Below, piece by piece: positions 1 through 64,000 of a stretch of DNA of 64,000 nucleotides. The DNA comes from Euzebyella saccharophila (GTDB lineage Bacteria > Bacteroidota > Bacteroidia > Flavobacteriales > Flavobacteriaceae). The notes beneath the pieces are model-generated. The model was not told the DNA's origin. It was given only the letters and a program-made list of their open reading frames with translations, and did no database searches. The DNA lies in contig NZ_JACYFJ010000002.1 of assembly GCF_014855495.1 (NCBI RefSeq), positions 372,001 to 436,000 on the forward strand, read 5' to 3'. The stretch's first letter is position 1. Each line of letters opens with the position of its first letter. A program made the translations under genes and the position numbers.

Positions 1-939
1 TCCTCCAGAACTACCAATATTAGTACCAAAGCTGGTATTGTCTATAGGTACCCCATTCACAACTATTAGGGGGTTGTTTGTACCCGAAATGGAGGATTGA
101 CCACGTATACGTACTTTGGAAGATCCACCAGGACCGGTACCAAGGGCCGAAACATTTACCCCCGCCACTTTACCTTGAAGGGTATTCATGAAATTGGAAG
201 AACGGTTTACGTTCACTTCCTCCGCATCCACCTTAGCTACGGAATAGCCTAATTTTCTCGTTTCTTGTTTGATGCCCAAAGCAGTAACCACCACTTCATC
301 CAATGCTTCGGAATCTTCCACTAATTGAACGTTGATGGTGGCCGACTGATTTACCGAAACTTCCTTGGTCGCAAAACCTATGGAGCTAAACACCAAAACG
401 GCATTTGCATTTTGGGTAGCCAAGGAATAATTTCCATCAAAATCTGTTGCCGTTCCGTTGGAGGTCCCTTTTTCAACAACGGAAACCCCCGGAAGAGGCA
501 TTCCATTAGTATCCGTAACAACCCCTGAAATATCTTGTTGAACCTTAGCTTCAGTGTCTTTAATTATTGACGAAGGCAAACTTCTTGTTAGAATTATCTG
601 TGTGTCCAAGATTTCAAACGTAATGGAAGTGTCCTGGAATAAATCGGTGAGTACCCCTTTTAATGGGGCCTTTACATAACTAACACTAACTTTTCTGTTA
701 TAATTGACTTGGTTGTCATTGTAAAGAACTTTAAAGCTAGTAAGAGATTCAATTTCTTGAAATACCTTTTCCAAGGACACATTCTTTAGCTGTAGCGTAA
801 TTTCCGTATCAGCCGAAGACGTGTTTCCCTGAGCCTGAAAAAAAATGATGGCGAAAAGGCAAATACTAAATTTCATTTTTAGCCGTAACTTCAATGGATA
901 GGACATATTCTCCCTAATCCATATGATTGGGTTTTTCAT
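1..939 (-). CDS. SusC/RagA-family TonB-dependent receptor, 5' part (runs off left edge)
   Basis: Outer-membrane receptor that would import oligosaccharides or other ligands with TonB energy. Only the first 313 codons are visible; the reading frame is open to base 1. Residues 22-38 form a signal peptide. Residues about 44-118 look like an STN domain, the periplasmic signalling module that contacts FecR-type anti-sigma factors. Residues 137-205 are a carboxypeptidase-regulatory-like beta-sandwich (VVTDTNGMPLPGVSV). A TonB-box-like stretch (EALDEVVVTALG) follows at about 211-222, and the plug domain starts at about 225. The start at 939 fits the long N-terminus common in STN-type SusC proteins; the ATG at 876 is an alternative. 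It follows the fecR gene on the same strand, so the pair is probably a trans-envelope signalling unit. A SusD partner would lie beyond the left edge; it is not visible. Confidence 0.9.
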   Translation of the reverse strand, partial: MKNPIIWIRENMSYPLKLRLKMKFSICLFAIIFFQAQGNTSSADTEITLQLKNVSLEKVFQEIESLTSFKVLYNDNQVNYNRKVSVSYVKAPLKGVLTDLFQDTSITFEILDTQIILTRSLPSSIIKDTEAKVQQDISGVVTDTNGMPLPGVSVVEKGTSNGTATDFDGNYSLATQNANAVLVFSSIGFATKEVSVNQSATINVQLVEDSEALDEVVVTALGIKQETRKLGYSVAKVDAEEVNVNRSSNFMNTLQGKVAGVNVSALGTGPGGSSKVRIRGQSSISGTNNPLIVVNGVPIDNTSFGTNIGSSGG

Positions 940-1076
940 ATATTTGTTCAAATTTAGATGGTTAACGATTGCGTATATCACTCTAAATCCCAATCGGGAA
1001 ATGTGCCAGCATTTTCCGATTTTTTTATGCTTAGAGTGTAGTTGTTCTCAAATGTTTTACATCATAGGCCTATAAT

Positions 1077-2234
1077 TTAGGGTTGGGTTATTTCTATTTT
1101 CCGCCCATCAATTGTAAATTTTAATGGGTAATTTTTATTGAATGCTTCAAATACTTGGTTAATGGTCTCCGTATCAAAACTGGCATTGAACTTTACTTGA
1201 TTAAGTTGTTCATAGCTATTAGTGATTTCTACATTATAAATTCGCTCCAGTTTTTTAAGTATATCTTCAAAGGGCATATGACTAAAAATTATTCGGCCAT
1301 TCATCCAATCCGTATACAACTCTGTATTCACCTCCTTGAATTCCATTGTTTTTATATTTCTCTCCCAAATGGCCATGTAACCAGGGTCTAATACAGGCGA
1401 TTCACCCGTAAACTTTTCACGTTCCTCAAAAAAACCAACGGATCCTTCCACTAGTACGGTACGCACCGTTTCATCCTCCGGGTAGGCAGTTAAATTAAAT
1501 TGAGTACCAAGTACACGTATATTTAGATGATTGGCAGTGATAACAAAAGGAGATTCATTTTTAGCGACATCAAAATATCCTTCACCGATCAAATGAATTT
1601 TTCTTTCATGATTATTTTGAAACTCTACCGGATATTTAATGGAACTGCCAGAATTAAGATGCACTTTAGTGCCATCTGACAAAACTAAGGCAAACTTTTT
1701 ACCATATGGAACTGTAAGGGTGTTATAAATAAGTTCCTCCGCGGTATTCCCTTTTTTATAAACTAATTGATTTCCCTGCTGAAGGCCTACCCTATCACCC
1801 TTTTGATTGAAAACGGAAGCCTCACTGGCCTCCGAAATGGACTTGACGGAACCATCTGATAAAGTAAGGGTTATTTCGCCCTCCAAGTTCTGTGGTTTGA
1901 TTTTAGTAGAATTGGCAAAATTGTGATTCCAATAGAAGTATCCTAACCCAAGACCCAGGAGGATAATAGCCGCATAATTTAAAAGCCTCTTGATAAACAA
2001 AACTTTTACCTCCCTTTTATCGGACTTTATTTTTTTTAATAAGTTTTTTTTAGCGGCTTTCTTATCGTATTTGCTCATCAGATGTCTTGTAACAAATTCT
2101 ATCTCTGTAAATGATTTAAACACATTATGGTTTACTTCGTTCTCCATAGCTTTTTGCAAGGCATCAAGCTCGGTTGAAGAAATGGAACGGCTCAAGAATT
2201 TTGCTGTATTTAGTTCAAAGTCCGAAAAACTCAT
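1077..2234 (-). CDS. FecR-family anti-sigma factor
   Basis: Inner-membrane anti-sigma factor of 385 residues. Residues 1-80 form the cytoplasmic sigma-binding part, one membrane helix spans about 84-102, and the periplasmic part holds a FecR beta domain (about 165-270, with VPYGKKFALVLSDGT) and a C-terminal DUF4974-like domain (about 310-383). In this family the periplasmic part senses the STN domain of a loaded SusC receptor and releases the sigma factor. Its neighbours fit: a SusC gene with an STN domain lies 137 bases downstream on the same strand, and an ECF sigma gene is divergent upstream. The usual arrangement has sigma and fecR in one direction, so the divergent layout is mildly unusual. 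Confidence 0.93.
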   Translation of the reverse strand: MSFSDFELNTAKFLSRSISSTELDALQKAMENEVNHNVFKSFTEIEFVTRHLMSKYDKKAAKKNLLKKIKSDKREVKVLFIKRLLNYAAIILLGLGLGYFYWNHNFANSTKIKPQNLEGEITLTLSDGSVKSISEASEASVFNQKGDRVGLQQGNQLVYKKGNTAEELIYNTLTVPYGKKFALVLSDGTKVHLNSGSSIKYPVEFQNNHERKIHLIGEGYFDVAKNESPFVITANHLNIRVLGTQFNLTAYPEDETVRTVLVEGSVGFFEEREKFTGESPVLDPGYMAIWERNIKTMEFKEVNTELYTDWMNGRIIFSHMPFEDILKKLERIYNVEITNSYEQLNQVKFNASFDTETINQVFEAFNKNYPLKFTIDGRKIEITQP

Positions 2235-2344
2235 ATTGCGATATCTGTTACTAATACGTGTATTTTTTACGCAACCCTAAACTTTATTTGTATTTTTTTT
2301 TCATAATTTTAAAATCCGTACTAATTAACAACCTAACCCTTTTT

Positions 2345-2944
2345 ATGAAAACAGATTTTAACAACAACCAATTCCTTGTACAAAATCTTAAAAATGGTAA
2401 CGAAAAGGCCTACGAATATTTAGTAGAGGAATACCATCACCCACTTTGCGTTTATGCGAACAGTTTGGTAAATGATAAGGACCAAGCAGAAGATATTGTA
2501 CAGAACGTATTTATAAGGACATGGGAACGCAGACAAAACCTTAAAAGTGATTTTACCATTAAAAGCTTTCTTTATCGTTCTGTACACAACGAGTTTATAG
2601 ATCAATACAGAAAACAAAAGTCCGTTACCGCTCTAGAAAAGAAATACATTGAGGAATTGGATAGAATTGTGGACAAAGATGAAGTGTTCTTTGAAAAGTT
2701 GTTGTCGTTGGTCCAGAAAGAAATACAGAACCTACCTCCTAAATGCAAAAAGATATTCCTGATGAGCAAACAGGAAGGTTTTAGCAACATAGAAATTGCG
2801 GAGCATCTAAATGTTTCTATTAAAACAATTGAATATCATATCACCAAGGCCTTCGCCATTTTAAGGAAAAAAGCCAATAAGGATATGGAGCCTATTTTAT
2901 TTTTGCTATTTGGCTACAAGCGTACCAAAAAATTAAATGCTTAA
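2345..2944 (+). CDS. ECF RNA polymerase sigma factor
   Basis: Sigma-70 factor of the extracytoplasmic type, 199 residues. Region 2 lies at about 22-90 (DQAEDIVQNVF, with RTW) and region 4 at about 130-185, with the helix-turn-helix NIEIAEHLNVSIKTIEYH. The frame is open upstream to 2258, but those codons give an odd hydrophobic leader, and ATG 2345 begins a normal sigma N-terminus, so that start was chosen. It is divergent from fecR/susC, which it presumably activates when FecR releases it, and it converges on the sulfatase gene with only 13 bases between stops. Confidence 0.93.
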   Translation: MKTDFNNNQFLVQNLKNGNEKAYEYLVEEYHHPLCVYANSLVNDKDQAEDIVQNVFIRTWERRQNLKSDFTIKSFLYRSVHNEFIDQYRKQKSVTALEKKYIEELDRIVDKDEVFFEKLLSLVQKEIQNLPPKCKKIFLMSKQEGFSNIEIAEHLNVSIKTIEYHITKAFAILRKKANKDMEPILFLLFGYKRTKKLNA

Positions 2945-2957
2945 ACTAGATGGGGCT

Positions 2958-4529
2958 TTAGCGTAAGCTATGCTCTTTTAAAATTTCTTGCATCTTATAG
3001 GAGTCCATATCTTGATCGGTATATTTTTTTCTTTCTTTCACCAAGTTCTTTTTCATTTGCGCTATAACTACCTCATACTCTAAATCGTTTATGGCATTGT
3101 GCAATTCTTTAGGGTCCTTCTCTAAATCATAAAATTCCCAAGCGGGTTCAGTGGTTTCTTTAGAAGTTCCTTTTTTGTCTAATGGCTGCCCATAAAAGAA
3201 AATAAGTTTAAAACGCTCGTTTCTAATTCCAAAATGGGCCGGTCTATCTGGGTGATGCAGCCAATATCTATAGTACATTTGCTTACGCCAATTTTTGGGT
3301 GTTTTCTCTTCCAAGTTTTTTCTAAAACTCTCTCCTTGGATATAATCAGGCTTTTTTATACCTGCATAATCCGCCATGAGCGCTGCAAAATCAATGTTTA
3401 AAATGATATCATCAATACGTTTGCCGCCTTTAATTTTCTTCGGGTAACGGATAACAAAGGGCATACGTAACGATTCTTCGTAAATCATTCTCTTATCAAA
3501 AAAACCGTGTTCCCCTAAAAAATAACCTTGGTCCGCTGTATAAATGACAATAGTATTATCGGCTATACCTTCCTCCTCTAGATAATCGAGCAATTTACCA
3601 ATGTTGTCATCAATGGCAGCCCCGGAACGAATAAAATCTTTGGCTAGTTTCTGATAGATTTTTTTTCGTTTTTGGATGCTATCCAACCCTTCTAAAGGAT
3701 ATGGAAGTCCGGGATAGGTAGTCCACCAATTATCAGGGTCCACCGTGGCATTATGCCAGCGCTGCCCTAAGTTTTCCAGCTTTTGCCCTTTAAAAGTCCT
3801 GCCTGTAGTTTCCTTTCCAAAATCATAAAGAGAGGCTGGTTCGGGTAAATCAACGTTGGCATTTAAATCTTTAAATCTTTCCGGATAATCAAAAGGCTCA
3901 TGTGTGGCCTTAAAATTGCAAAACATTAAAAAGGGCTTATTTTCATCTCTTTTCTCTAAATGTTCTATAGTTAAATCAGTAATTACATCTGTTGAAAATC
4001 CTTGATACTCCTTTCCTCCTGAACTATTATAACCATCTTTCCAATCTTCTTTCGTTTTTAGAATCGGATTCCAGTATCGGCCTTGGCCCGGCAAGACATT
4101 AAAATAATCAAAGCCTTGAGGCTGGCCTACCAAGTGCCATTTACCTATAATGGCCGTATGATATCCGTTTTTAGAAAAGGTACGTGCAATATTAGGGTGA
4201 CCATTAGGCAGAGGTTCGCTCAAAGTATACACTTGATTAATATGGCTATACTGACCGGTAAGGATGCTGCCACGACTTGGCGTACATATGCTATTGGTAC
4301 AGAATGCATTTTCGAGTACCACACCTTCGGAAGCCAATCTTTTTATATTATCATTTTTAACATGGTCCTTTAAAATACCTCCGTAAATACCCCAAGCCTG
4401 TGAAGTATGATCATCGGAAAGAATAAAAAGTATATTGGGCCTGTCATCCGTGTTTTGACAAAATGCCTTTAAAGAAAATAGAATGCATACAATAGCAAGA
4501 GATAGCGAGTATTTTGGTATAGAAATCAT
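2958..4529 (-). CDS. Secreted sulfatase (type I, formylglycine-dependent)
   Basis: Sulfate ester hydrolase of 523 residues with an N-terminal signal peptide (about 1-24). The alkaline-phosphatase-superfamily core is clear: metal-binding NILFILSDDH at about 32-41, the formylglycine motif C-T-P-S-R with Cys at 82, GKWH, and DQG in the second metal site. The C-P-S-R signature means it needs a formylglycine-generating (anSME or FGE) enzyme, which is not in the window. Its C-terminal part, with the YYRYW and RNERFKL segments, resembles sulfatases annotated as N-acetylglucosamine-6-sulfatase or mucin-desulfating, but the substrate cannot be fixed by reading. Its place beside an STN-SusC/FecR/sigma set suggests desulfation of a sulfated polysaccharide. 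Confidence 0.94.
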   Translation of the reverse strand: MISIPKYSLSLAIVCILFSLKAFCQNTDDRPNILFILSDDHTSQAWGIYGGILKDHVKNDNIKRLASEGVVLENAFCTNSICTPSRGSILTGQYSHINQVYTLSEPLPNGHPNIARTFSKNGYHTAIIGKWHLVGQPQGFDYFNVLPGQGRYWNPILKTKEDWKDGYNSSGGKEYQGFSTDVITDLTIEHLEKRDENKPFLMFCNFKATHEPFDYPERFKDLNANVDLPEPASLYDFGKETTGRTFKGQKLENLGQRWHNATVDPDNWWTTYPGLPYPLEGLDSIQKRKKIYQKLAKDFIRSGAAIDDNIGKLLDYLEEEGIADNTIVIYTADQGYFLGEHGFFDKRMIYEESLRMPFVIRYPKKIKGGKRIDDIILNIDFAALMADYAGIKKPDYIQGESFRKNLEEKTPKNWRKQMYYRYWLHHPDRPAHFGIRNERFKLIFFYGQPLDKKGTSKETTEPAWEFYDLEKDPKELHNAINDLEYEVVIAQMKKNLVKERKKYTDQDMDSYKMQEILKEHSLR

Positions 4530-4646
4530 TTTTTAGGTTTGGTTTGGATGGGCAATATAGCAAACATTGATAGAAGTCATGCTGATTGATTCTAATTTAA
4601 AATACCTATTTTAGGGCTATATCCTAGACAACCAATACTCGTGACA

Positions 4647-5081
4647 ATGAAAAATAAATTTCTACTACTACTATTTACTCTTTTATTTGGAGGAACTTCT
4701 TTGGCCTTTGCCCAAAACGATGATGAAAATGCCATTATCGAACTTATGAAACAACAGGAGACCGCTTGGAGCAATGGCGATCTAGAAGGTTTTATGCAGG
4801 GATATTGGCAATCTGATTCCCTTATTTATTATAGTGGAGCACGAATAACAAAAGGCTGGCACACCACACTGGACAATTATAAAAAGGGATATCCGAATCA
4901 AGATTACACGGGCACCTTAAAATTTACCATTGATCAAATCACCCAAATAAATGAAGGTGCTTATTATGTGATGGGGCAATACCATCTTAACAGAAAGGTA
5001 GGCGATGTCAATGGTACTTTTATGATTATCTTCAAGAAAATAAATGGAGAATGGAAAATTGTGGCGGACAGCTCCTGCTAA
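4647..5081 (+). CDS. Secreted NTF2-like (DUF4440/SnoaL-type) protein
   Basis: Small exported protein of 144 residues: a signal peptide ending near AFAQ, then one cone-shaped NTF2-like domain (ENAIIELMKQQETAWSNGD, later GTFMIIFKKINGEWKIV). Such domains bind small molecules or act as lyases or isomerases; nothing shows a substrate here. ATG 4647 was chosen; an in-frame GTG two codons upstream is less likely. It converges on the next gene with 4 bases between stops. Confidence 0.75.
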   Translation: MKNKFLLLLFTLLFGGTSLAFAQNDDENAIIELMKQQETAWSNGDLEGFMQGYWQSDSLIYYSGARITKGWHTTLDNYKKGYPNQDYTGTLKFTIDQITQINEGAYYVMGQYHLNRKVGDVNGTFMIIFKKINGEWKIVADSSC

Positions 5082-5085
5082 TTCC

Positions 5086-6027
5086 CTAATCTTTCTTCTC
5101 AGGGATTTTAGTCCCGTCAGGCTTATAATAGGTTATTTTTCTAGTAGTATAGGAGTTGTTGGGAGTAATGATTTCCTTTACCCAATTTTTTGGCAGATGG
5201 CCATCAAATTGATAAATATATTCTTTTGTAGAAAGTGAACCCTTATTTTTTTCAGTGGTTTTACTTAAAACGCCGTCTGCCGTGTATTCAAAAGTTACTT
5301 CCTGCTGCGGTATCCACTTATCGGTACTGGCGTCGAAAATTGAAGAACTGGTATAAAGTGGTTTCCCTTTGGAATTAATGACTTTTTTGTTTCTAGAGGT
5401 TAATTCGCCATTGATGTAATTCTTGCTTACTTCGGTTTTTTGTCCCAATGAATCGTTCTGTATTTCTACAATGTTGATTTCAACCGTTTTGTCCAGAACC
5501 CCGTTCAAGCTTTGTTTTAGCACTTCTCCTTCATCAGTATTCTCATACTCAAAAGTAATTTCATCGGTACCATCAGTACCTACACGAACCATTCGTATAA
5601 CCTTATGGTCTTCATTATAGTAGTACCTATTTTGTTCCAACAATTCCTTTTCATAGCTAATGATTTTCTCTGTCACCACTCGCTGCGGTAAGGTCTCCAA
5701 GGTATAGAAATTAGCTAAAGAAGTAGCACGATCAAAGGTATCGTCTAAATAATTCTCTATTCTACGTTCGCTTATATAACCATCTTTGTATTTATAATAG
5801 GTAGTCTCATAATCACTTTCACTATAAATGGTTACAGATTTGGTAAGCCTCCCCTTTTCATCAAAATGATACTCTTCTTTTCCATAATCGGTTATAACCA
5901 AACAAGTTTTTACCGGGCCTACTAAATCAAAATCAGATACTTTAAATATTTCGATTTCTTGCGCAGAAAGTTTGGAAACCAAAATAAACAAGAGGCATAA
6001 ACAAAGAAGGGGACTTGTTCGTGACAT
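5086..6027 (-). CDS. Secreted protein with YD/RHS-like strand repeats
   Basis: Unrecognised exported protein of 313 residues. It has a signal peptide (about 1-22, ending SKLSAQ). The rest is rich in Tyr, Glu and Lys and shows short beta-type repeats such as YHFDEKGRLTKS, TYYKYKDG and FEYTADGVLSKT, the pattern of YD/RHS-like or MORN-like extracellular repeats. No catalytic motif is visible. Similar proteins are common in Bacteroidota without known function. Confidence 0.7.
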   Translation of the reverse strand: MSRTSPLLCLCLLFILVSKLSAQEIEIFKVSDFDLVGPVKTCLVITDYGKEEYHFDEKGRLTKSVTIYSESDYETTYYKYKDGYISERRIENYLDDTFDRATSLANFYTLETLPQRVVTEKIISYEKELLEQNRYYYNEDHKVIRMVRVGTDGTDEITFEYENTDEGEVLKQSLNGVLDKTVEINIVEIQNDSLGQKTEVSKNYINGELTSRNKKVINSKGKPLYTSSSIFDASTDKWIPQQEVTFEYTADGVLSKTTEKNKGSLSTKEYIYQFDGHLPKNWVKEIITPNNSYTTRKITYYKPDGTKIPEKKD

Positions 6028-6200
6028 ATTGCAAAATTAATGGTTATTCCTACAACTGAAAATAAAAGCCATAGCATTTCATTAAAAAGAATGATTCGGG
6101 TAGTTTAACTATTTTTCTCTTCACAGCATCGATTTAAATACCTTCACTTTCTTTAAAAGTGTTTCCTTGGTGAACAGTACAAACACCTTAATCAAAATTT

Positions 6201-6908
6201 ATGGATACACAACCTAACCCAATCCAACCCTTTGTTGGACAATTAGATGATCAAGCTCGCGTAGCTTTCTACAAAAAAACATACGCCCATTTGGCTGGTG
6301 CTGTTTTACTTTTCATTCTGGTAGAAACCGCATTTTTTCAATCTGATGCCATACTAAATCTAGCCCTATCCTTGACCGGTGGAATAAGTTGGTTGTTGCT
6401 TTTAGGAGGATTTATGCTTGTGACCAATTATGCAGAAAGATTGGCCTTACGAAGTAACGATAAGAATATGCACTATGCGGGATTAGTACTGTATGTGGTG
6501 GCGGAAGCATTTATTTTTATTCCCTTGATTTTTATTGCCATAACCATGGCAGAGGGTGGCGCTTTCCAAATTTTAAATCAGGCGGCCGTTCTTACCTTAT
6601 CGCTGTTCACAGGGCTATCTGCGGTAGTTTTTCTCACTAAAAAGGATTTTTCTTTTTTGAAATCTATTTTAACCATAGGATTTTGTATCGCTTTGGGATT
6701 GATTATTGCGGGAACCTTGTTCGGATTTGATTTGGGACTTTGGTTCAGTGTTGGAATGGTTGTTTTGGCTTCTGGCTCTATTCTATATCAAACTTCCAAT
6801 TTGATTCACAAATACAATGAAAATCAATATGTAGCCGCTTCCTTAGGACTGTTTGCTTCATTAATGTTACTCTTCTGGTACATCTTGAGCATTCTTTCTA
6901 GGGACTAG
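6201..6908 (+). CDS. Bax inhibitor-1/YccA-family membrane protein
   Basis: Integral inner-membrane protein of 235 residues with about seven helices between residues 30 and 232, the length usual for the UPF0005/BI-1 family. The N-terminus (about 1-25) is polar and cytoplasmic. Family members are linked to pH-sensitive calcium leak and to FtsH-dependent membrane quality control (YccA); the role here is inferred. A strong hairpin terminator follows and is shared with dnaK on the opposite strand. Confidence 0.88.
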   Translation: MDTQPNPIQPFVGQLDDQARVAFYKKTYAHLAGAVLLFILVETAFFQSDAILNLALSLTGGISWLLLLGGFMLVTNYAERLALRSNDKNMHYAGLVLYVVAEAFIFIPLIFIAITMAEGGAFQILNQAAVLTLSLFTGLSAVVFLTKKDFSFLKSILTIGFCIALGLIIAGTLFGFDLGLWFSVGMVVLASGSILYQTSNLIHKYNENQYVAASLGLFASLMLLFWYILSILSRD

Positions 6909-6928
6909 TTCCAATACTTAAAAACTAA

Positions 6929-6960
6929 AAAGCCCCTGATGAAAAATCATCAGGGGCTTT
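6929..6960. terminator. Bidirectional terminator between BI-1 gene and dnaK
   Basis: A perfect 13-bp inverted repeat (AAAGCCCCTGATG / CATCAGGGGCTTT) with a 6-base AT-rich loop lies between the two converging genes. It is flanked by A-rich and T-rich runs, so it can end transcription from both sides. Confidence 0.85.
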
Positions 6961-6981
6961 AATTTATATATCAAGGGAAGA

Positions 6982-8895
6982 TTACTTCACCTCTTCAAAG
7001 TCTACGTCTTCTACGTTATCACCTTCTTTGGCGTCTGCACTGGCAGTGTCGGCACCAGCATCAGCTGATGGTCCTCCTCCTTGTTGTGCTTCTGCTTGAG
7101 CCTTGTACATCTCTTCAGAAGCTGCTTTCCAAGCTTCGTTGATTTTGTCCAAAGCAGGAGCTATAACAGCCAAGTCTTTGCTTTCGTACGCCTTCTTCAA
7201 TTCTTCCAAGCTATCTTCGATTGGCTTTTTCTTATCTGCAGAAAGTTTATCGCCAAACTCTTTCAATTGCTTTTCGGTTTGGAAAATCATCCCGTCAGCC
7301 TCGTTCAGCTTATCGGCAGTTTCCTTGGCTTTTTTATCCGCTTCAGCATTTGCTTCCGCTTCGGCCTTCATTTTCTTGATTTCCTCTTCGGTCAATCCTG
7401 AAGAAGCCTCAATTCTAATATCCTGTGATTTTCCAGTAGCCTTATCGGTAGCCGATACTTTGATGATCCCGTTGGCATCAATATCAAAAGTAACTTCAAT
7501 TTGAGGTGTACCTCTAGGTGCTGGTGGAATTCCGTCTAAATGGAACCTACCAATGGTTTTGTTGTCTCCTGCCATTGGGCGCTCACCTTGCAACACATGA
7601 ATTTCAACAGATGGCTGATTGTCAGCTGCCGTGGAGAAAACCTGTGATTTTTTTGTTGGGATAGTGGTATTGGCCTCGATCAACTTGGTCATCACACTTC
7701 CCATGGTTTCAATACCCAAGGATAGAGGAGTAACATCCAATAAAAGTACATCCTTCACATCACCGGTCAATACACCACCTTGAATGGCAGCACCAACGGC
7801 TACTACTTCATCAGGGTTTACACCTTTAGATGGCTTCTTACCAAAGAACTTCTCAACAGCTTCTTGTACCGCAGGAATTCTCGTAGAACCACCCACCAAG
7901 ATAATCTCGTCGATATCGCTTTTTGATAGACCAGCGGCTTTAAGAGCGGCCTCACATGGTTCTATAGTTCTTCTTACCAAATCTTCGATCAATTGCTCAA
8001 ATTTAGAACGGCTCAACGTTCTTACCAAGTGTTTTGGTCCTGTAGCGGTAGCCGTTACATATGGCAAGTTGATTTCAGTTTGTGCAGAAGATGACAATTC
8101 AATTTTTGCCTTTTCAGCAGCTTCACGCAAACGTTGCAAAGCCATGGCATCTTTACGCAAATCGATATCTTCCTCGCTCTTGAATTCTTCGGCCAACCAA
8201 TCAATGATTTTTTGGTCAACATCATCACCACCCAAGTGGGTATCCCCATCAGTAGAAAGTACTTCAAAAACACCATCTCCCAATTCAAGAATGGAAACGT
8301 CATGTGTACCACCACCAAAGTCAAATACCACAATCTTTTGGTCGGTATCTTTTTTATCAAGACCATATGCCAAAGAAGCGGCAGTAGGCTCATTGATAAT
8401 TCTTTCTACCGTAAGACCTGCAATTTCACCGGCTTCTTTAGTGGCCTGACGTTGCGCATCGTTAAAATAAGCGGGTACGGTAATTACCGCACGGCTTACA
8501 TCTTGACCTAAGTAATCTTCGGCCGTTTTCTTCATTTTTTGAAGAATCATGGCAGAAAGTTCTTGAGGTGTATACAAACGCCCTTCAATATCTACTCTTG
8601 GGGTGTCATTGTCACCCTTAACCACGTTGTAAGGTACTCTTTCCGCTTCTTTGCTAGACTCGGAAAACTTGTTCCCCATAAAACGCTTAATGGAATAAAT
8701 AGTTTTATTTGGGTTGGTTACCGCCTGTCTTTTTGCAGGATCCCCAACTTTGATCTCACCACCGTCAACAAAAGCGATAACGGAAGGAGTTGTTCTCTTA
8801 CCTTCAGCATTTGGGATTACAACGGGCTCATTACCCTCCATTACGGAGACGCAGGAGTTGGTCGTACCCAAATCTATACCTATAATTTTGCTCAT
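6982..8895 (-). CDS. dnaK: Hsp70 chaperone DnaK
   Basis: Molecular chaperone of 637 residues, full length. The N-terminal ATPase has the phosphate-binding [11 protein letters not shown] and the [13 protein letters not shown] signature; the substrate domain starts at about 390 ([14 protein letters not shown]), and the helical lid and acidic tail end in DVDFEEVK. It refolds proteins with DnaJ and GrpE, whose genes are not adjacent here. No CIRCE operator is seen upstream; a 15-base palindrome at 8972-8986 is the only clear dyad in the leader region. Confidence 0.99.
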
Positions 8896-8971
8896 TATAT
8901 ATGTTATTAAATATTAGTGCTTGATTTTTTTCGGTATCAAAATGACAAACAATATGCCAAGTCAAAGCAAC

Positions 8972-8986
8972 ATGACATGATGTCAT
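8972..8986. promoter_or_regulatory. Palindrome upstream of dnaK
   Basis: Perfect dyad ATGACAT-G-ATGTCAT located 77-91 bases upstream of the dnaK start and 114 bases upstream of the divergent Gfo/Idh gene. It could be an operator for either gene. Nothing else supports this. Confidence 0.3.
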
Positions 8987-9099
8987 TATAGTATCCTAAA
9001 TAAGTAATACGACTGCCCTTTTGTAATAATTTAATTGTACCAAGCACACATAATGTCGTAAATTTTCTAATTTGCGCTAACTCAATATTCAACTTAATT

Positions 9100-10272
9100 A
9101 TGGATTTTAATAGAAGGGATTTTTTACGCAAAGGAGCTACTTCCGCCGCTGGTATGGCCGCTGCCGCCATGGTACCAATGGATATGTACGCCAAGAACTT
9201 AGATACCAACAAGATAAGGGAAATAATAGTCCCAAAAACCAACTTGGCCCCGCCAAAAAACAGTATTAAATTTTCAGTAATCGGTATCAATCACGGCCAT
9301 ATTTACGGAATGGTAGATTCCCTAATTAATGGAGGAGGTACCTTAGTGGCGGTTTATGCCAAGGAAGAAAATTTATTAAAAAATTTCACCAAAAGATATC
9401 CTAATGTAAAAATCGCCAAAAGCGAAGAAGAGATTATTGAAGACAACACCATTCAATTGGTGGCCAGTGCGGCCATTCCTATTGAGCGTGCTCCCATTGG
9501 AATAAAAGTGATGAAATCTGGAAAAGATTACATGACAGATAAGCCCGGTATTCTCACTTTTGAGCAATTTCACGAGGTAAAAAAGGTCCAGAAGGAAACA
9601 GGAAGAATTTATTCCATTACGTACAGTGAAAGATTGGCCAATCCGGCATCGGTCATGGCCGGAAAACTAGTAAACGAAGGAGCTATTGGAAAGGTTATTC
9701 AAACCATTGGTTTGGGCCCGCATATCATGCGACCGGAAAGTAGGCCTGATTGGTTCTTTTATCCGGAAAAAGCGGGTGGAATCCTATGCGACATTGGGTC
9801 CCATCAATGTGACCAATTCTTATATTATACCAATTCTACCAAGGCCGAGGTAAGCACTTCCCAAATAGGAAATTTTGGCACTCCAGAATATCCCAATTAC
9901 CAAGATTTTGGTGATATGATGGTACGCAGTGACCATGCTACAGGCTATATACGAATCGATTGGTTCACACCTAAAGGTTTGGGCACCTGGGGCGATGGTA
10001 GAACTTTTATTTTAGGAACGGAAGGTTACATTGAAATGCGTAAGTACATTGATATAGCCGGAAGACCTAAAGGAAACCACCTCTTTTTGGTAGATCAAAA
10101 AGAAACCAAATATTTTGATTGCAACGAAGTGCATATGCCATATGGGGAACAATTGGTCAACGATGTAGTTAACCGTACGGAAACGGCCATGAGCCAAGAT
10201 CATTGTTTCTTAGCTACCGAGCTTGCCCTAACTGCCCAAAAGGAAGCATTTAGGTTGAATACTGCATCTTAA
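9100..10272 (+). CDS. Tat-exported Gfo/Idh/MocA-family oxidoreductase
   Basis: NAD(P)-dependent sugar oxidoreductase of 390 residues. The N-terminus carries a twin-arginine signal (NRRDFLRKGA, residues 4-13, then an Ala-rich core), so the protein is expected in the periplasm. The Rossmann part starts at about 52 (FSVIGINHGH). The usual E-K-P motif appears as D-K-P in MTDKPGI (about 146-152), and the family metal/substrate region has CDIGSHQCDQF. Export with a bound cofactor is known for glucose-fructose-oxidoreductase relatives. It is followed after 27 bases by a GH28 gene, which suggests a joint role in sugar breakdown. Confidence 0.88.
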   Translation: MDFNRRDFLRKGATSAAGMAAAAMVPMDMYAKNLDTNKIREIIVPKTNLAPPKNSIKFSVIGINHGHIYGMVDSLINGGGTLVAVYAKEENLLKNFTKRYPNVKIAKSEEEIIEDNTIQLVASAAIPIERAPIGIKVMKSGKDYMTDKPGILTFEQFHEVKKVQKETGRIYSITYSERLANPASVMAGKLVNEGAIGKVIQTIGLGPHIMRPESRPDWFFYPEKAGGILCDIGSHQCDQFLYYTNSTKAEVSTSQIGNFGTPEYPNYQDFGDMMVRSDHATGYIRIDWFTPKGLGTWGDGRTFILGTEGYIEMRKYIDIAGRPKGNHLFLVDQKETKYFDCNEVHMPYGEQLVNDVVNRTETAMSQDHCFLATELALTAQKEAFRLNTAS

Positions 10273-10299
10273 AAAATCCTCAATTTCTAAAACTAAGCT

Positions 10300-11670
10300 A
10301 TGACCCTATTAAAAAAGGTATATCTCATTGCTTTGATATCGCTTTTGTCCTTTTCCTGTAAAAAAGAAAAAGCGCAATTAGCCATAATAGAACAAAATGT
10401 GGAAGCACCTTTTGAAATGCCTCCCATTAAATCTCCGGACTTTAGTAATTGTCCAACCATTTCTATAGTGGACAAAGGTGCTGAAAAAGGAAATCAACAA
10501 GCAACGGAACAAGCCATTCAGGCCGCCATTATTGAGGCAAATGCTTCGGGTTGTGGCACTGTAGTGATTCCTAAGGGAGAATGGCTTACCGGTAAATTAC
10601 ATCTAAAAAGCAATGTCAACCTTCATCTAGAGGAAGGTGCTATTCTTTTATTTTCAGATAATCCTAAAGATTACCTCCCCGCAGTGCATACCACTTGGGA
10701 AGGAATGGAGTGTTATAACTATTCGCCTTTAATCTATGCCTATGAGTGTGAAAATGTAGCCATTACCGGAAAAGGTGAACTCAGGGCTAAAATGGGTACA
10801 TGGGAGAAATGGTTCGGTAGACCTCCAGGACATATGAACAGCCTAAAGAGATTATACAATTTGGCGGCCAAAAGCGATAATGTGGAAGAGCGCCAAATGG
10901 TTAACGATAGCGCCAACCTTCGCCCCCATTTTATTCAATTCAATAGAAGCAAGAATATTTTAATGGAAGATATCACCATCACCAACAGTCCCTTTTGGGT
11001 CATCCACCCATATCTATCCAACGATGTAACAATACGTAGGGTAAAAGTCACTGCCCATGGTCACAACAATGATGGGGTGGATCCAGAAATGAGTCAAAAT
11101 GTACTGATTGAAGATTGTGTCTTTGATCAAGGTGATGATGCCATTGCCGTGAAATCGGGTAGAAATCAAGATGCCTGGCGCCTGAATACCCCTTCTAAAA
11201 ATATGGTCATCAGGAACTGTACGGTCAAAAACGGACACCAATTATTGGCTGTAGGAAGCGAACTTTCGGGAGGCATTGAGAATATCTTGATCGATAATTG
11301 TATAGTGGAAGATGAAGCTTCTTTATTTCACCTATTGTTTATAAAAACGAATGAGCGTCGTGGCGGCTATGTCAAGAATATTTTCATGAACAATATAAAG
11401 GCCAACGAGGTTAGAAACGGAGTTTTAGGCATTGAAACCGATGTACTATACCAATGGCGGGATCTGGTACCAACTTATGAAAAAAGACTTACCCCTATTT
11501 CAGATATTAATCTGAAAAATGTTCAATTGAAAAAAGGGGAGTTTATTTCCAAAATTATGGGTCAGGAAGAAGAACCAGTTAAGAACATATCCCTTATCAA
11601 TGTTCAGGTCGATTCCCTTTTGGGCGAAGAACAGATTCATGAAAATGTAATTGGTTTTAAAATAGAATAA
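10300..11670 (+). CDS. GH28-family glycoside hydrolase (polygalacturonase-like) lipoprotein
   Basis: Right-handed beta-helix hydrolase of 456 residues. A lipoprotein signal ends at Cys20 (SFSC), so it is membrane anchored. GH28 landmarks: NNDGVDP (about 254-260, the NTD motif), the GDDAIAVKSG pair of aspartates (about 276-285), NGHQ in place of the usual GHG (about 308-311), and FIKTN as the RIK-type motif. The catalytic acids are present. GH28 enzymes cut galacturonans and related uronic-acid or rhamnose linkages; the exact substrate is unknown. It probably shares a transcript with the Tat oxidoreductase upstream. Confidence 0.9.
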   Translation: MTLLKKVYLIALISLLSFSCKKEKAQLAIIEQNVEAPFEMPPIKSPDFSNCPTISIVDKGAEKGNQQATEQAIQAAIIEANASGCGTVVIPKGEWLTGKLHLKSNVNLHLEEGAILLFSDNPKDYLPAVHTTWEGMECYNYSPLIYAYECENVAITGKGELRAKMGTWEKWFGRPPGHMNSLKRLYNLAAKSDNVEERQMVNDSANLRPHFIQFNRSKNILMEDITITNSPFWVIHPYLSNDVTIRRVKVTAHGHNNDGVDPEMSQNVLIEDCVFDQGDDAIAVKSGRNQDAWRLNTPSKNMVIRNCTVKNGHQLLAVGSELSGGIENILIDNCIVEDEASLFHLLFIKTNERRGGYVKNIFMNNIKANEVRNGVLGIETDVLYQWRDLVPTYEKRLTPISDINLKNVQLKKGEFISKIMGQEEEPVKNISLINVQVDSLLGEEQIHENVIGFKIE

Positions 11671-11739
11671 CCTCCTTAACACTACCTAAGATAAAGCCAA
11701 AAAAATTCTACTACCTTTACCCTAAACGAAGTAAAGTTT

Positions 11740-13170
11740 ATGGAATGCATCAGCATTTTTGACATGCTTAAAATTGGCGTTGGCCCATCAAGTTCCCATA
11801 CCCTGGGGCCTTGGAGAGCCGCTGAAAGGTGGATTCAAGAACTTCAGGATAAGGAACTTTTTACCAAGGTTAGGCAAGTAAAAGTACATGTGTACGGATC
11901 ACTTTCCCTGACAGGAAAAGGACACGCCACGGATTATGCCATAATGTTGGGCCTTTCCGGGGCAGACCCGGTAACTATTCCTGAAAAAGACATTCTTCCT
12001 ACCGTTCATAAAATCCAAGAGACAAAAAGAATCCATTTAGGAGCACAAATGGAAATTCCTTTTTCGCCTCTAGAGGACATTTGTTTTCATAAGAAATTTC
12101 TAGAGTTTCATGCCAACGGATTGAAGTTTGAAGCGGTGGTAGAAACCGGTGATAAAAAGTCCAAAACCTACTATTCCATAGGCGGTGGTTTCGTAGTAGT
12201 CAAGGAAAGAAAAAATGCCAAGAAAAAAATGGCCGATTTTCACAAGTTTCCATATCCGGTGGAAAACGGAAAGCAACTTTTAGCACATTGTGAGGCACAA
12301 GGTAGTTCCATTTCAAGTCTTGTGCTTAAAAATGAACGTTCCCTAAGAACGGACAAGGAAATAGACACCGGTATACGTAGTGTCTGGAACACCATGTTAG
12401 ACTGCATGCACAATGGATGCCATACTCATGGAAAACTTCCGGGAGGCCTCAATGTGACACGTAGGGCTGCAGACCTGAACAAGAGTTTGTTAGGCGACAA
12501 CTACAAGAAGTATAAAAATGGACAAAGTTGGTTGGAAACTATCCGAAAGACCAAAGTAAAATTCAGACAAATTTTTAAGTGGGTTAGTTGTTTTGCGTTA
12601 GCGGTCAACGAAGTAAATGCATCTTTAGGCCGAGTTGTTACCGCACCGACTAATGGTAGCGCAGGGGTAATTCCTTCTGTATTGATGTACTACTTGGTAA
12701 TTGAAAACCATAAAGCCGATTTTAAACAGATCAAACAATTTCTGCTAGTGGCAGGTGAAATTGGCAGCATATTTAAAAAGGGAGCTACCATTTCTGCCGC
12801 TATGGGTGGTTGCCAGGCAGAAATAGGTGTTTCTTCGGCCATGGCAGCCGGCGCGCTTACCGAACTTTTGGGCGGTTCTCCAGGTCAAGTATTAATGGCT
12901 GCCGAAATTGCCATGGAACATCATTTAGGACTCACCTGCGATCCTATTGGCGGTTTGGTTCAAATACCCTGTATTGAAAGAAATTCCATGGGTGCCATCA
13001 AAGCTATTACTGCGGCAGAATTGGCTTTGGAATCCAATCCAAAGGATGCGAAAGTCCCCTTGGACAAGGTGGTGGAGACCATGTGGGAAACGGCCAAGGA
13101 TATGAGCTCCAAATACAAAGAAACCTCCGAAGGAGGTCTCGCTGTAGGTATCAATATGAGTGATTGTTAA
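11740..13170 (+). CDS. sdaA: L-serine ammonia-lyase (single-chain, iron-sulfur)
   Basis: Converts L-serine to pyruvate and ammonia. The 476 residues hold both the beta-type domain (about 3-150, with [13 protein letters not shown]) and the alpha-type domain (about 190-470) of the single-polypeptide enzyme. The alpha part has the Cys residues expected for the 4Fe-4S cluster ([36 protein letters not shown]). A TACCTTTA box at about 11712-11719 resembles a Bacteroidota -7 element with one mismatch. Confidence 0.96.
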
Positions 13171-13186
13171 TCACTGTTTTATCAAA

Positions 13187-14128
13187 TTAATTAACTCTAG
13201 GAGTCACCGTAAATTTTCTGAATGAAATCGGACCGTGGTCTCCTTGAATATAGAAAGGTCCGGGCTCGCCTTCTTTACTATCTAAAGCACCACCCGTTAT
13301 TCCTGGAATATTCTGCTCGCTAATAATAGTTTTGCCATTTGCCACAATTGTTACCCTTCTACCGATTAAAGTAATGTCATAGGTTTGCCATTCAGTAGCA
13401 GGGTTAGCTGCCATTTCGTTAGGTGTCAAGAAGCCATAAACGCCACCAAACAGAACGTTGCTCGGGTCGCTACCATAGTCATCTGTGATTTGAACCTCAT
13501 AACGACCACGAAGGTAAATACCGCTGTTACTTCCTTCAGGAACCTTAAACTCTACATGAATTTTAAAATCGTTGAATTTTTCCTCAGAAACTAAATTCGC
13601 ACCCGATTTCGGACTTTTAAGAATGCCGTTTTCAACGACCCATTGGTTTTCACCCATGGCTTTCCAACCATCCAAATTTTTTCCGTTAAAGAGATCTTTA
13701 GTTTTTCCCCATTTCACCTTTTCGGTATAAGCCAACTTGGGTGCCCTATCCGCTGTAAATTCGTGGGTTTTGCCGTTTTCAAAAGACAAGGTTCCTTTGA
13801 GACCTTCACCCTCTTTTGTACCTTTTATGGTAATATCTCCCAAATCTTGCTCCCATTGTGGGGGTATTGTAAATGAGAAACTGCCATTTTCTACAACAAT
13901 TTCTGAAATAGGTCGTGCACTACCACTGGCATACACAAAGCGACCTACCAAGGTCTGAACTCCAGAATGTTTAATTTCTAACCATGATGGAGCTTCTTTT
14001 CCGTCCATTTGTATGGTCATATCCCACTTTCCCTCAAAAAATTTAGCATCTTGAGCATGCGTTGTGGAAGGAAAGCCAACTAAGAATATAAATAAAAGTA
14101 GATTGAGTAACGATGTAGTTCTTTTCAT
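13187..14128 (-). CDS. Secreted DUF1080 protein (3-keto-disaccharide hydrolase family)
   Basis: Exported protein of 313 residues: signal peptide (about 1-25, ending THAQ), an N-terminal beta domain (about 28-130), then a DUF1080 jelly roll (about 145-310) with the typical DLFNGKNLDGWKA start and a GIYLRGRYEVQ segment. The family acts on 3-keto-glycosides, splitting or hydrating them after a Gfo/Idh-type enzyme has oxidised the sugar. A Tat-exported Gfo/Idh gene is divergent upstream and another lies 4 kb away, which supports this role by context. Confidence 0.87.
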   Translation of the reverse strand: MKRTTSLLNLLLFIFLVGFPSTTHAQDAKFFEGKWDMTIQMDGKEAPSWLEIKHSGVQTLVGRFVYASGSARPISEIVVENGSFSFTIPPQWEQDLGDITIKGTKEGEGLKGTLSFENGKTHEFTADRAPKLAYTEKVKWGKTKDLFNGKNLDGWKAMGENQWVVENGILKSPKSGANLVSEEKFNDFKIHVEFKVPEGSNSGIYLRGRYEVQITDDYGSDPSNVLFGGVYGFLTPNEMAANPATEWQTYDITLIGRRVTIVANGKTIISEQNIPGITGGALDSKEGEPGPFYIQGDHGPISFRKFTVTPRVN

Positions 14129-14301
14129 TATGAGTTAGGGGTTTTGGTTTTAAAGTTGGCTAATATAGAAAAACCCATTAAATTTTTACAAACGGCAAAG
14201 CAAACTTTAGAAAATGATTAATATTTGACGCATTTATTAGTGCTTTCACATATTTTGCTACCTTTAGAAGCTCATTCAAATCCTAACTATATCAAAAGAA
14301 A

Positions 14302-15768
14302 ATGAAAAACAAGAAGACTCCATCTTCAAAAAACTCTAGGCGGTCTTTCCTCAAGAAAGGAGCCATTGCCTCATCCGTATTTATTGTACCAAGACATGTA
14401 CTGGGAGGAGTGGGCTACTTGGCCCCTAGTGATCGTTTGAACATTGCCGCTATTGGTGCCGGAGGAAAAGGTGCCAGTGACATTGCCAATGCATCCGTTA
14501 ACGGACGTGAAAAAGTAGTTGCCCTCTGCGACGTAGATTTTGCTGGTTCTGCCAAAAAATCGGTAGAGCGTTTTCCAAAAGCAAAACTGTATGCAGATTT
14601 TAGGGAAATGTTGGATAAGGAAAAAGGCATTGATGCCGTTACCATTTCCACGCCCGATCACGTACACGGGCCGGCAGCGGCTTTTGCCATGAACCGTGGC
14701 GTTCATGTGTACGTTCAGAAACCAATGACCCACAACATTAGGGAAGCACGAATGCTGACCCAAATGGCCAGGGACAAGAAAATTGTAACCCAAATGGGTA
14801 ATCAAGGTGGTTCCAATCCTTTATTGGGAATGGTTCAAAAATGGATTGATGATGACGCCATTGGTGCCGTTAACAAAGTACAGGTTTGGACCAACAGACC
14901 TGTTTGGCCTCAAGGTGGTGCTTTTCCTGAACCAAACCCTTCCATGAAACCGGACAGCTTGAACTGGGACCTGTGGTTGGGCCCTGCCGAAGAGAAACCA
15001 TACACCCCTAACTTGCATCCATTCAACTGGAGAGGTTGGTGGGATTATGGCACAGGAGCCCTAGGAGATGTTGGTTGTCACTTAATCGATATTCCTTTTA
15101 GGACTTTAGGTTTAAAATACCCTACGGATGCCGAGTGTAGTGTGGGAGCTGTTTATTCCCAAATGTGGAATGCAGATTATCACCCAGATGGATGCCCTGC
15201 CAGCTCTTTCATCACCCTACATTTTGATGAGACCGAAAAATCAAAATCACCTATTGAGATGACATGGAGCGACGGAGGTATACGTCCTGCCCACCCAGAT
15301 ATCATTCCAGCTAATAATGATATAGGCGGACCGGACAGCCAAAACGGGGTACTCATTATTGGTGAAAAGGGAATTATTTCAACCAATATTAATGACAGTA
15401 GTCCGCTCACGCCAAAATTATATTTGAACGACGGAACTACCGATTTTGGCCCTGAAACCGAACCGAATGATGAACCGGAATACGGTCACCAACGCAAATG
15501 GATCGATGCTTGTAAAGCAGGTTTTGGAAGTGAAGAACACAAAGCACTTACATCATCATTCGATTATGCCGGGCCAATGACAGAGACCGTACTCATGGGT
15601 AATTTAGCTATCAGAAGTTATTTGTTGAGAAAAGAGAATGAAAAAGGAAAAATGGATTTTTTCGCCCGTAAAAAATTATTATGGGACGGAGAAAACATGC
15701 GTATTACCAATCTTGAAGAAGCCAACCAATATGTTGGCAGAACATATAGAAAAGGTTGGGAGATGTAG
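14302..15768 (+). CDS. Tat-exported Gfo/Idh/MocA-family oxidoreductase
   Basis: Second exported sugar oxidoreductase, 488 residues and longer than the one at 9.1 kb. A twin-arginine signal (SRRSFLKKGA, about 12-21) is followed by a Rossmann fold (IAAIGAGGKG, about 48-57). The catalytic-loop motif is Q-K-P (VYVQKPMTHN) rather than the usual E-K-P, as in many secreted Planctomycetes/Bacteroidetes-type members. A GALGDVGCHLIDIP segment carries the conserved His. It is divergent from the DUF1080 gene, which suggests paired use on oxidised glycosides. A strong hairpin terminator follows. Confidence 0.9.
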   Translation: MKNKKTPSSKNSRRSFLKKGAIASSVFIVPRHVLGGVGYLAPSDRLNIAAIGAGGKGASDIANASVNGREKVVALCDVDFAGSAKKSVERFPKAKLYADFREMLDKEKGIDAVTISTPDHVHGPAAAFAMNRGVHVYVQKPMTHNIREARMLTQMARDKKIVTQMGNQGGSNPLLGMVQKWIDDDAIGAVNKVQVWTNRPVWPQGGAFPEPNPSMKPDSLNWDLWLGPAEEKPYTPNLHPFNWRGWWDYGTGALGDVGCHLIDIPFRTLGLKYPTDAECSVGAVYSQMWNADYHPDGCPASSFITLHFDETEKSKSPIEMTWSDGGIRPAHPDIIPANNDIGGPDSQNGVLIIGEKGIISTNINDSSPLTPKLYLNDGTTDFGPETEPNDEPEYGHQRKWIDACKAGFGSEEHKALTSSFDYAGPMTETVLMGNLAIRSYLLRKENEKGKMDFFARKKLLWDGENMRITNLEEANQYVGRTYRKGWEM

Positions 15769-15788
15769 TTCTCACAAAACTATTTTTC

Positions 15789-15824
15789 AAAGCGGGAAAA
15801 CCTTTTGGGTTTTCCCGCTTTTTT
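15789..15824. terminator. Terminator after Gfo/Idh gene
   Basis: Inverted repeat AAAGCGGGAAAACC / GGTTTTCCCGCTTT (one perfect 14-bp arm pair) with a 5-base loop, then T-rich sequence. It lies between converging genes and overlaps the stop of the next one. Confidence 0.85.
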
Positions 15825-16278
15825 AGTTACAGTCCTCTTTTCGGCGCGTATCGATCAAATAAATAATCTGCCAGCCTTTATTGGCATCTTTTACCAGTTG
15901 AAAGGAATTTACGCCGCAGTGGTGAAATTCATTGTTTAGCATAAACTCGTAATCCGTCCACGCATTGGCCATGGGCCCATCTACTTTAATGGAATAGTTA
16001 GTAATAACTTCTTTAAATTTAGTAGTGGCAGGAATACTTACAATGGATTTTAAAAATTCATTAAAAGGCTGGTTTTTCACAATTGAATTGCCAGTTTCAT
16101 CCTTGCCAATGGTCTGAAGAATTACAGATTCAGATACTTCATGTTTCATCAATAGTGAATCTTGTGCATGAAATCCTTCAAAAAAGTCTTCAATAGTTTT
16201 CTTTACGGCTTCTTGTTCATTTTGAGCCATTACCTGTGAACCTAATAAAACAAATAGGATTGATAGTATTCTTAACAT
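15823..16278 (-). CDS. Secreted NTF2-like/lumazine-binding-type small protein
   Basis: Exported protein of 151 residues with a signal peptide ending near VMAQ. One NTF2-like domain follows (AVKKTIEDFFEGFHAQD, then NAWTDYEF and a C-terminal GWQIIYLIDTRRKEDC). It is of the DUF4440 or putative lumazine-binding type. It is a second small NTF2-like secreted protein in the window besides the one at 4.6 kb. Function unknown. Confidence 0.75.
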   Translation of the reverse strand: MLRILSILFVLLGSQVMAQNEQEAVKKTIEDFFEGFHAQDSLLMKHEVSESVILQTIGKDETGNSIVKNQPFNEFLKSIVSIPATTKFKEVITNYSIKVDGPMANAWTDYEFMLNNEFHHCGVNSFQLVKDANKGWQIIYLIDTRRKEDCN

Positions 16279-16421
16279 AGGACCGGACTTAATTTTAAAA
16301 GTAAAATAAAATCACAAGGTAATTAATAAAATATTATTTCAGAGAAAGCAGAAAGCAGCACTACCCTACTAACTGCTGAAACAATTTCCTTACTTTTAAC
16401 CCTTCAAAAACAACTAAATAA

Positions 16422-17240
16422 ATGTCAACAGCAAAAAAAGAGTACAAGAGAGTAACGGTAAAGTCCTTGGTAGATATGAAAAAGAATGGTGAGAAAATCT
16501 CCATGCTTACCGCTTATGACTACTCCATGGCAAAAATTGTAGACTCGGCGAATGTGGACGTAATCTTGGTTGGCGATTCTGCCAGTAACGTTATGGCCGG
16601 CCATGAAACTACCCTGCCTATTACCCTAGACCAAATGATTTATCATGCCACTTCGGTAATACGTGCTGTGGAGAGAGCCTTGGTCGTAGTTGACATTCCT
16701 TTTGGAAGCTATCAAAGTGACCCCAAAGAAGCTTTACGAAGTGCCATACGAATTATGAAGGAAAGTGGCGCGCATGCTGTGAAGTTGGAAGGTGGGGAAG
16801 AGATAAAAGAATCGGTGAAACGTATCTTAAATGCGGGTATTCCAGTAATGGGGCATTTAGGACTTACGCCACAATCCATTTACAAATTTGGAACCTATAC
16901 CGTACGCGCCAAGGAAGAGGAAGAAGCCGAGAAACTTATGGAAGACGCTAAACTTCTTGAAAAGCTAGGATGTTTTAGTATTGTTCTAGAAAAAATCCCT
17001 GCGGATTTGACCAAGAAAGTTTCAGAAAGTATAAGTATACCCACCATTGGTATTGGCGGTGGTAAACATGCCGATGGTCAAGTTCTGGTAATTCATGACC
17101 TTTTAGGGATGACCCATGAGTTCAATCCCCGGTTTTTGCGCAGGTATATGAACCTTTATGAAGATATGGGAAAAGCCATTGGTCAGTATGTGACCGATGT
17201 AAAGAGCAAAGACTTCCCAAATGATCAAGAACAATACTAA
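16422..17240 (+). CDS. panB: 3-methyl-2-oxobutanoate hydroxymethyltransferase
   Basis: First step of pantothenate synthesis: adds a hydroxymethyl group from methylene-THF to 2-oxoisovalerate. The 272 residues match the family. Visible motifs are the metal-binding [20 protein letters not shown] (about 44-63), [11 protein letters not shown], and [10 protein letters not shown]. It is the first gene of a tight set with lspA and rluA-like genes (8-base gap to the next). Confidence 0.98.
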
Positions 17241-17248
17241 TTTCAACT

Positions 17249-17743
17249 ATGAATAAGGGCCTTTTTAGAAAAATAGCCATTGTTCTAATCGTATTATTGA
17301 ATTTTGGTTGCGATCAAATTTCAAAAGAAGCGGTACGCGCACATGTGAATCCCAGAGAATATATTCAGCTTATTGGTGATAGGTTTATACTCACTAATGT
17401 TGAAAATACGGGGGCTATGCTCGGTTTTGGGCAGCAATTTCCTTTTTGGATAAAACTTATGTTGTTCCAAGCCCTACCTATCATCGTTTTACTGATTCTC
17501 TTGTATCGAATTTTGAACAAAGAGCATTTGGGTCGTTGGTCTATTTTTGCCTTTGCCTGTGTTATAGGAGGTGGAATAGGAAATTTAGTGGACCGCATTG
17601 CCTACGGCTCCGTTACCGATTTCTTTCAGATTCAAATCGGCATTTTTAAAACAGGAATATTTAACATGGCGGATGTATCCGTAACTTTGGGGGTTCTATT
17701 GTTACTGGCCTTATCATTCTCCAAAGAAAAAAGCTTGTTCTAG
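17249..17743 (+). CDS. lspA: Signal peptidase II (lipoprotein signal peptidase)
   Basis: Inner-membrane aspartyl protease that cleaves prolipoproteins at the lipidated Cys; 164 residues with four helices. The conserved motifs are present: DQ(I)SK in helix 1, NVENTGAMLG, GGGIGNLVDR with the first catalytic Asp, and FNMADV with the second. It is unusual in sitting between panB and a pseudouridine synthase; in relatives lspA is often found near ileS and a dksA/traR-type gene, so this may be a second copy. Its stop overlaps the start of the next gene by one base. Confidence 0.93.
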   Translation: MNKGLFRKIAIVLIVLLNFGCDQISKEAVRAHVNPREYIQLIGDRFILTNVENTGAMLGFGQQFPFWIKLMLFQALPIIVLLILLYRILNKEHLGRWSIFAFACVIGGGIGNLVDRIAYGSVTDFFQIQIGIFKTGIFNMADVSVTLGVLLLLALSFSKEKSLF

Positions 17744-18441
17744 TGTCAAAAAAAATCCTTTCCACCCCCGAAAACCTTCAAGTTATTTATGAAGACAATC
17801 ATCTAATCGTTATCAACAAAAGGCCAGGAGATATTGTTCAAGGAGATAAGACCGGTGATATGCCCCTGAGCGAGGTGGTAAAGCGCTACTTAAAGCAAAA
17901 ATATAATAAGCCGGGTAATGTGTATTTGGGCGTTACACACCGTTTAGATAGGCCTACTTCCGGTATCGTAGTCTTCGCAAAAACATCAAAAGCATTGCCA
18001 AGGCTAAATAAACTTTTTGCTGAAAAAGAGGCTCAAAAAACCTATTGGGCAATAGTAAAGAATGCACCTGAAAAAGAAGAGGATACCCTAGTGCATTGGC
18101 TCACTAGAAACCCAAAGCAGAACAAATCATATCCGTCCACTAAACAGACGGATAACAGTAAAAAAGCCATTTTGTCCTATAAGGTCCTAAAAAAATTGGA
18201 TACCTATTTTTTACTGCAAGTAGATTTGCAAACGGGCCGTCATCATCAGATCAGAGCCCAATTGGCCGGCATTGGAAGTCCTATAAAAGGAGATTTAAAG
18301 TACGGCTTTGATCGCAGTAACAAAGACGCGAGCATACATCTTCACGCTCGCAAACTATCATTTATCCATCCGGTAAAAAAAGAAAAAATGACCTTTGTTG
18401 CGCCACCGCCTTCAGAACCACTTTGGAACGTTTGTTGCTAA
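17743..18441 (+). CDS. RluA-family RNA pseudouridine synthase
   Basis: Converts uridine to pseudouridine in rRNA or tRNA; 232 residues. The catalytic motif HRLDRPTSGIVVFAKT (Asp about 69) and the QTGRHHQIRAQL segment are intact. There is no S4 domain, so it is of the short RluA/YlyB type, and the target site is unknown. The start is GTG at 17743, overlapping the lspA stop (TAGTG); no better ATG lies nearby. Confidence 0.94.
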   Translation: MSKKILSTPENLQVIYEDNHLIVINKRPGDIVQGDKTGDMPLSEVVKRYLKQKYNKPGNVYLGVTHRLDRPTSGIVVFAKTSKALPRLNKLFAEKEAQKTYWAIVKNAPEKEEDTLVHWLTRNPKQNKSYPSTKQTDNSKKAILSYKVLKKLDTYFLLQVDLQTGRHHQIRAQLAGIGSPIKGDLKYGFDRSNKDASIHLHARKLSFIHPVKKEKMTFVAPPPSEPLWNVCC

Positions 18442-18474
18442 ATACTTTATATTTAGCAATATAAACACTACACC

Positions 18475-19014
18475 ATGATGAAAAAATTACTCTTTATGGG
18501 CTGCCTATTGATTTTAGGTAGCTGCAACACCTACAACTCCATTGATGCTTTTTACAACGCACATAAAGAAGATAACCAGGTTACCGCAATTAGGGTTCCT
18601 AGGTTCATGCTATCCATAATAGGCAATATCTCTCCTGAAATGAAATCTTTAGTTGGGAATACCAAAGATTTAAGGTACATGCAATTTCCTAGCGCTACAG
18701 AAGACAGAACGCGCTTTTTGAATCAGCAAATGAACGGAATTACCGGTAGCTCCTTTATTGAAGTATATCGTAAAAACGATCAGTTGAAACGAAATGTGGT
18801 TTCCATTCGGGAAAAACGGGATGCCGTAAAGGAAATTCTCATTTACAACAACAATAACACCACAGGCTCTTTTCTATATTTCAATGGTGATTTTGATCCT
18901 GTGAAGGTGCGTCAAATGGCCCAGAACGAAGAATTTCAAAAAATGGGCGAAGGTCTTATGGAGCAGTTAAAAGCAAATAGCACTACTCCAACCCCGATAT
19001 CTCCAGATAATTAA
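18475..19014 (+). CDS. DUF4252-type lipoprotein
   Basis: Predicted lipoprotein of 179 residues; the signal ends at Cys17 (LGSC). The mature part has the DUF4252 pattern: an N-terminal FYNAHKED-type helix, a VTAIRVPRF strand, and later EILIYNNN and FNGDFDP. The function of the family is unknown. It follows the panB-lspA-rluA set by 33 bases and converges on the DMT transporter with 3 bases between stops. Confidence 0.75.
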   Translation: MMKKLLFMGCLLILGSCNTYNSIDAFYNAHKEDNQVTAIRVPRFMLSIIGNISPEMKSLVGNTKDLRYMQFPSATEDRTRFLNQQMNGITGSSFIEVYRKNDQLKRNVVSIREKRDAVKEILIYNNNNTTGSFLYFNGDFDPVKVRQMAQNEEFQKMGEGLMEQLKANSTTPTPISPDN

Positions 19015-19017
19015 GCA

Positions 19018-19875
19018 TTATTTAAATGACCTGGCACTTTCCAATATCACGGAAGTCAAAATCAATCCTCCTCCTAAAATTGTGGACCAACCGGGAATTT
19101 CCTTGAGAAAAAGAGCTCCTATCAAAATGCCGTATACTGGCTGAACACTGCTTAGAATGCTCACGGTGGTAATTGAGAAATTCTTGAAACAATTAATGAA
19201 CATCGTGTGGCCAATAACGGTTGTTATAAGTATGAGCCCTAAAAGTGCTGGAATAAATTGGGGAATTTCAGAAATATCATAAGCTACATAAGTGGGTAAT
19301 AAAATGACACCTATAATCCCCATCTGATAGGTCATTAAAGTGGAACCTTGATAGCGATCTACTTTTGTTTTTAATATTAAATTTCGCAAGGCGTACGTAA
19401 AAGCAGAAAACAGCCCGAAACCTATAGCAATGGTACTATCATTCTCCAAACCAAAATCGGGCACCAAAAAATAAATTCCTAAAAGTACCAAGAAGCCTAA
19501 AAATAAATGGCTTTTTCTAAAAGTGGTTTTCAAGAATAATGGTTCTAAAAAAGCGGTCATGATGGGGTACGTAAATAATGACAACATACCTATGGCCACA
19601 TTGCTCAATTGCAATGCATGAAAGTAACTCACCAAATGAACTCCCATTAAAATTCCTGTTAGAAGAACTGGCCAAATATCTCTTCTGCTAATACGGAAAG
19701 ATATTTTTCTGATTCTACAATAGATCAGTAAAAAAAGAAACGCAAAAAGAGCTCTAAGTTCAATTGTCAACGGAGCAGGCAGTTCTATAAACTTGCCAAA
19801 GGGCCCTGAGGTTGACATAAAAAATACGGTAAGGTTTAATTCAAGAAAATTTCTTGTTTGGGCGGTGAGGGGCAT
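19018..19875 (-). CDS. EamA/DMT-family transporter
   Basis: Integral membrane exporter or permease of 285 residues with ten predicted helices in two five-helix EamA repeats (about 10-135 and 145-280). Drug/metabolite-transporter family members export amino acids, nucleotides or other metabolites; the substrate is not readable. It lies 6 bases downstream of the 514-residue helical-repeat gene, probably in one transcript. Confidence 0.9.
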   Translation of the reverse strand: MPLTAQTRNFLELNLTVFFMSTSGPFGKFIELPAPLTIELRALFAFLFLLIYCRIRKISFRISRRDIWPVLLTGILMGVHLVSYFHALQLSNVAIGMLSLFTYPIMTAFLEPLFLKTTFRKSHLFLGFLVLLGIYFLVPDFGLENDSTIAIGFGLFSAFTYALRNLILKTKVDRYQGSTLMTYQMGIIGVILLPTYVAYDISEIPQFIPALLGLILITTVIGHTMFINCFKNFSITTVSILSSVQPVYGILIGALFLKEIPGWSTILGGGLILTSVILESARSFK

Positions 19876-19881
19876 TAAATT

Positions 19882-21426
19882 TTATCTTCTAACGGCAAGA
19901 GCCTTTTCTCTAATAATTTCTGCAACTGGTCTATTCTCTAAATGGCTTTCAAGCCAAGAAATAATATCCAAATAGAGAAACGAACGTTTTTCGTAGGGGT
20001 GGTCTTCATATTTCTTAAGCTCCGTATGTAATTTTTCAAACTCGTTTCTAAGTTCGTTCGGGTAAATATTTCCAAGGTTCCTTAAGAATTTGATCATCTC
20101 CTTTTGCACGGCATGAAGGTCGTTCATCTTAAGTAGAAACTTATACGTACTCTTTAGCTGAACTTCTAAATGGTAATCCATGCCCGCCTCATAATGGGCC
20201 ACCAAGCTAAGCACGCGCGCAAAACACATAAGGTCTTCGCGCATTTTCAAATTCTTGTTATTAATTATTTTTTTGAGGTATTGAATGCAGGTCTTGTTAT
20301 CACCTATTCCAAAATACAAACAAGCAATCTTGTAATATAGCACCATTATGTGATGGGCATCTATACGATCTTTGTGTTTGTTAATACCGTATTCAACAAT
20401 TTTTACCAAATACAGCCCTTGCTGAAAAGTACCTTCCAAGAAATGAAGGTTCAACTTATTGGCATTTAGGTATAAAAACGTTAAGGATGCGATGTTATCG
20501 TTTTTAGGAAAACTTTTGCTTTCAACTTTTTCCTCCAGTTTTTCCAAGGTTTGCCTAAACTGACTGCCATACTTCACGTAAAAAAGAGATTCAAGCAAGT
20601 AATGGTTCCCCTTTAAAAAGAATACCGGGTTTAGCGCTATTTGTTCATCGTGCTCGTAAAACAAATCCACCCATTTATTAGCGTACTTATAGGTGGATAA
20701 AAAATCTTGCGTCAAAAAACTGTACCACAAATGCGCTTTGTAAAGCCATAATTTTTCCCTAAAACCTAAATTTTCTATCTGATATTTGGGCAAATGCCTG
20801 TCAAAATAGTCCTTGACCCTTCTGTAATCCTCATCACTACGTACATACCCAACTTTTAGCATCTGTCCGTAGAGTTGTAAAGAAAGGTTGGATAGCTTAC
20901 TGGTAATAACATTATGTGCAGAAAGTTCCTTTGCTTGAACGGCTAATTCATCTGCCCTGTCAGGAATACTACGGGTAATATACTGTGTTTCAATTATTTT
21001 CTCAAGCTCAACAATTTCGTAGGCAATGTTCTTTTCCTCATTCTCAATGGCCACTGCCTTGGCCTTATCCAAAATCTTTAAACTTTGCTTGTACAATCCT
21101 TTTTGATAGAGGATGGTTGCAAAATCCAGTTGTTCCCGTATTTGAACCCGAATGGTCTGGTTAACGGGATTTAAGCGTAAGCTTACTAAAATCTGCTTGT
21201 ACAAATGTGCTTTTAAATTGGAAAGCTGTGCTTTTTTTACGATTCCAGATTCAAGTATTGCTTTCTCATCGTACTTCTTCAAGCGGTCCAATAAATTAAA
21301 AAGGGCCAAAAACTTGGCATCCGTATTTACTCCCAAACGCCCAACATACAGCTTAAACTGTCGTTTCTCTGATTTGGAAAGTGATTTTACAAGCACGAAC
21401 AAAGCATCTCGGTGCGCATTTGTCAT
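19882..21426 (-). CDS. Conserved helical-repeat (TPR-like) protein of unknown function
   Basis: Cytoplasmic protein of 514 residues with no signal peptide or membrane helix. It is almost all alpha helical and shows TPR-like pairs such as ATILYQKGLYKQSLKILDKA (about 104-123) and KIACLYFGIGDNKTCIQYLKK. The N-terminus (MTNAHRDALFVLVKSLSKSEKRQF form) begins with a helix linked to growth-plate-like charged repeats. I do not recognise it beyond a flavobacterial conserved protein; a scaffold role is only inferred from the fold. Confidence 0.72.
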   Translation of the reverse strand: MTNAHRDALFVLVKSLSKSEKRQFKLYVGRLGVNTDAKFLALFNLLDRLKKYDEKAILESGIVKKAQLSNLKAHLYKQILVSLRLNPVNQTIRVQIREQLDFATILYQKGLYKQSLKILDKAKAVAIENEEKNIAYEIVELEKIIETQYITRSIPDRADELAVQAKELSAHNVITSKLSNLSLQLYGQMLKVGYVRSDEDYRRVKDYFDRHLPKYQIENLGFREKLWLYKAHLWYSFLTQDFLSTYKYANKWVDLFYEHDEQIALNPVFFLKGNHYLLESLFYVKYGSQFRQTLEKLEEKVESKSFPKNDNIASLTFLYLNANKLNLHFLEGTFQQGLYLVKIVEYGINKHKDRIDAHHIMVLYYKIACLYFGIGDNKTCIQYLKKIINNKNLKMREDLMCFARVLSLVAHYEAGMDYHLEVQLKSTYKFLLKMNDLHAVQKEMIKFLRNLGNIYPNELRNEFEKLHTELKKYEDHPYEKRSFLYLDIISWLESHLENRPVAEIIREKALAVRR

Positions 21427-21572
21427 CGTAAAAAGTATAGTTTATTTTACTGATTTTCAATTTTTTACATAATTGAAAATCTAATTTAACGTTGTACTAT
21501 TTTATATAGGGTCTAGGTGTTTTAACCTAAGGGTCATATCTTCGTAATGGTTAGCTAAACTACATAATTATA

Positions 21573-22745
21573 ATGAGCAAAGATAAGGTACAGATTTTTG
21601 ATACAACGCTAAGAGATGGTGAACAAGTGCCCGGCTGCAAATTGGATGCCGAGCAAAAATTGGTCATCGCCGAAAGACTGGATGAACTAGGTGTGGATAT
21701 TATTGAAGCTGGGTTTCCCATTTCAAGTCCCGGGGATTTTAAGTCTGTTGCAGAAATATCGGATTTAGTAAAAAATGCTACGGTGTGTGGTCTGACCCGC
21801 GCAGTCAAAAAGGATATTGAGGTAGCTGCCGAAGCTTTAAAATCGGCCAAAAGACCTCGTATTCACACAGGTATTGGCACATCGGACTCTCATATAAAAT
21901 ATAAATTCAACTCCAATAGGGATGCAATTATAGAACGTGCCGTATCAGCGGTTAGCTATGCCAAAACTTTTGTGGAAGATGTTGAATTTTATGCCGAGGA
22001 TGCAGGAAGAACGGACAATGAATTTTTGGCTCGTGTCTGCGAAGCTGTAGTTAAGGCTGGTGCTACCGTACTAAATATACCGGACACCACTGGATATTGC
22101 CTTCCAGATGAATACGGAGCTAAAATGAAATACCTTAGAGAGAATGTAAAGGGTATTGATAAAGCGACCCTTTCCTGCCATTGTCATAATGACCTAGGGT
22201 TGGCCACTGCCAATTCCATTGCGGGCGTTATCAACGGTGCCAGACAAATAGAATGCACCATCAACGGAATTGGCGAACGTGCCGGAAATACTTCTTTGGA
22301 GGAAGTAGTGATGATTTTAAGACAGCACCCTTCCTTAAATTTGGACACCAATATCAATAGTAAACTGTTGTATAGCACTAGCCAAATGGTTTCCCAAAAA
22401 ATGGGCATGATCGTACAACCGAACAAAGCTATTGTTGGCGCCAATGCTTTTGCCCATAGTTCGGGTATTCACCAAGATGGGGTAATTAAAAATAGGGAAA
22501 CGTATGAAATTATAGACCCATCGGATGTTGGCGTGAACGAATCTTCCATTGTGTTAACAGCACGTAGTGGAAGGGCCGCATTGGCGTACCGAGCCAAATT
22601 GGTAGGTTTTGAGCTTACCAAACTTCAATTGGATGATGTCTACCAAGAGTTTTTGAAATTTGCTGATGAGCATAAGGAAATTACCGATGAGGACATTCCA
22701 AAAATTATCGAGGCTACCAATTTAAATATAGAAAGCGTATCCTAG
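21573..22745 (+). CDS. leuA: 2-isopropylmalate synthase (short form)
   Basis: First committed step of leucine synthesis: acetyl-CoA plus 2-oxoisovalerate. The 390 residues contain the TIM-barrel with [13 protein letters not shown] (about 9-21), the metal-binding SCHCHNDLG and [13 protein letters not shown]. The C-terminal leucine-binding regulatory domain of the ~510-residue form is missing, so feedback control by leucine through that domain is not expected. leuB follows after 153 bases; leuC and leuD are not in the window. A short dyad TAGGT/ACCTA at 21514-21529 and a TATCTTCG box at 21537-21544 lie upstream. Confidence 0.94.
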
Positions 22746-22817
22746 TAAACGTTTCCTCTTAATTTCATTTTTTAAAAATTACACAGCTTTTTGCTGAAAT
22801 GTCGCTATTTTTTTTAA

Positions 22818-22845
22818 CCTTCGTTATGCTTTACATAAGCGAAGG
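22818..22845. promoter_or_regulatory. Stem-loop in leuA-leuB spacer
   Basis: CCTTCG-TTATG / CATAA-G-CGAAGG forms an 11-bp stem with one bulged G and a 5-base loop, 54 bases before the leuB start. No T-run follows on the plus strand, so it is not a classic terminator. It could be a processing or attenuation site. Confidence 0.4.
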
Positions 22846-22898
22846 ATGTGTGTATAAAATTCAGTTTTTTACGCGCTTTAAGGAGTAAATAGTGTTCT

Positions 22899-24017
22899 AT
22901 GCAGTTAAAAATAGCTCTTCTGGGTGGAGATGGTATTGGTCCTGAGGTTTTGGCTCAATCAGTTAAATGTTTGAAAGCCATAGAGGAAACCTTTAATCAC
23001 AAATTTGAGTATGTAGAAGCTCCGGTAGGTGCTATCGCCATGTCCGGCTCAGGTAAACCTTTACCAAATGAGACGCTTAAATTATGCCGTGAGTCTGATG
23101 CCATACTATTTGGTGCCATCGGTGCTTTGGAATACGACAACAATCCGGAAGCCAAAGTGAGACCGGAACAGGGCCTTCTTAGTTTAAGAAAGGAATTAGG
23201 GCTTTTTGCCAACGTACGCCCGGTGAAGATGTTTCCTACCCTACTTAAAAACTCCCCTTTAAAAGAATCTATTGTTTTAGGAACGGACCTTGTAATTTTT
23301 AGGGAACTTACCGGAGGCATTTATTTTGGTGAAAAGAATATTAGTGCAGATGGAACAAAGGCCTCTGACGTATGTGAATACTCTGAGAAGGAAATCAGCA
23401 GAATCGCACACATGGCCTTCAAAGCTGCAAAGAGACGCCGAAAGAAATTAACACTGGTAGACAAGGCCAATGTTCTTGAATCTTCCCGACTTTGGAGAAA
23501 AACAGTTACAGAAATTGCCAAAAGCTATCCAGATGTTACTTGGGAAGCTATGTTCATAGACAACGCAGCTGTGCAGATGATGTTGAAGCCAACACAATTT
23601 GATGTTATACTTACCGATAATATGTTCGGGGATATTTTATCCGATCAGGGCAGTGTTATCATTGGCTCCGTTGGTTTATTGCCATCTGCCTCCATTGGTA
23701 CTGAAAATGCCATGTTTGAACCATTTCATGGCTCTTATCCACAGGCAAAAGGAAAAAACATTGCCAATCCTGTAGCCTCTATATTTAGTACCGTTATGAT
23801 GCTTCAACATTTTGGATTGGAGGAGGAAGCCAATTCCATAGTGAAGGCGGTTCATGAATCCCTGAGCCGAAAAGTGGTAACTCCAGATATACTGGGAAGC
23901 AGTAAATATGGAACGGACTATGTAGGCGATTTTATTTCGGAACATATTGTGGATTCCGAAGAAAACCTGAATATTAATGATGAAAATATAGGATTAGGAA
24001 AATCCACCATTATTTAA
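22899..24017 (+). CDS. leuB: 3-isopropylmalate dehydrogenase
   Basis: Oxidative decarboxylation of 3-isopropylmalate in leucine synthesis, NAD dependent; 372 residues. Motifs are LLGGDGIGPEV (N-terminus), FRELTGGIYFGEK (substrate loop), DKANVLESSRLWR (catalytic Lys), TDNMFGDILSDQ and EPFHGSYPQAKGK. It sits downstream of leuA and converges on the thioredoxin-like gene with 5 bases between stops. Confidence 0.97.
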   Translation: MQLKIALLGGDGIGPEVLAQSVKCLKAIEETFNHKFEYVEAPVGAIAMSGSGKPLPNETLKLCRESDAILFGAIGALEYDNNPEAKVRPEQGLLSLRKELGLFANVRPVKMFPTLLKNSPLKESIVLGTDLVIFRELTGGIYFGEKNISADGTKASDVCEYSEKEISRIAHMAFKAAKRRRKKLTLVDKANVLESSRLWRKTVTEIAKSYPDVTWEAMFIDNAAVQMMLKPTQFDVILTDNMFGDILSDQGSVIIGSVGLLPSASIGTENAMFEPFHGSYPQAKGKNIANPVASIFSTVMMLQHFGLEEEANSIVKAVHESLSRKVVTPDILGSSKYGTDYVGDFISEHIVDSEENLNINDENIGLGKSTII

Positions 24018-24022
24018 GTCAG

Positions 24023-25249
24023 CTACTCGTTCCTGAGCATCAGAGTAAACTCCTGAAATTCCTTCCTGAATTGCGTAAATTTTTCTCCAGTTGCCGGACC
24101 ATTGAACCCTGTATGAATCTTACGAACTTTACCCCTTTTATCTATAAAAATAGTTGTTGGATAGGATAATACATGATTAAGCATGGGCAACTTTTTTTGT
24201 GCTTCAACCTTGTTGGAGGTTCCATACTGAGCAAGCAAAATAGGATAAGGTATTTCCATCCTATTCTTCAACCTTTCAATGCTTTTAAATGCGGTCTCTT
24301 GTGTTTTGGCATATTCAAAGGCCAAAGCCACTATTTCTAAATCCTTAGGTTGTTCATTTGTCAAATAGTCCATATAAAATTTGGTCTCATCCAAACAATT
24401 AGGACACCAAGAACCCATAATCTGCACCAAAACTACTTTGTTCTCGAATTTCTCATCCTTTAAAGAGACCATTCTTCCTTCCTTATCCGGAAATGAAAAA
24501 TTAAATTCTTCATATCCTTCTTTCAAAAATGTAAGCGAATCTGCATCAGGTAAGGTAAAACTGTCGTTTCGTTTGGCTTGAAATGGTTCTTCAAAATGAT
24601 TGTCAGAATAAAAAATTCCATCCAGAATGCTATCCTTGTAAGAAGCAAGAAATAGGAAGGCGTGTGCACCGTCAAAAGCCGATAATTTCAAGGAATCTCC
24701 CGATACAACTCCTTCTAAAAACCGATAATCACCGGTTGGCGTTTCAAAAGTACCAGTAACCTTTGAACCATTTTGCTTAAAAATTCCCTTTGCCACATAC
24801 CTACTTTCAGTGCTATCCGCAAAAACGGTTTCCCAAGTACCGTTCACATCAAAGTTGACTGAAGACGTATTTAAAAAACGCTGATTTTCTCCATATTTAG
24901 CAGAAAAGGAAACGGCACGGTCCAAGCTTTCTTTTATAAACTTTCCGTTGATACTATTTTCTGTGAAAATTCCGGCAATATAACCTTCAAAAATAGGAGG
25001 TTGAATACGAATGGAGTCTGCTTTTATTTCAACATCATCAACTGTAATCACTTCTTCGGCATTAAATATTTCCAATGAAATACTATCCGTTTCTGATTTG
25101 ATTACCCTAAAATTAAATGGAAGTGCATCTCCATTTTTAGTTTCTAACTGTGCCCTCCACATTCCATCATTTAATAGAGTTTGTCTTTTATTCTGTTTAC
25201 AAGAGAAACAGAAAGTGATAACAACGAAGCTAATTACAAATCTGATCAT
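24023..25249 (-). CDS. TlpA-like thioredoxin-fold lipoprotein
   Basis: Predicted lipoprotein of 408 residues; the signal ends at Cys16 or Cys17 (CFSC). The N-terminal two thirds (about 25-235) are beta-rich and look like one or two lipocalin/DUF4369-like units. The C-terminal third (about 250-405) is a TlpA/ResA-type domain with an intact active site WCPNC at about 279-282. It probably reduces disulfides in the periplasm or supports cytochrome maturation; the partner is unknown. Confidence 0.88.
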   Translation of the reverse strand: MIRFVISFVVITFCFSCKQNKRQTLLNDGMWRAQLETKNGDALPFNFRVIKSETDSISLEIFNAEEVITVDDVEIKADSIRIQPPIFEGYIAGIFTENSINGKFIKESLDRAVSFSAKYGENQRFLNTSSVNFDVNGTWETVFADSTESRYVAKGIFKQNGSKVTGTFETPTGDYRFLEGVVSGDSLKLSAFDGAHAFLFLASYKDSILDGIFYSDNHFEEPFQAKRNDSFTLPDADSLTFLKEGYEEFNFSFPDKEGRMVSLKDEKFENKVVLVQIMGSWCPNCLDETKFYMDYLTNEQPKDLEIVALAFEYAKTQETAFKSIERLKNRMEIPYPILLAQYGTSNKVEAQKKLPMLNHVLSYPTTIFIDKRGKVRKIHTGFNGPATGEKFTQFRKEFQEFTLMLRNE

Positions 25250-25368
25250 ATATTATTCTGACTTTAGAATTTGCAAAACTACTAAGTAAAAAATTAAAGA
25301 AATCAATAAGACTGCTTATTGAATGTCTTATAGCATTGTTTTATATTAGCGCCCAATAAAATTGACCA

Positions 25369-27795
25369 ATGCAAATATCATACAACTGGTTGAAGCAGTT
25401 CTTAAAACTGGACTGGGAAGCCGAAAAAACAGCAGAACTTTTAACAGATTTAGGACTCGAAGTAGAAGGAGTTACCTCCTTTGAATCCGTAAAGGGTGGT
25501 CTTAAAGGAATAGTCGTTGGAGAAGTACTCAGCTGTATAAAGCACCCCAATGCAGACAAACTTAAACTGACTACCGTAAACGTTGGTGCAGAGGCGCCAT
25601 TACAAATTGTTTGCGGGGCACCCAATGTTGATAAAGGACAAAAAGTACCAGTTGCTACCATTGGCACTACTCTATATACGCCCGAAGGTGAAGCATGGAA
25701 AATAAAAAAGGGAAAAATACGAGGTGAGGTTAGTGAAGGTATGATATGTGCTGAGGACGAATTGGGACTTGGCTCTAACCATGATGGAATTATGGTTCTT
25801 GACAGCAAAATTCCAGTGGGTACACCAGCTTCGGAAATTTTCTCGGTAGAACTCGATGAGGTTTTTGAAATTGGCCTAACCCCTAACCGAGCAGATGCCA
25901 TGAGTCATTATGGTGTAGCCAGGGATCTAAAAGCAGGGTTTAGACAAAAAGAAATCAATAAGGAGCTAATAACACCTTCTGTAAGCAATTTTAACGTAGA
26001 CAATCGTTCTTTGAAAATGCTTGTTGAAGTGGAGGACAGTAAATTGGCGCCAAGATATTGTGGGGTTACCATTAGTAATTTGGTAGTACAAACTTCACCG
26101 GATTGGTTAAAGAATAGGTTAAAAGCAATTGGATTAAAACCAATCAATAACGTAGTTGATGCCACCAATTATGTGCTACATGAATTGGGCCAACCATTGC
26201 ACGCTTTTGATGCAGACCGTATTCATGGCAGAAAGGTGCTTGTAAAAACATTGCCTGCCGGCACCAAATTCATGACTTTAGATGGGGAGGAACGCAGTCT
26301 ACATGAAGATGATCTAATGATTTGTGATACCGAAAAACCTATGTGTCTGGCCGGTATTTTTGGTGGTATAAACACGGGGGTAACGGAATCAACAACCTCC
26401 ATTTTCTTGGAGAGTGCCTATTTTGACCCGGTAAGTATTAGAAAAACCGCCAAAAGACATGGTTTGAATACGGACGCCTCGTTTAGATTTGAACGTGGGA
26501 TAGATATTGAAAATGTTGAATATGCCCTTAAACGTGCGGCCCTATTGATAAAAGAGATCGCCGGTGGAGATATCACCTCGGATATTGAGGACTTCTATCC
26601 AAAAAAGATAGAAGAGCAACAAGTATTTCTAACCTTTGAAAAGACGTACAGTCTAATTGGACAAGAAATACCTCAAGATACCATAAAATCCATCCTGGCT
26701 TCTTTGGACATTAAAGTAAAAAACGTAACAGAAACCGGCTTAGGTCTGTCCATTCCCTCCTATCGCGTTGATGTGTATCGCGAAGTAGATGTAATTGAAG
26801 AGATTTTACGTGTATACGGCTATAATAATATTGATTTTAAGACCAAATTAAACGCTTCCGTAGCACCCATATCCAAGTTTGATGATTATAAACTGCAGCA
26901 AAAACTAGGCGATCAATTAGCTTCCATAGGTTTCTATGAGATTATGGCAAATAGCTTAACCTCTGCGAATTACACGGAGTTGTTGGACGCCTCACTTGTC
27001 CATGAGCCGGTAAAAATGCTGAACCCGCTTAGCAACGATTTGTCCGTAATGCGGCAATCCATGTTATTTAGCGGACTTGAAGCTATTTCTTATAACTTGA
27101 ACAGAAGAAAACCTAATCTTAAGTTATTCGAGTTTGGCAAAACCTATCATCAGCAAAACGGGAAAAAAATTGAAAACAAGCACTTAAGCCTTTTTGTAAC
27201 CGGAAATAGACATCAAGAAAGTTGGTCTGTTCATGAAAAACAATCTGATTTTTTCTACCTAAAATCCGTTGCGACCAACTTACTGGAACGTTTGGGTATA
27301 ACTAACTTGCAACCCTTCCCATTGGTGAATACTATTTTTTCCGAAGGTATTATGCTGAGAGGAAGCAAAAAGGAATTGGTATCTATCGGACTTGTCAAAA
27401 AAAGTATTCTTAAGAAACTGGATATTAAACAAGATGTTCTATATGCAGATTTTAACTGGGACCATATTATTTCCTTGGCCAGTAAAAACAGTATTCAATA
27501 TAAGGAAATACCAAAGAATCCGGAAGTTAGAAGGGACTTTGCCCTTCTTTTAAATGATTCTGTGACCTTTAATGAAATACACCAGATAGGTTTTCAAAGT
27601 GAAAAAAAGCTTCTTAAGACAATTAATCTATTTGATGTCTATACAGGAGACAAGCTACCTGAAGGCAAAAAATCATATGCAGTTAGCTTCACCCTACAAG
27701 ATGAACAAAAAACATTAACGGATAAGCAGATTGACAAAATTATGGCCAAGCTACAAAGACGTTATGAAGAAGAGTTGGGAGCAGAGTTGCGTTAA
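25369..27795 (+). CDS. pheT: Phenylalanyl-tRNA synthetase beta subunit
   Basis: Beta chain of the alpha2-beta2 PheRS, 808 residues, full length. In order: an N-terminal tRNA-binding OB domain (about 40-150, VGEVLSCIKHPNADKL), the B3/4 editing domain (about 210-370), B5 (about 400-470), a catalytic-like core, and the C-terminal FDX-ACB anticodon-binding domain (about 715-808, RDFALLLNDSV). pheS is not adjacent. The stop is TAA at 27793-27795 and overlaps the stop of the opposite gene. Confidence 0.98.
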   Translation: MQISYNWLKQFLKLDWEAEKTAELLTDLGLEVEGVTSFESVKGGLKGIVVGEVLSCIKHPNADKLKLTTVNVGAEAPLQIVCGAPNVDKGQKVPVATIGTTLYTPEGEAWKIKKGKIRGEVSEGMICAEDELGLGSNHDGIMVLDSKIPVGTPASEIFSVELDEVFEIGLTPNRADAMSHYGVARDLKAGFRQKEINKELITPSVSNFNVDNRSLKMLVEVEDSKLAPRYCGVTISNLVVQTSPDWLKNRLKAIGLKPINNVVDATNYVLHELGQPLHAFDADRIHGRKVLVKTLPAGTKFMTLDGEERSLHEDDLMICDTEKPMCLAGIFGGINTGVTESTTSIFLESAYFDPVSIRKTAKRHGLNTDASFRFERGIDIENVEYALKRAALLIKEIAGGDITSDIEDFYPKKIEEQQVFLTFEKTYSLIGQEIPQDTIKSILASLDIKVKNVTETGLGLSIPSYRVDVYREVDVIEEILRVYGYNNIDFKTKLNASVAPISKFDDYKLQQKLGDQLASIGFYEIMANSLTSANYTELLDASLVHEPVKMLNPLSNDLSVMRQSMLFSGLEAISYNLNRRKPNLKLFEFGKTYHQQNGKKIENKHLSLFVTGNRHQESWSVHEKQSDFFYLKSVATNLLERLGITNLQPFPLVNTIFSEGIMLRGSKKELVSIGLVKKSILKKLDIKQDVLYADFNWDHIISLASKNSIQYKEIPKNPEVRRDFALLLNDSVTFNEIHQIGFQSEKKLLKTINLFDVYTGDKLPEGKKSYAVSFTLQDEQKTLTDKQIDKIMAKLQRRYEEELGAELR

Positions 27796-28337
27796 GATCT
27801 AACGTAAGCAGGTTGAATGACGCTATCTATTTCGTGAATAACCCCATTTAGTTGATTGGAATCAGCAACCACTATGGTCGCTTTATTTCCGTGGCTATCT
27901 GTAAGGACTATGTCAATTCCGTTCATGGTAGCAACTATCTTGTCTCCATGAACGGTAGTAAAAGTAGCTCTACCACGGCCTTGGCACATTGCCTTTAAAA
28001 TTTTTGATGCGGATAATTTACCGGCAACTATGTGGTAAGTGACCAATTCCTTAAGTTCTTTTCTATTTTGTGGATCCAAAAGATACTCAATTGATTTACC
28101 CGAAATATTCTCAAAGGCCGAATCAGAAGGAGCAAAAACGGTAAAAGGCCCAGATTTGTCCAATAATTGCTCTAAATCAGTAGCTCTCATTGCCGCCAAT
28201 AAGGTTTTATGATGGTCAGAACTCGCCGTTGTTTTTACAATGGATTTATTTTTATTCTCTTGGATTTTGGATTGTGCCGAAACGCTTACACCAGCGAACA
28301 AAAGAACAACAATGATGGACTTGACAGTTAACTTCAT
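27792..28337 (-). CDS. Secreted fasciclin (FAS1) domain protein
   Basis: Exported protein of 181 residues: a signal peptide (about 1-21, ending SVSAQ) and one FAS1 domain (about 40-176) with the H1 box GPFTVFAPSDSAF and the H2 box INGVIHEIDSVI in the form QLNGVIHEID. FAS1 proteins act in adhesion or matrix binding. Its TAA stop lies in the same TTAA tetranucleotide as the pheT stop, so the two genes overlap tail to tail by four bases. Confidence 0.9.
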   Translation of the reverse strand: MKLTVKSIIVVLLFAGVSVSAQSKIQENKNKSIVKTTASSDHHKTLLAAMRATDLEQLLDKSGPFTVFAPSDSAFENISGKSIEYLLDPQNRKELKELVTYHIVAGKLSASKILKAMCQGRGRATFTTVHGDKIVATMNGIDIVLTDSHGNKATIVVADSNQLNGVIHEIDSVIQPAYVRS

Positions 28338-28505
28338 AATTTGGGGGTAAAATTTAGGTTAGGATCCGATGAACGGTAAACTTCATCGACAAATAACAAC
28401 TATTGTTTAATTTTTTACAAAAATTATCGACCAAAGACGCATTATTTAACATTTACTTAACTAATTTGCGTCACATTTCTCATTTTAATAGCCAATCTTA
28501 ATTCT

Positions 28506-28513
28506 TAACTTTG
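28506..28513 (+). promoter_or_regulatory. -7 box before 28539 gene
   Basis: Exact TAnnTTTG element (TAACTTTG) 25 bases before the start codon. A convincing -33 TTG was not found at the expected distance, so this is a partial match. Confidence 0.35.
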
Positions 28514-28538
28514 TTAGGATTGCTATAAAAAGAAAGAA

Positions 28539-29255
28539 ATGCTGAGTAGAACGAATATTCAAGAAGTACTGAGCAAAAAAAGAAACAAGGAGACTTCTTC
28601 CCTTGAAATTTTGGCCCAAGTACAAGAGATTCTAAACAAGAATCAAAATGATAGACAGCTGATTCATAATCGTCTATCTACCCATCAAAAAGCGAATTCC
28701 AATAGCTTTGATATTGACCTCCTAGAGAGTAATAGGATTTATCACTTAAACCATATTAAGGATATCTGTATAAATTACAGATTGCGGTTCTTGGACTCAA
28801 GGTACTTTAAAGGGGAAATTCCAGAGGAGGCTATTTCTCAAATAAGGGAATTGGAAAATAAACACCATACGACTTTAAACGGCCTTAAAATTCTAGCTCC
28901 CTCCAAACTGTTTAAATTGGAGGACAAAGATGACCCCTTACTCTTTGCTCCTATAGGCAATGGTTATTATTATTTGGTACACAAATGGGGTAATGACCTG
29001 CACCCTCTTAGAAAAACACTTATGTGGCCTTTTAAAAGCATTGTTAACCTTACCGTTATAGTAGTTTTAATTAGTTACCTCATGACGCTATTGGTACCCG
29101 ACGGGCTATTTTCAAAAAACAGTACCAATGCTCAGTTTTGGATAATTTTCTTTTTTATGTTCAAATGCTTGGCCTCCGTTGTCATATTTTATGGCTTTGC
29201 CTTAGGAAAGAATTTTAATCCTGCCATCTGGAATAGTAAATACTTTAATGCCTAA
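28539..29255 (+). CDS. Conserved membrane protein of unknown function
   Basis: Unrecognised protein of 238 residues. The first 165 residues are polar and helical, with no signal peptide. Two membrane helices follow at about 168-190 and 203-225, leaving a short C-terminal tail. The soluble N-terminal part is therefore probably cytoplasmic. No known motif was seen. It has its own -7-type promoter box upstream and converges on the next gene. Confidence 0.7.
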   Translation: MLSRTNIQEVLSKKRNKETSSLEILAQVQEILNKNQNDRQLIHNRLSTHQKANSNSFDIDLLESNRIYHLNHIKDICINYRLRFLDSRYFKGEIPEEAISQIRELENKHHTTLNGLKILAPSKLFKLEDKDDPLLFAPIGNGYYYLVHKWGNDLHPLRKTLMWPFKSIVNLTVIVVLISYLMTLLVPDGLFSKNSTNAQFWIIFFFMFKCLASVVIFYGFALGKNFNPAIWNSKYFNA

Positions 29256-29268
29256 AAGGAGGTTGCTT

Positions 29269-30402
29269 TTAATTGACAAAAATGGCATAAGGTATACCAT
29301 CAGTATCGGTATTGTCCACAAATTTGGGTTGAGGAGCTGGTTTTATACGAATTAAACCGCCTTTATGGCCGTGGATGGATTTTTTATAACCGATTAGTAT
29401 TAAATCATTAGTGGAATCATACGAAACCATTGTAGTATTTTCAATTTGATATTCAAACTGTCTTTCCGCTTCGGTCATAAAATTTTCATAGGCATATAAG
29501 ACTGCGCTATTTTTTTCAAAATCATAAACGGCAGAAATGGTTGGATAAATACTATGCTGCCCTCCTGGCATATCATAATACATCTTACAAGAGGTATCAA
29601 AATTTATAGTAGTGGCCGAATTAAAATTTGGTTCTGTTCCGGTTCCATATTTTGTTAAACTTTCTGCCAAGGTTTGGGAATCAATAGCTGTATGATGGTC
29701 ATCATAGCTTACAATAATCTGATCCTGTGGCCCCTTAAAAATTTTTCTGGCACCACTATCTAAGTCGGTAGAATGAACAGGCAAATCAGTGGTACTATCC
29801 AAAATTGTCAATGCATTTTTACCAGTTTGCTCTAAATCCAACGTTAGAACGAATAACCTTTGGTTGGCCATTGCCATACCAACCGGCTTTTTGTCCAAAG
29901 AAATATCCAGATACCCAGATAACTTATCGTTATAATTGAAAGACCTTATATAATAATATGTCTTTTTGGGCGTCTCTCTATACTCGTAACCTACATATAC
30001 TTTTGAATTTGTATGCAATACGGCATGAACGCTAACATTACAAGCGTTTAAATCCTTTAATGGATTCAGTTGAGCAGGGCCATTGCCCTCCATATCAAAA
30101 ATTTGTAATTCCCCATTACAATCCCCGTTTGTAGTAAAGGCACTCCACTTATTATCTCCAAAAAATTCAATTTCCGGCTTTGACGAGGTAGAAACCTTTG
30201 AAGCTTGCGTATGTACGTAAAGTAACTCCCCGTTTGCTTCCAAGTCAATGGAGGAAATGGCCTCCCCCCTATCCAATAACATGGTATAATTGGACTTTCC
30301 TGAATGTTGTAATTCCGTTGAATCTTCTCCAGTTTCCCCGGATTTGGAGCAGGCAACAAATAACAGTACCCATAAGATGGGGTACCAACGGTAGGTTTTC
30401 AT
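29269..30402 (-). CDS. Lipoprotein with beta-propeller-like repeats
   Basis: Predicted lipoprotein of 377 residues; the signal ends at Cys19 (LFVACSK). The mature protein is beta-rich, with recurring hydrophobic strands ending in D or N turns (for example AISSIDLEANGELLYVHTQ and KTYYYIRSFNYNDKLSG), as in TolB/WD-type propellers. No enzyme signature is visible. The next gene upstream on the strand is the ABC-F gene, 26 bases away. Confidence 0.7.
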   Translation of the reverse strand: MKTYRWYPILWVLLFVACSKSGETGEDSTELQHSGKSNYTMLLDRGEAISSIDLEANGELLYVHTQASKVSTSSKPEIEFFGDNKWSAFTTNGDCNGELQIFDMEGNGPAQLNPLKDLNACNVSVHAVLHTNSKVYVGYEYRETPKKTYYYIRSFNYNDKLSGYLDISLDKKPVGMAMANQRLFVLTLDLEQTGKNALTILDSTTDLPVHSTDLDSGARKIFKGPQDQIIVSYDDHHTAIDSQTLAESLTKYGTGTEPNFNSATTINFDTSCKMYYDMPGGQHSIYPTISAVYDFEKNSAVLYAYENFMTEAERQFEYQIENTTMVSYDSTNDLILIGYKKSIHGHKGGLIRIKPAPQPKFVDNTDTDGIPYAIFVN

Positions 30403-30428
30403 ATGTTAAGAGTTTGGGACTGATGGCG

Positions 30429-32099
<1,671 letters not shown>

Positions 32100-32203
32100 C
32101 TATGCCTTACCAATAATCTTGAATTCAATACCTTTCATCCTCACAATTAACGTATCACCTTAATTTTTAACTCCCCATTAACAGCGTAGCTAACGGGGTT
32201 CAT

Positions 32204-32211
32204 TAATTTTG
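32204..32211 (+). promoter_or_regulatory. -7 box and leader of the 32236 gene
   Basis: Exact TAATTTTG element. A transcript from it would start near 32216, which excludes the more upstream start codon at 32209 and supports ATG 32236. A strong ribosome site GGAGGTGA (32223-32230) lies five bases before that ATG; such strong sites are uncommon in this phylum. Confidence 0.42.
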
Positions 32212-32235
32212 TTTAAGGTATTGGAGGTGATCTAT

Positions 32236-33618
32236 ATGAATAAACATTTACTCTATCTTTTTCTTATTCTTTTTGCTTCTTGTGGAAGTACAGAAAAAAC
32301 TAGCAACAAAGTCTATTTTGCCGGTGAAATTGTTAATCCTACAAGTGAACATATTGTTCTTTTAAAAGGTGACGCTGTAATAGATAGCGCTAAACTGGAC
32401 AACAACAATAGGTTTAGCTTCAACTTTGATACCCTTCCGCAAGGCCTTTATCACTTTAATCATGACCCAGAGGTGCAATATGTATACCTTGAAGGCGGAG
32501 ATAGTTTGGTCATTCGTTTAAATACGGTAGATTTTGATGAATCCTTGATTTTCTCCGGAAAGGGTGAAGAGGTCAATAATTTTTTATTGGAGCTTTTTTT
32601 GGCCGGAGAAGAGGAAACCGATCAAATACGCGATTATTACCTTTTTAATCCTGAGGAATTCAATGATAAGATCGACTCCTTAATGGATGAAAAGTTAGCT
32701 TTATTATCCGAACTATCTACAGAGTCCGATCTTTCTGAAAAGGAATTAAAAATTGCCGAGGCAAGTATTTTTTATACCTACAGTACGTATAAAGAAAGCT
32801 ATCCTTTTAGACACAAAAGACGTACTAAGGAAAAAAAGGTAGAGGAGTTACCCCCAAGTTTTTATAACTATAGAAACGAAATAACCTTTAATGATAAGGA
32901 CCTTGTTTACTTAAGGCCCTATTATAATTTTGTAAAAAACCACATAGGCAATATCAGCTATATGAGCTGTTTGCAAAATTGCGATACAGAAGGCAAAGTG
33001 GTTCGTAATCACCTACATTTTAATAAACACAAATTACATATAATTGACAGTTTGGTAGTTGAAAAGGAATTAAAGGACAACCTTTTTAGGAATGTTGCTT
33101 TTGATTATCTTTTGAAAGTTCACGATAGCGAAAAAAACAACGAAGAATTCATTCAAGGTTTTCACGAATTGTCTAGCAACAATAGACATATTGAGGAGAT
33201 AAATACCTTATATGAGGGTATAAGAAATATTCAGCCAAACAAAAAGATTCCCGGTATTCAAGTATTGGATTATAACGGGCAGACCGTTTCCCTACCGGAA
33301 ATTGCCAAAGAAAATAAAACCGTTTTCTATTTTTGGTCCGGCGTGGATAGAAGTCATTTTGATAATATCAAGGAAAGAATTGCCAAGCTTAGCAAGGAAA
33401 AACCTCATTATAAATACGTTGGCATTAACTTTAAAACTGAAGAAGGCCATTGGAAAGCCTTGTTGGAAGGTTCTCAACTTAATCCGGAAACCCAATACAG
33501 GGCCACCAACTTTGAAGAACTTACCAAAGCTCTAATTTTATATCCGCTAAACAAATGCATTATCACTAATGATGACGTAATTGTGGATGCCTTTGCCAAT
33601 GTTTACGGCCCTTTGTAA
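32236..33618 (+). CDS. Thioredoxin-fold lipoprotein lacking CxxC
   Basis: Predicted lipoprotein of 460 residues; the signal ends at Cys16 (LFASC). The N-terminal part (about 25-120) resembles a DUF4369 beta domain (GEIVNPTSEHIVLLKGD). The middle is helical, and the C-terminal part (about 345-455) looks like a TlpA/AhpC-type fold (VSLPEIAKENKTVFYFWSG). The position of the usual CxxC reads SGVDRS, so it has no redox-active cysteines there and is probably non-catalytic or uses other residues. ATG 32236 is chosen because of the promoter box and ribosome site upstream. Confidence 0.8.
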   Translation: MNKHLLYLFLILFASCGSTEKTSNKVYFAGEIVNPTSEHIVLLKGDAVIDSAKLDNNNRFSFNFDTLPQGLYHFNHDPEVQYVYLEGGDSLVIRLNTVDFDESLIFSGKGEEVNNFLLELFLAGEEETDQIRDYYLFNPEEFNDKIDSLMDEKLALLSELSTESDLSEKELKIAEASIFYTYSTYKESYPFRHKRRTKEKKVEELPPSFYNYRNEITFNDKDLVYLRPYYNFVKNHIGNISYMSCLQNCDTEGKVVRNHLHFNKHKLHIIDSLVVEKELKDNLFRNVAFDYLLKVHDSEKNNEEFIQGFHELSSNNRHIEEINTLYEGIRNIQPNKKIPGIQVLDYNGQTVSLPEIAKENKTVFYFWSGVDRSHFDNIKERIAKLSKEKPHYKYVGINFKTEEGHWKALLEGSQLNPETQYRATNFEELTKALILYPLNKCIITNDDVIVDAFANVYGPL

Positions 33619-33621
33619 ATA

Positions 33622-33654
33622 AAAAAAGAGGATTGTTGCCAACCCTCCTTTTTT
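33622..33654. terminator. Terminator between 32236 gene and transaldolase-like gene
   Basis: Stem GAGG-A-TTG / CAA-C-CCTC with a 4-base loop and a single mismatch, flanked by A-run and T-run. It can serve both converging genes. Confidence 0.75.
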
Positions 33655-33675
33655 AATCTTCCTTACTGAAAAATA

Positions 33676-34332
33676 TTATTCATTGCCCTTTTTGTAATCG
33701 GCCAAGAATTTTTCTAAACCAATATCGGTTAAAGGATGATTTAGCAAACCTGTAATGGCTCCTAAACCTCCTGTCATCACATCTGCACCTATTTTAGCAC
33801 ATTCCAGTACATGCATGGTATGACGAACAGACGCAGCCAAAATTTGGGTTTCATAACCGTAATTGTCATAAATATGACGGATTTCTGCAATAAGGTTCAA
33901 TCCATCAGTAGAAATATCATCCAATCTTCCAATAAACGGCGAAACATAAGTTGCTCCCGCTTTAGCTGCCAATAATGCTTGGCCTGCAGAAAAAACTAAA
34001 GTACAATTGGTACGGATTCCTTTATCGGAAAAGTACTTTAACGCCTTAACGCCATCTTTGATCATTGGAACTTTTACCACAATTTGTTCGTGTAGTTCTG
34101 CTAGCTCCTCACCTTCCTTAATGATATTTTCAAAATCTGTAGCAATTACCTCTGCAGAGACATCGCCGTCAACTATTTCACAGATATCCACATAATGCCT
34201 TAATATGTTGTTACGACCGGTGATTCCTTCTTTAGCCATTAGGGAAGGATTAGTGGTAACACCATCCAACACGCCTAGTTGTTGAGCTTCACGAATCTGG
34301 TCTAAATTTGCAGTGTCTATAAAAAATTTCAT
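33676..34332 (-). CDS. Transaldolase / fructose-6-phosphate aldolase family enzyme
   Basis: Small TIM-barrel aldolase of 218 residues, the length of the FSA/TalC subfamily. Visible motifs are [10 protein letters not shown] and [13 protein letters not shown] at the N-terminus, the Schiff-base lysine in VVKVPM (about 84-86), and SPFIGRLDD. It transfers dihydroxyacetone units in the pentose phosphate pathway or cleaves fructose 6-phosphate; these cannot be told apart here. The SDR gene lies 66 bases upstream on the same strand. Confidence 0.93.
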
Positions 34333-34398
34333 TGTATTGTTTTATTGGGTTTAAATTTATAGCTAAAGTTATGTGGCCTTTTAAAGGCCGATACGAAT

Positions 34399-35208
34399 TT
34401 ACAATTTATAATGCTTAAGTAACAGTTTCTCATACAGTTTATCAGATAGAATACCCTTGAGAACGGTTGAGAATTTTTGTAATGGTTCCCCCACTTTATA
34501 ATGAACTTTTGGGTTCTTCGACTCAATAATTTTTAAAACCTGTTTGGCCACGGCAATTGGGTCTCCACCGTTATCGACATCTTCATCGATCATTTTTAAA
34601 GTGTCTCCATACGGTTTTTTGTACGGTGAATTTTCCAAAACCGGCGCATGGTACCTACCGGCAGCAATATTGGTGCTAAAATCTCCGGGAGCGAGCGTAC
34701 ATACTTTTATGTTGGAGTTCTTAGTTTCCATCCGCAGTGCTTCTGTCACTATACCCAACGCGCCTTTGGTAGCAGAATAAACACCCCTAAAAGGCAAGCC
34801 CATATACCCGGCAATAGAAGTTACGTTGATAATTAAACCACTACCCTGATTACGCATTTGTGGCAGTACAGCTTTGGCCACATGCAAAGGACCATGAAAA
34901 TTGGTATTAAAAACCTTTAAAACTTCTTCATGTGGAGTTTCTTCAATAGGCCCTGTTATTCCAACTCCCGCATTATTTATAACGATATCCAGTCTATTCT
35001 CCTTGGAAACCACCTGTTGTACCGCTTTTTCTACCGTTTCTGGTCTTGTTACGTCCAATTCCAATAAGTTGAACAACTCAAAATCAGGATACTTTTCTAG
35101 GTTACGTGTGGTACCATATACCTTGAACCCCTTTGATTTTAAATATAGACCGATAGATTTGCCAATTCCCGAAGAACCCCCGGTAATCAGCACCACTTTT
35201 TTCTCCAT
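34399..35208 (-). CDS. Short-chain dehydrogenase/reductase
   Basis: NAD(P)-dependent oxidoreductase of 269 residues. It has the classical SDR cofactor motif TGGSSGIGKS (about 8-17), NNAG (about 83-86) and the catalytic YSATKGA (Tyr about 146, Lys 150) with the preceding Ser in NVTSIAG. The substrate is not evident. It shares strand and proximity with the transaldolase-like gene. Confidence 0.93.
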   Translation of the reverse strand: MEKKVVLITGGSSGIGKSIGLYLKSKGFKVYGTTRNLEKYPDFELFNLLELDVTRPETVEKAVQQVVSKENRLDIVINNAGVGITGPIEETPHEEVLKVFNTNFHGPLHVAKAVLPQMRNQGSGLIINVTSIAGYMGLPFRGVYSATKGALGIVTEALRMETKNSNIKVCTLAPGDFSTNIAAGRYHAPVLENSPYKKPYGDTLKMIDEDVDNGGDPIAVAKQVLKIIESKNPKVHYKVGEPLQKFSTVLKGILSDKLYEKLLLKHYKL

Positions 35209-35318
35209 AAGCCTGCAAATTAATAAATAAATTGAGGGATAAGGAAAGGAAAAAAAGAATTTGACAAAAGAGTTTAAAAAGAAGATTTATTTAAGCCTTG
35301 TAGCTGACTTTAGGGCAC

Positions 35319-35421
35319 AAAAAAAGGCAAGCTACCTACATCGCACCGCTACGACCGTATACCCTTGCTGCGTTCCCACCCTGGGGGATTCTACAGGAGC
35401 TGGTCGTGTAGGACTTGCCGA
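35319..35421 (-). ncRNA. ffs: Signal recognition particle RNA (small bacterial 4.5S type)
   Basis: Read on the minus strand, GGCAAG at 35419-35414 pairs with CTTGCC at 35331-35326, and inner segments TCCTACA/TGTAGG and CGACC/GGTCG also pair, giving one long hairpin of about 94 bases. The apical part is the SRP helix-8 signature: GTG-GGAA-CGC tetraloop stem with the AGCA internal loop (CCCAGG before, AGCAAGGG after). A run of seven T follows directly at 35325-35319, a terminator. This is the Ffh-binding RNA for membrane targeting. The 5' end is estimated. Confidence 0.93.
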
Positions 35422-35498
35422 CTGCAAATATACAACCTTTTGCAGCTTTCGCAATTCTTTGCCACATAATTTAAATTTATATATCTGTTCAAAGTATT

Positions 35499-35506
35499 TA
35501 TCTTTG
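35499..35506 (+). promoter_or_regulatory. -7 box before glutaminyl cyclase gene
   Basis: Exact TATCTTTG element 45 bases before the start at 35552. No -33 TTG at standard spacing was found. Confidence 0.33.
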
Positions 35507-35551
35507 CCCGAAAATTATCATAGCTCATTAAGGGCCAATAAAATACAATAG

Positions 35552-36604
35552 ATGAACATTTTTAGATTTTTTTCATCGAGCTTTCTTTTACTCCTGTTTC
35601 TTGCTTGTGGAGGTGAAAAATCGCCAGCCTCTATGTTTGAAATTGAGTTGGAAAGTAGTGGAAAGAAATTTCAACAAAATCAAACGGTCGGTATTTCCAT
35701 TAAGAATAAAAAAAATATGGAAATCAAAGAGGTAAACTATACCCTTGATGGTAAAACTCTTGATGTTAAAAATGGAAAAGTCACATTAAATCCACAAACC
35801 TTAGGCGATAAAACGTTAAACGCCACTGTAAACTATGAAGATGGTAGCGTTGAAGTTTCTAAAAATATACAATTGTTGGCGCCTAGTGCCCCATCTATAT
35901 ACACCTATAAGATTATAAATGAATATCCCCATGACCCAAAAGCTTATACGCAAGGCTTGGAGTTCCATAATGACACCCTCTATGAAAGTACGGGAAAAAA
36001 GGGTCGTTCTTCACTTAGGAAAGTAAATTGGAAAACTGGGGAGAAAATACAAACAGTAGATTTGGAAGCCACCTATTTTGGAGAGGGCATAACTATCTTA
36101 AATAACAAAATCTATATGCTCACATGGCGAAGTGGTACTGGATTTGTATATGACCTACAGACGTTAGAGAGAATAGATTCATTTAAGTTTGGACAAAGTA
36201 AAGAAGGATGGGGGCTTACAAATGACGGAAAGAAGTTATTTAAAAGCGATGGTACGGAAAAAATTTGGTTCTTGAATTCCGAAACGCTGGTAGAAGAAGG
36301 ATACATGGAAACCGTTACCAATAAATCCATTAACAAAAGTGCCAATGAATTGGAATATGTAGATGGTAAAATCTATGCCAACGTTTATCAAAAGCCCAGT
36401 GTTATGATCATTGATGCCAAAAGTGGTGCTATAGAGGGCGTTATAAACTTTGGCGGACTCAGTAATAAGGTTACGCACCACGATACCTGGAATGACATGG
36501 ACAACGTTTTGAACGGGATTGCTTATCATCCTGAAAGAAAAACATTTTTCGTAACCGGAAAGGAATGGGATAAAATGTTTGAAGTATCTATCGAAAAAAA
36601 ATAA
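35552..36604 (+). CDS. Glutaminyl-peptide cyclotransferase-type lipoprotein
   Basis: Forms N-terminal pyroglutamate on peptides; 350 residues. The lipoprotein signal ends at about Cys19 (FLACGG). A short beta domain (about 25-105) precedes the five-bladed propeller of the plant-type glutamine cyclotransferase family (about 115-348), with the family motif YPHDPKAYTQGLEFHNDTLY and GLTNDGKKL. The next gene starts on the base after its stop codon, so the two are cotranscribed. Confidence 0.92.
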   Translation: MNIFRFFSSSFLLLLFLACGGEKSPASMFEIELESSGKKFQQNQTVGISIKNKKNMEIKEVNYTLDGKTLDVKNGKVTLNPQTLGDKTLNATVNYEDGSVEVSKNIQLLAPSAPSIYTYKIINEYPHDPKAYTQGLEFHNDTLYESTGKKGRSSLRKVNWKTGEKIQTVDLEATYFGEGITILNNKIYMLTWRSGTGFVYDLQTLERIDSFKFGQSKEGWGLTNDGKKLFKSDGTEKIWFLNSETLVEEGYMETVTNKSINKSANELEYVDGKIYANVYQKPSVMIIDAKSGAIEGVINFGGLSNKVTHHDTWNDMDNVLNGIAYHPERKTFFVTGKEWDKMFEVSIEKK

Positions 36605-37003
36605 ATGCATACATACAAAAAGTCCCTTATAGTTAGCGCGGATGATTTAGACGAGCTAGAACATGTAAACAACGTAAGGTACGTACAATGGATTCAAGAT
36701 ATTGCCAAGGAACATTGGCAAGAGACCGTTCCGGAATCTATAAAAAAAGGAATTATTTGGGTGGTTATGACTCATCACATCACTTATAAGTTTCCTGCCA
36801 AATTAAACGACCCCATAATCTTAAGTACCTTTATCAATAAAAGTAAAGGGGCCAAGTCCCAACGGGTGGTAGAAATGCATAACGAGAAAACGGGCCAATT
36901 GCTTGTACGGTCCGTAACAGATTGGTGTATGCTCAACTCCAAAACCAAGCGCCCTATGCGTATTACAGACGATGTAATGAAGTTGTTTGAAAAGAAGTCT
37001 TGA
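36605..37003 (+). CDS. Hotdog-fold acyl-CoA thioesterase
   Basis: Protein of 132 residues, the usual length for a single 4HBT hotdog domain. It has the 4HBT-type DELEHVNNVRYVQWI segment with the D/H-xN region used for catalysis. It would hydrolyse a short or medium acyl-CoA; the substrate is unknown. It directly abuts the glutaminyl cyclase gene. Confidence 0.92.
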   Translation: MHTYKKSLIVSADDLDELEHVNNVRYVQWIQDIAKEHWQETVPESIKKGIIWVVMTHHITYKFPAKLNDPIILSTFINKSKGAKSQRVVEMHNEKTGQLLVRSVTDWCMLNSKTKRPMRITDDVMKLFEKKS

Positions 37004-37025
37004 TTCTCATTTAATAGTCTTAACC

Positions 37026-38522
37026 ATGCGATTGTTCTTCTCGGTTTTAATTGCGCTAGTTTTTGTTTCCGTAATCTCTTGCCGTAAAGAATTCAATTAC
37101 GCCCCAAGTAATGGTAAACTTAGGTTTTCAAAGGATACTGTTTTTTTGGATACCATTTTTACAGGAATAGGAAGTAGTACTTATACTCTAAAAGTTTATA
37201 ATGACCAAAATGAAGATATAGAGATCCCATCTATAAAACTTGAAAACGGAAATAATAGCAACTACCGTATCAATGTAGATGGTATAGCTGGTACTAGTTT
37301 TAATAATATCCCTTTGGGAGCAAATGATAGTCTTTTCATTTTTATTGAAACCACCTATTCCATTCAAAATTCCGAAAAGGAGTTTTTGCATACAGATGTG
37401 CTTTTTTTTGATGAAGGTGCCCACCAACAAAAAATACCGCTAGTAACCTTGGTAAAGGATGCCATTTTCATTTTTCCAGAAAAGGATTTGGAAAGCCCTT
37501 TAAAATCTATTCCCTTAAGTTTTGATGAAACAGCCGAGGAACTATTGGTTACATCTTTTTTTCTTACGGATGAGCATTTGAATTTAAACAATGATAGACC
37601 CTATATTTTCTATGGTTACGCAATGGTGCCTCAAGGAAAAAAATTACGAATTGAAGCTGGGGCCCGTCTATATTTTCATGAAAATAGTGGGTTATATATC
37701 ACTACAAATTCTAGTTTGGAAATTTTGGGTGAGATTAGTTCGGACACGCTATTGTTGGAAAATGAAGTAATTCTTGAAGGGGACCGTTTAGAGCCTGATT
37801 TTAAAAATATACCTGGCCAATGGGGAGGTATCTATTTTGAAGAGAATAGCGGAAGTAGCACCATTAACCATTTAACATTAAAAAATGCCATCAACGGTAT
37901 TTCGATAAAAAAATCCGATACTTTAGATAAAACGACATTATCACTTACCGATTCCAGAATTTACAATAGCACTAATTACAATATTTTAGCCGAAAATTGT
38001 TCCATAAACAGTGAAAATCTAATTTCAGGTAACTCCGGAAAATCATCTGTTTATATAAAAGAAGGAGGTAATTATGCCTTTCTACATGCAACCATTGCCA
38101 ATTATTGGAGCTTTAGCTTAAGAACAGGATTTGCCCTAGAAATAAACAAAAATACCCAGTCAACAAATTTATGTAGCCTGTCTTTTAAAAATTCCATTAT
38201 AACAGGAAATGGCTTGGATGAAATACACTTGGAACTGGAAGATACTGGACTAAATCAATTCTTTTTTGAGAATTGCTTGATTCAATTTAGTAAGGAAGAT
38301 TTAAATGAATTTCCCTATGACTTCACAAATGAAGACCATTACCGAAATATTTTTTTTAACAAAGACCCATTCTTTAAAGGACCTTTGTCAAATAATTTTA
38401 ATTTAGGTATTGAATCTTTTGTAATTGATAAGGGTACCCCAGAAATTCTAGAACAAGTCCCACTGGACATTATGGGTAATAAAAGAGGAGAGATTCCGGA
38501 CTTGGGCGCATTTGAATTATAA
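37026..38522 (+). CDS. Lipoprotein with right-handed beta-helix
   Basis: Predicted lipoprotein of 498 residues; the signal ends at about Cys20 (VSVISC). An N-terminal beta-sandwich (about 30-150) is followed by parallel beta-helix rungs (about 215-460, with repeated N/S ladders such as LTLKNAINGISIKKSDT). The C-terminus (VPLDIMGNKRGEIPDLGAFEL form) is the tail often seen in surface beta-helix proteins. No catalytic acids of GH28 or lyase type are obvious. ATG 37026 is used; an upstream ATG at 36987 would overlap the thioesterase gene and bury the signal peptide. Confidence 0.82.
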   Translation: MRLFFSVLIALVFVSVISCRKEFNYAPSNGKLRFSKDTVFLDTIFTGIGSSTYTLKVYNDQNEDIEIPSIKLENGNNSNYRINVDGIAGTSFNNIPLGANDSLFIFIETTYSIQNSEKEFLHTDVLFFDEGAHQQKIPLVTLVKDAIFIFPEKDLESPLKSIPLSFDETAEELLVTSFFLTDEHLNLNNDRPYIFYGYAMVPQGKKLRIEAGARLYFHENSGLYITTNSSLEILGEISSDTLLLENEVILEGDRLEPDFKNIPGQWGGIYFEENSGSSTINHLTLKNAINGISIKKSDTLDKTTLSLTDSRIYNSTNYNILAENCSINSENLISGNSGKSSVYIKEGGNYAFLHATIANYWSFSLRTGFALEINKNTQSTNLCSLSFKNSIITGNGLDEIHLELEDTGLNQFFFENCLIQFSKEDLNEFPYDFTNEDHYRNIFFNKDPFFKGPLSNNFNLGIESFVIDKGTPEILEQVPLDIMGNKRGEIPDLGAFEL

Positions 38523-38750
38523 CCTTAGGCTTAATTAAGGTGTATTGCAAAAAGGTTACATATCCTTTTAATAACTATCAATACTTTATATAATTCTATT
38601 AAATGCCCCCTCATTTTTAACGAAATCTAAATTTTCTTACAATTACTAAATATATTGACAGTAAATTCTTTCAAACTGCTTAATTTCCAGTAATTTAAAA
38701 ACAAAATCCCCAAATATTATGGGGTAATCCTTGCATTAAGAGCTTTTTAC

Positions 38751-38768
38751 AATTGCTAATTTGCAATT
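38751..38768. promoter_or_regulatory. Inverted repeat before the LytTR gene
   Basis: AATTGC / GCAATT with a 6-base spacer, 16 bases before the TTG start. The 12-mer AATTTGCAATTA at 38758-38769 recurs at 38826-38837 inside the gene. It could be an autoregulatory site, but this is weak. Confidence 0.25.
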
Positions 38769-38783
38769 AAAATCGTCTACCTC

Positions 38784-39515
38784 TTGGAGTACACCTATAC
38801 CATAATAGACTCAGATGCAACTTCCAATTTGCAATTACAGCATTATTTGGAAGACTATGGCGATTTTACTTGCGCTTCTATTGCAAAGGATAGCAATGAG
38901 GGAATCAACTTCATTCTAAAATATTCTCCACAAATTGTTTTCATCAATTTGAACCATAAGGCCCACGAGTATTTTCAAATGGTTATGGAGCTTCATCAAT
39001 ATCTAAATACATTACCCATCTTAATTGGTATAGCCAAAGGAAAGCAACATGCGTACGATGCAATTAAGAGCGGTTTTTTTGATTATTGGTTAATGCCCTA
39101 TAATGAGTTCGATATTAGAAAGTCACTTTTGAGATTAAAGAAACAAATGCCTTTGGAGAGAGAACCACAAACATTGTGTTTAAGTTCCTATAAAGATTTT
39201 CAATATATCAATACAGATGAAATTCTTTATTTAAAGGCAGATAACAATGCTACCGAGTTTGTAATGAAGGATGGTACAATAAACAATGCCTTTAAAACGT
39301 TAAAGACCTTCGAAAATCAATTACCTAAAAATTTTATACGCATACACCAAAGCTATATTGTAAATGTCAATTTTATTTCTAGAATCAGCTATGGTAAGTC
39401 CGTGTGCACCTTAAAACAGAACAAACAGCAACTACCCTTCTCCAAATCGTATAAGAAGAATATTGACTACCTCAAACAAGCGCTATCAAAAAACACCATT
39501 TCTGCCTTAAATTGA
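38784..39515 (+). CDS. LytTR transcription regulator with degenerate receiver domain
   Basis: Regulator of 243 residues. Residues 5-115 have the fold of a CheY-type receiver: DSD at 9-11 and the FFDYWLMPYNEFD end. The phospho-acceptor position in IVFIN is Asn55, not Asp, and the conserved lysine before the proline is Met104, so normal phosphorylation is not expected. Residues about 130-235 are a LytTR DNA-binding domain (DEILYLKADNNATEFV, FIRIHQSYIVNVNFI, LPFSKSYKK). The start is TTG 38784; no ATG fits. It is not paired with an adjacent LytS kinase; a 54-residue lipoprotein gene and a TPR kinase pair follow. Confidence 0.9.
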   Translation: MEYTYTIIDSDATSNLQLQHYLEDYGDFTCASIAKDSNEGINFILKYSPQIVFINLNHKAHEYFQMVMELHQYLNTLPILIGIAKGKQHAYDAIKSGFFDYWLMPYNEFDIRKSLLRLKKQMPLEREPQTLCLSSYKDFQYINTDEILYLKADNNATEFVMKDGTINNAFKTLKTFENQLPKNFIRIHQSYIVNVNFISRISYGKSVCTLKQNKQQLPFSKSYKKNIDYLKQALSKNTISALN

Positions 39516-39656
39516 TTAAATTCTCATAGAATTAGGTCATTCACTCACAAACTGCGGTTAATTACTATTGTTTTTATTTCTGTACTATTTTTCGACTAGC
39601 CTGGTAGTAGTTTAGCATCAAGAAAAAACAATAACCCCTAAAAATCCCACTTTATT

Positions 39657-39821
39657 ATGAAAAAAGTAGTTAGTATTTTCGCAGTAGTAGTTATGTCAAT
39701 CGGAATGTTCTCTTGTGAAGCTGAGAACAATGTTCAAGATACAGATGCCGTTTATGACTTAAACATTGATGCTTCTGTAGATGGTGACGATATTCCAGCC
39801 GACGGAAGAGATAACGGATAA
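39657..39821 (+). CDS. Small lipoprotein (54 residues), possible signal peptide gene
   Basis: Short gene that lies between the LytTR regulator and the histidine kinase. It encodes a basic N-terminus (MKK), a hydrophobic core, a lipobox ending SC at Cys20, and a mature part of 35 residues that is very acidic (Asp/Glu rich: DGDDIPADGRDNG end). The signal is of lipoprotein type, so the peptide would be released by signal peptidase II and anchored or exported. It has its own strong terminator and 140 bases of leader. Gene structure is clear; function is unknown. Confidence 0.8.
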   Translation: MKKVVSIFAVVVMSIGMFSCEAENNVQDTDAVYDLNIDASVDGDDIPADGRDNG

Positions 39822-39848
39822 AATTGCTTTCGTAAATATAAATTAGAA

Positions 39849-39879
39849 AGGCCTTAATGAAAATTAAGGCTTTTTTTTT
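39849..39879 (+). terminator. Terminator after the small lipoprotein gene
   Basis: Perfect stem GCCTTAAT / ATTAAGGC with a GAAA loop, followed by nine T. It ends the short transcript 27 bases after the stop, separating it from the kinase gene. Confidence 0.9.
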
Positions 39880-39902
39880 ACCTTGTATACAAGTAAACCC
39901 CA

Positions 39903-41987
39903 ATGCTTACAAAGCGTAGTACATATAAAATATTTTATATTCCCTTGATTTTTGCCGTGTTGAACCTAGCATGCAAAGACAAAACGACAAAGGGCAATTT
40001 AAATTCAACTGAAAAACAACTGCTGGATTCTATTAACTCTTGGATTCAAAAAAGTAGGAACAGTAATCTAACAATTAATGACAAAAAGTTGTTTTTAAAG
40101 AAAGCTGAAAATTCCTATGAAAAATTTGCAAGCGACTCGATTAAAATAAGACTGATTTCTCGAATTTCGTATTCATATTTAAATAGCTCCGATTCGCAAA
40201 ACTTTAGAAGAACTAACGGAATAGTTTTAAATAGGGCTAATGAAGTGAAAGATTCTTTGAGATTGGCAGAAGCCCACTGGGACTTGGCTATGTTCTTTAA
40301 CTCCAATTCAGTTCCTGATAGCTCCTATTTCCATTATGCCAAGGCGCAAAAACTGTACGAGAACCTTAATAAAGACTTTGAAAATGCCAGAATGCTCTAT
40401 AATATGGCAAGAACCCAAGCCTTGGTCAGGGACTATACCGGAAGTGAAATAAATACCATAAGGGCTATAGAGATATTAAAACCCTTGAATGAATATAAGC
40501 AACTTTATTACTGCTACAGTAATTTAGGCTCTGTTACTAAAGAATTAAAGGAATTTGACCGGGCCATAGAATATTACCAAGAGGCTGGAGAATATTTGGT
40601 AAAATTGAATTCAACCAATGACTTTGAAGTAAGCTTACAAAATAATATGGGAGTGGTTTACCAAGAGCAAGGAAAATACCAAGAATCCATACCTTATTTC
40701 CAAAGAGTTTTACGTACCCCAAATTTACAAGAAGAAAATCCAAAGGTTTATGGCCTAGCCCTTAATCATTTGGCTTATAGCCGTTTGAAGGCAAAACAGA
40801 AAAAAAATGTGGAAAGCGACCTTAGAAAGTCTATTCAGGTTTTGGATAGTGTCAAAAATCTACCTGGGCTTGCTAGAGCCTATTACAATCTTTCCGAGTT
40901 TTATTTAGCACAGCAAGATACGACCCAAGCTATTACCGAAGCGCAAAAGGCTCTCGCCTATTCAAGGGAAAGTAATAATAATGACCGAACACTTTCTACC
41001 TTGCAATTACTTACCAAGTTGGAGCCAGAAAAGTCTGCCTATCATAACCGTAACTATATTTCGCTCAATGATAGCTTGCAACAAGAGGAGCGACAGGTGA
41101 GAAATAAATTTGCAAGAATTCGCTTTGAGACCGATGAATTTATCGCAGAAAACTTACTTCTTGCCAGGCAAAAACAACTATGGTCCGGTATTGCCATTGC
41201 CGTTCTGCTACTAGGTGTTATGTCCTATTTTATTTTAGACCAGCGTGTAAAAAATCAAAAACTACGGTTTCAACAACAGCAACAAGCTGCCAACCAAGAA
41301 ATTTTTAACCTAATGTTGGCTCAAAACCAAAAGAAGGAAGAAGGAAAAAAAATAGAACAAAAAAGAATTTCCGAAGAACTTCATGACGGCGTCTTGGGCA
41401 AAATGTTAGGTGCAAGAATGGTACTGACCGGGCTTAACAAAAAACATGACGAAACTGCCGAAATTGAAAGAAAGAAGGCCATAGATGCACTACAAAACGT
41501 TGAAAAGGAAATTAGAGCCATCTCACATGAACTAAGCCATGCCGCCTATCAAAAAATCAACAATTTTATTCATTCGGTCGAAGATTTGCTAGAAACAGTG
41601 CAGGCGACTGCCGGATTCAATTACGCTTTTGATTATGACCGAAGTTTTAACTGGGATGGTATCCAAGGAAATACTAAAATCAATTTATACAGACTCCTAC
41701 AAGAAAGTCTTCAAAACTCAGTAAAGCACGCCAATTGCAAGAATGTCTCATTAAATCTTCAAATAAAAAAGAATGCAGTAGTGGCAGAGGTAAAAGATGA
41801 CGGCAAGGGCTTCAAAAGCAAAAAAGGAAAAAAAGGAATTGGCATGCGAAATATGGCTTCCAGAATTGAAAAACTTAATGGTAATTGGAACATAAAAAGT
41901 GAAATAGGAAAAGGCACAACTGTGACTTTTACTGTACCTTTGAAGAAAATTACTACTAACGGTTCAAAAGAACCTATACAAGTTTAA
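39903..41987 (+). CDS. TPR sensor histidine kinase with lipoprotein-type signal
   Basis: Kinase of 694 residues. The N-terminus has a lipobox (VLNLAC, Cys about 24), then TPR repeats (about 125-375, for example SNLGSVTKELKEFDRAIEYYQEA cut as TPR units) in the periplasm. A membrane helix follows at about 422-442, a coiled coil at about 445-490, then a HisKA_3-like dimerisation part with SEELHDGVLGKM (His494). The ATPase domain has QESLQNSVKHA, DDGKGF and GIGMRNM boxes (about 590-685). The response regulator starts 12 bases later; the two form a two-component pair. Confidence 0.92.
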   Translation: MLTKRSTYKIFYIPLIFAVLNLACKDKTTKGNLNSTEKQLLDSINSWIQKSRNSNLTINDKKLFLKKAENSYEKFASDSIKIRLISRISYSYLNSSDSQNFRRTNGIVLNRANEVKDSLRLAEAHWDLAMFFNSNSVPDSSYFHYAKAQKLYENLNKDFENARMLYNMARTQALVRDYTGSEINTIRAIEILKPLNEYKQLYYCYSNLGSVTKELKEFDRAIEYYQEAGEYLVKLNSTNDFEVSLQNNMGVVYQEQGKYQESIPYFQRVLRTPNLQEENPKVYGLALNHLAYSRLKAKQKKNVESDLRKSIQVLDSVKNLPGLARAYYNLSEFYLAQQDTTQAITEAQKALAYSRESNNNDRTLSTLQLLTKLEPEKSAYHNRNYISLNDSLQQEERQVRNKFARIRFETDEFIAENLLLARQKQLWSGIAIAVLLLGVMSYFILDQRVKNQKLRFQQQQQAANQEIFNLMLAQNQKKEEGKKIEQKRISEELHDGVLGKMLGARMVLTGLNKKHDETAEIERKKAIDALQNVEKEIRAISHELSHAAYQKINNFIHSVEDLLETVQATAGFNYAFDYDRSFNWDGIQGNTKINLYRLLQESLQNSVKHANCKNVSLNLQIKKNAVVAEVKDDGKGFKSKKGKKGIGMRNMASRIEKLNGNWNIKSEIGKGTTVTFTVPLKKITTNGSKEPIQV

Positions 41988-41999
41988 GGAAGCAGAAGT

Positions 42000-42671
42000 A
42001 TGGATAAGATTGTGCGAATTCTCGCTGTAGATGACCACGAAATGATTGTTCTAGGGTACAAATACACCTTAGAAGGTACCGATTTTGAAAATTACAAAGT
42101 AGTTGTAAATACAGCCCCCAGTTATGAAAAGGGCAAGGCAGAAATTGAAAGTGCTGCCAATAGAATTCCCTATGACATTATTCTACTGGATATTTCTATG
42201 TTTCCGGACAGTGCAAAAGAAGAGCGTAGCGGCGAAGATTTAGGTTTATTGGCCAAAGAAATTTCGCCAACTTCTAAAATTGTGTTTTTGTCTTCGTTTA
42301 GCGATAGTTACCGAATTAATCACTTGTTAAAAACGGTGAATCCGGATGGGTACATGGTGAAATCTGAAGTAGATGAAAGAACCTTACAGGAAATGGTGAA
42401 AACTGTTTTAGATCAACCGCCATATTATACAGCTGCCGCCCTACAGGCCATTAGAAGAAAAATGGCCAATGAAGATCAAATTGATGAACGTGATAAAAAA
42501 ATTCTTTATCAGCTTTCCATTGGTACAAAGACCAAGGACATTTCTTCTATAGTAGCTGCTGCCAGCACAACTGTAGAGAATAGAAAACGTCATTTAAAAG
42601 TTATTTTTGGTGTCGAAAACGGAAATGACTTCGCTTTAATAGAAGAAGCCAGAAAAAGAGGGTTTATTTAA
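42000..42671 (+). CDS. NarL/FixJ-type response regulator
   Basis: Partner regulator of the preceding kinase, 223 residues. The receiver (1-130) has DDHE (11-14), the phospho-acceptor Asp64 in ILLDIS, and a Lys in YMVKSE. The C-terminal part (about 160-223) is a LuxR-like helix-turn-helix (LYQLSIGTKTKDI, TVENRKRHLKVIFG). It probably controls genes from the histidine kinase signal; the targets are unknown. A hairpin terminator follows. Confidence 0.92.
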   Translation: MDKIVRILAVDDHEMIVLGYKYTLEGTDFENYKVVVNTAPSYEKGKAEIESAANRIPYDIILLDISMFPDSAKEERSGEDLGLLAKEISPTSKIVFLSSFSDSYRINHLLKTVNPDGYMVKSEVDERTLQEMVKTVLDQPPYYTAAALQAIRRKMANEDQIDERDKKILYQLSIGTKTKDISSIVAAASTTVENRKRHLKVIFGVENGNDFALIEEARKRGFI

Positions 42672-42748
42672 CATTCCAGTTTTAATGGCAAAAACAGCTC
42701 AAACCGTTGCTGTATAAGCATTTACGATATATTGTAATACAATCAAAT

Positions 42749-42775
42749 AAAACCCCCATAAAAACTGGGGTTTTT
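42749..42775 (+). terminator. Terminator after the response regulator
   Basis: AAAACCCC / GGGGTTTT stem with a 10-base loop and a run of five T at the end. Confidence 0.75.
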
Positions 42776-42776
42776 C

Positions 42777-42810
42777 TTTGTCTAAATAATGGCTTCTCAA
42801 TTTACATTTG
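42777..42810 (+). promoter_or_regulatory. Promoter of the 42839 gene
   Basis: TTTG at 42777-42780 and an exact -7 element TACATTTG at 42803-42810, separated by 22 bases, match the Bacteroidota promoter consensus within its accepted range. The gene starts 29 bases downstream. Confidence 0.42.
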
Positions 42811-42838
42811 AAAGTCAATTGAATTACACTATACGTTT

Positions 42839-43498
42839 ATGCCTTCATTCCCAGAAAATTTCGAATACAATTCTTCCGGAGGTTACAACATAGGTTTGCG
42901 GCTGGAGGGAATTGAAAAATTTAAGAAAAGTTTAGAAAAATTCTTTTTTTCTATTGCTACCATAAGACATTCAACTTCAAACAATAGCCATATCAACCTC
43001 GCTATTGAATTGGAATGCAATATGAGTTTAGTGGAGATGCTATTCCACTTCAATCGTGGTACCTGGGGCAACTTTTCCCAAGGTAGCACATCCTTTGTAG
43101 GGACATTAGAGAATTTCAAGAAAGCAAATCCTGTAAACCTAGATATTGAGGAAATTTCTATTCTCTTCACGGATACCCGTTTGATTATCAACAAAATATA
43201 TTCAAAAAGTATCCCGGAACAACTGGACAATATATTCAAGGAAATGGGTAGGCATTATGTCCATTTCAGTAAAGGGCTTTCAGAAACCCCATATGAAATT
43301 TATGTACCAGTATTTGAGGAAGAACATTCTGCGGACGAAATTATCCTGGGAAGTCTTGAAGTTTCCAATCATACACAGAAGGATTACTTTAATTTTTGGG
43401 GACTTTACTTTGAATCTGAAGATGATGCTGTTATTTATGATCTAAAAGGGTCCCATCTAGAGAATGGTGATCTTTTTATGTTGAGTTCAGACGATTAA
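42839..43498 (+). CDS. Conserved protein of unknown function
   Basis: Unrecognised cytoplasmic-looking protein of 219 residues with no signal peptide or membrane helix. It is moderately acidic, with mixed alpha/beta pattern. The C-terminal half has an IYVPVFEEEHSADEII segment followed by several Asp/Glu-rich loops. It has its own promoter and follows a two-component pair without joining its transcript. It may be a stress or regulatory target, but nothing shows it. Confidence 0.7.
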   Translation: MPSFPENFEYNSSGGYNIGLRLEGIEKFKKSLEKFFFSIATIRHSTSNNSHINLAIELECNMSLVEMLFHFNRGTWGNFSQGSTSFVGTLENFKKANPVNLDIEEISILFTDTRLIINKIYSKSIPEQLDNIFKEMGRHYVHFSKGLSETPYEIYVPVFEEEHSADEIILGSLEVSNHTQKDYFNFWGLYFESEDDAVIYDLKGSHLENGDLFMLSSDD

Positions 43499-43527
43499 AA
43501 AAGAGGTTGATTACAAAAACCAACCTC
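43497..43527 (-). terminator. Terminator of glyA
   Basis: Perfect GAGGTTG / CAACCTC stem, with an oligo-T run on the minus strand at 43502-43497. It is therefore oriented to end glyA transcription. Confidence 0.75.
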
Positions 43528-43558
43528 TCCTTGCAAATACTATTATATTTTAATCTAC

Positions 43559-44833
43559 CTAGAAATTAAACAACGCTCTTCCTTTCATTAGGTTGTTCAC
43601 TTTTTCTTTCACTGCTTTTATTTTGCTATCATCTTCTGCGTTGGTAAGAACTTCATCTACTAACTCAACAATGGTGGCCATATCTTCTTCTTTAAGACCA
43701 CGTGTGGTTATTGCAGCGGTACCAAATCTAATTCCAGATGTAACAAAGGGTGATTTATCATCAAAAGGAACCATATTCTTATTGGCCGTAATGTCTGCCC
43801 CAACTAATACTTTTTCAGCATCTTTCCCCGTGATATCCTTATTCCTAAGATCGATCAACATCATGTGATTATCGGTACCTCCAGAAATAATATCGTAATC
43901 TTTAGCAACAAAGGCCGCTGCCAATGCCTCTGCGTTTTTCTTAACCTGTATTACGTAGTGAAGGAAATTATCTGTCAATGCCTCACCAAAAGCTACTGCT
44001 TTAGCCGCTATGATATGCTCCAAAGGACCTCCTTGGTTACCCGGAAACACTGCTAAATCTAGCAATGCGGACATTTTTCTAAGATTGCCGTTCTTCAACT
44101 TTATTCCAAAAGGATTGTCAAAATCCTCCCCCATCAAAATCAAACCTCCTCTTGGTCCTCTTAATGTTTTGTGGGTGGTGGTGGTAACGATATGACAATG
44201 TGGAATTGGATCGTTCAACAATCCTTTAGCTATAAGTCCGGCCGGGTGTGAAATATCGGCCAACAGCAAAGCTCCAACGCTATCGGCTATTTCTCGAAAA
44301 CGGGCAAAGTCCATATCCCTAGAATATGCAGAAGCACCTGCAACAATCATTTTTGGATTTTCCTTTTCAGCTATTTCCTGAATTTTATCATAATCCAACT
44401 CCCCTGTTTCCTTGTCTACTCCATAAAAGACTGGATTATATAGCCTTCCGGAGAAATTCACTGGAGAACCATGTGTAAGGTGACCACCATGGGAAAGGTC
44501 AAAACCTAAAATGGTATCGCCCGGTTGTAGGCATGCATGGTAAACCGAAGCGTTTGCCTGTGAACCGGAATGAGGTTGTACATTGGCGTAAGCCGCGCCA
44601 AAAAGTTCTTTAGCTCTATCTATGGCCAATTGCTCTACTTTGTCCACTACCTCACAACCGCCATAATAACGTTTGCCGGGATAGCCCTCAGCATATTTGT
44701 TGGTCAAAACAGAACCGGCAGCTTCCATTACCTGCGGACTGGTAAAATTTTCTGAGGCTATTAGCTCAATACCACTTAGTTGCCTTTCTTTTTCCTCGGC
44801 AATCAAATCAAAAATTTGGCTATCGCGTTGCAT
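43559..44833 (-). CDS. glyA: Serine hydroxymethyltransferase
   Basis: PLP enzyme that interconverts serine and glycine with tetrahydrofolate; 424 residues. It has [20 protein letters not shown] at the N-terminus, [17 protein letters not shown], and the PLP lysine in [14 protein letters not shown] (about 225). It is divergent from fahA, and each has a -7-type box in the 109-base spacer. Confidence 0.99.
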
Positions 44834-44859
44834 ACGTCAATATTGTGTTAAATGAGGTG

Positions 44860-44867
44860 CAAAAATA
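44860..44867 (-). promoter_or_regulatory. -7 box before glyA
   Basis: On the minus strand an exact TATTTTTG element lies 26 bases before the glyA start. No -33 TTG at usual spacing. Confidence 0.35.
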
Positions 44868-44878
44868 CAAATTACTCC

Positions 44879-44907
44879 TTGCTATCACCCATAAAATAAT
44901 AACTTTG
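44879..44907 (+). promoter_or_regulatory. Promoter of fahA
   Basis: TTG at 44879-44881, an 18-base spacer and an exact TAACTTTG box at 44900-44907 give the best Bacteroidota-type promoter in the window. The start codon is 35 bases downstream. Confidence 0.5.
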
Positions 44908-44942
44908 ATTAGCATTTTATCAAATAAAAATTAACAATAGAC

Positions 44943-46220
44943 ATGCCCATACCAGCGAACGACCCTACAAAAAAAACATGGCTTCCTGTGCCCGAAAATT
45001 CAGATTTTCCAATACAGAATATCCCATTTGGTGTTTTTTTAACCAGGGATGATATTATAACCATTGGAACACGAATTGGCGACCATGCCATTGACCTTGG
45101 AGCCTTGCACCAACTTGGGTACTTTAAGGATATTCCATTAACGGATGATATTTTCCTTCAGGACACCCTCAATGATTTTATCTCAGATGGACAAAAGACC
45201 TGGCGTGCGGTAAGAAACAGGATCAGTGAGATTTTTGAGGTCTCTAATGAAGAATTAAAGAATAGGGAAGATCATAAGGAAGTGGTTCTGTTTTCCATGG
45301 ATGAAATAGAAATGCAACTACCCGTACAAATTGGGGATTATACAGATTTCTATTCTAGCAAGGAACATGCAACCAATGTGGGAACTATGTTTAGAGATCC
45401 TGATAATGCCCTACTCCCCAATTGGCTACATCTCCCCGTGGGATATCACGGCAGAAGCTCTACTATAATCCCCAGTGGAACTCCTGTAAGAAGACCCAAG
45501 GGACAAACAAGCCCTAAAGAAAATGGCAAACCCGGTTTTGGTCCGTCCAAATTGGTTGATTTTGAATTGGAAATGGCTTTTATTACTACCGATGCCAATG
45601 CGTTGGGAGAACCAATCCCCGTGAATGAAGCCGAAGATTACATCTTTGGAATGGTCCTTTTTAATGATTGGAGTGCCAGGGACATTCAAAAATGGGAATA
45701 TGTTCCTCTAGGGCCATTTTTAGCAAAAAGTTTCGCATCGTCCATTTCACCATGGATCGTGACCTTAGATGCGCTTGAACCTTATAGGACGGAGAGCCCA
45801 AAGCAGAACCCGGAACCCCTACCCTATTTAAAATTAAGTGGCAACCATAGTTTTGATATACAGTTGGAAGTGGATATTAAAACAGAGGCAAGCAGTACTA
45901 CAGTTTCCAAATCTAATTTTAAATATATGTACTGGACCATGGCGCAACAATTGGCGCATCATACCATAAACGGTTGTAAAGTCAATAGTGGTGATATGAT
46001 GGGGAGCGGTACCATTTCCGGTCCAAACCCAGATAGCCTAGGTTCAATGCTCGAGCTTTCATGGGCCGGCAAAAACCCCGTAACACTCAATGACGGCTCT
46101 CAACGCACCTTTATTGAAGATAATGACACCGTAATTCTTAGAGGCTTTTGTAAAAACTCCAATTATAGAATTGGTTTTGGAGAGGTCTCAACCAAACTTT
46201 TACCCTCCTTAGGCAGCTAG
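44943..46220 (+). CDS. fahA: Fumarylacetoacetase
   Basis: Last step of tyrosine and phenylalanine catabolism: splits fumarylacetoacetate into fumarate and acetoacetate. The 425 residues comprise an N-terminal SH3-like domain (about 1-120) and the FAH domain with HATNVGTMFR (His about 140), PVGYHGRSSTIIPSG and FELEMAFIT. Other genes of the pathway (hmgA, hppD) are not here. Confidence 0.97.
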   Translation: MPIPANDPTKKTWLPVPENSDFPIQNIPFGVFLTRDDIITIGTRIGDHAIDLGALHQLGYFKDIPLTDDIFLQDTLNDFISDGQKTWRAVRNRISEIFEVSNEELKNREDHKEVVLFSMDEIEMQLPVQIGDYTDFYSSKEHATNVGTMFRDPDNALLPNWLHLPVGYHGRSSTIIPSGTPVRRPKGQTSPKENGKPGFGPSKLVDFELEMAFITTDANALGEPIPVNEAEDYIFGMVLFNDWSARDIQKWEYVPLGPFLAKSFASSISPWIVTLDALEPYRTESPKQNPEPLPYLKLSGNHSFDIQLEVDIKTEASSTTVSKSNFKYMYWTMAQQLAHHTINGCKVNSGDMMGSGTISGPNPDSLGSMLELSWAGKNPVTLNDGSQRTFIEDNDTVILRGFCKNSNYRIGFGEVSTKLLPSLGS

Positions 46221-46343
46221 CACCACACAAAAGAACGACATTTCATCGAATGCATACGATTACATATCGTTTTGCGTTAGTTAACATATGTATTTTGGCA
46301 CAGGAGTTGAAATTAACATCTTGAACCATAATAGCCATATGTT

Positions 46344-47531
46344 ATGAAGAATACCATTTTTTTTATTTCAGTATTATGTTTGGCGGCGGCCTGTAGCGGA
46401 GTTAAAAAAACCCAAAAAGCTTTAAATGTTGGGGACTATGGCAACGCCATACAGACCTCAGTAAACACCCTCGCCCAAAATAAAGGGAAAAAATCAAGTC
46501 AACCGTATATACTCATGCTTGAAGAAGCGTACAAGAAAAATACGGAGCGCGAATTAAAACATATTGAATTTCTTGAAAGCGATGAGAATCCTGCCCATTT
46601 TGAAGAAATATACGAATCCTACGTAAATCTTCACCAGATACAGGAAAAAATCAAGCCTTTACTTCCACTGTATGTAGAGGGTGAAAATAGAAAAGCTCGT
46701 TTTATTTTCAAGGATTACCAAGATGATATTATTGATAGCAAAGACGACCTTGCAGAATTTCTATATGAAAATGCCAGTTCTTTGCTTTTAGAAGCAAACT
46801 CAAAACAGGATTACCGCAAGGCTTATGATGATTTCACCTATTTGGAAGAAATTAATCCCGGCTATGATGACACCGCCAATAAAATTTCGGAAGCCTATGA
46901 AAAAGGATTGGATTTTGTAAGCGTTGATTTGGTCAACAATTCCAATGTCATTATTCCTGCTCGCTTGGAAGAGGAGCTTCTAAACTTTGATGTGTATGGC
47001 CTTGATCAATTATGGACCAAATATCATAGCAACCCTCAACCAAATATTGATTATGATTATCACATGCAGCTTTCCTTAATAAATATCAACATTTCTCCGG
47101 AACATGTTAGTGAAAAGCAACTAATAAAGGAAAGACAAATAAAAGACGGTTACAAATATGCAACGGATAGAAAGGGAAACATTCTAAAGGATAGTCTAGG
47201 TAACAAAATTAAGGTAGACAAGTTTAAGACGGTAAAGTGTAATTTTTATCAATTCACCCAGCTGAAGTCCGCCAAGGTAGATGGATTTGTACGGTTTACC
47301 GATTTAACAACACGACAACAAATAGATTCCTATCCTATAAGTAGTGAGTTTATTTTTGAACATGTTTACGCAAGGCATGATGGCGATAAAAGGGCTATTG
47401 ATAATGACCTAACACCCTTATTGAAATTGGGAGCAGTACCTTTTCCTTCCAATGAACAAATGGTCTATGACGCTGGAGAGGATATAAAGAACAGATTAAA
47501 ATCCATATTAAAAAGACAGCGCTTCAATTAA
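46344..47531 (+). CDS. Conserved lipoprotein of unknown function
   Basis: Predicted lipoprotein of 395 residues; the signal ends at Cys17 (LAAACSG). The first half is helical with TPR-like repeats (KALNVGDYGNAIQTSV, KQDYRKAYDDFTYLEEINPGY). The second half is beta-rich. Closely similar proteins appear in Flavobacteriaceae without a known role. A strong bidirectional terminator follows. Confidence 0.72.
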   Translation: MKNTIFFISVLCLAAACSGVKKTQKALNVGDYGNAIQTSVNTLAQNKGKKSSQPYILMLEEAYKKNTERELKHIEFLESDENPAHFEEIYESYVNLHQIQEKIKPLLPLYVEGENRKARFIFKDYQDDIIDSKDDLAEFLYENASSLLLEANSKQDYRKAYDDFTYLEEINPGYDDTANKISEAYEKGLDFVSVDLVNNSNVIIPARLEEELLNFDVYGLDQLWTKYHSNPQPNIDYDYHMQLSLININISPEHVSEKQLIKERQIKDGYKYATDRKGNILKDSLGNKIKVDKFKTVKCNFYQFTQLKSAKVDGFVRFTDLTTRQQIDSYPISSEFIFEHVYARHDGDKRAIDNDLTPLLKLGAVPFPSNEQMVYDAGEDIKNRLKSILKRQRFN

Positions 47532-47566
47532 AAAACAAACCCCGGATACTCCGGGGTTTGTTTTTT
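47531..47566. terminator. Bidirectional terminator between lipoprotein gene and ytxJ
   Basis: AACAAACCCCGGA / TCCGGGGTTTGTT, a perfect 13-bp stem with a 3-base loop, flanked by A6 and T6. It overlaps the stop of ytxJ. Confidence 0.9.
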
Positions 47567-47960
47567 AGATATAATCTTCCAATTTAACATCTGCAATGGC
47601 ACCATGGGAATCGTGCATAACCACTTGCCCTTCTTTGACTATTAATAATTGTGGAGACTCATGTCGTATTTGAAATACCTCGCTTACCAAATTACTCACA
47701 TTTCTATTCTGGTGAAGGTCTAGAAAATAAAAATCCGCTTCCTCCTCTTCTAAAGTATAGTTTTGGGTGAACATATTTAGCGTCATTCTACTAATTCCAC
47801 ATGTAGTACTGTGCTTAAATATAAACTGCGCCTTAGAATTGGATTTTGACTTAATTTCTTCCAATTGATTTTCATCTGTAAGGGGTATCCAAGGAATCTT
47901 TGAGCTTTTCTCTTTTTCCCCACTCCCGTTTCCTCCAAATAAATTTCCAAATATTCCCAT
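47565..47960 (-). CDS. ytxJ: Bacillithiol-system redox protein YtxJ
   Basis: Small monothiol thioredoxin-fold protein of 131 residues. The active site is TCGISRM (Cys about 53), the TC-x-IS pattern of YtxJ, and the C-terminus has the cis-proline region in ESPQLLIVKEG. It is thought to reduce bacillithiol mixed disulfides. It is divergent from clpB across a 153-base repeat-rich spacer. Confidence 0.88.
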   Translation of the reverse strand: MGIFGNLFGGNGSGEKEKSSKIPWIPLTDENQLEEIKSKSNSKAQFIFKHSTTCGISRMTLNMFTQNYTLEEEEADFYFLDLHQNRNVSNLVSEVFQIRHESPQLLIVKEGQVVMHDSHGAIADVKLEDYI

Positions 47961-48003
47961 TCGATTGTAACTTAATTCAAATAATCAACTTCAAAAACTG
48001 CCT

Positions 48004-48063
48004 AAATGTCCTGCTATAATTGAAAATAGCAGACATTTTGTCCTGCCTATTTCTATGGTAGGA
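48004..48063. repeat. Tandem stem-loops with repeated TGTCCTGCTAT motif
   Basis: Between ytxJ and clpB. The first hairpin (48004-48038) pairs AAATGTC-c-TGCTAT with ATAGCA-GACATTT. The second (48041-48063) pairs TCCTGCC with GGTAGGA including one G-T pair. The motif TGTCCTGC(C)TAT occurs in direct copies at 48007 and 48039, with an inverted near-copy (ATAGCAGACA) at 48026. It lies 50-110 bases upstream of clpB and could be an operator shared by the two stress genes. Confidence 0.5.
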
Positions 48064-48113
48064 TTATTGACATAATCAAATCAAAAGTAAACAAAGCACT
48101 AAAATATAGACAT

Positions 48114-50711
48114 ATGAACTTTAATAATTATACCATAAAATCTCAGGAGGCCATACAACAAGCGCAACAGATTGCACAAGGTTTGGGTCACCAACAAATA
48201 GAAAATGAACATCTCTTTAAAGCCATTTGGGAGATCGACGAAAATGTACTTCCGTTCATATTAAAAAAATTAAATATGAACGTGGCGATTATTAAACAAA
48301 TTCTTGATAAAGAACTGGAAAGCTTTCCTAAAGTTTCAGGTGGAGACATCATGCTTTCAAGAGAGGCCGGTAAAACCGTAACCGAAGCCAGTGTAATAGC
48401 CAAGAAAATGGAGGATGATTTTGTTTCCATTGAACATCTTATTCTAGCCATCTTCACCTCTAAAAGTAAAATTGCCCAAATTTTAAAAGACCAAGGGGCT
48501 ACTGAAAAGCACCTAAAGGCGGCAATTTCTGAACTTAGGGGGGGAGAAAAAGTAACTTCTGCCAGTGCAGAAGACAACTATAATTCTTTGGACAAATATG
48601 CCAAGAACCTGAATGAACTGGCAGATAGTGGAAAGTTGGATCCAGTTATTGGCAGGGATGAAGAAATTAGAAGGATATTGCAAATACTTTCTAGAAGAAC
48701 CAAAAACAATCCCATGTTGGTAGGGGAACCAGGTACAGGTAAAACAGCTATTGCAGAAGGGTTGGCCCACAGAATTATCCAAGGTGATGTACCTGAGAAC
48801 CTAAAAGACAAGATTATTTATTCCCTTGATATGGGGGCATTGATCGCCGGCGCAAAATACAAAGGCGAATTTGAGGAGCGTTTAAAGTCCGTTATCAAGG
48901 AAGTTACTTCATCAGATGGTAACATTGTACTTTTTATTGATGAAATTCATACCCTAGTTGGTGCAGGTGGCGGACAGGGAGCAATGGATGCGGCCAATAT
49001 TTTAAAACCTGCTCTCGCACGTGGTGAATTAAGAGCCATTGGTGCAACCACATTAGATGAATATCAAAAATACTTTGAGAAAGATAAAGCATTGGAAAGG
49101 CGATTTCAGAAAGTTACGGTCAACGAACCTGATACGGAAAGTGCCATTTCAATTTTAAGGGGAATCAAAGAAAAGTATGAAGCACATCACAAGGTAAGAA
49201 TTAAAGATGACGCCGTAATTGCAGCGGTAGAGCTAAGCCAACGCTATATCACCAATAGATTTTTACCAGACAAGGCCATTGACCTTATGGATGAGGCGGC
49301 ATCCAAGTTGCGAATGGAAATTAATTCCAAACCAGAAGAACTGGATGTGCTAGACCGAAAGATAATGCAGCTAGAAATTGAGATTGAGGCTATAAAACGT
49401 GAGAACGATAAGGCAAAATTAAATTCCTTAAATGTGGATTTGGCCAACCTAAAAGAAGAGCGAAATGAAATTTTTGCCAAATGGGAAGGTGAAAAATCGG
49501 TGGTGGATAACATCCAGAAAACAAAACATGATATTGAGGAATTTAAACAGGAAGCTGAAAGGGCCGAACGTAATGGTGATTACGGTAAGGTAGCCGAAAT
49601 TAGATACGGCAAAATCAAAGAAGCCCAAGAACATCTTGAAAAACTTCAGGAAGAATTAAAAGCGCAGCAAGAAAATGAAACCCTGATCAAAGAAGAGGTC
49701 ACCAATGAGGATATAGCCGAAGTTGTTGCCAAATGGACAGGTATTCCGGTTACTAAAATGCTTCAAAGCGAGAGGGAGAAATTGCTAAAATTGGAAGATG
49801 TGCTCCACAAACGCGTGGTTGGACAAGAAGAGGCCATACAAGCAGTTTCAGACGCCATAAGAAGAAGTAGGGCCGGTTTACAGGATACCAAAAGACCTAT
49901 TGGCTCCTTCTTGTTTCTCGGTACGACCGGCGTCGGGAAGACCGAGTTGGCAAAAACCTTGGCATCCTACCTTTTTGATGATGAGAATGCCATGACCAGA
50001 ATTGATATGAGTGAATATCAAGAAAGACACTCCGTAAGTAGATTGGTAGGTGCACCTCCAGGATATGTTGGATATGATGAAGGCGGACAACTTACGGAAG
50101 CTGTTAGAAGAAGGCCCTATTCCGTAGTACTACTGGATGAAATTGAAAAAGCCCATCCAGATACATTCAATATTCTATTACAAGTATTGGACGAAGGCCG
50201 ATTGACAGATAATAAAGGTCGGGTAGCAGATTTCAAGAACACCATCATTATTATGACCAGTAATATGGGAAGCCATATAATACAGGAGAAATTTGAGAAT
50301 TCCCAAGATGTGTACAGCGCAACCGAAGCCGCTCGGGTAGAGGTCTTAGGTTTATTAAAGAAAACGGTTAGACCGGAATTTTTAAACCGAATAGATGACA
50401 TTATAATGTTCACCCCGTTGAGCAAGGATGATATCTCTCAAATAGTGCGCTTGCAATTGGACCAGTTAAAAAAGATAGTTTCTAAACAAAATATTACCAT
50501 TGATGCCACCAATGAAGCAATTACATATTTGGCAGAAAGGGGTTATGACCCACAATTTGGGGCAAGGCCTATTAAAAGGGTCATACAAAAAGAAGTTCTC
50601 AACAAACTTTCAAAAGAGCTGTTAAAAGGTACTATTTCCGCTGAAAGCATAGTACTTATAGATTCCTTTGAAGACGAGCTGGTTTTTAGGAATCAAGAAG
50701 AATTGGTGTAA
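48114..50711 (+). CDS. clpB: ClpB disaggregase
   Basis: Hexameric AAA+ chaperone of 865 residues. In order: a Clp-N double repeat (1-145), AAA-1 with GEPGTGKT (about 206-213), a full middle coiled-coil domain (about 405-530), AAA-2 with GTTGVGKT (about 603-610) and a ClpB D2-small domain. The intact M-domain marks ClpB rather than ClpC or ClpA. It dissolves aggregates with DnaK, whose gene is also in this window at 7-9 kb. A hairpin terminator follows. Confidence 0.98.
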
Positions 50712-50737
50712 GATTTACCATATGATAAAGTAAGATT

Positions 50738-50767
50738 AGGGCATCTTTAAAAAAGGTGCCCTATTTT
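50738..50767 (+). terminator. Terminator of clpB
   Basis: AGGGCATC / GGTGCCCT stem (one G-T pair) with an A-rich loop and T5 after it. Confidence 0.75.
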
Positions 50768-50784
50768 TGATAATTGTAGATACC

Positions 50785-50793
50785 ATACAGTAT
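50785..50793. promoter_or_regulatory. Short dyad before the TetR gene
   Basis: ATAC-A-GTAT, a 9-base palindrome 30 bases before the start, in an AT-rich region. It could be the TetR operator, given that these regulators often bind near their own promoter. Confidence 0.25.
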
Positions 50794-50822
50794 ATAATTT
50801 TTCTATCTTCGTATTAAACTGC

Positions 50823-51425
50823 ATGCAAATGACCACCAAAGCCGAAAGAACTACCGCCTATATTATTGAAACCGTTGCCCCTATCTTCACTAAACTTGGT
50901 TATATAGGCACCAGTATGAGTGACTTAACAGATGCAACTGGTCTAACCAAAGGCGCCATTTACGGGAATTTTGAGAACAAGGAAGCCTTAGCTCTTTCCG
51001 CTTTTGAATACAGTAGTAAAAAGCTACTTCAAAAACTGGATGAGATTTTATCTATTGAAGGTAGTGCTTTGGATAAAATTTTTGCATTAACAGACTTCTA
51101 CAGACATTACGACGAGTTTACTAAAGATCTAGGAGGATGCCCCATTTTAAATACCGGTGTGGATGCACAGAACAATAATAAATTGTTAGCGGCAGCTTCT
51201 AAGGAGGCTATTAAGGAAATTGAAGGTAAAATTGCCTTGGTACTCGAAAACGGCGCCAATAGTAATGAACTTAAGCTTCCTGTAACTCCTTTACAATTTG
51301 CAAAACAGTTCTACACCATGATACAAGGTGCAGTTGCCATGTCCACAATCACCAGAGACCGAAAGTACTTGGTAAATACAATAGCTTATTTGGAGGTTTT
51401 GGTCAAAAAGGAGCTAAAAAAGTAG
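50823..51425 (+). CDS. TetR/AcrR-family regulator
   Basis: DNA-binding repressor of 200 residues. The N-terminal helix-turn-helix (about 10-55) has the family signature TGLTKGAIYGNFENKEAL. The C-terminal ligand domain (about 75-195) shows DLGGCPILNTGVDA, seen in the TetR subgroup of Bacteroidota. The ligand and target are unknown, since no pump gene adjoins it. An ATG two codons further in is an alternative start. Confidence 0.9.
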   Translation: MQMTTKAERTTAYIIETVAPIFTKLGYIGTSMSDLTDATGLTKGAIYGNFENKEALALSAFEYSSKKLLQKLDEILSIEGSALDKIFALTDFYRHYDEFTKDLGGCPILNTGVDAQNNNKLLAAASKEAIKEIEGKIALVLENGANSNELKLPVTPLQFAKQFYTMIQGAVAMSTITRDRKYLVNTIAYLEVLVKKELKK

Positions 51426-51582
51426 TCTCCAATTTTATTTCCCTAAAGATTTACCATTCAACTTGGTAGCTAACTAGCCCCAATTAAAATTGCTCTGGAC
51501 GTAGTTATTTTCGGTTAGGTAAAGTCTTCCGTTGGCTCTATAGTATACTACTTTTATTCGGTTAATACAATGCAAACGAGTA

Positions 51583-53346
51583 TTACTCACCAACCACTCT
51601 AAATATCCAGGTCTTACCAGGGTATTTACCTCCGTAATTACTGTTTCTAGCTTGTCGCGCCTCAGAAATGGTGTCAAATCGCTCTAAATACGCATAATTG
51701 TATTTATTGGTACTTCTAACAAATGAGCCTGGGTTCATGCCCTTTTTGCGTAAATCGGCCATGAAGGCATCAAAATACTTTTTAGTACCAAATACATTGG
51801 CAATAAGGTAGTAACCGGGTGCCAATCCTTCCTCGGTTTTAACTTCCTCATACTTCTCTCCTTTTTCCGGCACTACTTTTTCCTGTTGGCGAGCCTTGGC
51901 AAGAGCCGCTTTTTGCTTCTCTTCCTCTACTTTTGCAATTGAATCCAATCTTTTTTGTTCAGCAATTTGTTTTGCCTGAGCTAAGGCCTCCTGCCGTTTT
52001 ACTTCGTTGATGGAATCCAATTTTCTTTCCTGCTCTTCTTGAGCCATGGCAATGGCTTCCGCTGCTTTCCTTTCTTTACGGGAAAGTTTCTCATCAGGCT
52101 GTTCTTCCGCCACTTCCGTCTCGGAATCCGTTAAACCTATCAATTCCCTTTGTCGGGCCTTTTCTTCTTCTTCCTGTTTCTTCTTTAATTTCTTAGCTGC
52201 CAGGGCTGCTTCCTTTTCTACATTGGCAATGGAATCCCTTACTATTTTATCCCTTCTTTTTTGTTCTTTTTCCTGTGCTCTTAATTCTTTCCTACTTGTT
52301 TGTTCTTCCGCCCTCTCAGACTTAGCCAATTCTTCAGCCTTGTCCAACTCTTCTTGAATTCGTTCGTTCTGATCTTCGTCCAACTCCAATATTCCATTTT
52401 CATCTTCTTCCGGTTCAAAACCTACCATTTTATGCCGCTCACTAGGCTTACCCAAAAAGTAAGCTGCCATGAGTTCAAAAGAAGCCTCATTAGTTATGTT
52501 GGAATTTGTTCCTAATTCAACCAAAGCTCCCAAGGAAAGATGTTTGAAGAGGGTAACACCTGCACCTATGGCATACCCATAAAAGTTGTTATATCCAACT
52601 TGGCCCCAATAATTATCCGTATTCAACAAGGTATAAAAACCCACTTGGTTAGATTGGCCCGGAATGGTCCTTAGATACATACTTGGCCTTAAAAAGGCAT
52701 TGGGTGCATCACCCAAAACAAGTGGAAAGTCATAGGAAAGAATTCCCATGAAGATTTTATCCTCTTTTGCTGTGTTACCTTCCTTTTCATTAAAATTATA
52801 ATCAATGAGATTTTCAGATGCCAATCCTAAGGTAAGGCGTTCAACGGATAAACTCATTCCGGGAGCCATTTGTACAATAAAATCATTACCTATGGATTCT
52901 TGAGGCAGGGGAAAATTTGGATCAGGAACAAATCGGTTATCGGCCAATTCTTGCTGAAACGCAAAAACATTGATTCCCACACTAAGTTGAACAAGCTCGT
53001 TCAGTTGAAATTGATGAGCATAATTTAAAGCTCCCCCAGTATTAAAATAAACACCTGTGTTTTGTTGTAAAAATGCCACTCCGGCGGCCGAATTGGAATT
53101 AAGCCTACGTGTATAATTGAGAAATATCGTAGTAGGGTCCGCATCTATACTTTGCCACTGCCAACGAGACCAAAATGCGATGGATTGTGCATTGTTCCTA
53201 TCCAAGGAAAAAGCTGGGTTGAACAAGCTGGCATTATAGGTGGTGAGATTATGTTGCCTTAAATCTGCAGGCAGTCTTTCTTCCCGCTGTGCGAAAAGAC
53301 CTGTGACAAGGAAAATTAATATAAGGAGGGGCGCATTTCTTAGCAT
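51583..53346 (-). CDS. PorP/SprF-type outer-membrane protein with coiled coil and SPOR-like tail
   Basis: Protein of 587 residues. A signal peptide (about 1-20, LFAQ) precedes a PorP/SprF beta-barrel (about 25-300; FNPAFSLDRNN and LNYTRRLNSNSAAGVAF). An acidic stretch, then a very Lys/Glu/Ala-rich coiled coil (about 330-500) follows, and the last 80 residues (LAPGYYLIANVFGTKKYFDAF...YAYLERFDTISEARQAR) look like a SPOR-type peptidoglycan-binding domain. The family works with type IX secreted adhesins, but none lies nearby. ATG 53346 is used; a TTG two codons upstream is possible. Confidence 0.88.
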   Translation of the reverse strand: MLRNAPLLILIFLVTGLFAQREERLPADLRQHNLTTYNASLFNPAFSLDRNNAQSIAFWSRWQWQSIDADPTTIFLNYTRRLNSNSAAGVAFLQQNTGVYFNTGGALNYAHQFQLNELVQLSVGINVFAFQQELADNRFVPDPNFPLPQESIGNDFIVQMAPGMSLSVERLTLGLASENLIDYNFNEKEGNTAKEDKIFMGILSYDFPLVLGDAPNAFLRPSMYLRTIPGQSNQVGFYTLLNTDNYWGQVGYNNFYGYAIGAGVTLFKHLSLGALVELGTNSNITNEASFELMAAYFLGKPSERHKMVGFEPEEDENGILELDEDQNERIQEELDKAEELAKSERAEEQTSRKELRAQEKEQKRRDKIVRDSIANVEKEAALAAKKLKKKQEEEEKARQRELIGLTDSETEVAEEQPDEKLSRKERKAAEAIAMAQEEQERKLDSINEVKRQEALAQAKQIAEQKRLDSIAKVEEEKQKAALAKARQQEKVVPEKGEKYEEVKTEEGLAPGYYLIANVFGTKKYFDAFMADLRKKGMNPGSFVRSTNKYNYAYLERFDTISEARQARNSNYGGKYPGKTWIFRVVGE

Positions 53347-53444
53347 ACACAAAAAAACAAAAACAAGAAGCTGAACATACTTTTTTCAACTAATTTTAGT
53401 TAACATTTATGCAAGAGTTTTCAACCAGAAAAGAGACTGAATCC

Positions 53445-54002
53445 ATGAAAAACATACAATTAATTCAATTTGTAGTATTTTTCTTATTTATTGTGGGTTG
53501 TAAAGATAAAGAAAAAATTGTTGATCCGGTAAACACGGAAACCAACGTTTCTACCTTTTATTTTATAAGACATGCTGAAAAAGATATATCAAATCCTGAA
53601 GATGCCGATCCCGAGCTAAATCAAAGTGGACTAGGACGGGCCATGCATTGGGCCGAAATTTTGGACAAGGTAGATCTAGATGCCATCTATACCACAGACT
53701 ACCAAAGAACGTATATGACAGCGGCTCCAGTTTCCGTAAAAAAAGATTTAACCGTTCAACACTATGACCCACAGACCATTGATTTGGAACAGTTTAAAGC
53801 AGATAACCTAAACAAGAACGTTTTAGTGGTGGGACATAGTAATACCACTCCAGAACTTGTAAATAAAATGATTGGGGAAAGCAAGTATTATGAAATGGAC
53901 ACCTCAGATAACGGAAGTCTGTTTATAGTGAATTTGGTTAACGAAGTTGCCACTTCCCAGCGCTTACATTTTAATTGTAATTGCCCAAAAGAACGAGAGT
54001 AA
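53445..54002 (+). CDS. Histidine phosphatase (phosphoglycerate-mutase-like) lipoprotein
   Basis: Protein of 185 residues. From ATG 53445 it starts with a lipoprotein signal ending at Cys18 (LFIVGCKD). The RHG-type active site is YFIRHAEKD (Arg-His at about 43-44), and the second His is in VVGHSNTTPE. It would remove phosphate from a small molecule outside the cytoplasm. An upstream ATG at 53409 would put 12 polar residues before the signal, so it is disfavoured. Confidence 0.87.
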   Translation: MKNIQLIQFVVFFLFIVGCKDKEKIVDPVNTETNVSTFYFIRHAEKDISNPEDADPELNQSGLGRAMHWAEILDKVDLDAIYTTDYQRTYMTAAPVSVKKDLTVQHYDPQTIDLEQFKADNLNKNVLVVGHSNTTPELVNKMIGESKYYEMDTSDNGSLFIVNLVNEVATSQRLHFNCNCPKERE

Positions 54003-54070
54003 TTCTTCATAGAACACACCAATATAGACAAGCAAATCTAAGTTATTCCATAAAATTGATTTTACTTCAC

Positions 54071-54078
54071 TAATTTTG
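54071..54078 (+). promoter_or_regulatory. -7 box immediately before smpB
   Basis: Exact TAATTTTG element ending only four bases before the smpB ATG. A transcript from it would begin on or next to the start codon, giving leaderless mRNA. No TTG at standard -33 spacing. Confidence 0.4.
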
Positions 54079-54082
54079 TGGA

Positions 54083-54547
54083 ATGGTTCAAAAGAACATC
54101 AACATAAAAAACAAAAGGGCAAAGTTCGAATATGAACTTTTAGATACCTACGTTGCTGGTATTGTATTGGCCGGTACAGAAATTAAATCCATCCGGGAAG
54201 GCAAAGCTTCCATTTCACAGAGCTTCTGTGAGTTTAATGATAGGGGTGAACTATTTGTAATCAATATGCAAGTAGATGAATATTCCCACGCCTCACATTT
54301 TAACCATAGGCCCAAAGCGGAGAGAAAACTTTTATTGAATCGCGGAGAGCTTAGAAAATTAAGAAAGGAAGTTACCACTAGCGGGCATACCATTGTCCCA
54401 CTGCGTTTGTTTATAAACGACCGGGGGTTGGCAAAAATGAAGGTGGCCCTTGCCAAGGGTAAAAAGCTCTATGACAAAAGGGAAACTATTAAAGATCGAG
54501 ATAATAAGAGAAATTTAGCCCGTATTAAAAAGAGCTTCAATAATTGA
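54083..54547 (+). CDS. smpB: SsrA-binding protein SmpB
   Basis: Partner of tmRNA in rescue of stalled ribosomes; 154 residues, normal length. It has the [20 protein letters not shown] start, [14 protein letters not shown] and the C-terminal basic tail KREKL-like [14 protein letters not shown]. No ssrA gene was seen in the window. The stop is 3 bases from the stop of pcm on the opposite strand. Confidence 0.98.
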
Positions 54548-54550
54548 TTT

Positions 54551-55210
54551 TTAGTTTTTATTCTCCAAAAGCGGAACAAATCTAAAGGACCCAAATTCTT
54601 TTTTTTCAAATTCTTTCAAAGATTTTCTATAAAAAAGAGTCATTATCTGATCTTGGGCACCTACGGGGATTACAAGCCTACCCCCTACTTTTAGCTGCGC
54701 CATTAAGGCCCTAGGAACTTCAGGCGCTCCTGCCGTAACAATAATGGAATCAAAGGGCGCTTCTTCCGGAAGACCTTTATAACCATCTCCAAAAATGGTC
54801 TTTTTGGGCCGGTATCCCATCTTACCAAAAAACAACTTGGTTTTCTTAAAAAGTTCCTGCTGTCTTTCTATAGTGTAGACCTTTGCCTTTAAATGTAACA
54901 AAACCGCGGTTTGATAACCACTACCTGTTCCAATTTCCAAAATTTTATGTCCGGGTTTTACATGTAACAATTGGGACTGAAAAGCCACGGTGTAGGGCTG
55001 AGAAATAGTCTGGTCGGCGGCAATTGGAAAAGCTTTGTCCTGGTAGGCATGCCCCTCAAAACTGCTATCCATAAAAAAATGCCTTGGAATGGTTTTAATG
55101 GCTCCCAGCACATTCTTGTCCGTAATTCCTTTTTCAACGAGGACATCGGCCAACTTGTTTCGCATTCCCCTATGTTTAAAGGTATCTTTCAAAAGGTTTG
55201 GTTTTTGCAA
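54551..55210 (-). CDS. pcm: Protein-L-isoaspartate O-methyltransferase
   Basis: Repairs isoaspartyl residues in damaged proteins with S-adenosylmethionine; 219 residues. It has the family motifs QTISQPYTVAFQS (about 76-88), LEIGTGSGYQTAVL (SAM loop), and IVTAGAPEVP. It converges on smpB. Confidence 0.95.
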   Translation of the reverse strand: MQKPNLLKDTFKHRGMRNKLADVLVEKGITDKNVLGAIKTIPRHFFMDSSFEGHAYQDKAFPIAADQTISQPYTVAFQSQLLHVKPGHKILEIGTGSGYQTAVLLHLKAKVYTIERQQELFKKTKLFFGKMGYRPKKTIFGDGYKGLPEEAPFDSIIVTAGAPEVPRALMAQLKVGGRLVIPVGAQDQIMTLFYRKSLKEFEKKEFGSFRFVPLLENKN

Positions 55211-55330
55211 GGTAAATTTACTTTCTATAACGCCAAATCACAAGTGCAGTTATCAACTAAGAATTCACATTTTCCTTTTTTACGCTAAAATCCAAAGGAA
55301 TATGAAATGACCATTGCTTAAAATAATATG

Positions 55331-55338
55331 TATTTTTG
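55331..55338 (+). promoter_or_regulatory. -7 box before Gfo/Idh gene
   Basis: Exact TATTTTTG element 16 bases before the start at 55355. A TTG at 55314-55316 is closer than the usual spacing (14 bases). Confidence 0.35.
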
Positions 55339-55354
55339 ATGCAAATTGATTTAA

Positions 55355-56335
55355 ATGTTAAAAGTAGGTGTTTTAGGCGCTGGACATTTGGGTAAAATAC
55401 ACCTAAGATTGCTCAATGAGTCCAAAAAATATGAGTTGGTGGGTTTTTATGATGCCGATGCCATCAATGGCAAAAAGGTTTCTGAGGAATTCGGTTATCG
55501 GTATTTTGATAATATCAATACACTTATAGATGCTGTTGAGGTGGTAGATATTGTAACCCCAACCCTTTCTCATTTTGATTGCGCCAAAAAAGCCATTCAA
55601 AAAGGAAAGCATGTTTTTATTGAAAAACCTATCACCAACACTCTGGAAGAAGCGGAGGAATTACAACGTTTGGCTGCTGAATTTAAGGTAAAAGGTCAAG
55701 TAGGTCACGTAGAACGGTTTAATCCAGCTTTTTCTTCGGTTAAACATCAAATTAAAAATCCCATGTTCATTGAAACACATAGGTTGGCAGAGTTCAATCC
55801 ACGTGGCACAGATGTTCCTGTAGTTTTGGATTTAATGATTCACGATATCGATGCCATTCTAAGTGTTGTTGATTCTAAGGTAAAGCAAATAAACGCCAGC
55901 GGTGTTTCTGTTATTAGTAAGTCTCCAGACATTGCCAATGCGAGAATAGAATTTGAAAACGGCTGTGTTGCCAATTTAACCGCAAGTCGCATTTCCCTTA
56001 AAAATATGAGGAAATCCAGGTTCTTTCAAAAAGACGCCTACATTTCGGTTGATTTTCTAGAAAAGAAAGTAGAGGTTGTAAAAATGAAAGATGCTCCCGA
56101 GGTGGCAGGCGATTTTGATATGATTTTGCAAAATGCGGAGGGGGAGAAAAAACAGATTTATTTTGAAAACCCTGAGGTACATCAGAATAACGCCATTCTT
56201 GATGAGCTAGAAACCTTTGCCGCTGCCATTATTAATGATTCGGAACCTGTAGTAACCTTAGAACAAGGCTCAAATGCACTTAAAGTGGCCTTAGAGGTTA
56301 TTTCGTCCTTTAATAACAAAACAGAAGTAATCTAA
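55355..56335 (+). CDS. Cytoplasmic Gfo/Idh/MocA-family dehydrogenase
   Basis: NAD(P)-dependent oxidoreductase of 326 residues, third of this family in the window but without a Tat signal. The Rossmann motif GVLGAGHLGKIH is at 5-16, the E-K-P catalytic loop is HVFIEKPITN (about 88-97), and VVLDLMIHDIDAIL carries the conserved His. The substrate is unknown. It is followed after 15 bases by the yggS-type gene, suggesting an operon. Confidence 0.92.
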   Translation: MLKVGVLGAGHLGKIHLRLLNESKKYELVGFYDADAINGKKVSEEFGYRYFDNINTLIDAVEVVDIVTPTLSHFDCAKKAIQKGKHVFIEKPITNTLEEAEELQRLAAEFKVKGQVGHVERFNPAFSSVKHQIKNPMFIETHRLAEFNPRGTDVPVVLDLMIHDIDAILSVVDSKVKQINASGVSVISKSPDIANARIEFENGCVANLTASRISLKNMRKSRFFQKDAYISVDFLEKKVEVVKMKDAPEVAGDFDMILQNAEGEKKQIYFENPEVHQNNAILDELETFAAAIINDSEPVVTLEQGSNALKVALEVISSFNNKTEVI

Positions 56336-56350
56336 AATCTCTTTCATTAC

Positions 56351-57007
56351 ATGCCCATAAAAGACAACCTACAAAGTATAAGATCACAAATACCCACTAA
56401 CATTACCTTGGTTGCGGTTTCCAAAACAAAGCCCAACGAAGATATTATGGAAGCATATGAAACGGGGCAACGAATATTTGGGGAGAATAAGGTGCAGGAA
56501 ATGGTTGAAAAATGGGAAACCTTGCCTAAAGATATTGAATGGCACATGATTGGCCACCTTCAAAGAAACAAGGTAAAATATATGGCCGATTTTGTTTCAC
56601 TTATCCACGGGGTTGACAGTCTTAGGCTATTGAAAGAGATTGATAAACGTGCAAAAGCATGTGATAGAGTTATCAATTGCCTATTGCAAATGCACATTGC
56701 AGAGGAAGACACTAAATTTGGTCTTGATCAAGATGAACTAAACCATCTTTTAAATTCGGAGGCTTTTAAAAGCATGGAAAATATTTGTATTAAAGGGCTA
56801 ATGGGAATGGCTACTTTTACGGATAACGAAGTTCAAATAAAAAGGGAATTTCAATCTTTAAAGAAAACTTTTAATGAGGTAAAGCAACTTTTGCCAGAAT
56901 GCGATATTCTTTCCATGGGTATGAGCGGCGACTATATGCTGGCCATTGAAGAAGGTAGTACCATGGTTAGAATTGGTAGTAGTATTTTTGGAAGCCGAAA
57001 CTACTAG
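56351..57007 (+). CDS. YggS/PROSC-family PLP homeostasis protein
   Basis: Fold-type III PLP-binding protein of 218 residues. It has VAVSKTKP near 22-29 with the PLP lysine, GENKVQEM, HMIGHLQRNK and the GMSGDYMLAI(EE)GSTMVRIGS end. Members balance pyridoxal phosphate and affect amino acid pools; no catalysis is known. Confidence 0.95.
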   Translation: MPIKDNLQSIRSQIPTNITLVAVSKTKPNEDIMEAYETGQRIFGENKVQEMVEKWETLPKDIEWHMIGHLQRNKVKYMADFVSLIHGVDSLRLLKEIDKRAKACDRVINCLLQMHIAEEDTKFGLDQDELNHLLNSEAFKSMENICIKGLMGMATFTDNEVQIKREFQSLKKTFNEVKQLLPECDILSMGMSGDYMLAIEEGSTMVRIGSSIFGSRNY

Positions 57008-57071
57008 CCAATCACATAAAAACAGAACAGCACTACCAAAGCCTTAATGTATCTTTAGCAGAATATTTTTA

Positions 57072-58439
57072 ATGTACGCAATACTAGACATAGAAACTAC
57101 CGGCGGAAAATTCAATGAAGAAGGAATAACCGAAATTGCCATTCATAAGTTTGATGGGCATCAAGTGGTAGACAAATTTATAAGTCTGGTGAATCCGGAA
57201 AAGCCCATTCAGCCATTTGTGGTGAATTTGACCGGTATCAACAATAAAATGCTCCGTACCGCCCCTAAATTTCATGAAGTTGCCAAAAGAATTGTAGAGA
57301 TTACGGATTCCACGGTGCTCGTGGCCCATAATGCACAGTTTGACTATCGTATTTTAAGAACAGAATTTAGGCGTTTGGGATATAATTTTGAACGAAAAAC
57401 GCTTTGTACGGTAGATTTGTCCAAAAAGTTGATTCCTGAAGCGGAATCGCATAGTTTAGGAAAATTGGTACGATCGCTGGGCATACCTGTTAGCGATAGG
57501 CACCGAGCGAACGGTGATGCGCTGGCAACACTTAAATTATTCAAAGTTTTACTTTCAAAAGACTCGGACAAAGAGATACTCAAAGGCATAATTCGCGACA
57601 AGGAGCATGGAGAGCTATCCGATAGACAATTGGATATTGTTGAATCACTACCTTCAGAAACAGGCGTATATTATATGCACGACAAGGACGGGGAAATCCT
57701 TTTCCTAGGAAAGAGCAGTAATATTAAGAAAAGGGTAAACCAGCACTTTACGAACGGAGGAAAAAAATCAAGACAGCTTCAAAAGGCCACCAAAAAAGTT
57801 TCTTTTGAGAAAACCGGAAGTGACTTAGCTGCTTTACTGAAGGAGAACGAAGAACTCAGAAGAAACAAGCCTAAGTATAATTCAAGACCTCCTAGGAAAA
57901 ACTTTTCCTATGTGGTAAAAACAGTTGATAACGAAAATGGCTATATGCAGTTAGTGGCTGAAAAATCATCCTTAAGAATAGATGCCTTTGCCTCATTTAA
58001 CAGTTTGGCCGGTGCTAAAAATTTTATATTCAAAGTAACCAAAGACTTTGAACTTTGCCCTAAGTTGAATGGAATTTCAGAGGCAAAACAGAACTGTTCC
58101 TCGTACGAAAATGGAGAATGCAAGGGGGCTTGTATCAATCAAGAATCGGCCGAAACCTATAACAAGCGAGTTTTGGAAGTCTTGGATAAATACTCCATCA
58201 ACCAAAAAAATATAGTCGTTGTAGACAAAGGAAGGGAGATAGGCGAATACATTGCATTCTTAGTAAAAAAAGGTCAATTTCAAGGGTTTGGATACTATGA
58301 CTTAAATCATCAGATTAACAATTTAAAGATCTTGGAATCCATCATTACACCTATGAACGGTAATGAAAACACGACCCATATTATTGAAACCTATTTAAGA
58401 AAGCGGCGCGTTCATAAAATTATGGAATTAGACAAATAG
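57072..58439 (+). CDS. DnaQ-type exonuclease fused to GIY-YIG nuclease domain
   Basis: Protein of 455 residues. Residues 1-170 are a DEDDh 3'-5' exonuclease: AILDIETTGG (Asp6, Glu8), LVAHNAQFDYRIL and HRANGDALATL. Residues about 195-275 are a GIY-YIG domain of the UvrC/Cho type: GVYYMHDKDG, FLGKSSNIKKRV and ENEELRRNKPKYN. The rest (about 280-455) has four Cys-type residues and no known motif. It probably trims or nicks damaged DNA. Its stop is one base before the next start. Confidence 0.92.
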   Translation: MYAILDIETTGGKFNEEGITEIAIHKFDGHQVVDKFISLVNPEKPIQPFVVNLTGINNKMLRTAPKFHEVAKRIVEITDSTVLVAHNAQFDYRILRTEFRRLGYNFERKTLCTVDLSKKLIPEAESHSLGKLVRSLGIPVSDRHRANGDALATLKLFKVLLSKDSDKEILKGIIRDKEHGELSDRQLDIVESLPSETGVYYMHDKDGEILFLGKSSNIKKRVNQHFTNGGKKSRQLQKATKKVSFEKTGSDLAALLKENEELRRNKPKYNSRPPRKNFSYVVKTVDNENGYMQLVAEKSSLRIDAFASFNSLAGAKNFIFKVTKDFELCPKLNGISEAKQNCSSYENGECKGACINQESAETYNKRVLEVLDKYSINQKNIVVVDKGREIGEYIAFLVKKGQFQGFGYYDLNHQINNLKILESIITPMNGNENTTHIIETYLRKRRVHKIMELDK

Positions 58440-58440
58440 T

Positions 58441-59295
58441 TTGAGAGAACACAAACCGGAAAAGGGCTGGAAAAGCAAAGTCCACGAAATTATTTACGAG
58501 GCCGATACCCCTATAGGTAAATGGTTCGACCTCCTTTTGTTTCTACTTATTATCATAAGTGTTCTTTTAGTAATGTTGGAAAGCGTTAAATGGATTGACG
58601 CTAAATACCATCGTACCCTTTTTGTGCTGGAATGGATTGTGACCGTGCTGTTCACCATTGAATATATTGCCAGGATTGTCTGCATAAAAAAGCCTTTCAA
58701 ATATATTTTTAGTTTCTATGGAATTATAGACTTCTTGTCCACTATCCCTCTTTACTTATCCTATATTTTTGCTGGATCGCAAGTGTTATTGGCCATAAGG
58801 GCGTTTAGACTGTTACGCGTTTTTAGGATATTAAAACTGGTTCGATTTTTAGGAGAAGCCTCCCAACTAAGAAGAGCCTTAAAGGCCAGCCGTGCCAAAA
58901 TAACCGTTTTTCTATTTGCCGTACTTATACTTTCCGTTATTTTGGGCACTCTTATGTATTTGGTTGAGGGAGATGAAGCAGGATTTACCAGCATACCTAC
59001 CAGTATCTACTGGACCATTGTTACCTTAACGACTGTAGGTTATGGAGACATAGCCCCTATTACTCCTCAAGGCCAATTGATAGCTACCATTATCATGCTG
59101 GTAGGTTATGGAGTGATTGCCGTACCAACTGGAATTGTCACTGTGGAATTTGGCAGACAAGGACAAGGAAAACCTAAACAACCAGATGGTAATAATCATT
59201 TTGTGCATGTAAATACCCAATCCTGTCCCACTTGTGCAAAAGAAGGACATAGGGATGATGCCGATTTTTGCTATAAATGTGGAGGTAAACTTTAA
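58441..59295 (+). CDS. Voltage-gated-type potassium channel with C-terminal zinc ribbon
   Basis: Six-helix ion channel subunit of 284 residues. An Arg-rich S4 segment (IRAFRLLRVFRILKLVRF, about 120-137) serves as voltage sensor, and the selectivity filter TTVGYGD is at about 198-204. The C-terminus has a short CPTC...CYKC zinc ribbon (about 260-284) of a type I have not often seen on these channels. The start is TTG 58441, directly after the exonuclease stop. The TAA stop overlaps the miaA ATG. Confidence 0.9.
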   Translation: MREHKPEKGWKSKVHEIIYEADTPIGKWFDLLLFLLIIISVLLVMLESVKWIDAKYHRTLFVLEWIVTVLFTIEYIARIVCIKKPFKYIFSFYGIIDFLSTIPLYLSYIFAGSQVLLAIRAFRLLRVFRILKLVRFLGEASQLRRALKASRAKITVFLFAVLILSVILGTLMYLVEGDEAGFTSIPTSIYWTIVTLTTVGYGDIAPITPQGQLIATIIMLVGYGVIAVPTGIVTVEFGRQGQGKPKQPDGNNHFVHVNTQSCPTCAKEGHRDDADFCYKCGGKL

Positions 59296-60197
59296 TGGAG
59301 AAAATACTTATTTCAGTAGTTGGCCCTACAGCCATTGGCAAAACAAGATTGGCAATAGCCTTGGCGCAGTATTTTGAAACGGAGATTATTTCTGCGGATT
59401 CAAGGCAGTTTTTCAAGGAAATGTCCATTGGAACGGCCGCACCAACAGCCCAAGAACTTTCTCAAGCCCCGCACCATTTTATCCATCATAAATCCATTTT
59501 TGAAGAGTATTCCGTAGGAGATTTTGAAAAGGAGGTTATTACTTTGTTAAATCGCTTATTTAAAGAGAAAGACATTGTTGTCATGGTAGGCGGTAGTGGC
59601 CTGTATGTAGATGCAGTAACTAAAGGGTTGGATAATTTTCCCCAGATACCCCCTTTAATTAGGGAAGAATTAAACAAAAAATTGGAAGAAGAAGGGCTTG
59701 AAACGCTTCAAAAAGAATTAAAAGTCAAAGACCCCGAATACTACGAGAAAGTAGACCTTAATAACCCACACCGCTTAATAAGAGCCCTTGAAGTATCACT
59801 TGGTTCTGGACAACCCTATTCTTCATTTCTTAAAAACAAGGACAAAGAAAGACCTTTTAAGACCCTTACGGTTGGCCTCACCGCGGAAAGGGAAGAAATT
59901 TATAATCGGATCAACCATAGGGTTGATGTAATGATTACTGAAGGATTGATAAAAGAGGCGAAGCAACTTTTTGAAAACAAAGACCTAAATGCATTACAAA
60001 CGGTAGGCTACAAAGAATTGTTCAACTATTTTGAAGGAATTTGGAATAAAGACTTTGCCATTTCCGAGATAAAAAAGAACACCCGTAGATTTGCAAAACG
60101 GCAACTTACATGGTTCAAAAGGAATGAAAAAACATTGTGGTTCAACTATCGCACACCCCTTAGCACCATAATTGAAGCAATTAAGAAAGATATATGA
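59295..60197 (+). CDS. miaA: tRNA dimethylallyltransferase
   Basis: Adds an isopentenyl group to A37 of tRNAs reading UNN codons; 300 residues. It has the P-loop GPTAIGKTRLA (about 9-19), SADSRQFFKEM(S)IGTA, GGSGLYV and QTVGYKEL. It overlaps the channel gene by one base and the gluconokinase gene by four bases (ATGA), so all are cotranscribed. Confidence 0.98.
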   Translation: MEKILISVVGPTAIGKTRLAIALAQYFETEIISADSRQFFKEMSIGTAAPTAQELSQAPHHFIHHKSIFEEYSVGDFEKEVITLLNRLFKEKDIVVMVGGSGLYVDAVTKGLDNFPQIPPLIREELNKKLEEEGLETLQKELKVKDPEYYEKVDLNNPHRLIRALEVSLGSGQPYSSFLKNKDKERPFKTLTVGLTAEREEIYNRINHRVDVMITEGLIKEAKQLFENKDLNALQTVGYKELFNYFEGIWNKDFAISEIKKNTRRFAKRQLTWFKRNEKTLWFNYRTPLSTIIEAIKKDI

Positions 60198-60691
60198 AAA
60201 ATAATCCAATCATTTTTGTAATGGGGGTTTCCGGCTCCGGCAAAAGCACTATTGGCAAACTTTTAGCTCAAAAATTGAATTTGGATTTTTTTGACGGTGA
60301 TGATTACCACCCAAAGGAAAATGTAGAGAAAATGGCCATGGGCACTCCTTTGACCGATGACGACCGCAAAGGGTGGCTCATCCGCTTGAACCAATTGTCC
60401 CATGAAAACAAAGAAACAGGCGCCGTAATTGCATGTAGCGCATTAAAACATTCCTACAGAAAGCTCCTAAGGGATGGACTTGAGGAACAAATGGAATTCG
60501 TATTTCTTAAAGGCTCTTTTGAGTTGGTATCAGAAAGACTAAATGCTAGAAAAGGGCATTTTATGCCTCCTGAGTTATTGCGTTCACAATTTGAAGCTTT
60601 AGAAATTCCAAAAGCGGCCCTTACGGTTTCCATTGAACATAGCCCTGAAATGATTGTGGATACAATTTTGACAAAATTGACTGGTAAATAA
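60194..60691 (+). CDS. gntK: Gluconokinase
   Basis: Phosphorylates D-gluconate to 6-phosphogluconate; 165 residues, family length. It has the P-loop GVSGSGKSTIG (about 11-21), DGDDYHPKENVEKMA and ACSALKHSYR. The start ATG overlaps the miaA stop. A terminator follows. Confidence 0.95.
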   Translation: MKNNPIIFVMGVSGSGKSTIGKLLAQKLNLDFFDGDDYHPKENVEKMAMGTPLTDDDRKGWLIRLNQLSHENKETGAVIACSALKHSYRKLLRDGLEEQMEFVFLKGSFELVSERLNARKGHFMPPELLRSQFEALEIPKAALTVSIEHSPEMIVDTILTKLTGK

Positions 60692-60720
60692 AAAAGGCTC
60701 TGGAATATCCAGAACCTTTT
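60690..60720. terminator. Terminator between gntK and the response regulator
   Basis: AAAAGG-c-TCTGGA / TCCAGA-a-CCTTTT stem with a 3-base loop and one mismatch, flanked by A- and T-runs that serve both converging genes. Confidence 0.8.
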
Positions 60721-60744
60721 GAGCTTATTTTTTTAACGAGAAAA

Positions 60745-61458
60745 TTAAACCTCCTCTTCTTTTACTACCAAGCGGAAGCCCTCGCCATGAATATTCAATA
60801 TTTCTACCGTATCATCACGCTTCAAATACTTACGTAATTTAGCGATGTAAACATCCATACTTCTAGAAGTAAAATAATTATCATCCCTCCAAATTTTTGT
60901 CAAAGCGAGTTCCCTTGGCATTAAATCATTTTCATGAAGTGCCAAAAGACGCAAAAGCTCATTTTCTTTTGGAGACAATTTAATGGACTCCTCATCTTTA
61001 TATTTCAAAAACCTCAATTTGGAATTTAAATGAAAATTACCAATCTGAAATTCAAATTTCTTACTATCTGCAAGTGTATTAGACGCTTTTCTTTGAAGTA
61101 TTGCTTTAAGCTTCATTAGTAAAACTTCAGAATCAAAAGGCTTGTTCAAATAATCATCTGCACCTGCCTTATATCCTTTAAGAACATCTTCCTTCATAGT
61201 TTTTGCCGTAAGAAAGACGATAGGCACATTTTCGTTTTTTTCACGAATTTCCTTTGCCAAGGTAAACCCGTCCTTGTAAGGCATCATAACATCCAAAATG
61301 CACACATCATAATTATCTTTCTTGAACTTTTCAAAACCTTCCATTCCGTTTTTTGCCAACGTAACGTCAAATTCGTTCATAGATAAATAATCTTTCAGCA
61401 CGATTCCGAAATTCGGATCATCTTCAACCAGTAGTATCTTTTTATTGACTGTTTCCAT
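60745..61458 (-). CDS. rprY: OmpR/PhoB-type response regulator (RprY-like)
   Basis: Response regulator of 237 residues: receiver domain (about 7-120) with VEDD, phospho-acceptor Asp56 (CILDVMMP), FLTAKT and LNKPF, then a winged-helix DNA-binding domain (about 135-232, SPKENELLRLL and SMDVYIAKLRKYL). The kinase gene upstream is 9 bases away. The name follows the Bacteroides rprX/rprY pair by arrangement; symbol is tentative. Confidence 0.9.
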   Translation of the reverse strand: METVNKKILLVEDDPNFGIVLKDYLSMNEFDVTLAKNGMEGFEKFKKDNYDVCILDVMMPYKDGFTLAKEIREKNENVPIVFLTAKTMKEDVLKGYKAGADDYLNKPFDSEVLLMKLKAILQRKASNTLADSKKFEFQIGNFHLNSKLRFLKYKDEESIKLSPKENELLRLLALHENDLMPRELALTKIWRDDNYFTSRSMDVYIAKLRKYLKRDDTVEILNIHGEGFRLVVKEEEV

Positions 61459-61467
61459 AATTTTAAG

Positions 61468-63051
61468 TTAAATTAAAGGCAATTTTATATAGAAAGTACT
61501 TCCCTTTCCTTTTTCACTTTCTGCGTAGACCTCACCTTGATGGTCATCTACAATATTTTTTACGTATGCTAAACCTAAACCATGACCCTTAACATTGTGC
61601 AGGTCTCCGGTATGTTCCCGATAGAATTTTTCAAATACCTTTTTTAGTACAGCTTTACTCATACCGGCACCATTATCCTGAATTTTCAAAATGATAAAAT
61701 TCTTGGCAACTTCTGTAAAAATTTTTACTTCCGGCGCCTCAGGGGAATATTTGATGGCATTATCAAGAATATTGACAACAACATTGGTAAAATGCATTTC
61801 ATTTGCAAGAACTTCACTTCTAGGAGCATCTAAATGTGCTTCAATAAAGCCGCCCCTATCAGCAACAATAAGCTCTACGTGGGCAATGGCGTCCTGTATT
61901 ATGTCGTGAAGGTCTACCCTATCCTTACTTATATCCAACTGATTTTTCTCCAGTTTGGATATCCGTAGAACGTTTTCCACTTGTGCATGCATACGCTTAT
62001 TTTCATCACGAATCATGCCTAAATACCGCTCAACCTTTTCTTTATCTCCAATTATTTTAGGGTTCCGGATAGCCTCTACTGCCAAATTAATAGTGGCAAT
62101 AGGGGTCTTGAACTCATGGGTCATGTTGTTTATAAAGTCGGACTTTATCTCCGATATCTGCTTTTGCCTTATCAATTGATAAATGGCCCCTGAATAAGAT
62201 GCCACAATTACCAAGATAAAAAGCAAAGACAAAAAGGCCATTCCCATTATAGAACTAATCAAAAACCGCTTTTTCTTTGGAAAATTTATAAGAAGGGAAA
62301 AATTGGTGTCCCCCTCACTATCCTTAAAAATAGGCGCCTCGTATATAGTGCTTTCAGCAAATTTAAACCGCTTGGATTTTACCTTAGTGGGCAACCCCCT
62401 ACTATAAACACCATACTCATATTCAATATCCAATCCTCTGTTCTTTAACTCCCTATTGAGCAAAAGTTCTATTTCCTGCTTTGAAACCCGTTTATGGATA
62501 GGCACTTTTTTGGCATATTCCATAAAAACATCATCAAAAGCAGCCTTTTCCAAAGATGTAAGCCCTCCAATTTTTTCAATTTTCTCAATTGGAGTTAGTG
62601 ATATATTTTTTCCGTCCAAATCAAAGTTTTCCTTGAAAACCATGCTTGTACGCTTACTGGTAAAGTTTTTAATTGTAGTAGTATCCCCACTGTCGCTGCT
62701 GTCAAAGAACGTTGATGCAATGTTGTAATCTTCTTCAAGAATTCCATGAGAATACGTGCGTATTTCATTGGAATTCAAGTCTTTGTCTATAAATAAGAAA
62801 TTACGGATGGGAGTGGTTTTTGGCTCAACTCCCATACTGTCTATTTGACTAAGATAACGTTCTGAATAGTCCCGACGTTCACGCCTTTCTATCTTCTCCG
62901 TTACCTCATTCAGTATGTCTATAACCGCATTGGAAAACTGCTCTTCCTTATCGTCTACTGACTGTTTGATCCAAAAACTTTGAACGAATATAATTCCGAT
63001 CAAGGAGAGGCTCATCAAAATCACCAGAACAACAAACAACCTCTTATTCAT
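61468..63051 (-). CDS. rprX: Sensor histidine kinase (RprX-like)
   Basis: Kinase of 527 residues with two membrane helices (about 6-27 and about 265-290) around a periplasmic sensor. HisKA has NNMTHEFKTPIATI (His about 313), and the ATPase domain shows NILDNAIKYSPE, DNGAGM and KGHGLGLAYVK. It is cotranscribed with the response regulator and lies 65 bases downstream of coaE. The role in envelope or iron stress is inferred from related RprX proteins; the symbol is tentative. Confidence 0.88.
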   Translation of the reverse strand: MNKRLFVVLVILMSLSLIGIIFVQSFWIKQSVDDKEEQFSNAVIDILNEVTEKIERRERRDYSERYLSQIDSMGVEPKTTPIRNFLFIDKDLNSNEIRTYSHGILEEDYNIASTFFDSSDSGDTTTIKNFTSKRTSMVFKENFDLDGKNISLTPIEKIEKIGGLTSLEKAAFDDVFMEYAKKVPIHKRVSKQEIELLLNRELKNRGLDIEYEYGVYSRGLPTKVKSKRFKFAESTIYEAPIFKDSEGDTNFSLLINFPKKKRFLISSIMGMAFLSLLFILVIVASYSGAIYQLIRQKQISEIKSDFINNMTHEFKTPIATINLAVEAIRNPKIIGDKEKVERYLGMIRDENKRMHAQVENVLRISKLEKNQLDISKDRVDLHDIIQDAIAHVELIVADRGGFIEAHLDAPRSEVLANEMHFTNVVVNILDNAIKYSPEAPEVKIFTEVAKNFIILKIQDNGAGMSKAVLKKVFEKFYREHTGDLHNVKGHGLGLAYVKNIVDDHQGEVYAESEKGKGSTFYIKLPLI

Positions 63052-63116
63052 TGGTCATAAAATTAAAAATTTAACATTTAGCAATTTGTACGTTTAACCA
63101 AACCTTAACAAAAATG

Positions 63117-63719
63117 TTAAAATTCGGTCTTTTTAGCCTTGGTAAGTAGTTTTAAATGAATATCTTCCACTTGTTTGTAAGTGTTTTTCAAATCAAGATT
63201 TTCAATGACAAAATGAGAAAAAGGGGCTTTTTTAGAATCCGGCAATTGATTGCTTATTCTCTCTTCCACCTTCTTTCTATTTGAGTTGGGGTCGCGCAAC
63301 ATCACTCTGTTTATTCGTTCTTCCTGTGGAGCGGTTACAAAGACAATTTGATCATAGAATTCCTGGGAACCAGTTTCAAATATGAGAGCGGATTCTTGAA
63401 TAACATAGGGGGTTTCCTTTTCCTCTCTCCATAGAATAAAATCTTTTCTAACCGAAGGATGGACTATAGCGTTCATTGAACGTAATAGTTTGGGGTCATT
63501 AAAGATTTTTTTAGATATAAATTCACGATTCAAGATACCTTCTACATACGCTTCCTCCCCTAGTAACTGAATGATTTGTTCTTTGACTTCGCCATTAGAA
63601 ATCATCAAGGTTTTAGCTTCTTTGTCAGAGTTATATACCGGAACGCCAAGTTCTTGAAACATTTTGGCGACGGTGGTCTTTCCACTACCGATTCCTCCTG
63701 TTAAACCTACGGTTATCAT
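63117..63719 (-). CDS. coaE: Dephospho-CoA kinase
   Basis: Last step of coenzyme A synthesis; 200 residues. It has the P-loop GLTGGIGSGKTTVAKMF (about 5-21), YNSDKEAK, and HPSVRKDF, standard for the family. The ATG overlaps the stop of the upstream YbbR-like gene by four bases (ATGA). Confidence 0.97.
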   Translation of the reverse strand: MITVGLTGGIGSGKTTVAKMFQELGVPVYNSDKEAKTLMISNGEVKEQIIQLLGEEAYVEGILNREFISKKIFNDPKLLRSMNAIVHPSVRKDFILWREEKETPYVIQESALIFETGSQEFYDQIVFVTAPQEERINRVMLRDPNSNRKKVEERISNQLPDSKKAPFSHFVIENLDLKNTYKQVEDIHLKLLTKAKKTEF

Positions 63720-64000
63720 TCTCGTTTTAGGATAAATTCTACCTCATTTTCAAGTAATTTTGAACTATGTAGGCCTTCTGGTGTCTTGGTCAACATTACA
63801 GTAATAAAATTACTATTAGTCGCCTCTAGAGAGCGAAAATCTGCAACTACTTGGAAATCTTCCTCTGAGATTTCCTTTAAGACCTTTATTTTAGCTTTGC
63901 ATAAAACCGAAACATTTTCTGGAAACGTCCTCACTTGAACTCCCTTTGGAAAGTTGATTTTTTTTATAGGAAGCTTATACACCTTTTCAGAAAATCTGGC
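63716..64000 (-). CDS. YbbR/CdaR-like domain protein, C-terminal end (runs off right edge)
   Basis: The reading frame is open to the last base, so the true start lies beyond the window; 94 codons are seen. The visible part has beta-rich segments (KKINFPKGVQVRTFPENVSVLCKA form) like the end of YbbR repeats, which is the usual gene next to coaE in flavobacteria. Identity rests on that context and the pattern, so it is moderate. Confidence 0.65.
   Translation of the reverse strand, partial: ARFSEKVYKLPIKKINFPKGVQVRTFPENVSVLCKAKIKVLKEISEEDFQVVADFRSLEATNSNFITVMLTKTPEGLHSSKLLENEVEFILKRE

Follow-up and report, generated by a model that had tools for sequence, protein, structure and literature searches.

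What is a small exported protein doing between the gene of a LytTR-type regulator and that of a sensor histidine kinase? The locus that raises this question lies in the window, the whole stretch of 64,000 nucleotides of Euzebyella saccharophila DNA that was analyzed, where the first-pass annotation had placed four frames on the plus strand. All four were found where it had put them: a LytTR gene, a small exported-protein gene, a TPR kinase gene and a NarL-type regulator gene (Table 1). Computational analysis established that the small gene is real, that its product is exported and that the four genes form a conserved module.

Table 1 Features of the locus in the window.
Feature	Position	Strand	Basis or remark
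LytTR-domain transcription regulator, degenerate receiver, TTG start, 243 aa	38784..39515	+	PF04397, E 2.6e-18
Operator-like direct repeat 1 (AATTCTCATAGAAT)	39519..39532	+	alignment, lag counts
Operator-like direct repeat 2 (TTCACTCACAAACT)	39540..39553	+	21 bp after repeat 1
Operator-like direct repeat 3 (ATTACTATTGTTTT)	39561..39574	+	21 bp after repeat 2
Candidate -7 promoter element TAGTTTAG	39608..39615	+	42 nt before ATG; conserved TA.TTT.G column in the clade-1 alignment
Small exported protein, 54 aa	39657..39821	+	signal sequence residues 1–19, lipobox Cys20
C-terminal unit, residues 39–52 (ASVDGDDIPADGRD)	39771..39812	+	alignment with relatives; single-copy equivalent of their tandem unit
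Intrinsic terminator of the small gene	39845..39876	+	terminator-like stem, then T
TPR sensor histidine kinase, 694 aa	39903..41987	+	TPR_12 2.8e-17, HATPase_c 1e-12; phospho-acceptor His494
NarL/LuxR-type response regulator, 223 aa	42000..42671	+	phospho-acceptor Asp64; Response_reg and GerE, both below Pfam cut-offs

Of 153 non-redundant loci from Flavobacteriaceae, 132 have the quartet clustered; they span three clades, each with different flanking genes, so that the neighbor pattern is indeed conserved across genomes. An exported-type frame was present in the LytTR–kinase gap at 145/153 loci, compared with 1.2% of Markov-simulated gaps, and the same filter returned exported frames on the reverse strand of these gaps at 9/153 loci. 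Where one genome had a second LytTR gene (L076), this was excluded before the count, for which the filter gave 147 frames, reduced to 145 by removal of unrelated proteins at L181 and L186. L154, L184, L187 and L189 do have precursors, which a separate filter requiring acidity overlooks. The four LytTR hits from other families of the order (L191–L194) showed the cassette in 0/4 cases, and in a sample of the phylum it was detected in 22 of 296 genomes, 21 of them belonging to the family of the window. Several flanking genes are likewise conserved within clade c1, being present at 56 to 70 of its 72 loci, as expected if the genes stood together only through a conserved chromosome region and without joint function. 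We regard this explanation as very improbable, since c2 and c3 almost entirely lack these flanking genes (0 or 1 locus each) with the quartet still together there, and since operator-like repeats link the LytTR gene to the small gene. Beyond the quartet, comparison of the fetched flanks revealed no gene family common to all three clades, and no shared dedicated protease or exporter (AgrB, ABC transporter).

The small frame is under purifying selection, with a pooled pN/pS of 0.25 in frame as compared to 1.28 and 1.19 for the two alternative frames (14 pairs that share members and are thus not independent), and it was found in 3/3 genomes of the genus, in line with the prediction of a genuine gene. 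Its description as an acidic lipoprotein turned out to be too narrow. The window protein has a lipobox, which is absent in about 40 of 145 relatives (an approximate count, as the calls for L089 and L182 seem to be artefacts of the pattern), and at the 14 non-lipobox loci of Flavobacterium type that were inspected, the mature part has no net charge on average. The lipobox state changed 6 times on the tree, with the lipid anchor lost at least several times; the lipobox is dispensable. In clade c1, a CxxC pair within the C-terminal unit occurs at 16/20 non-lipobox versus 5/52 lipobox loci, an association that was not significant on independent pairs and was discarded. Assignment to the NCBIfam PG1828 family lipoproteins was likewise rejected, as the match covers residues 1–31 only and scores 23.4 bits, below the 50-bit cut-off.

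The C-terminal unit of ~14 residues is present in one copy in the window and in tandem copies in 23 of 145 relatives (25 flagged, with L149 and L156 removed as weak repeats). Differences between adjacent copies are mostly silent and, as computation shows, the repeated unit is kept at the protein level; tandem precursors were gained or lost at least 13 times. This conservation points to the C-terminal unit and argues against an envelope or export sentinel, in which the intact small protein would report on Sec or lipoprotein traffic, bind the TPR domain and hold the kinase off or on. Sentinel-type envelope proteins are known from enterobacteria (CpxP, NlpE, RcsF), and the small protein does adjoin a kinase with a predicted extracytoplasmic TPR domain, its leader sequence is conserved among relatives and the operator-like repeats would permit feedback. 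As the lipid anchor was lost several times, however, the common input cannot lie in lipoprotein sorting, and we consider a sentinel improbable.

Upstream of the small gene, the direct repeats follow each other at a lag of 21 bp, the spacing of LytTR operators. Counting a motif that was defined after inspection of the alignment, we obtained 210 lag-21 repeat pairs upstream of the small genes, on one strand, versus 16 expected, and 1, 7, 19 and 26 pairs in control regions. For the region upstream of the LytTR gene the lag-21 count was 26 versus an average of 12 over the other lags, giving little sign of repeats, and for the region upstream of the kinase gene the lag-21 pair count detected no such direct repeats. 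A coarse regulon search of the own genome with the operator pattern gave three one-mismatch forward matches, only one of them at the cassette locus, with zero forward and one reverse match for the control. The Bacteroidota -7 consensus is TAnnTTTG, and in a looser scan a -7-type element was observed within the last 120 nt at 55/145 loci. A hairpin of at most -6 kcal/mol with a T-run follows the small gene at 126/145 loci compared to 2.2% of shuffles, confirming the strong terminator proposed for it. The 21-bp repeats thus stand before the small gene only, which also has its own terminator. Because these one-strand repeats precede the small gene and not the kinase gene, the predicted transcription of the small gene under the LytTR protein is well supported, and we infer that this protein would bind to the repeats. 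A LytTR regulator had been annotated and its DNA-binding-type domain was recovered, albeit behind a degenerate receiver: the phospho-acceptor position is Asn in the window and in 58/67 clade-1 relatives, with Asp in only 10/123 relatives.

The annotated TPR sensor kinase was confirmed; it has TPR and HATPase_c domains, with HisKA_3 just under its cut-off (22.4 vs 24 bits), a transmembrane segment read by eye at about residues 427–445 and a signal-like amino-terminal start. The lipoprotein-type signal attributed to it is weak here, as LNLAC fails the lipobox pattern; a general lipoprotein nature of these kinases was considered, 54/123 passing by pattern. The NarL-type identity of the downstream regulator holds, though on sub-cut-off Pfam matches. 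Modelling of the TPR region (39996–41177) indicated a TPR superhelix, with structural matches that include Rap, NprR and AimR chains along with unrelated TPR proteins, the best one being eukaryotic LGN. TPR superhelices bind many ligands.

In the annotation's proposal, the neighbors either sense the processed acidic peptide or control its transcription. Transcription is backed by the 21-bp repeats; sensing by the kinase is probable, because its sensor has a peptide-receptor-like fold and because kinase and small gene are jointly absent at three loci (L082, L087, L141). Two co-variation tests add nothing to the latter: the mirror-tree comparison of the small protein with the TPR domain gave a partial r of 0.02 given the LytTR distance, a value reached in 103/300 permutations, and the charge of the peptide did not match that of the TPR domain (r 0.03). 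Direct co-variation of the precursor with the TPR domain is therefore unsupported. In the same mirror-tree analysis the small protein follows the RR, with a partial r of 0.35 given the TPR domain.

This lack of specific co-variation would also suit a small protein that is output and not signal, i.e. a peptide that is secreted or displayed at the surface, with an antimicrobial, matrix, adhesive or ion-binding role, and made plentifully under the LytTR protein, with the kinase sensing something else and gating production. Its own promoter region, the operator-like repeats and the strong terminator suggest high, separate expression, and repeat expansion would increase the unit copy number. We judge this reading unlikely, though well ahead of a sentinel, given the joint absence of small gene and kinase and the finding that no toxin, immunity or modification genes were common to the flanks. 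The TPR domain diverges fast (mean identity of 0.38 vs 0.63 for LytTR), as would be expected of a ligand pair, but any sensor could do so.

We place slightly better than even confidence in a peptide-signalling circuit built on an exported precursor. The small gene would encode the precursor, exported by Sec as a lipoprotein in the window and as a plain secreted protein in other lineages, with the C-terminal unit, in one or several copies, as the putative active part. The LytTR protein, devoid of a phospho-acceptor, would bind the three direct repeats and drive a short separate transcript ending at the terminator. Outside the cytoplasm, the TPR domain of the kinase may bind the peptide or the intact unit and signal via the NarL-type regulator, closing the loop on the cell and perhaps its neighbors; precursor processing and cell-to-cell signalling are steps that we infer. 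Three loci (L083, L181, L186) show a kinase match but lack an intact precursor, which speaks against a circuit. Only tentatively do we propose the further step of a native Bacteroidota peptide-pheromone system, in which Flavobacteriaceae would cleave short peptides from multi-copy Sec precursors and release them, detect them with an extracytoplasmic TPR kinase resembling an outward-facing quorum-sensing receptor, and amplify the signal by a phosphorylation-independent LytTR activator acting on a triple operator.

The cassette resembles the Agr, Com, Blp and Sil systems of Bacillota (precursor, histidine kinase, LytTR response regulator) in having a small exported precursor gene next to a histidine kinase and a LytTR gene, as well as LytTR-spaced direct repeats upstream of the precursor gene. 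Unlike in Agr/Com, its LytTR protein is not of the phosphorylatable type, its kinase is a TPR sensor with HisKA_3-like and HATPase_c domains instead of a polytopic HPK10-type kinase and pairs with a separate NarL-type regulator. Its precursor would leave by Sec, and the gene set shared within the fetched flanks contained no AgrB or ABC exporter. With the RRNPP(A) systems of Bacillota (Rap-Phr, NprR-NprX, AimR) it has a TPR superhelix as putative receptor in common, and its signal-like leader and C-terminal unit would suit a Sec-type propeptide with a C-terminal pheromone as found there. The RRNPP(A) receptor, however, is cytoplasmic and kinase-free and the peptide is imported, whereas the TPR domain of the cassette is part of a membrane-bound histidine kinase and lies, by prediction, outside the cytoplasm. 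Tandemly duplicated pheromone units are described for RRNPP(A) (PMC11343458). The streptococcal LytTR Regulatory Systems (LRS; PMC6193735) likewise rely on a LytTR protein that receives no phosphorelay input and on spaced repeats, which are 9 bp long and for the most part 12 bp apart. They pair the regulator with a membrane inhibitor and carry the repeats in front of their own operon; in the cassette the repeats precede the precursor gene and no membrane-inhibitor gene is common to the flanks. Within Bacteroidota, FimS/FimR of Porphyromonas gingivalis likewise combines a TPR sensor kinase with a LuxR-type regulator. The NCBIfam FimS match of the cassette kinase was weak (29.6 bits, cut-off 600), excluding its assignment to that family, and we know of no LytTR protein or small precursor accompanying FimS/FimR.

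In many Flavobacteriaceae the cassette thus has the look of a peptide-signalling circuit not described before; the full-text literature searched contained no description of it and no established peptide quorum sensing in Bacteroidota, nor do we know of such a system in these bacteria. It offers candidate peptides, receptor, activator and operator in culturable genera such as Zobellia, Maribacter, Aquimarina and Flavobacterium, so that Bacteroidota peptide signalling becomes directly testable. To our knowledge, tandem peptide precursors have no precedent in the phylum, and here they come or go repeatedly, while selection on the protein preserves every copy.

The four genes of the cassette, encoding a LytTR regulator, a small exported protein, a TPR sensor kinase and a NarL-type response regulator, were all confirmed in the window, in the single direction and at the places proposed by the first-pass annotation. 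Pfam analysis identified LytTR, TPR and HATPase_c domains in the encoded proteins, with the response-regulator domains of the fourth gene matching below cut-off. The small frame comprises 54 codons, starting with a signal-like leader and the lipobox GMFSC, and the strong terminator claimed for it is borne out by a strong terminator-like hairpin located 3' of the frame.

Features of the cassette and its surroundings in the window
Feature	Position	Strand
511-aa lipoprotein-like frame	36987-38522	+
LytTR regulator gene	38784-39515	+
Motif copy 1	39521 (start)	
Motif copy 2	39542 (start)	
Motif copy 3	39563 (start)	
Small gene (precursor)	39657-39821	+
TPR sensor kinase gene	39903-41987	+
NarL-type response regulator gene	42000-42671	+
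219-aa frame	42839-43498	+

The small gene was found in all three genomes of the window's genus, and relatives of its protein were detected in 90 of 299 family genomes (E <= 0.1), many of the weak matches covering the leader alone. By our own count of the match list, 38 genomes reached E <= 0.001, of which 37 were also among the LytTR matches; the one exception without a listed LytTR match (G256) aligned to the small protein at residues 2-38 only. The pooled pN/pS ratio for 14 gap-free pairs of relatives was 0.25 in frame versus 1.28 and 1.19 when the two alternative frames were read, indicating purifying selection on the small frame. In the pair joining the window with its nearest neighbour among these relatives (L031-L032), 16.5 silent and 4.5 other changes were counted.

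We assessed the conservation of the neighbourhood anchored on the LytTR protein, the small gene itself not being used. The search of the 299 genomes yielded matches at E <= 1e-45 in 78, 82 altogether, of which 80 with flanks were combined with the best 80 named loci of a separate scan, giving 153 loci after duplicate removal. A leader-bearing frame between LytTR and kinase passed the filter at 147 of these, or 145 after dropping L181 and L186, where the frames were judged unrelated proteins; the same filter was passed by 37 of 3040 gaps simulated with a Markov model and, on the reverse strand, by 9 of the 153 gaps. Contig ends interrupt the two loci L137 and L175, neither with a filter-passing frame, L083 retains only a truncated precursor frame, and L082, L087 and L141 have neither precursor nor kinase. 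The quartet is complete at 132 of 153 loci, demonstrating a conserved neighbour pattern across genomes, and precursor, kinase and regulator are likewise all present at the remaining two LytTR matches (L197, L198). At four LytTR matches from other families of the order no cassette was found. In the 72 loci of clade c1 (LytTR identity of at least 50%), conservation extends to several flanking genes, each found in 56 to 70 loci, whereas they are nearly absent from clades c2 (31 loci) and c3 (42 loci), occurring at 0 or 1 locus each. All 145 loci of the three clades have a member of the LytTR family, 140 one of the kinase family and 137 one of the regulator family. Thus, the conserved unit is the quartet, a module that moves or is maintained regardless of what flanks it. 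Two of the clade-1 flanking genes are the 219-aa frame, whose family occupies the place directly 3' of the response regulator gene at 69 of 72 loci, and the 511-aa frame, which recurs on the upstream side of LytTR at 56 of 72; neither window protein matches a family above cut-off (Pfam/NCBIfam for the 219-aa frame). The window's genome contains 12 LytTR-domain matches above the family cut-off.

Alignment of the region between LytTR and small gene revealed repeated blocks. A short degenerate motif occurred in 210 pairs 21 bp apart across the 145 loci (16 expected from shuffles) and in 120 pairs 42 bp apart (15 expected), with three motifs in series at 20-23 bp in 78 loci compared to 2.8% of shuffles. 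The 21-bp excess was present in each identity class (142 vs 7, 49 vs 4 and 19 vs 3). As the motif was picked after the alignment had been viewed, these shuffle figures weigh less than the comparison with control regions and with the opposite strand. In these controls, lag-21 pairs numbered 1 in the gap separating small gene from kinase and 7 on the reverse strand; the final stretch of the LytTR gene gave 19, and the region upstream of that gene, where other lags average 12, gave 26. According to passages in two reports, LytTR domains bind 9-bp repeats with 12 bp between them (PMC2766830), a separation found in most such promoters (PMC6193735), and the 21-bp lag matches this repeat size plus spacing. 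Downstream, the small transcript ends at a hairpin with a T-run at 126 of the 145 loci (2.2% of shuffles). Together, repeats and terminator suggest that the small gene is most likely transcribed separately, under the LytTR protein. Where precursor and kinase are gone and the regulator is kept, L082 and L087 keep three motif copies at 21-bp intervals 3' of the LytTR gene, and L141 keeps two.

The post-leader part forms a tandem array in 23 of 145 precursors. Eighteen of these arrays have a period of 12 to 15 residues, one has a period of 17 and four of 28. The precursor of Zobellia barbeyronii (L111) carries STDGDDVQIDRRGS in about 10 to 11 copies, and the repeated units are ATGGDKGSVADRD in a Maribacter locus (L117), IIGGSSTGGNVKVD in Flavobacterium frigidarium (L190) and CDDCSHDKDEREAVA in L051; by eye, the unit is longer in L121, L050 and L136 hold two loose copies each, and L137 breaks off at its contig end. 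Single-copy precursors have a matching unit at the C-terminal end, in the window ASVDGDDIPADGRD (residues 39-52). Most differences between neighbouring copies of one precursor are silent (pooled pN/pS 0.26), as are all 13 changes in L075 and all 7 in L077. The repeat state changed at least 13 times on a tree built from LytTR and regulator (123 rows), and two genomes of one genus (g2) have 1 copy (L038) and 8 copies (L035). The proposed small lipoprotein holds for the window with its GMFSC lipobox, but the lipobox is missing in about 40 of 145 precursors and changed at least 6 times on the same tree. Of the 25 named Flavobacterium loci that have a precursor, 20 lack it. Arrays, silent copy differences, repeat-state changes and lipobox loss point to the C-terminal unit as the functional part, rather than a lipid anchor or spacer.

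Clade-1 units (L031-L077, L111-L143) alternate between a T..D pair (TDGD) and a C..C pair (CDGC, CDDC). CxxC occurs in 16 of 20 non-lipobox versus 5 of 52 lipobox members, a link not significant on independent pairs. In one genome (G032, L049/L076), a tandem pair of LytTR genes, both belonging to the family of the window's regulator, precedes a single precursor with about six CDDC units.

The reading best supported for the cassette is that of a peptide-signalling circuit. In it, the LytTR protein would drive the precursor gene, and the TPR kinase would probably read the exported unit. It resembles the Agr, Com and Sil systems in precursor, kinase and LytTR repeats, but its LytTR regulator is not phosphorylatable, and its kinase falls outside the HPK10 type. 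With RRNPP systems (PMC11343458) it shares an exported propeptide with tandem units and a TPR receptor, which here, however, is part of a membrane kinase. The cassette therefore belongs to neither group. We found no description of such a system in the open-access full-text literature, searched also under peptide quorum sensing in Bacteroidota, which does not prove its absence.

Of the earlier proposal that the peptide is sensed by, or transcribed under, its neighbours, transcription under LytTR is backed by the repeats and terminator, and sensing stays probable without gaining support from co-variation. Small-protein distances fit the TPR domain no better than LytTR distances (partial r 0.02, reached by 103 of 300 permutations), and peptide and TPR charge do not match (r 0.03). 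Both results count against sensing by the neighbouring kinase, as do the kinase matches without an intact precursor at L083, L181 and L186. With kinase or regulator distance held fixed, the partial r between small protein and TPR was 0.19 and 0.21, respectively, each reached by 0 of 300 permutations; that between small protein and regulator given TPR was 0.35.

Two variant layouts were observed. At L181 and L186, where neither precursor nor 21-bp triple was found, LytTR is followed directly by a NarL-type regulator, then by a different exported protein of ~120 aa and the kinase match. In L195, from a Flavobacterium-coded genome, the order is LytTR, small frame of lipoprotein type and kinase, preceded on the opposite strand by the response regulator match.
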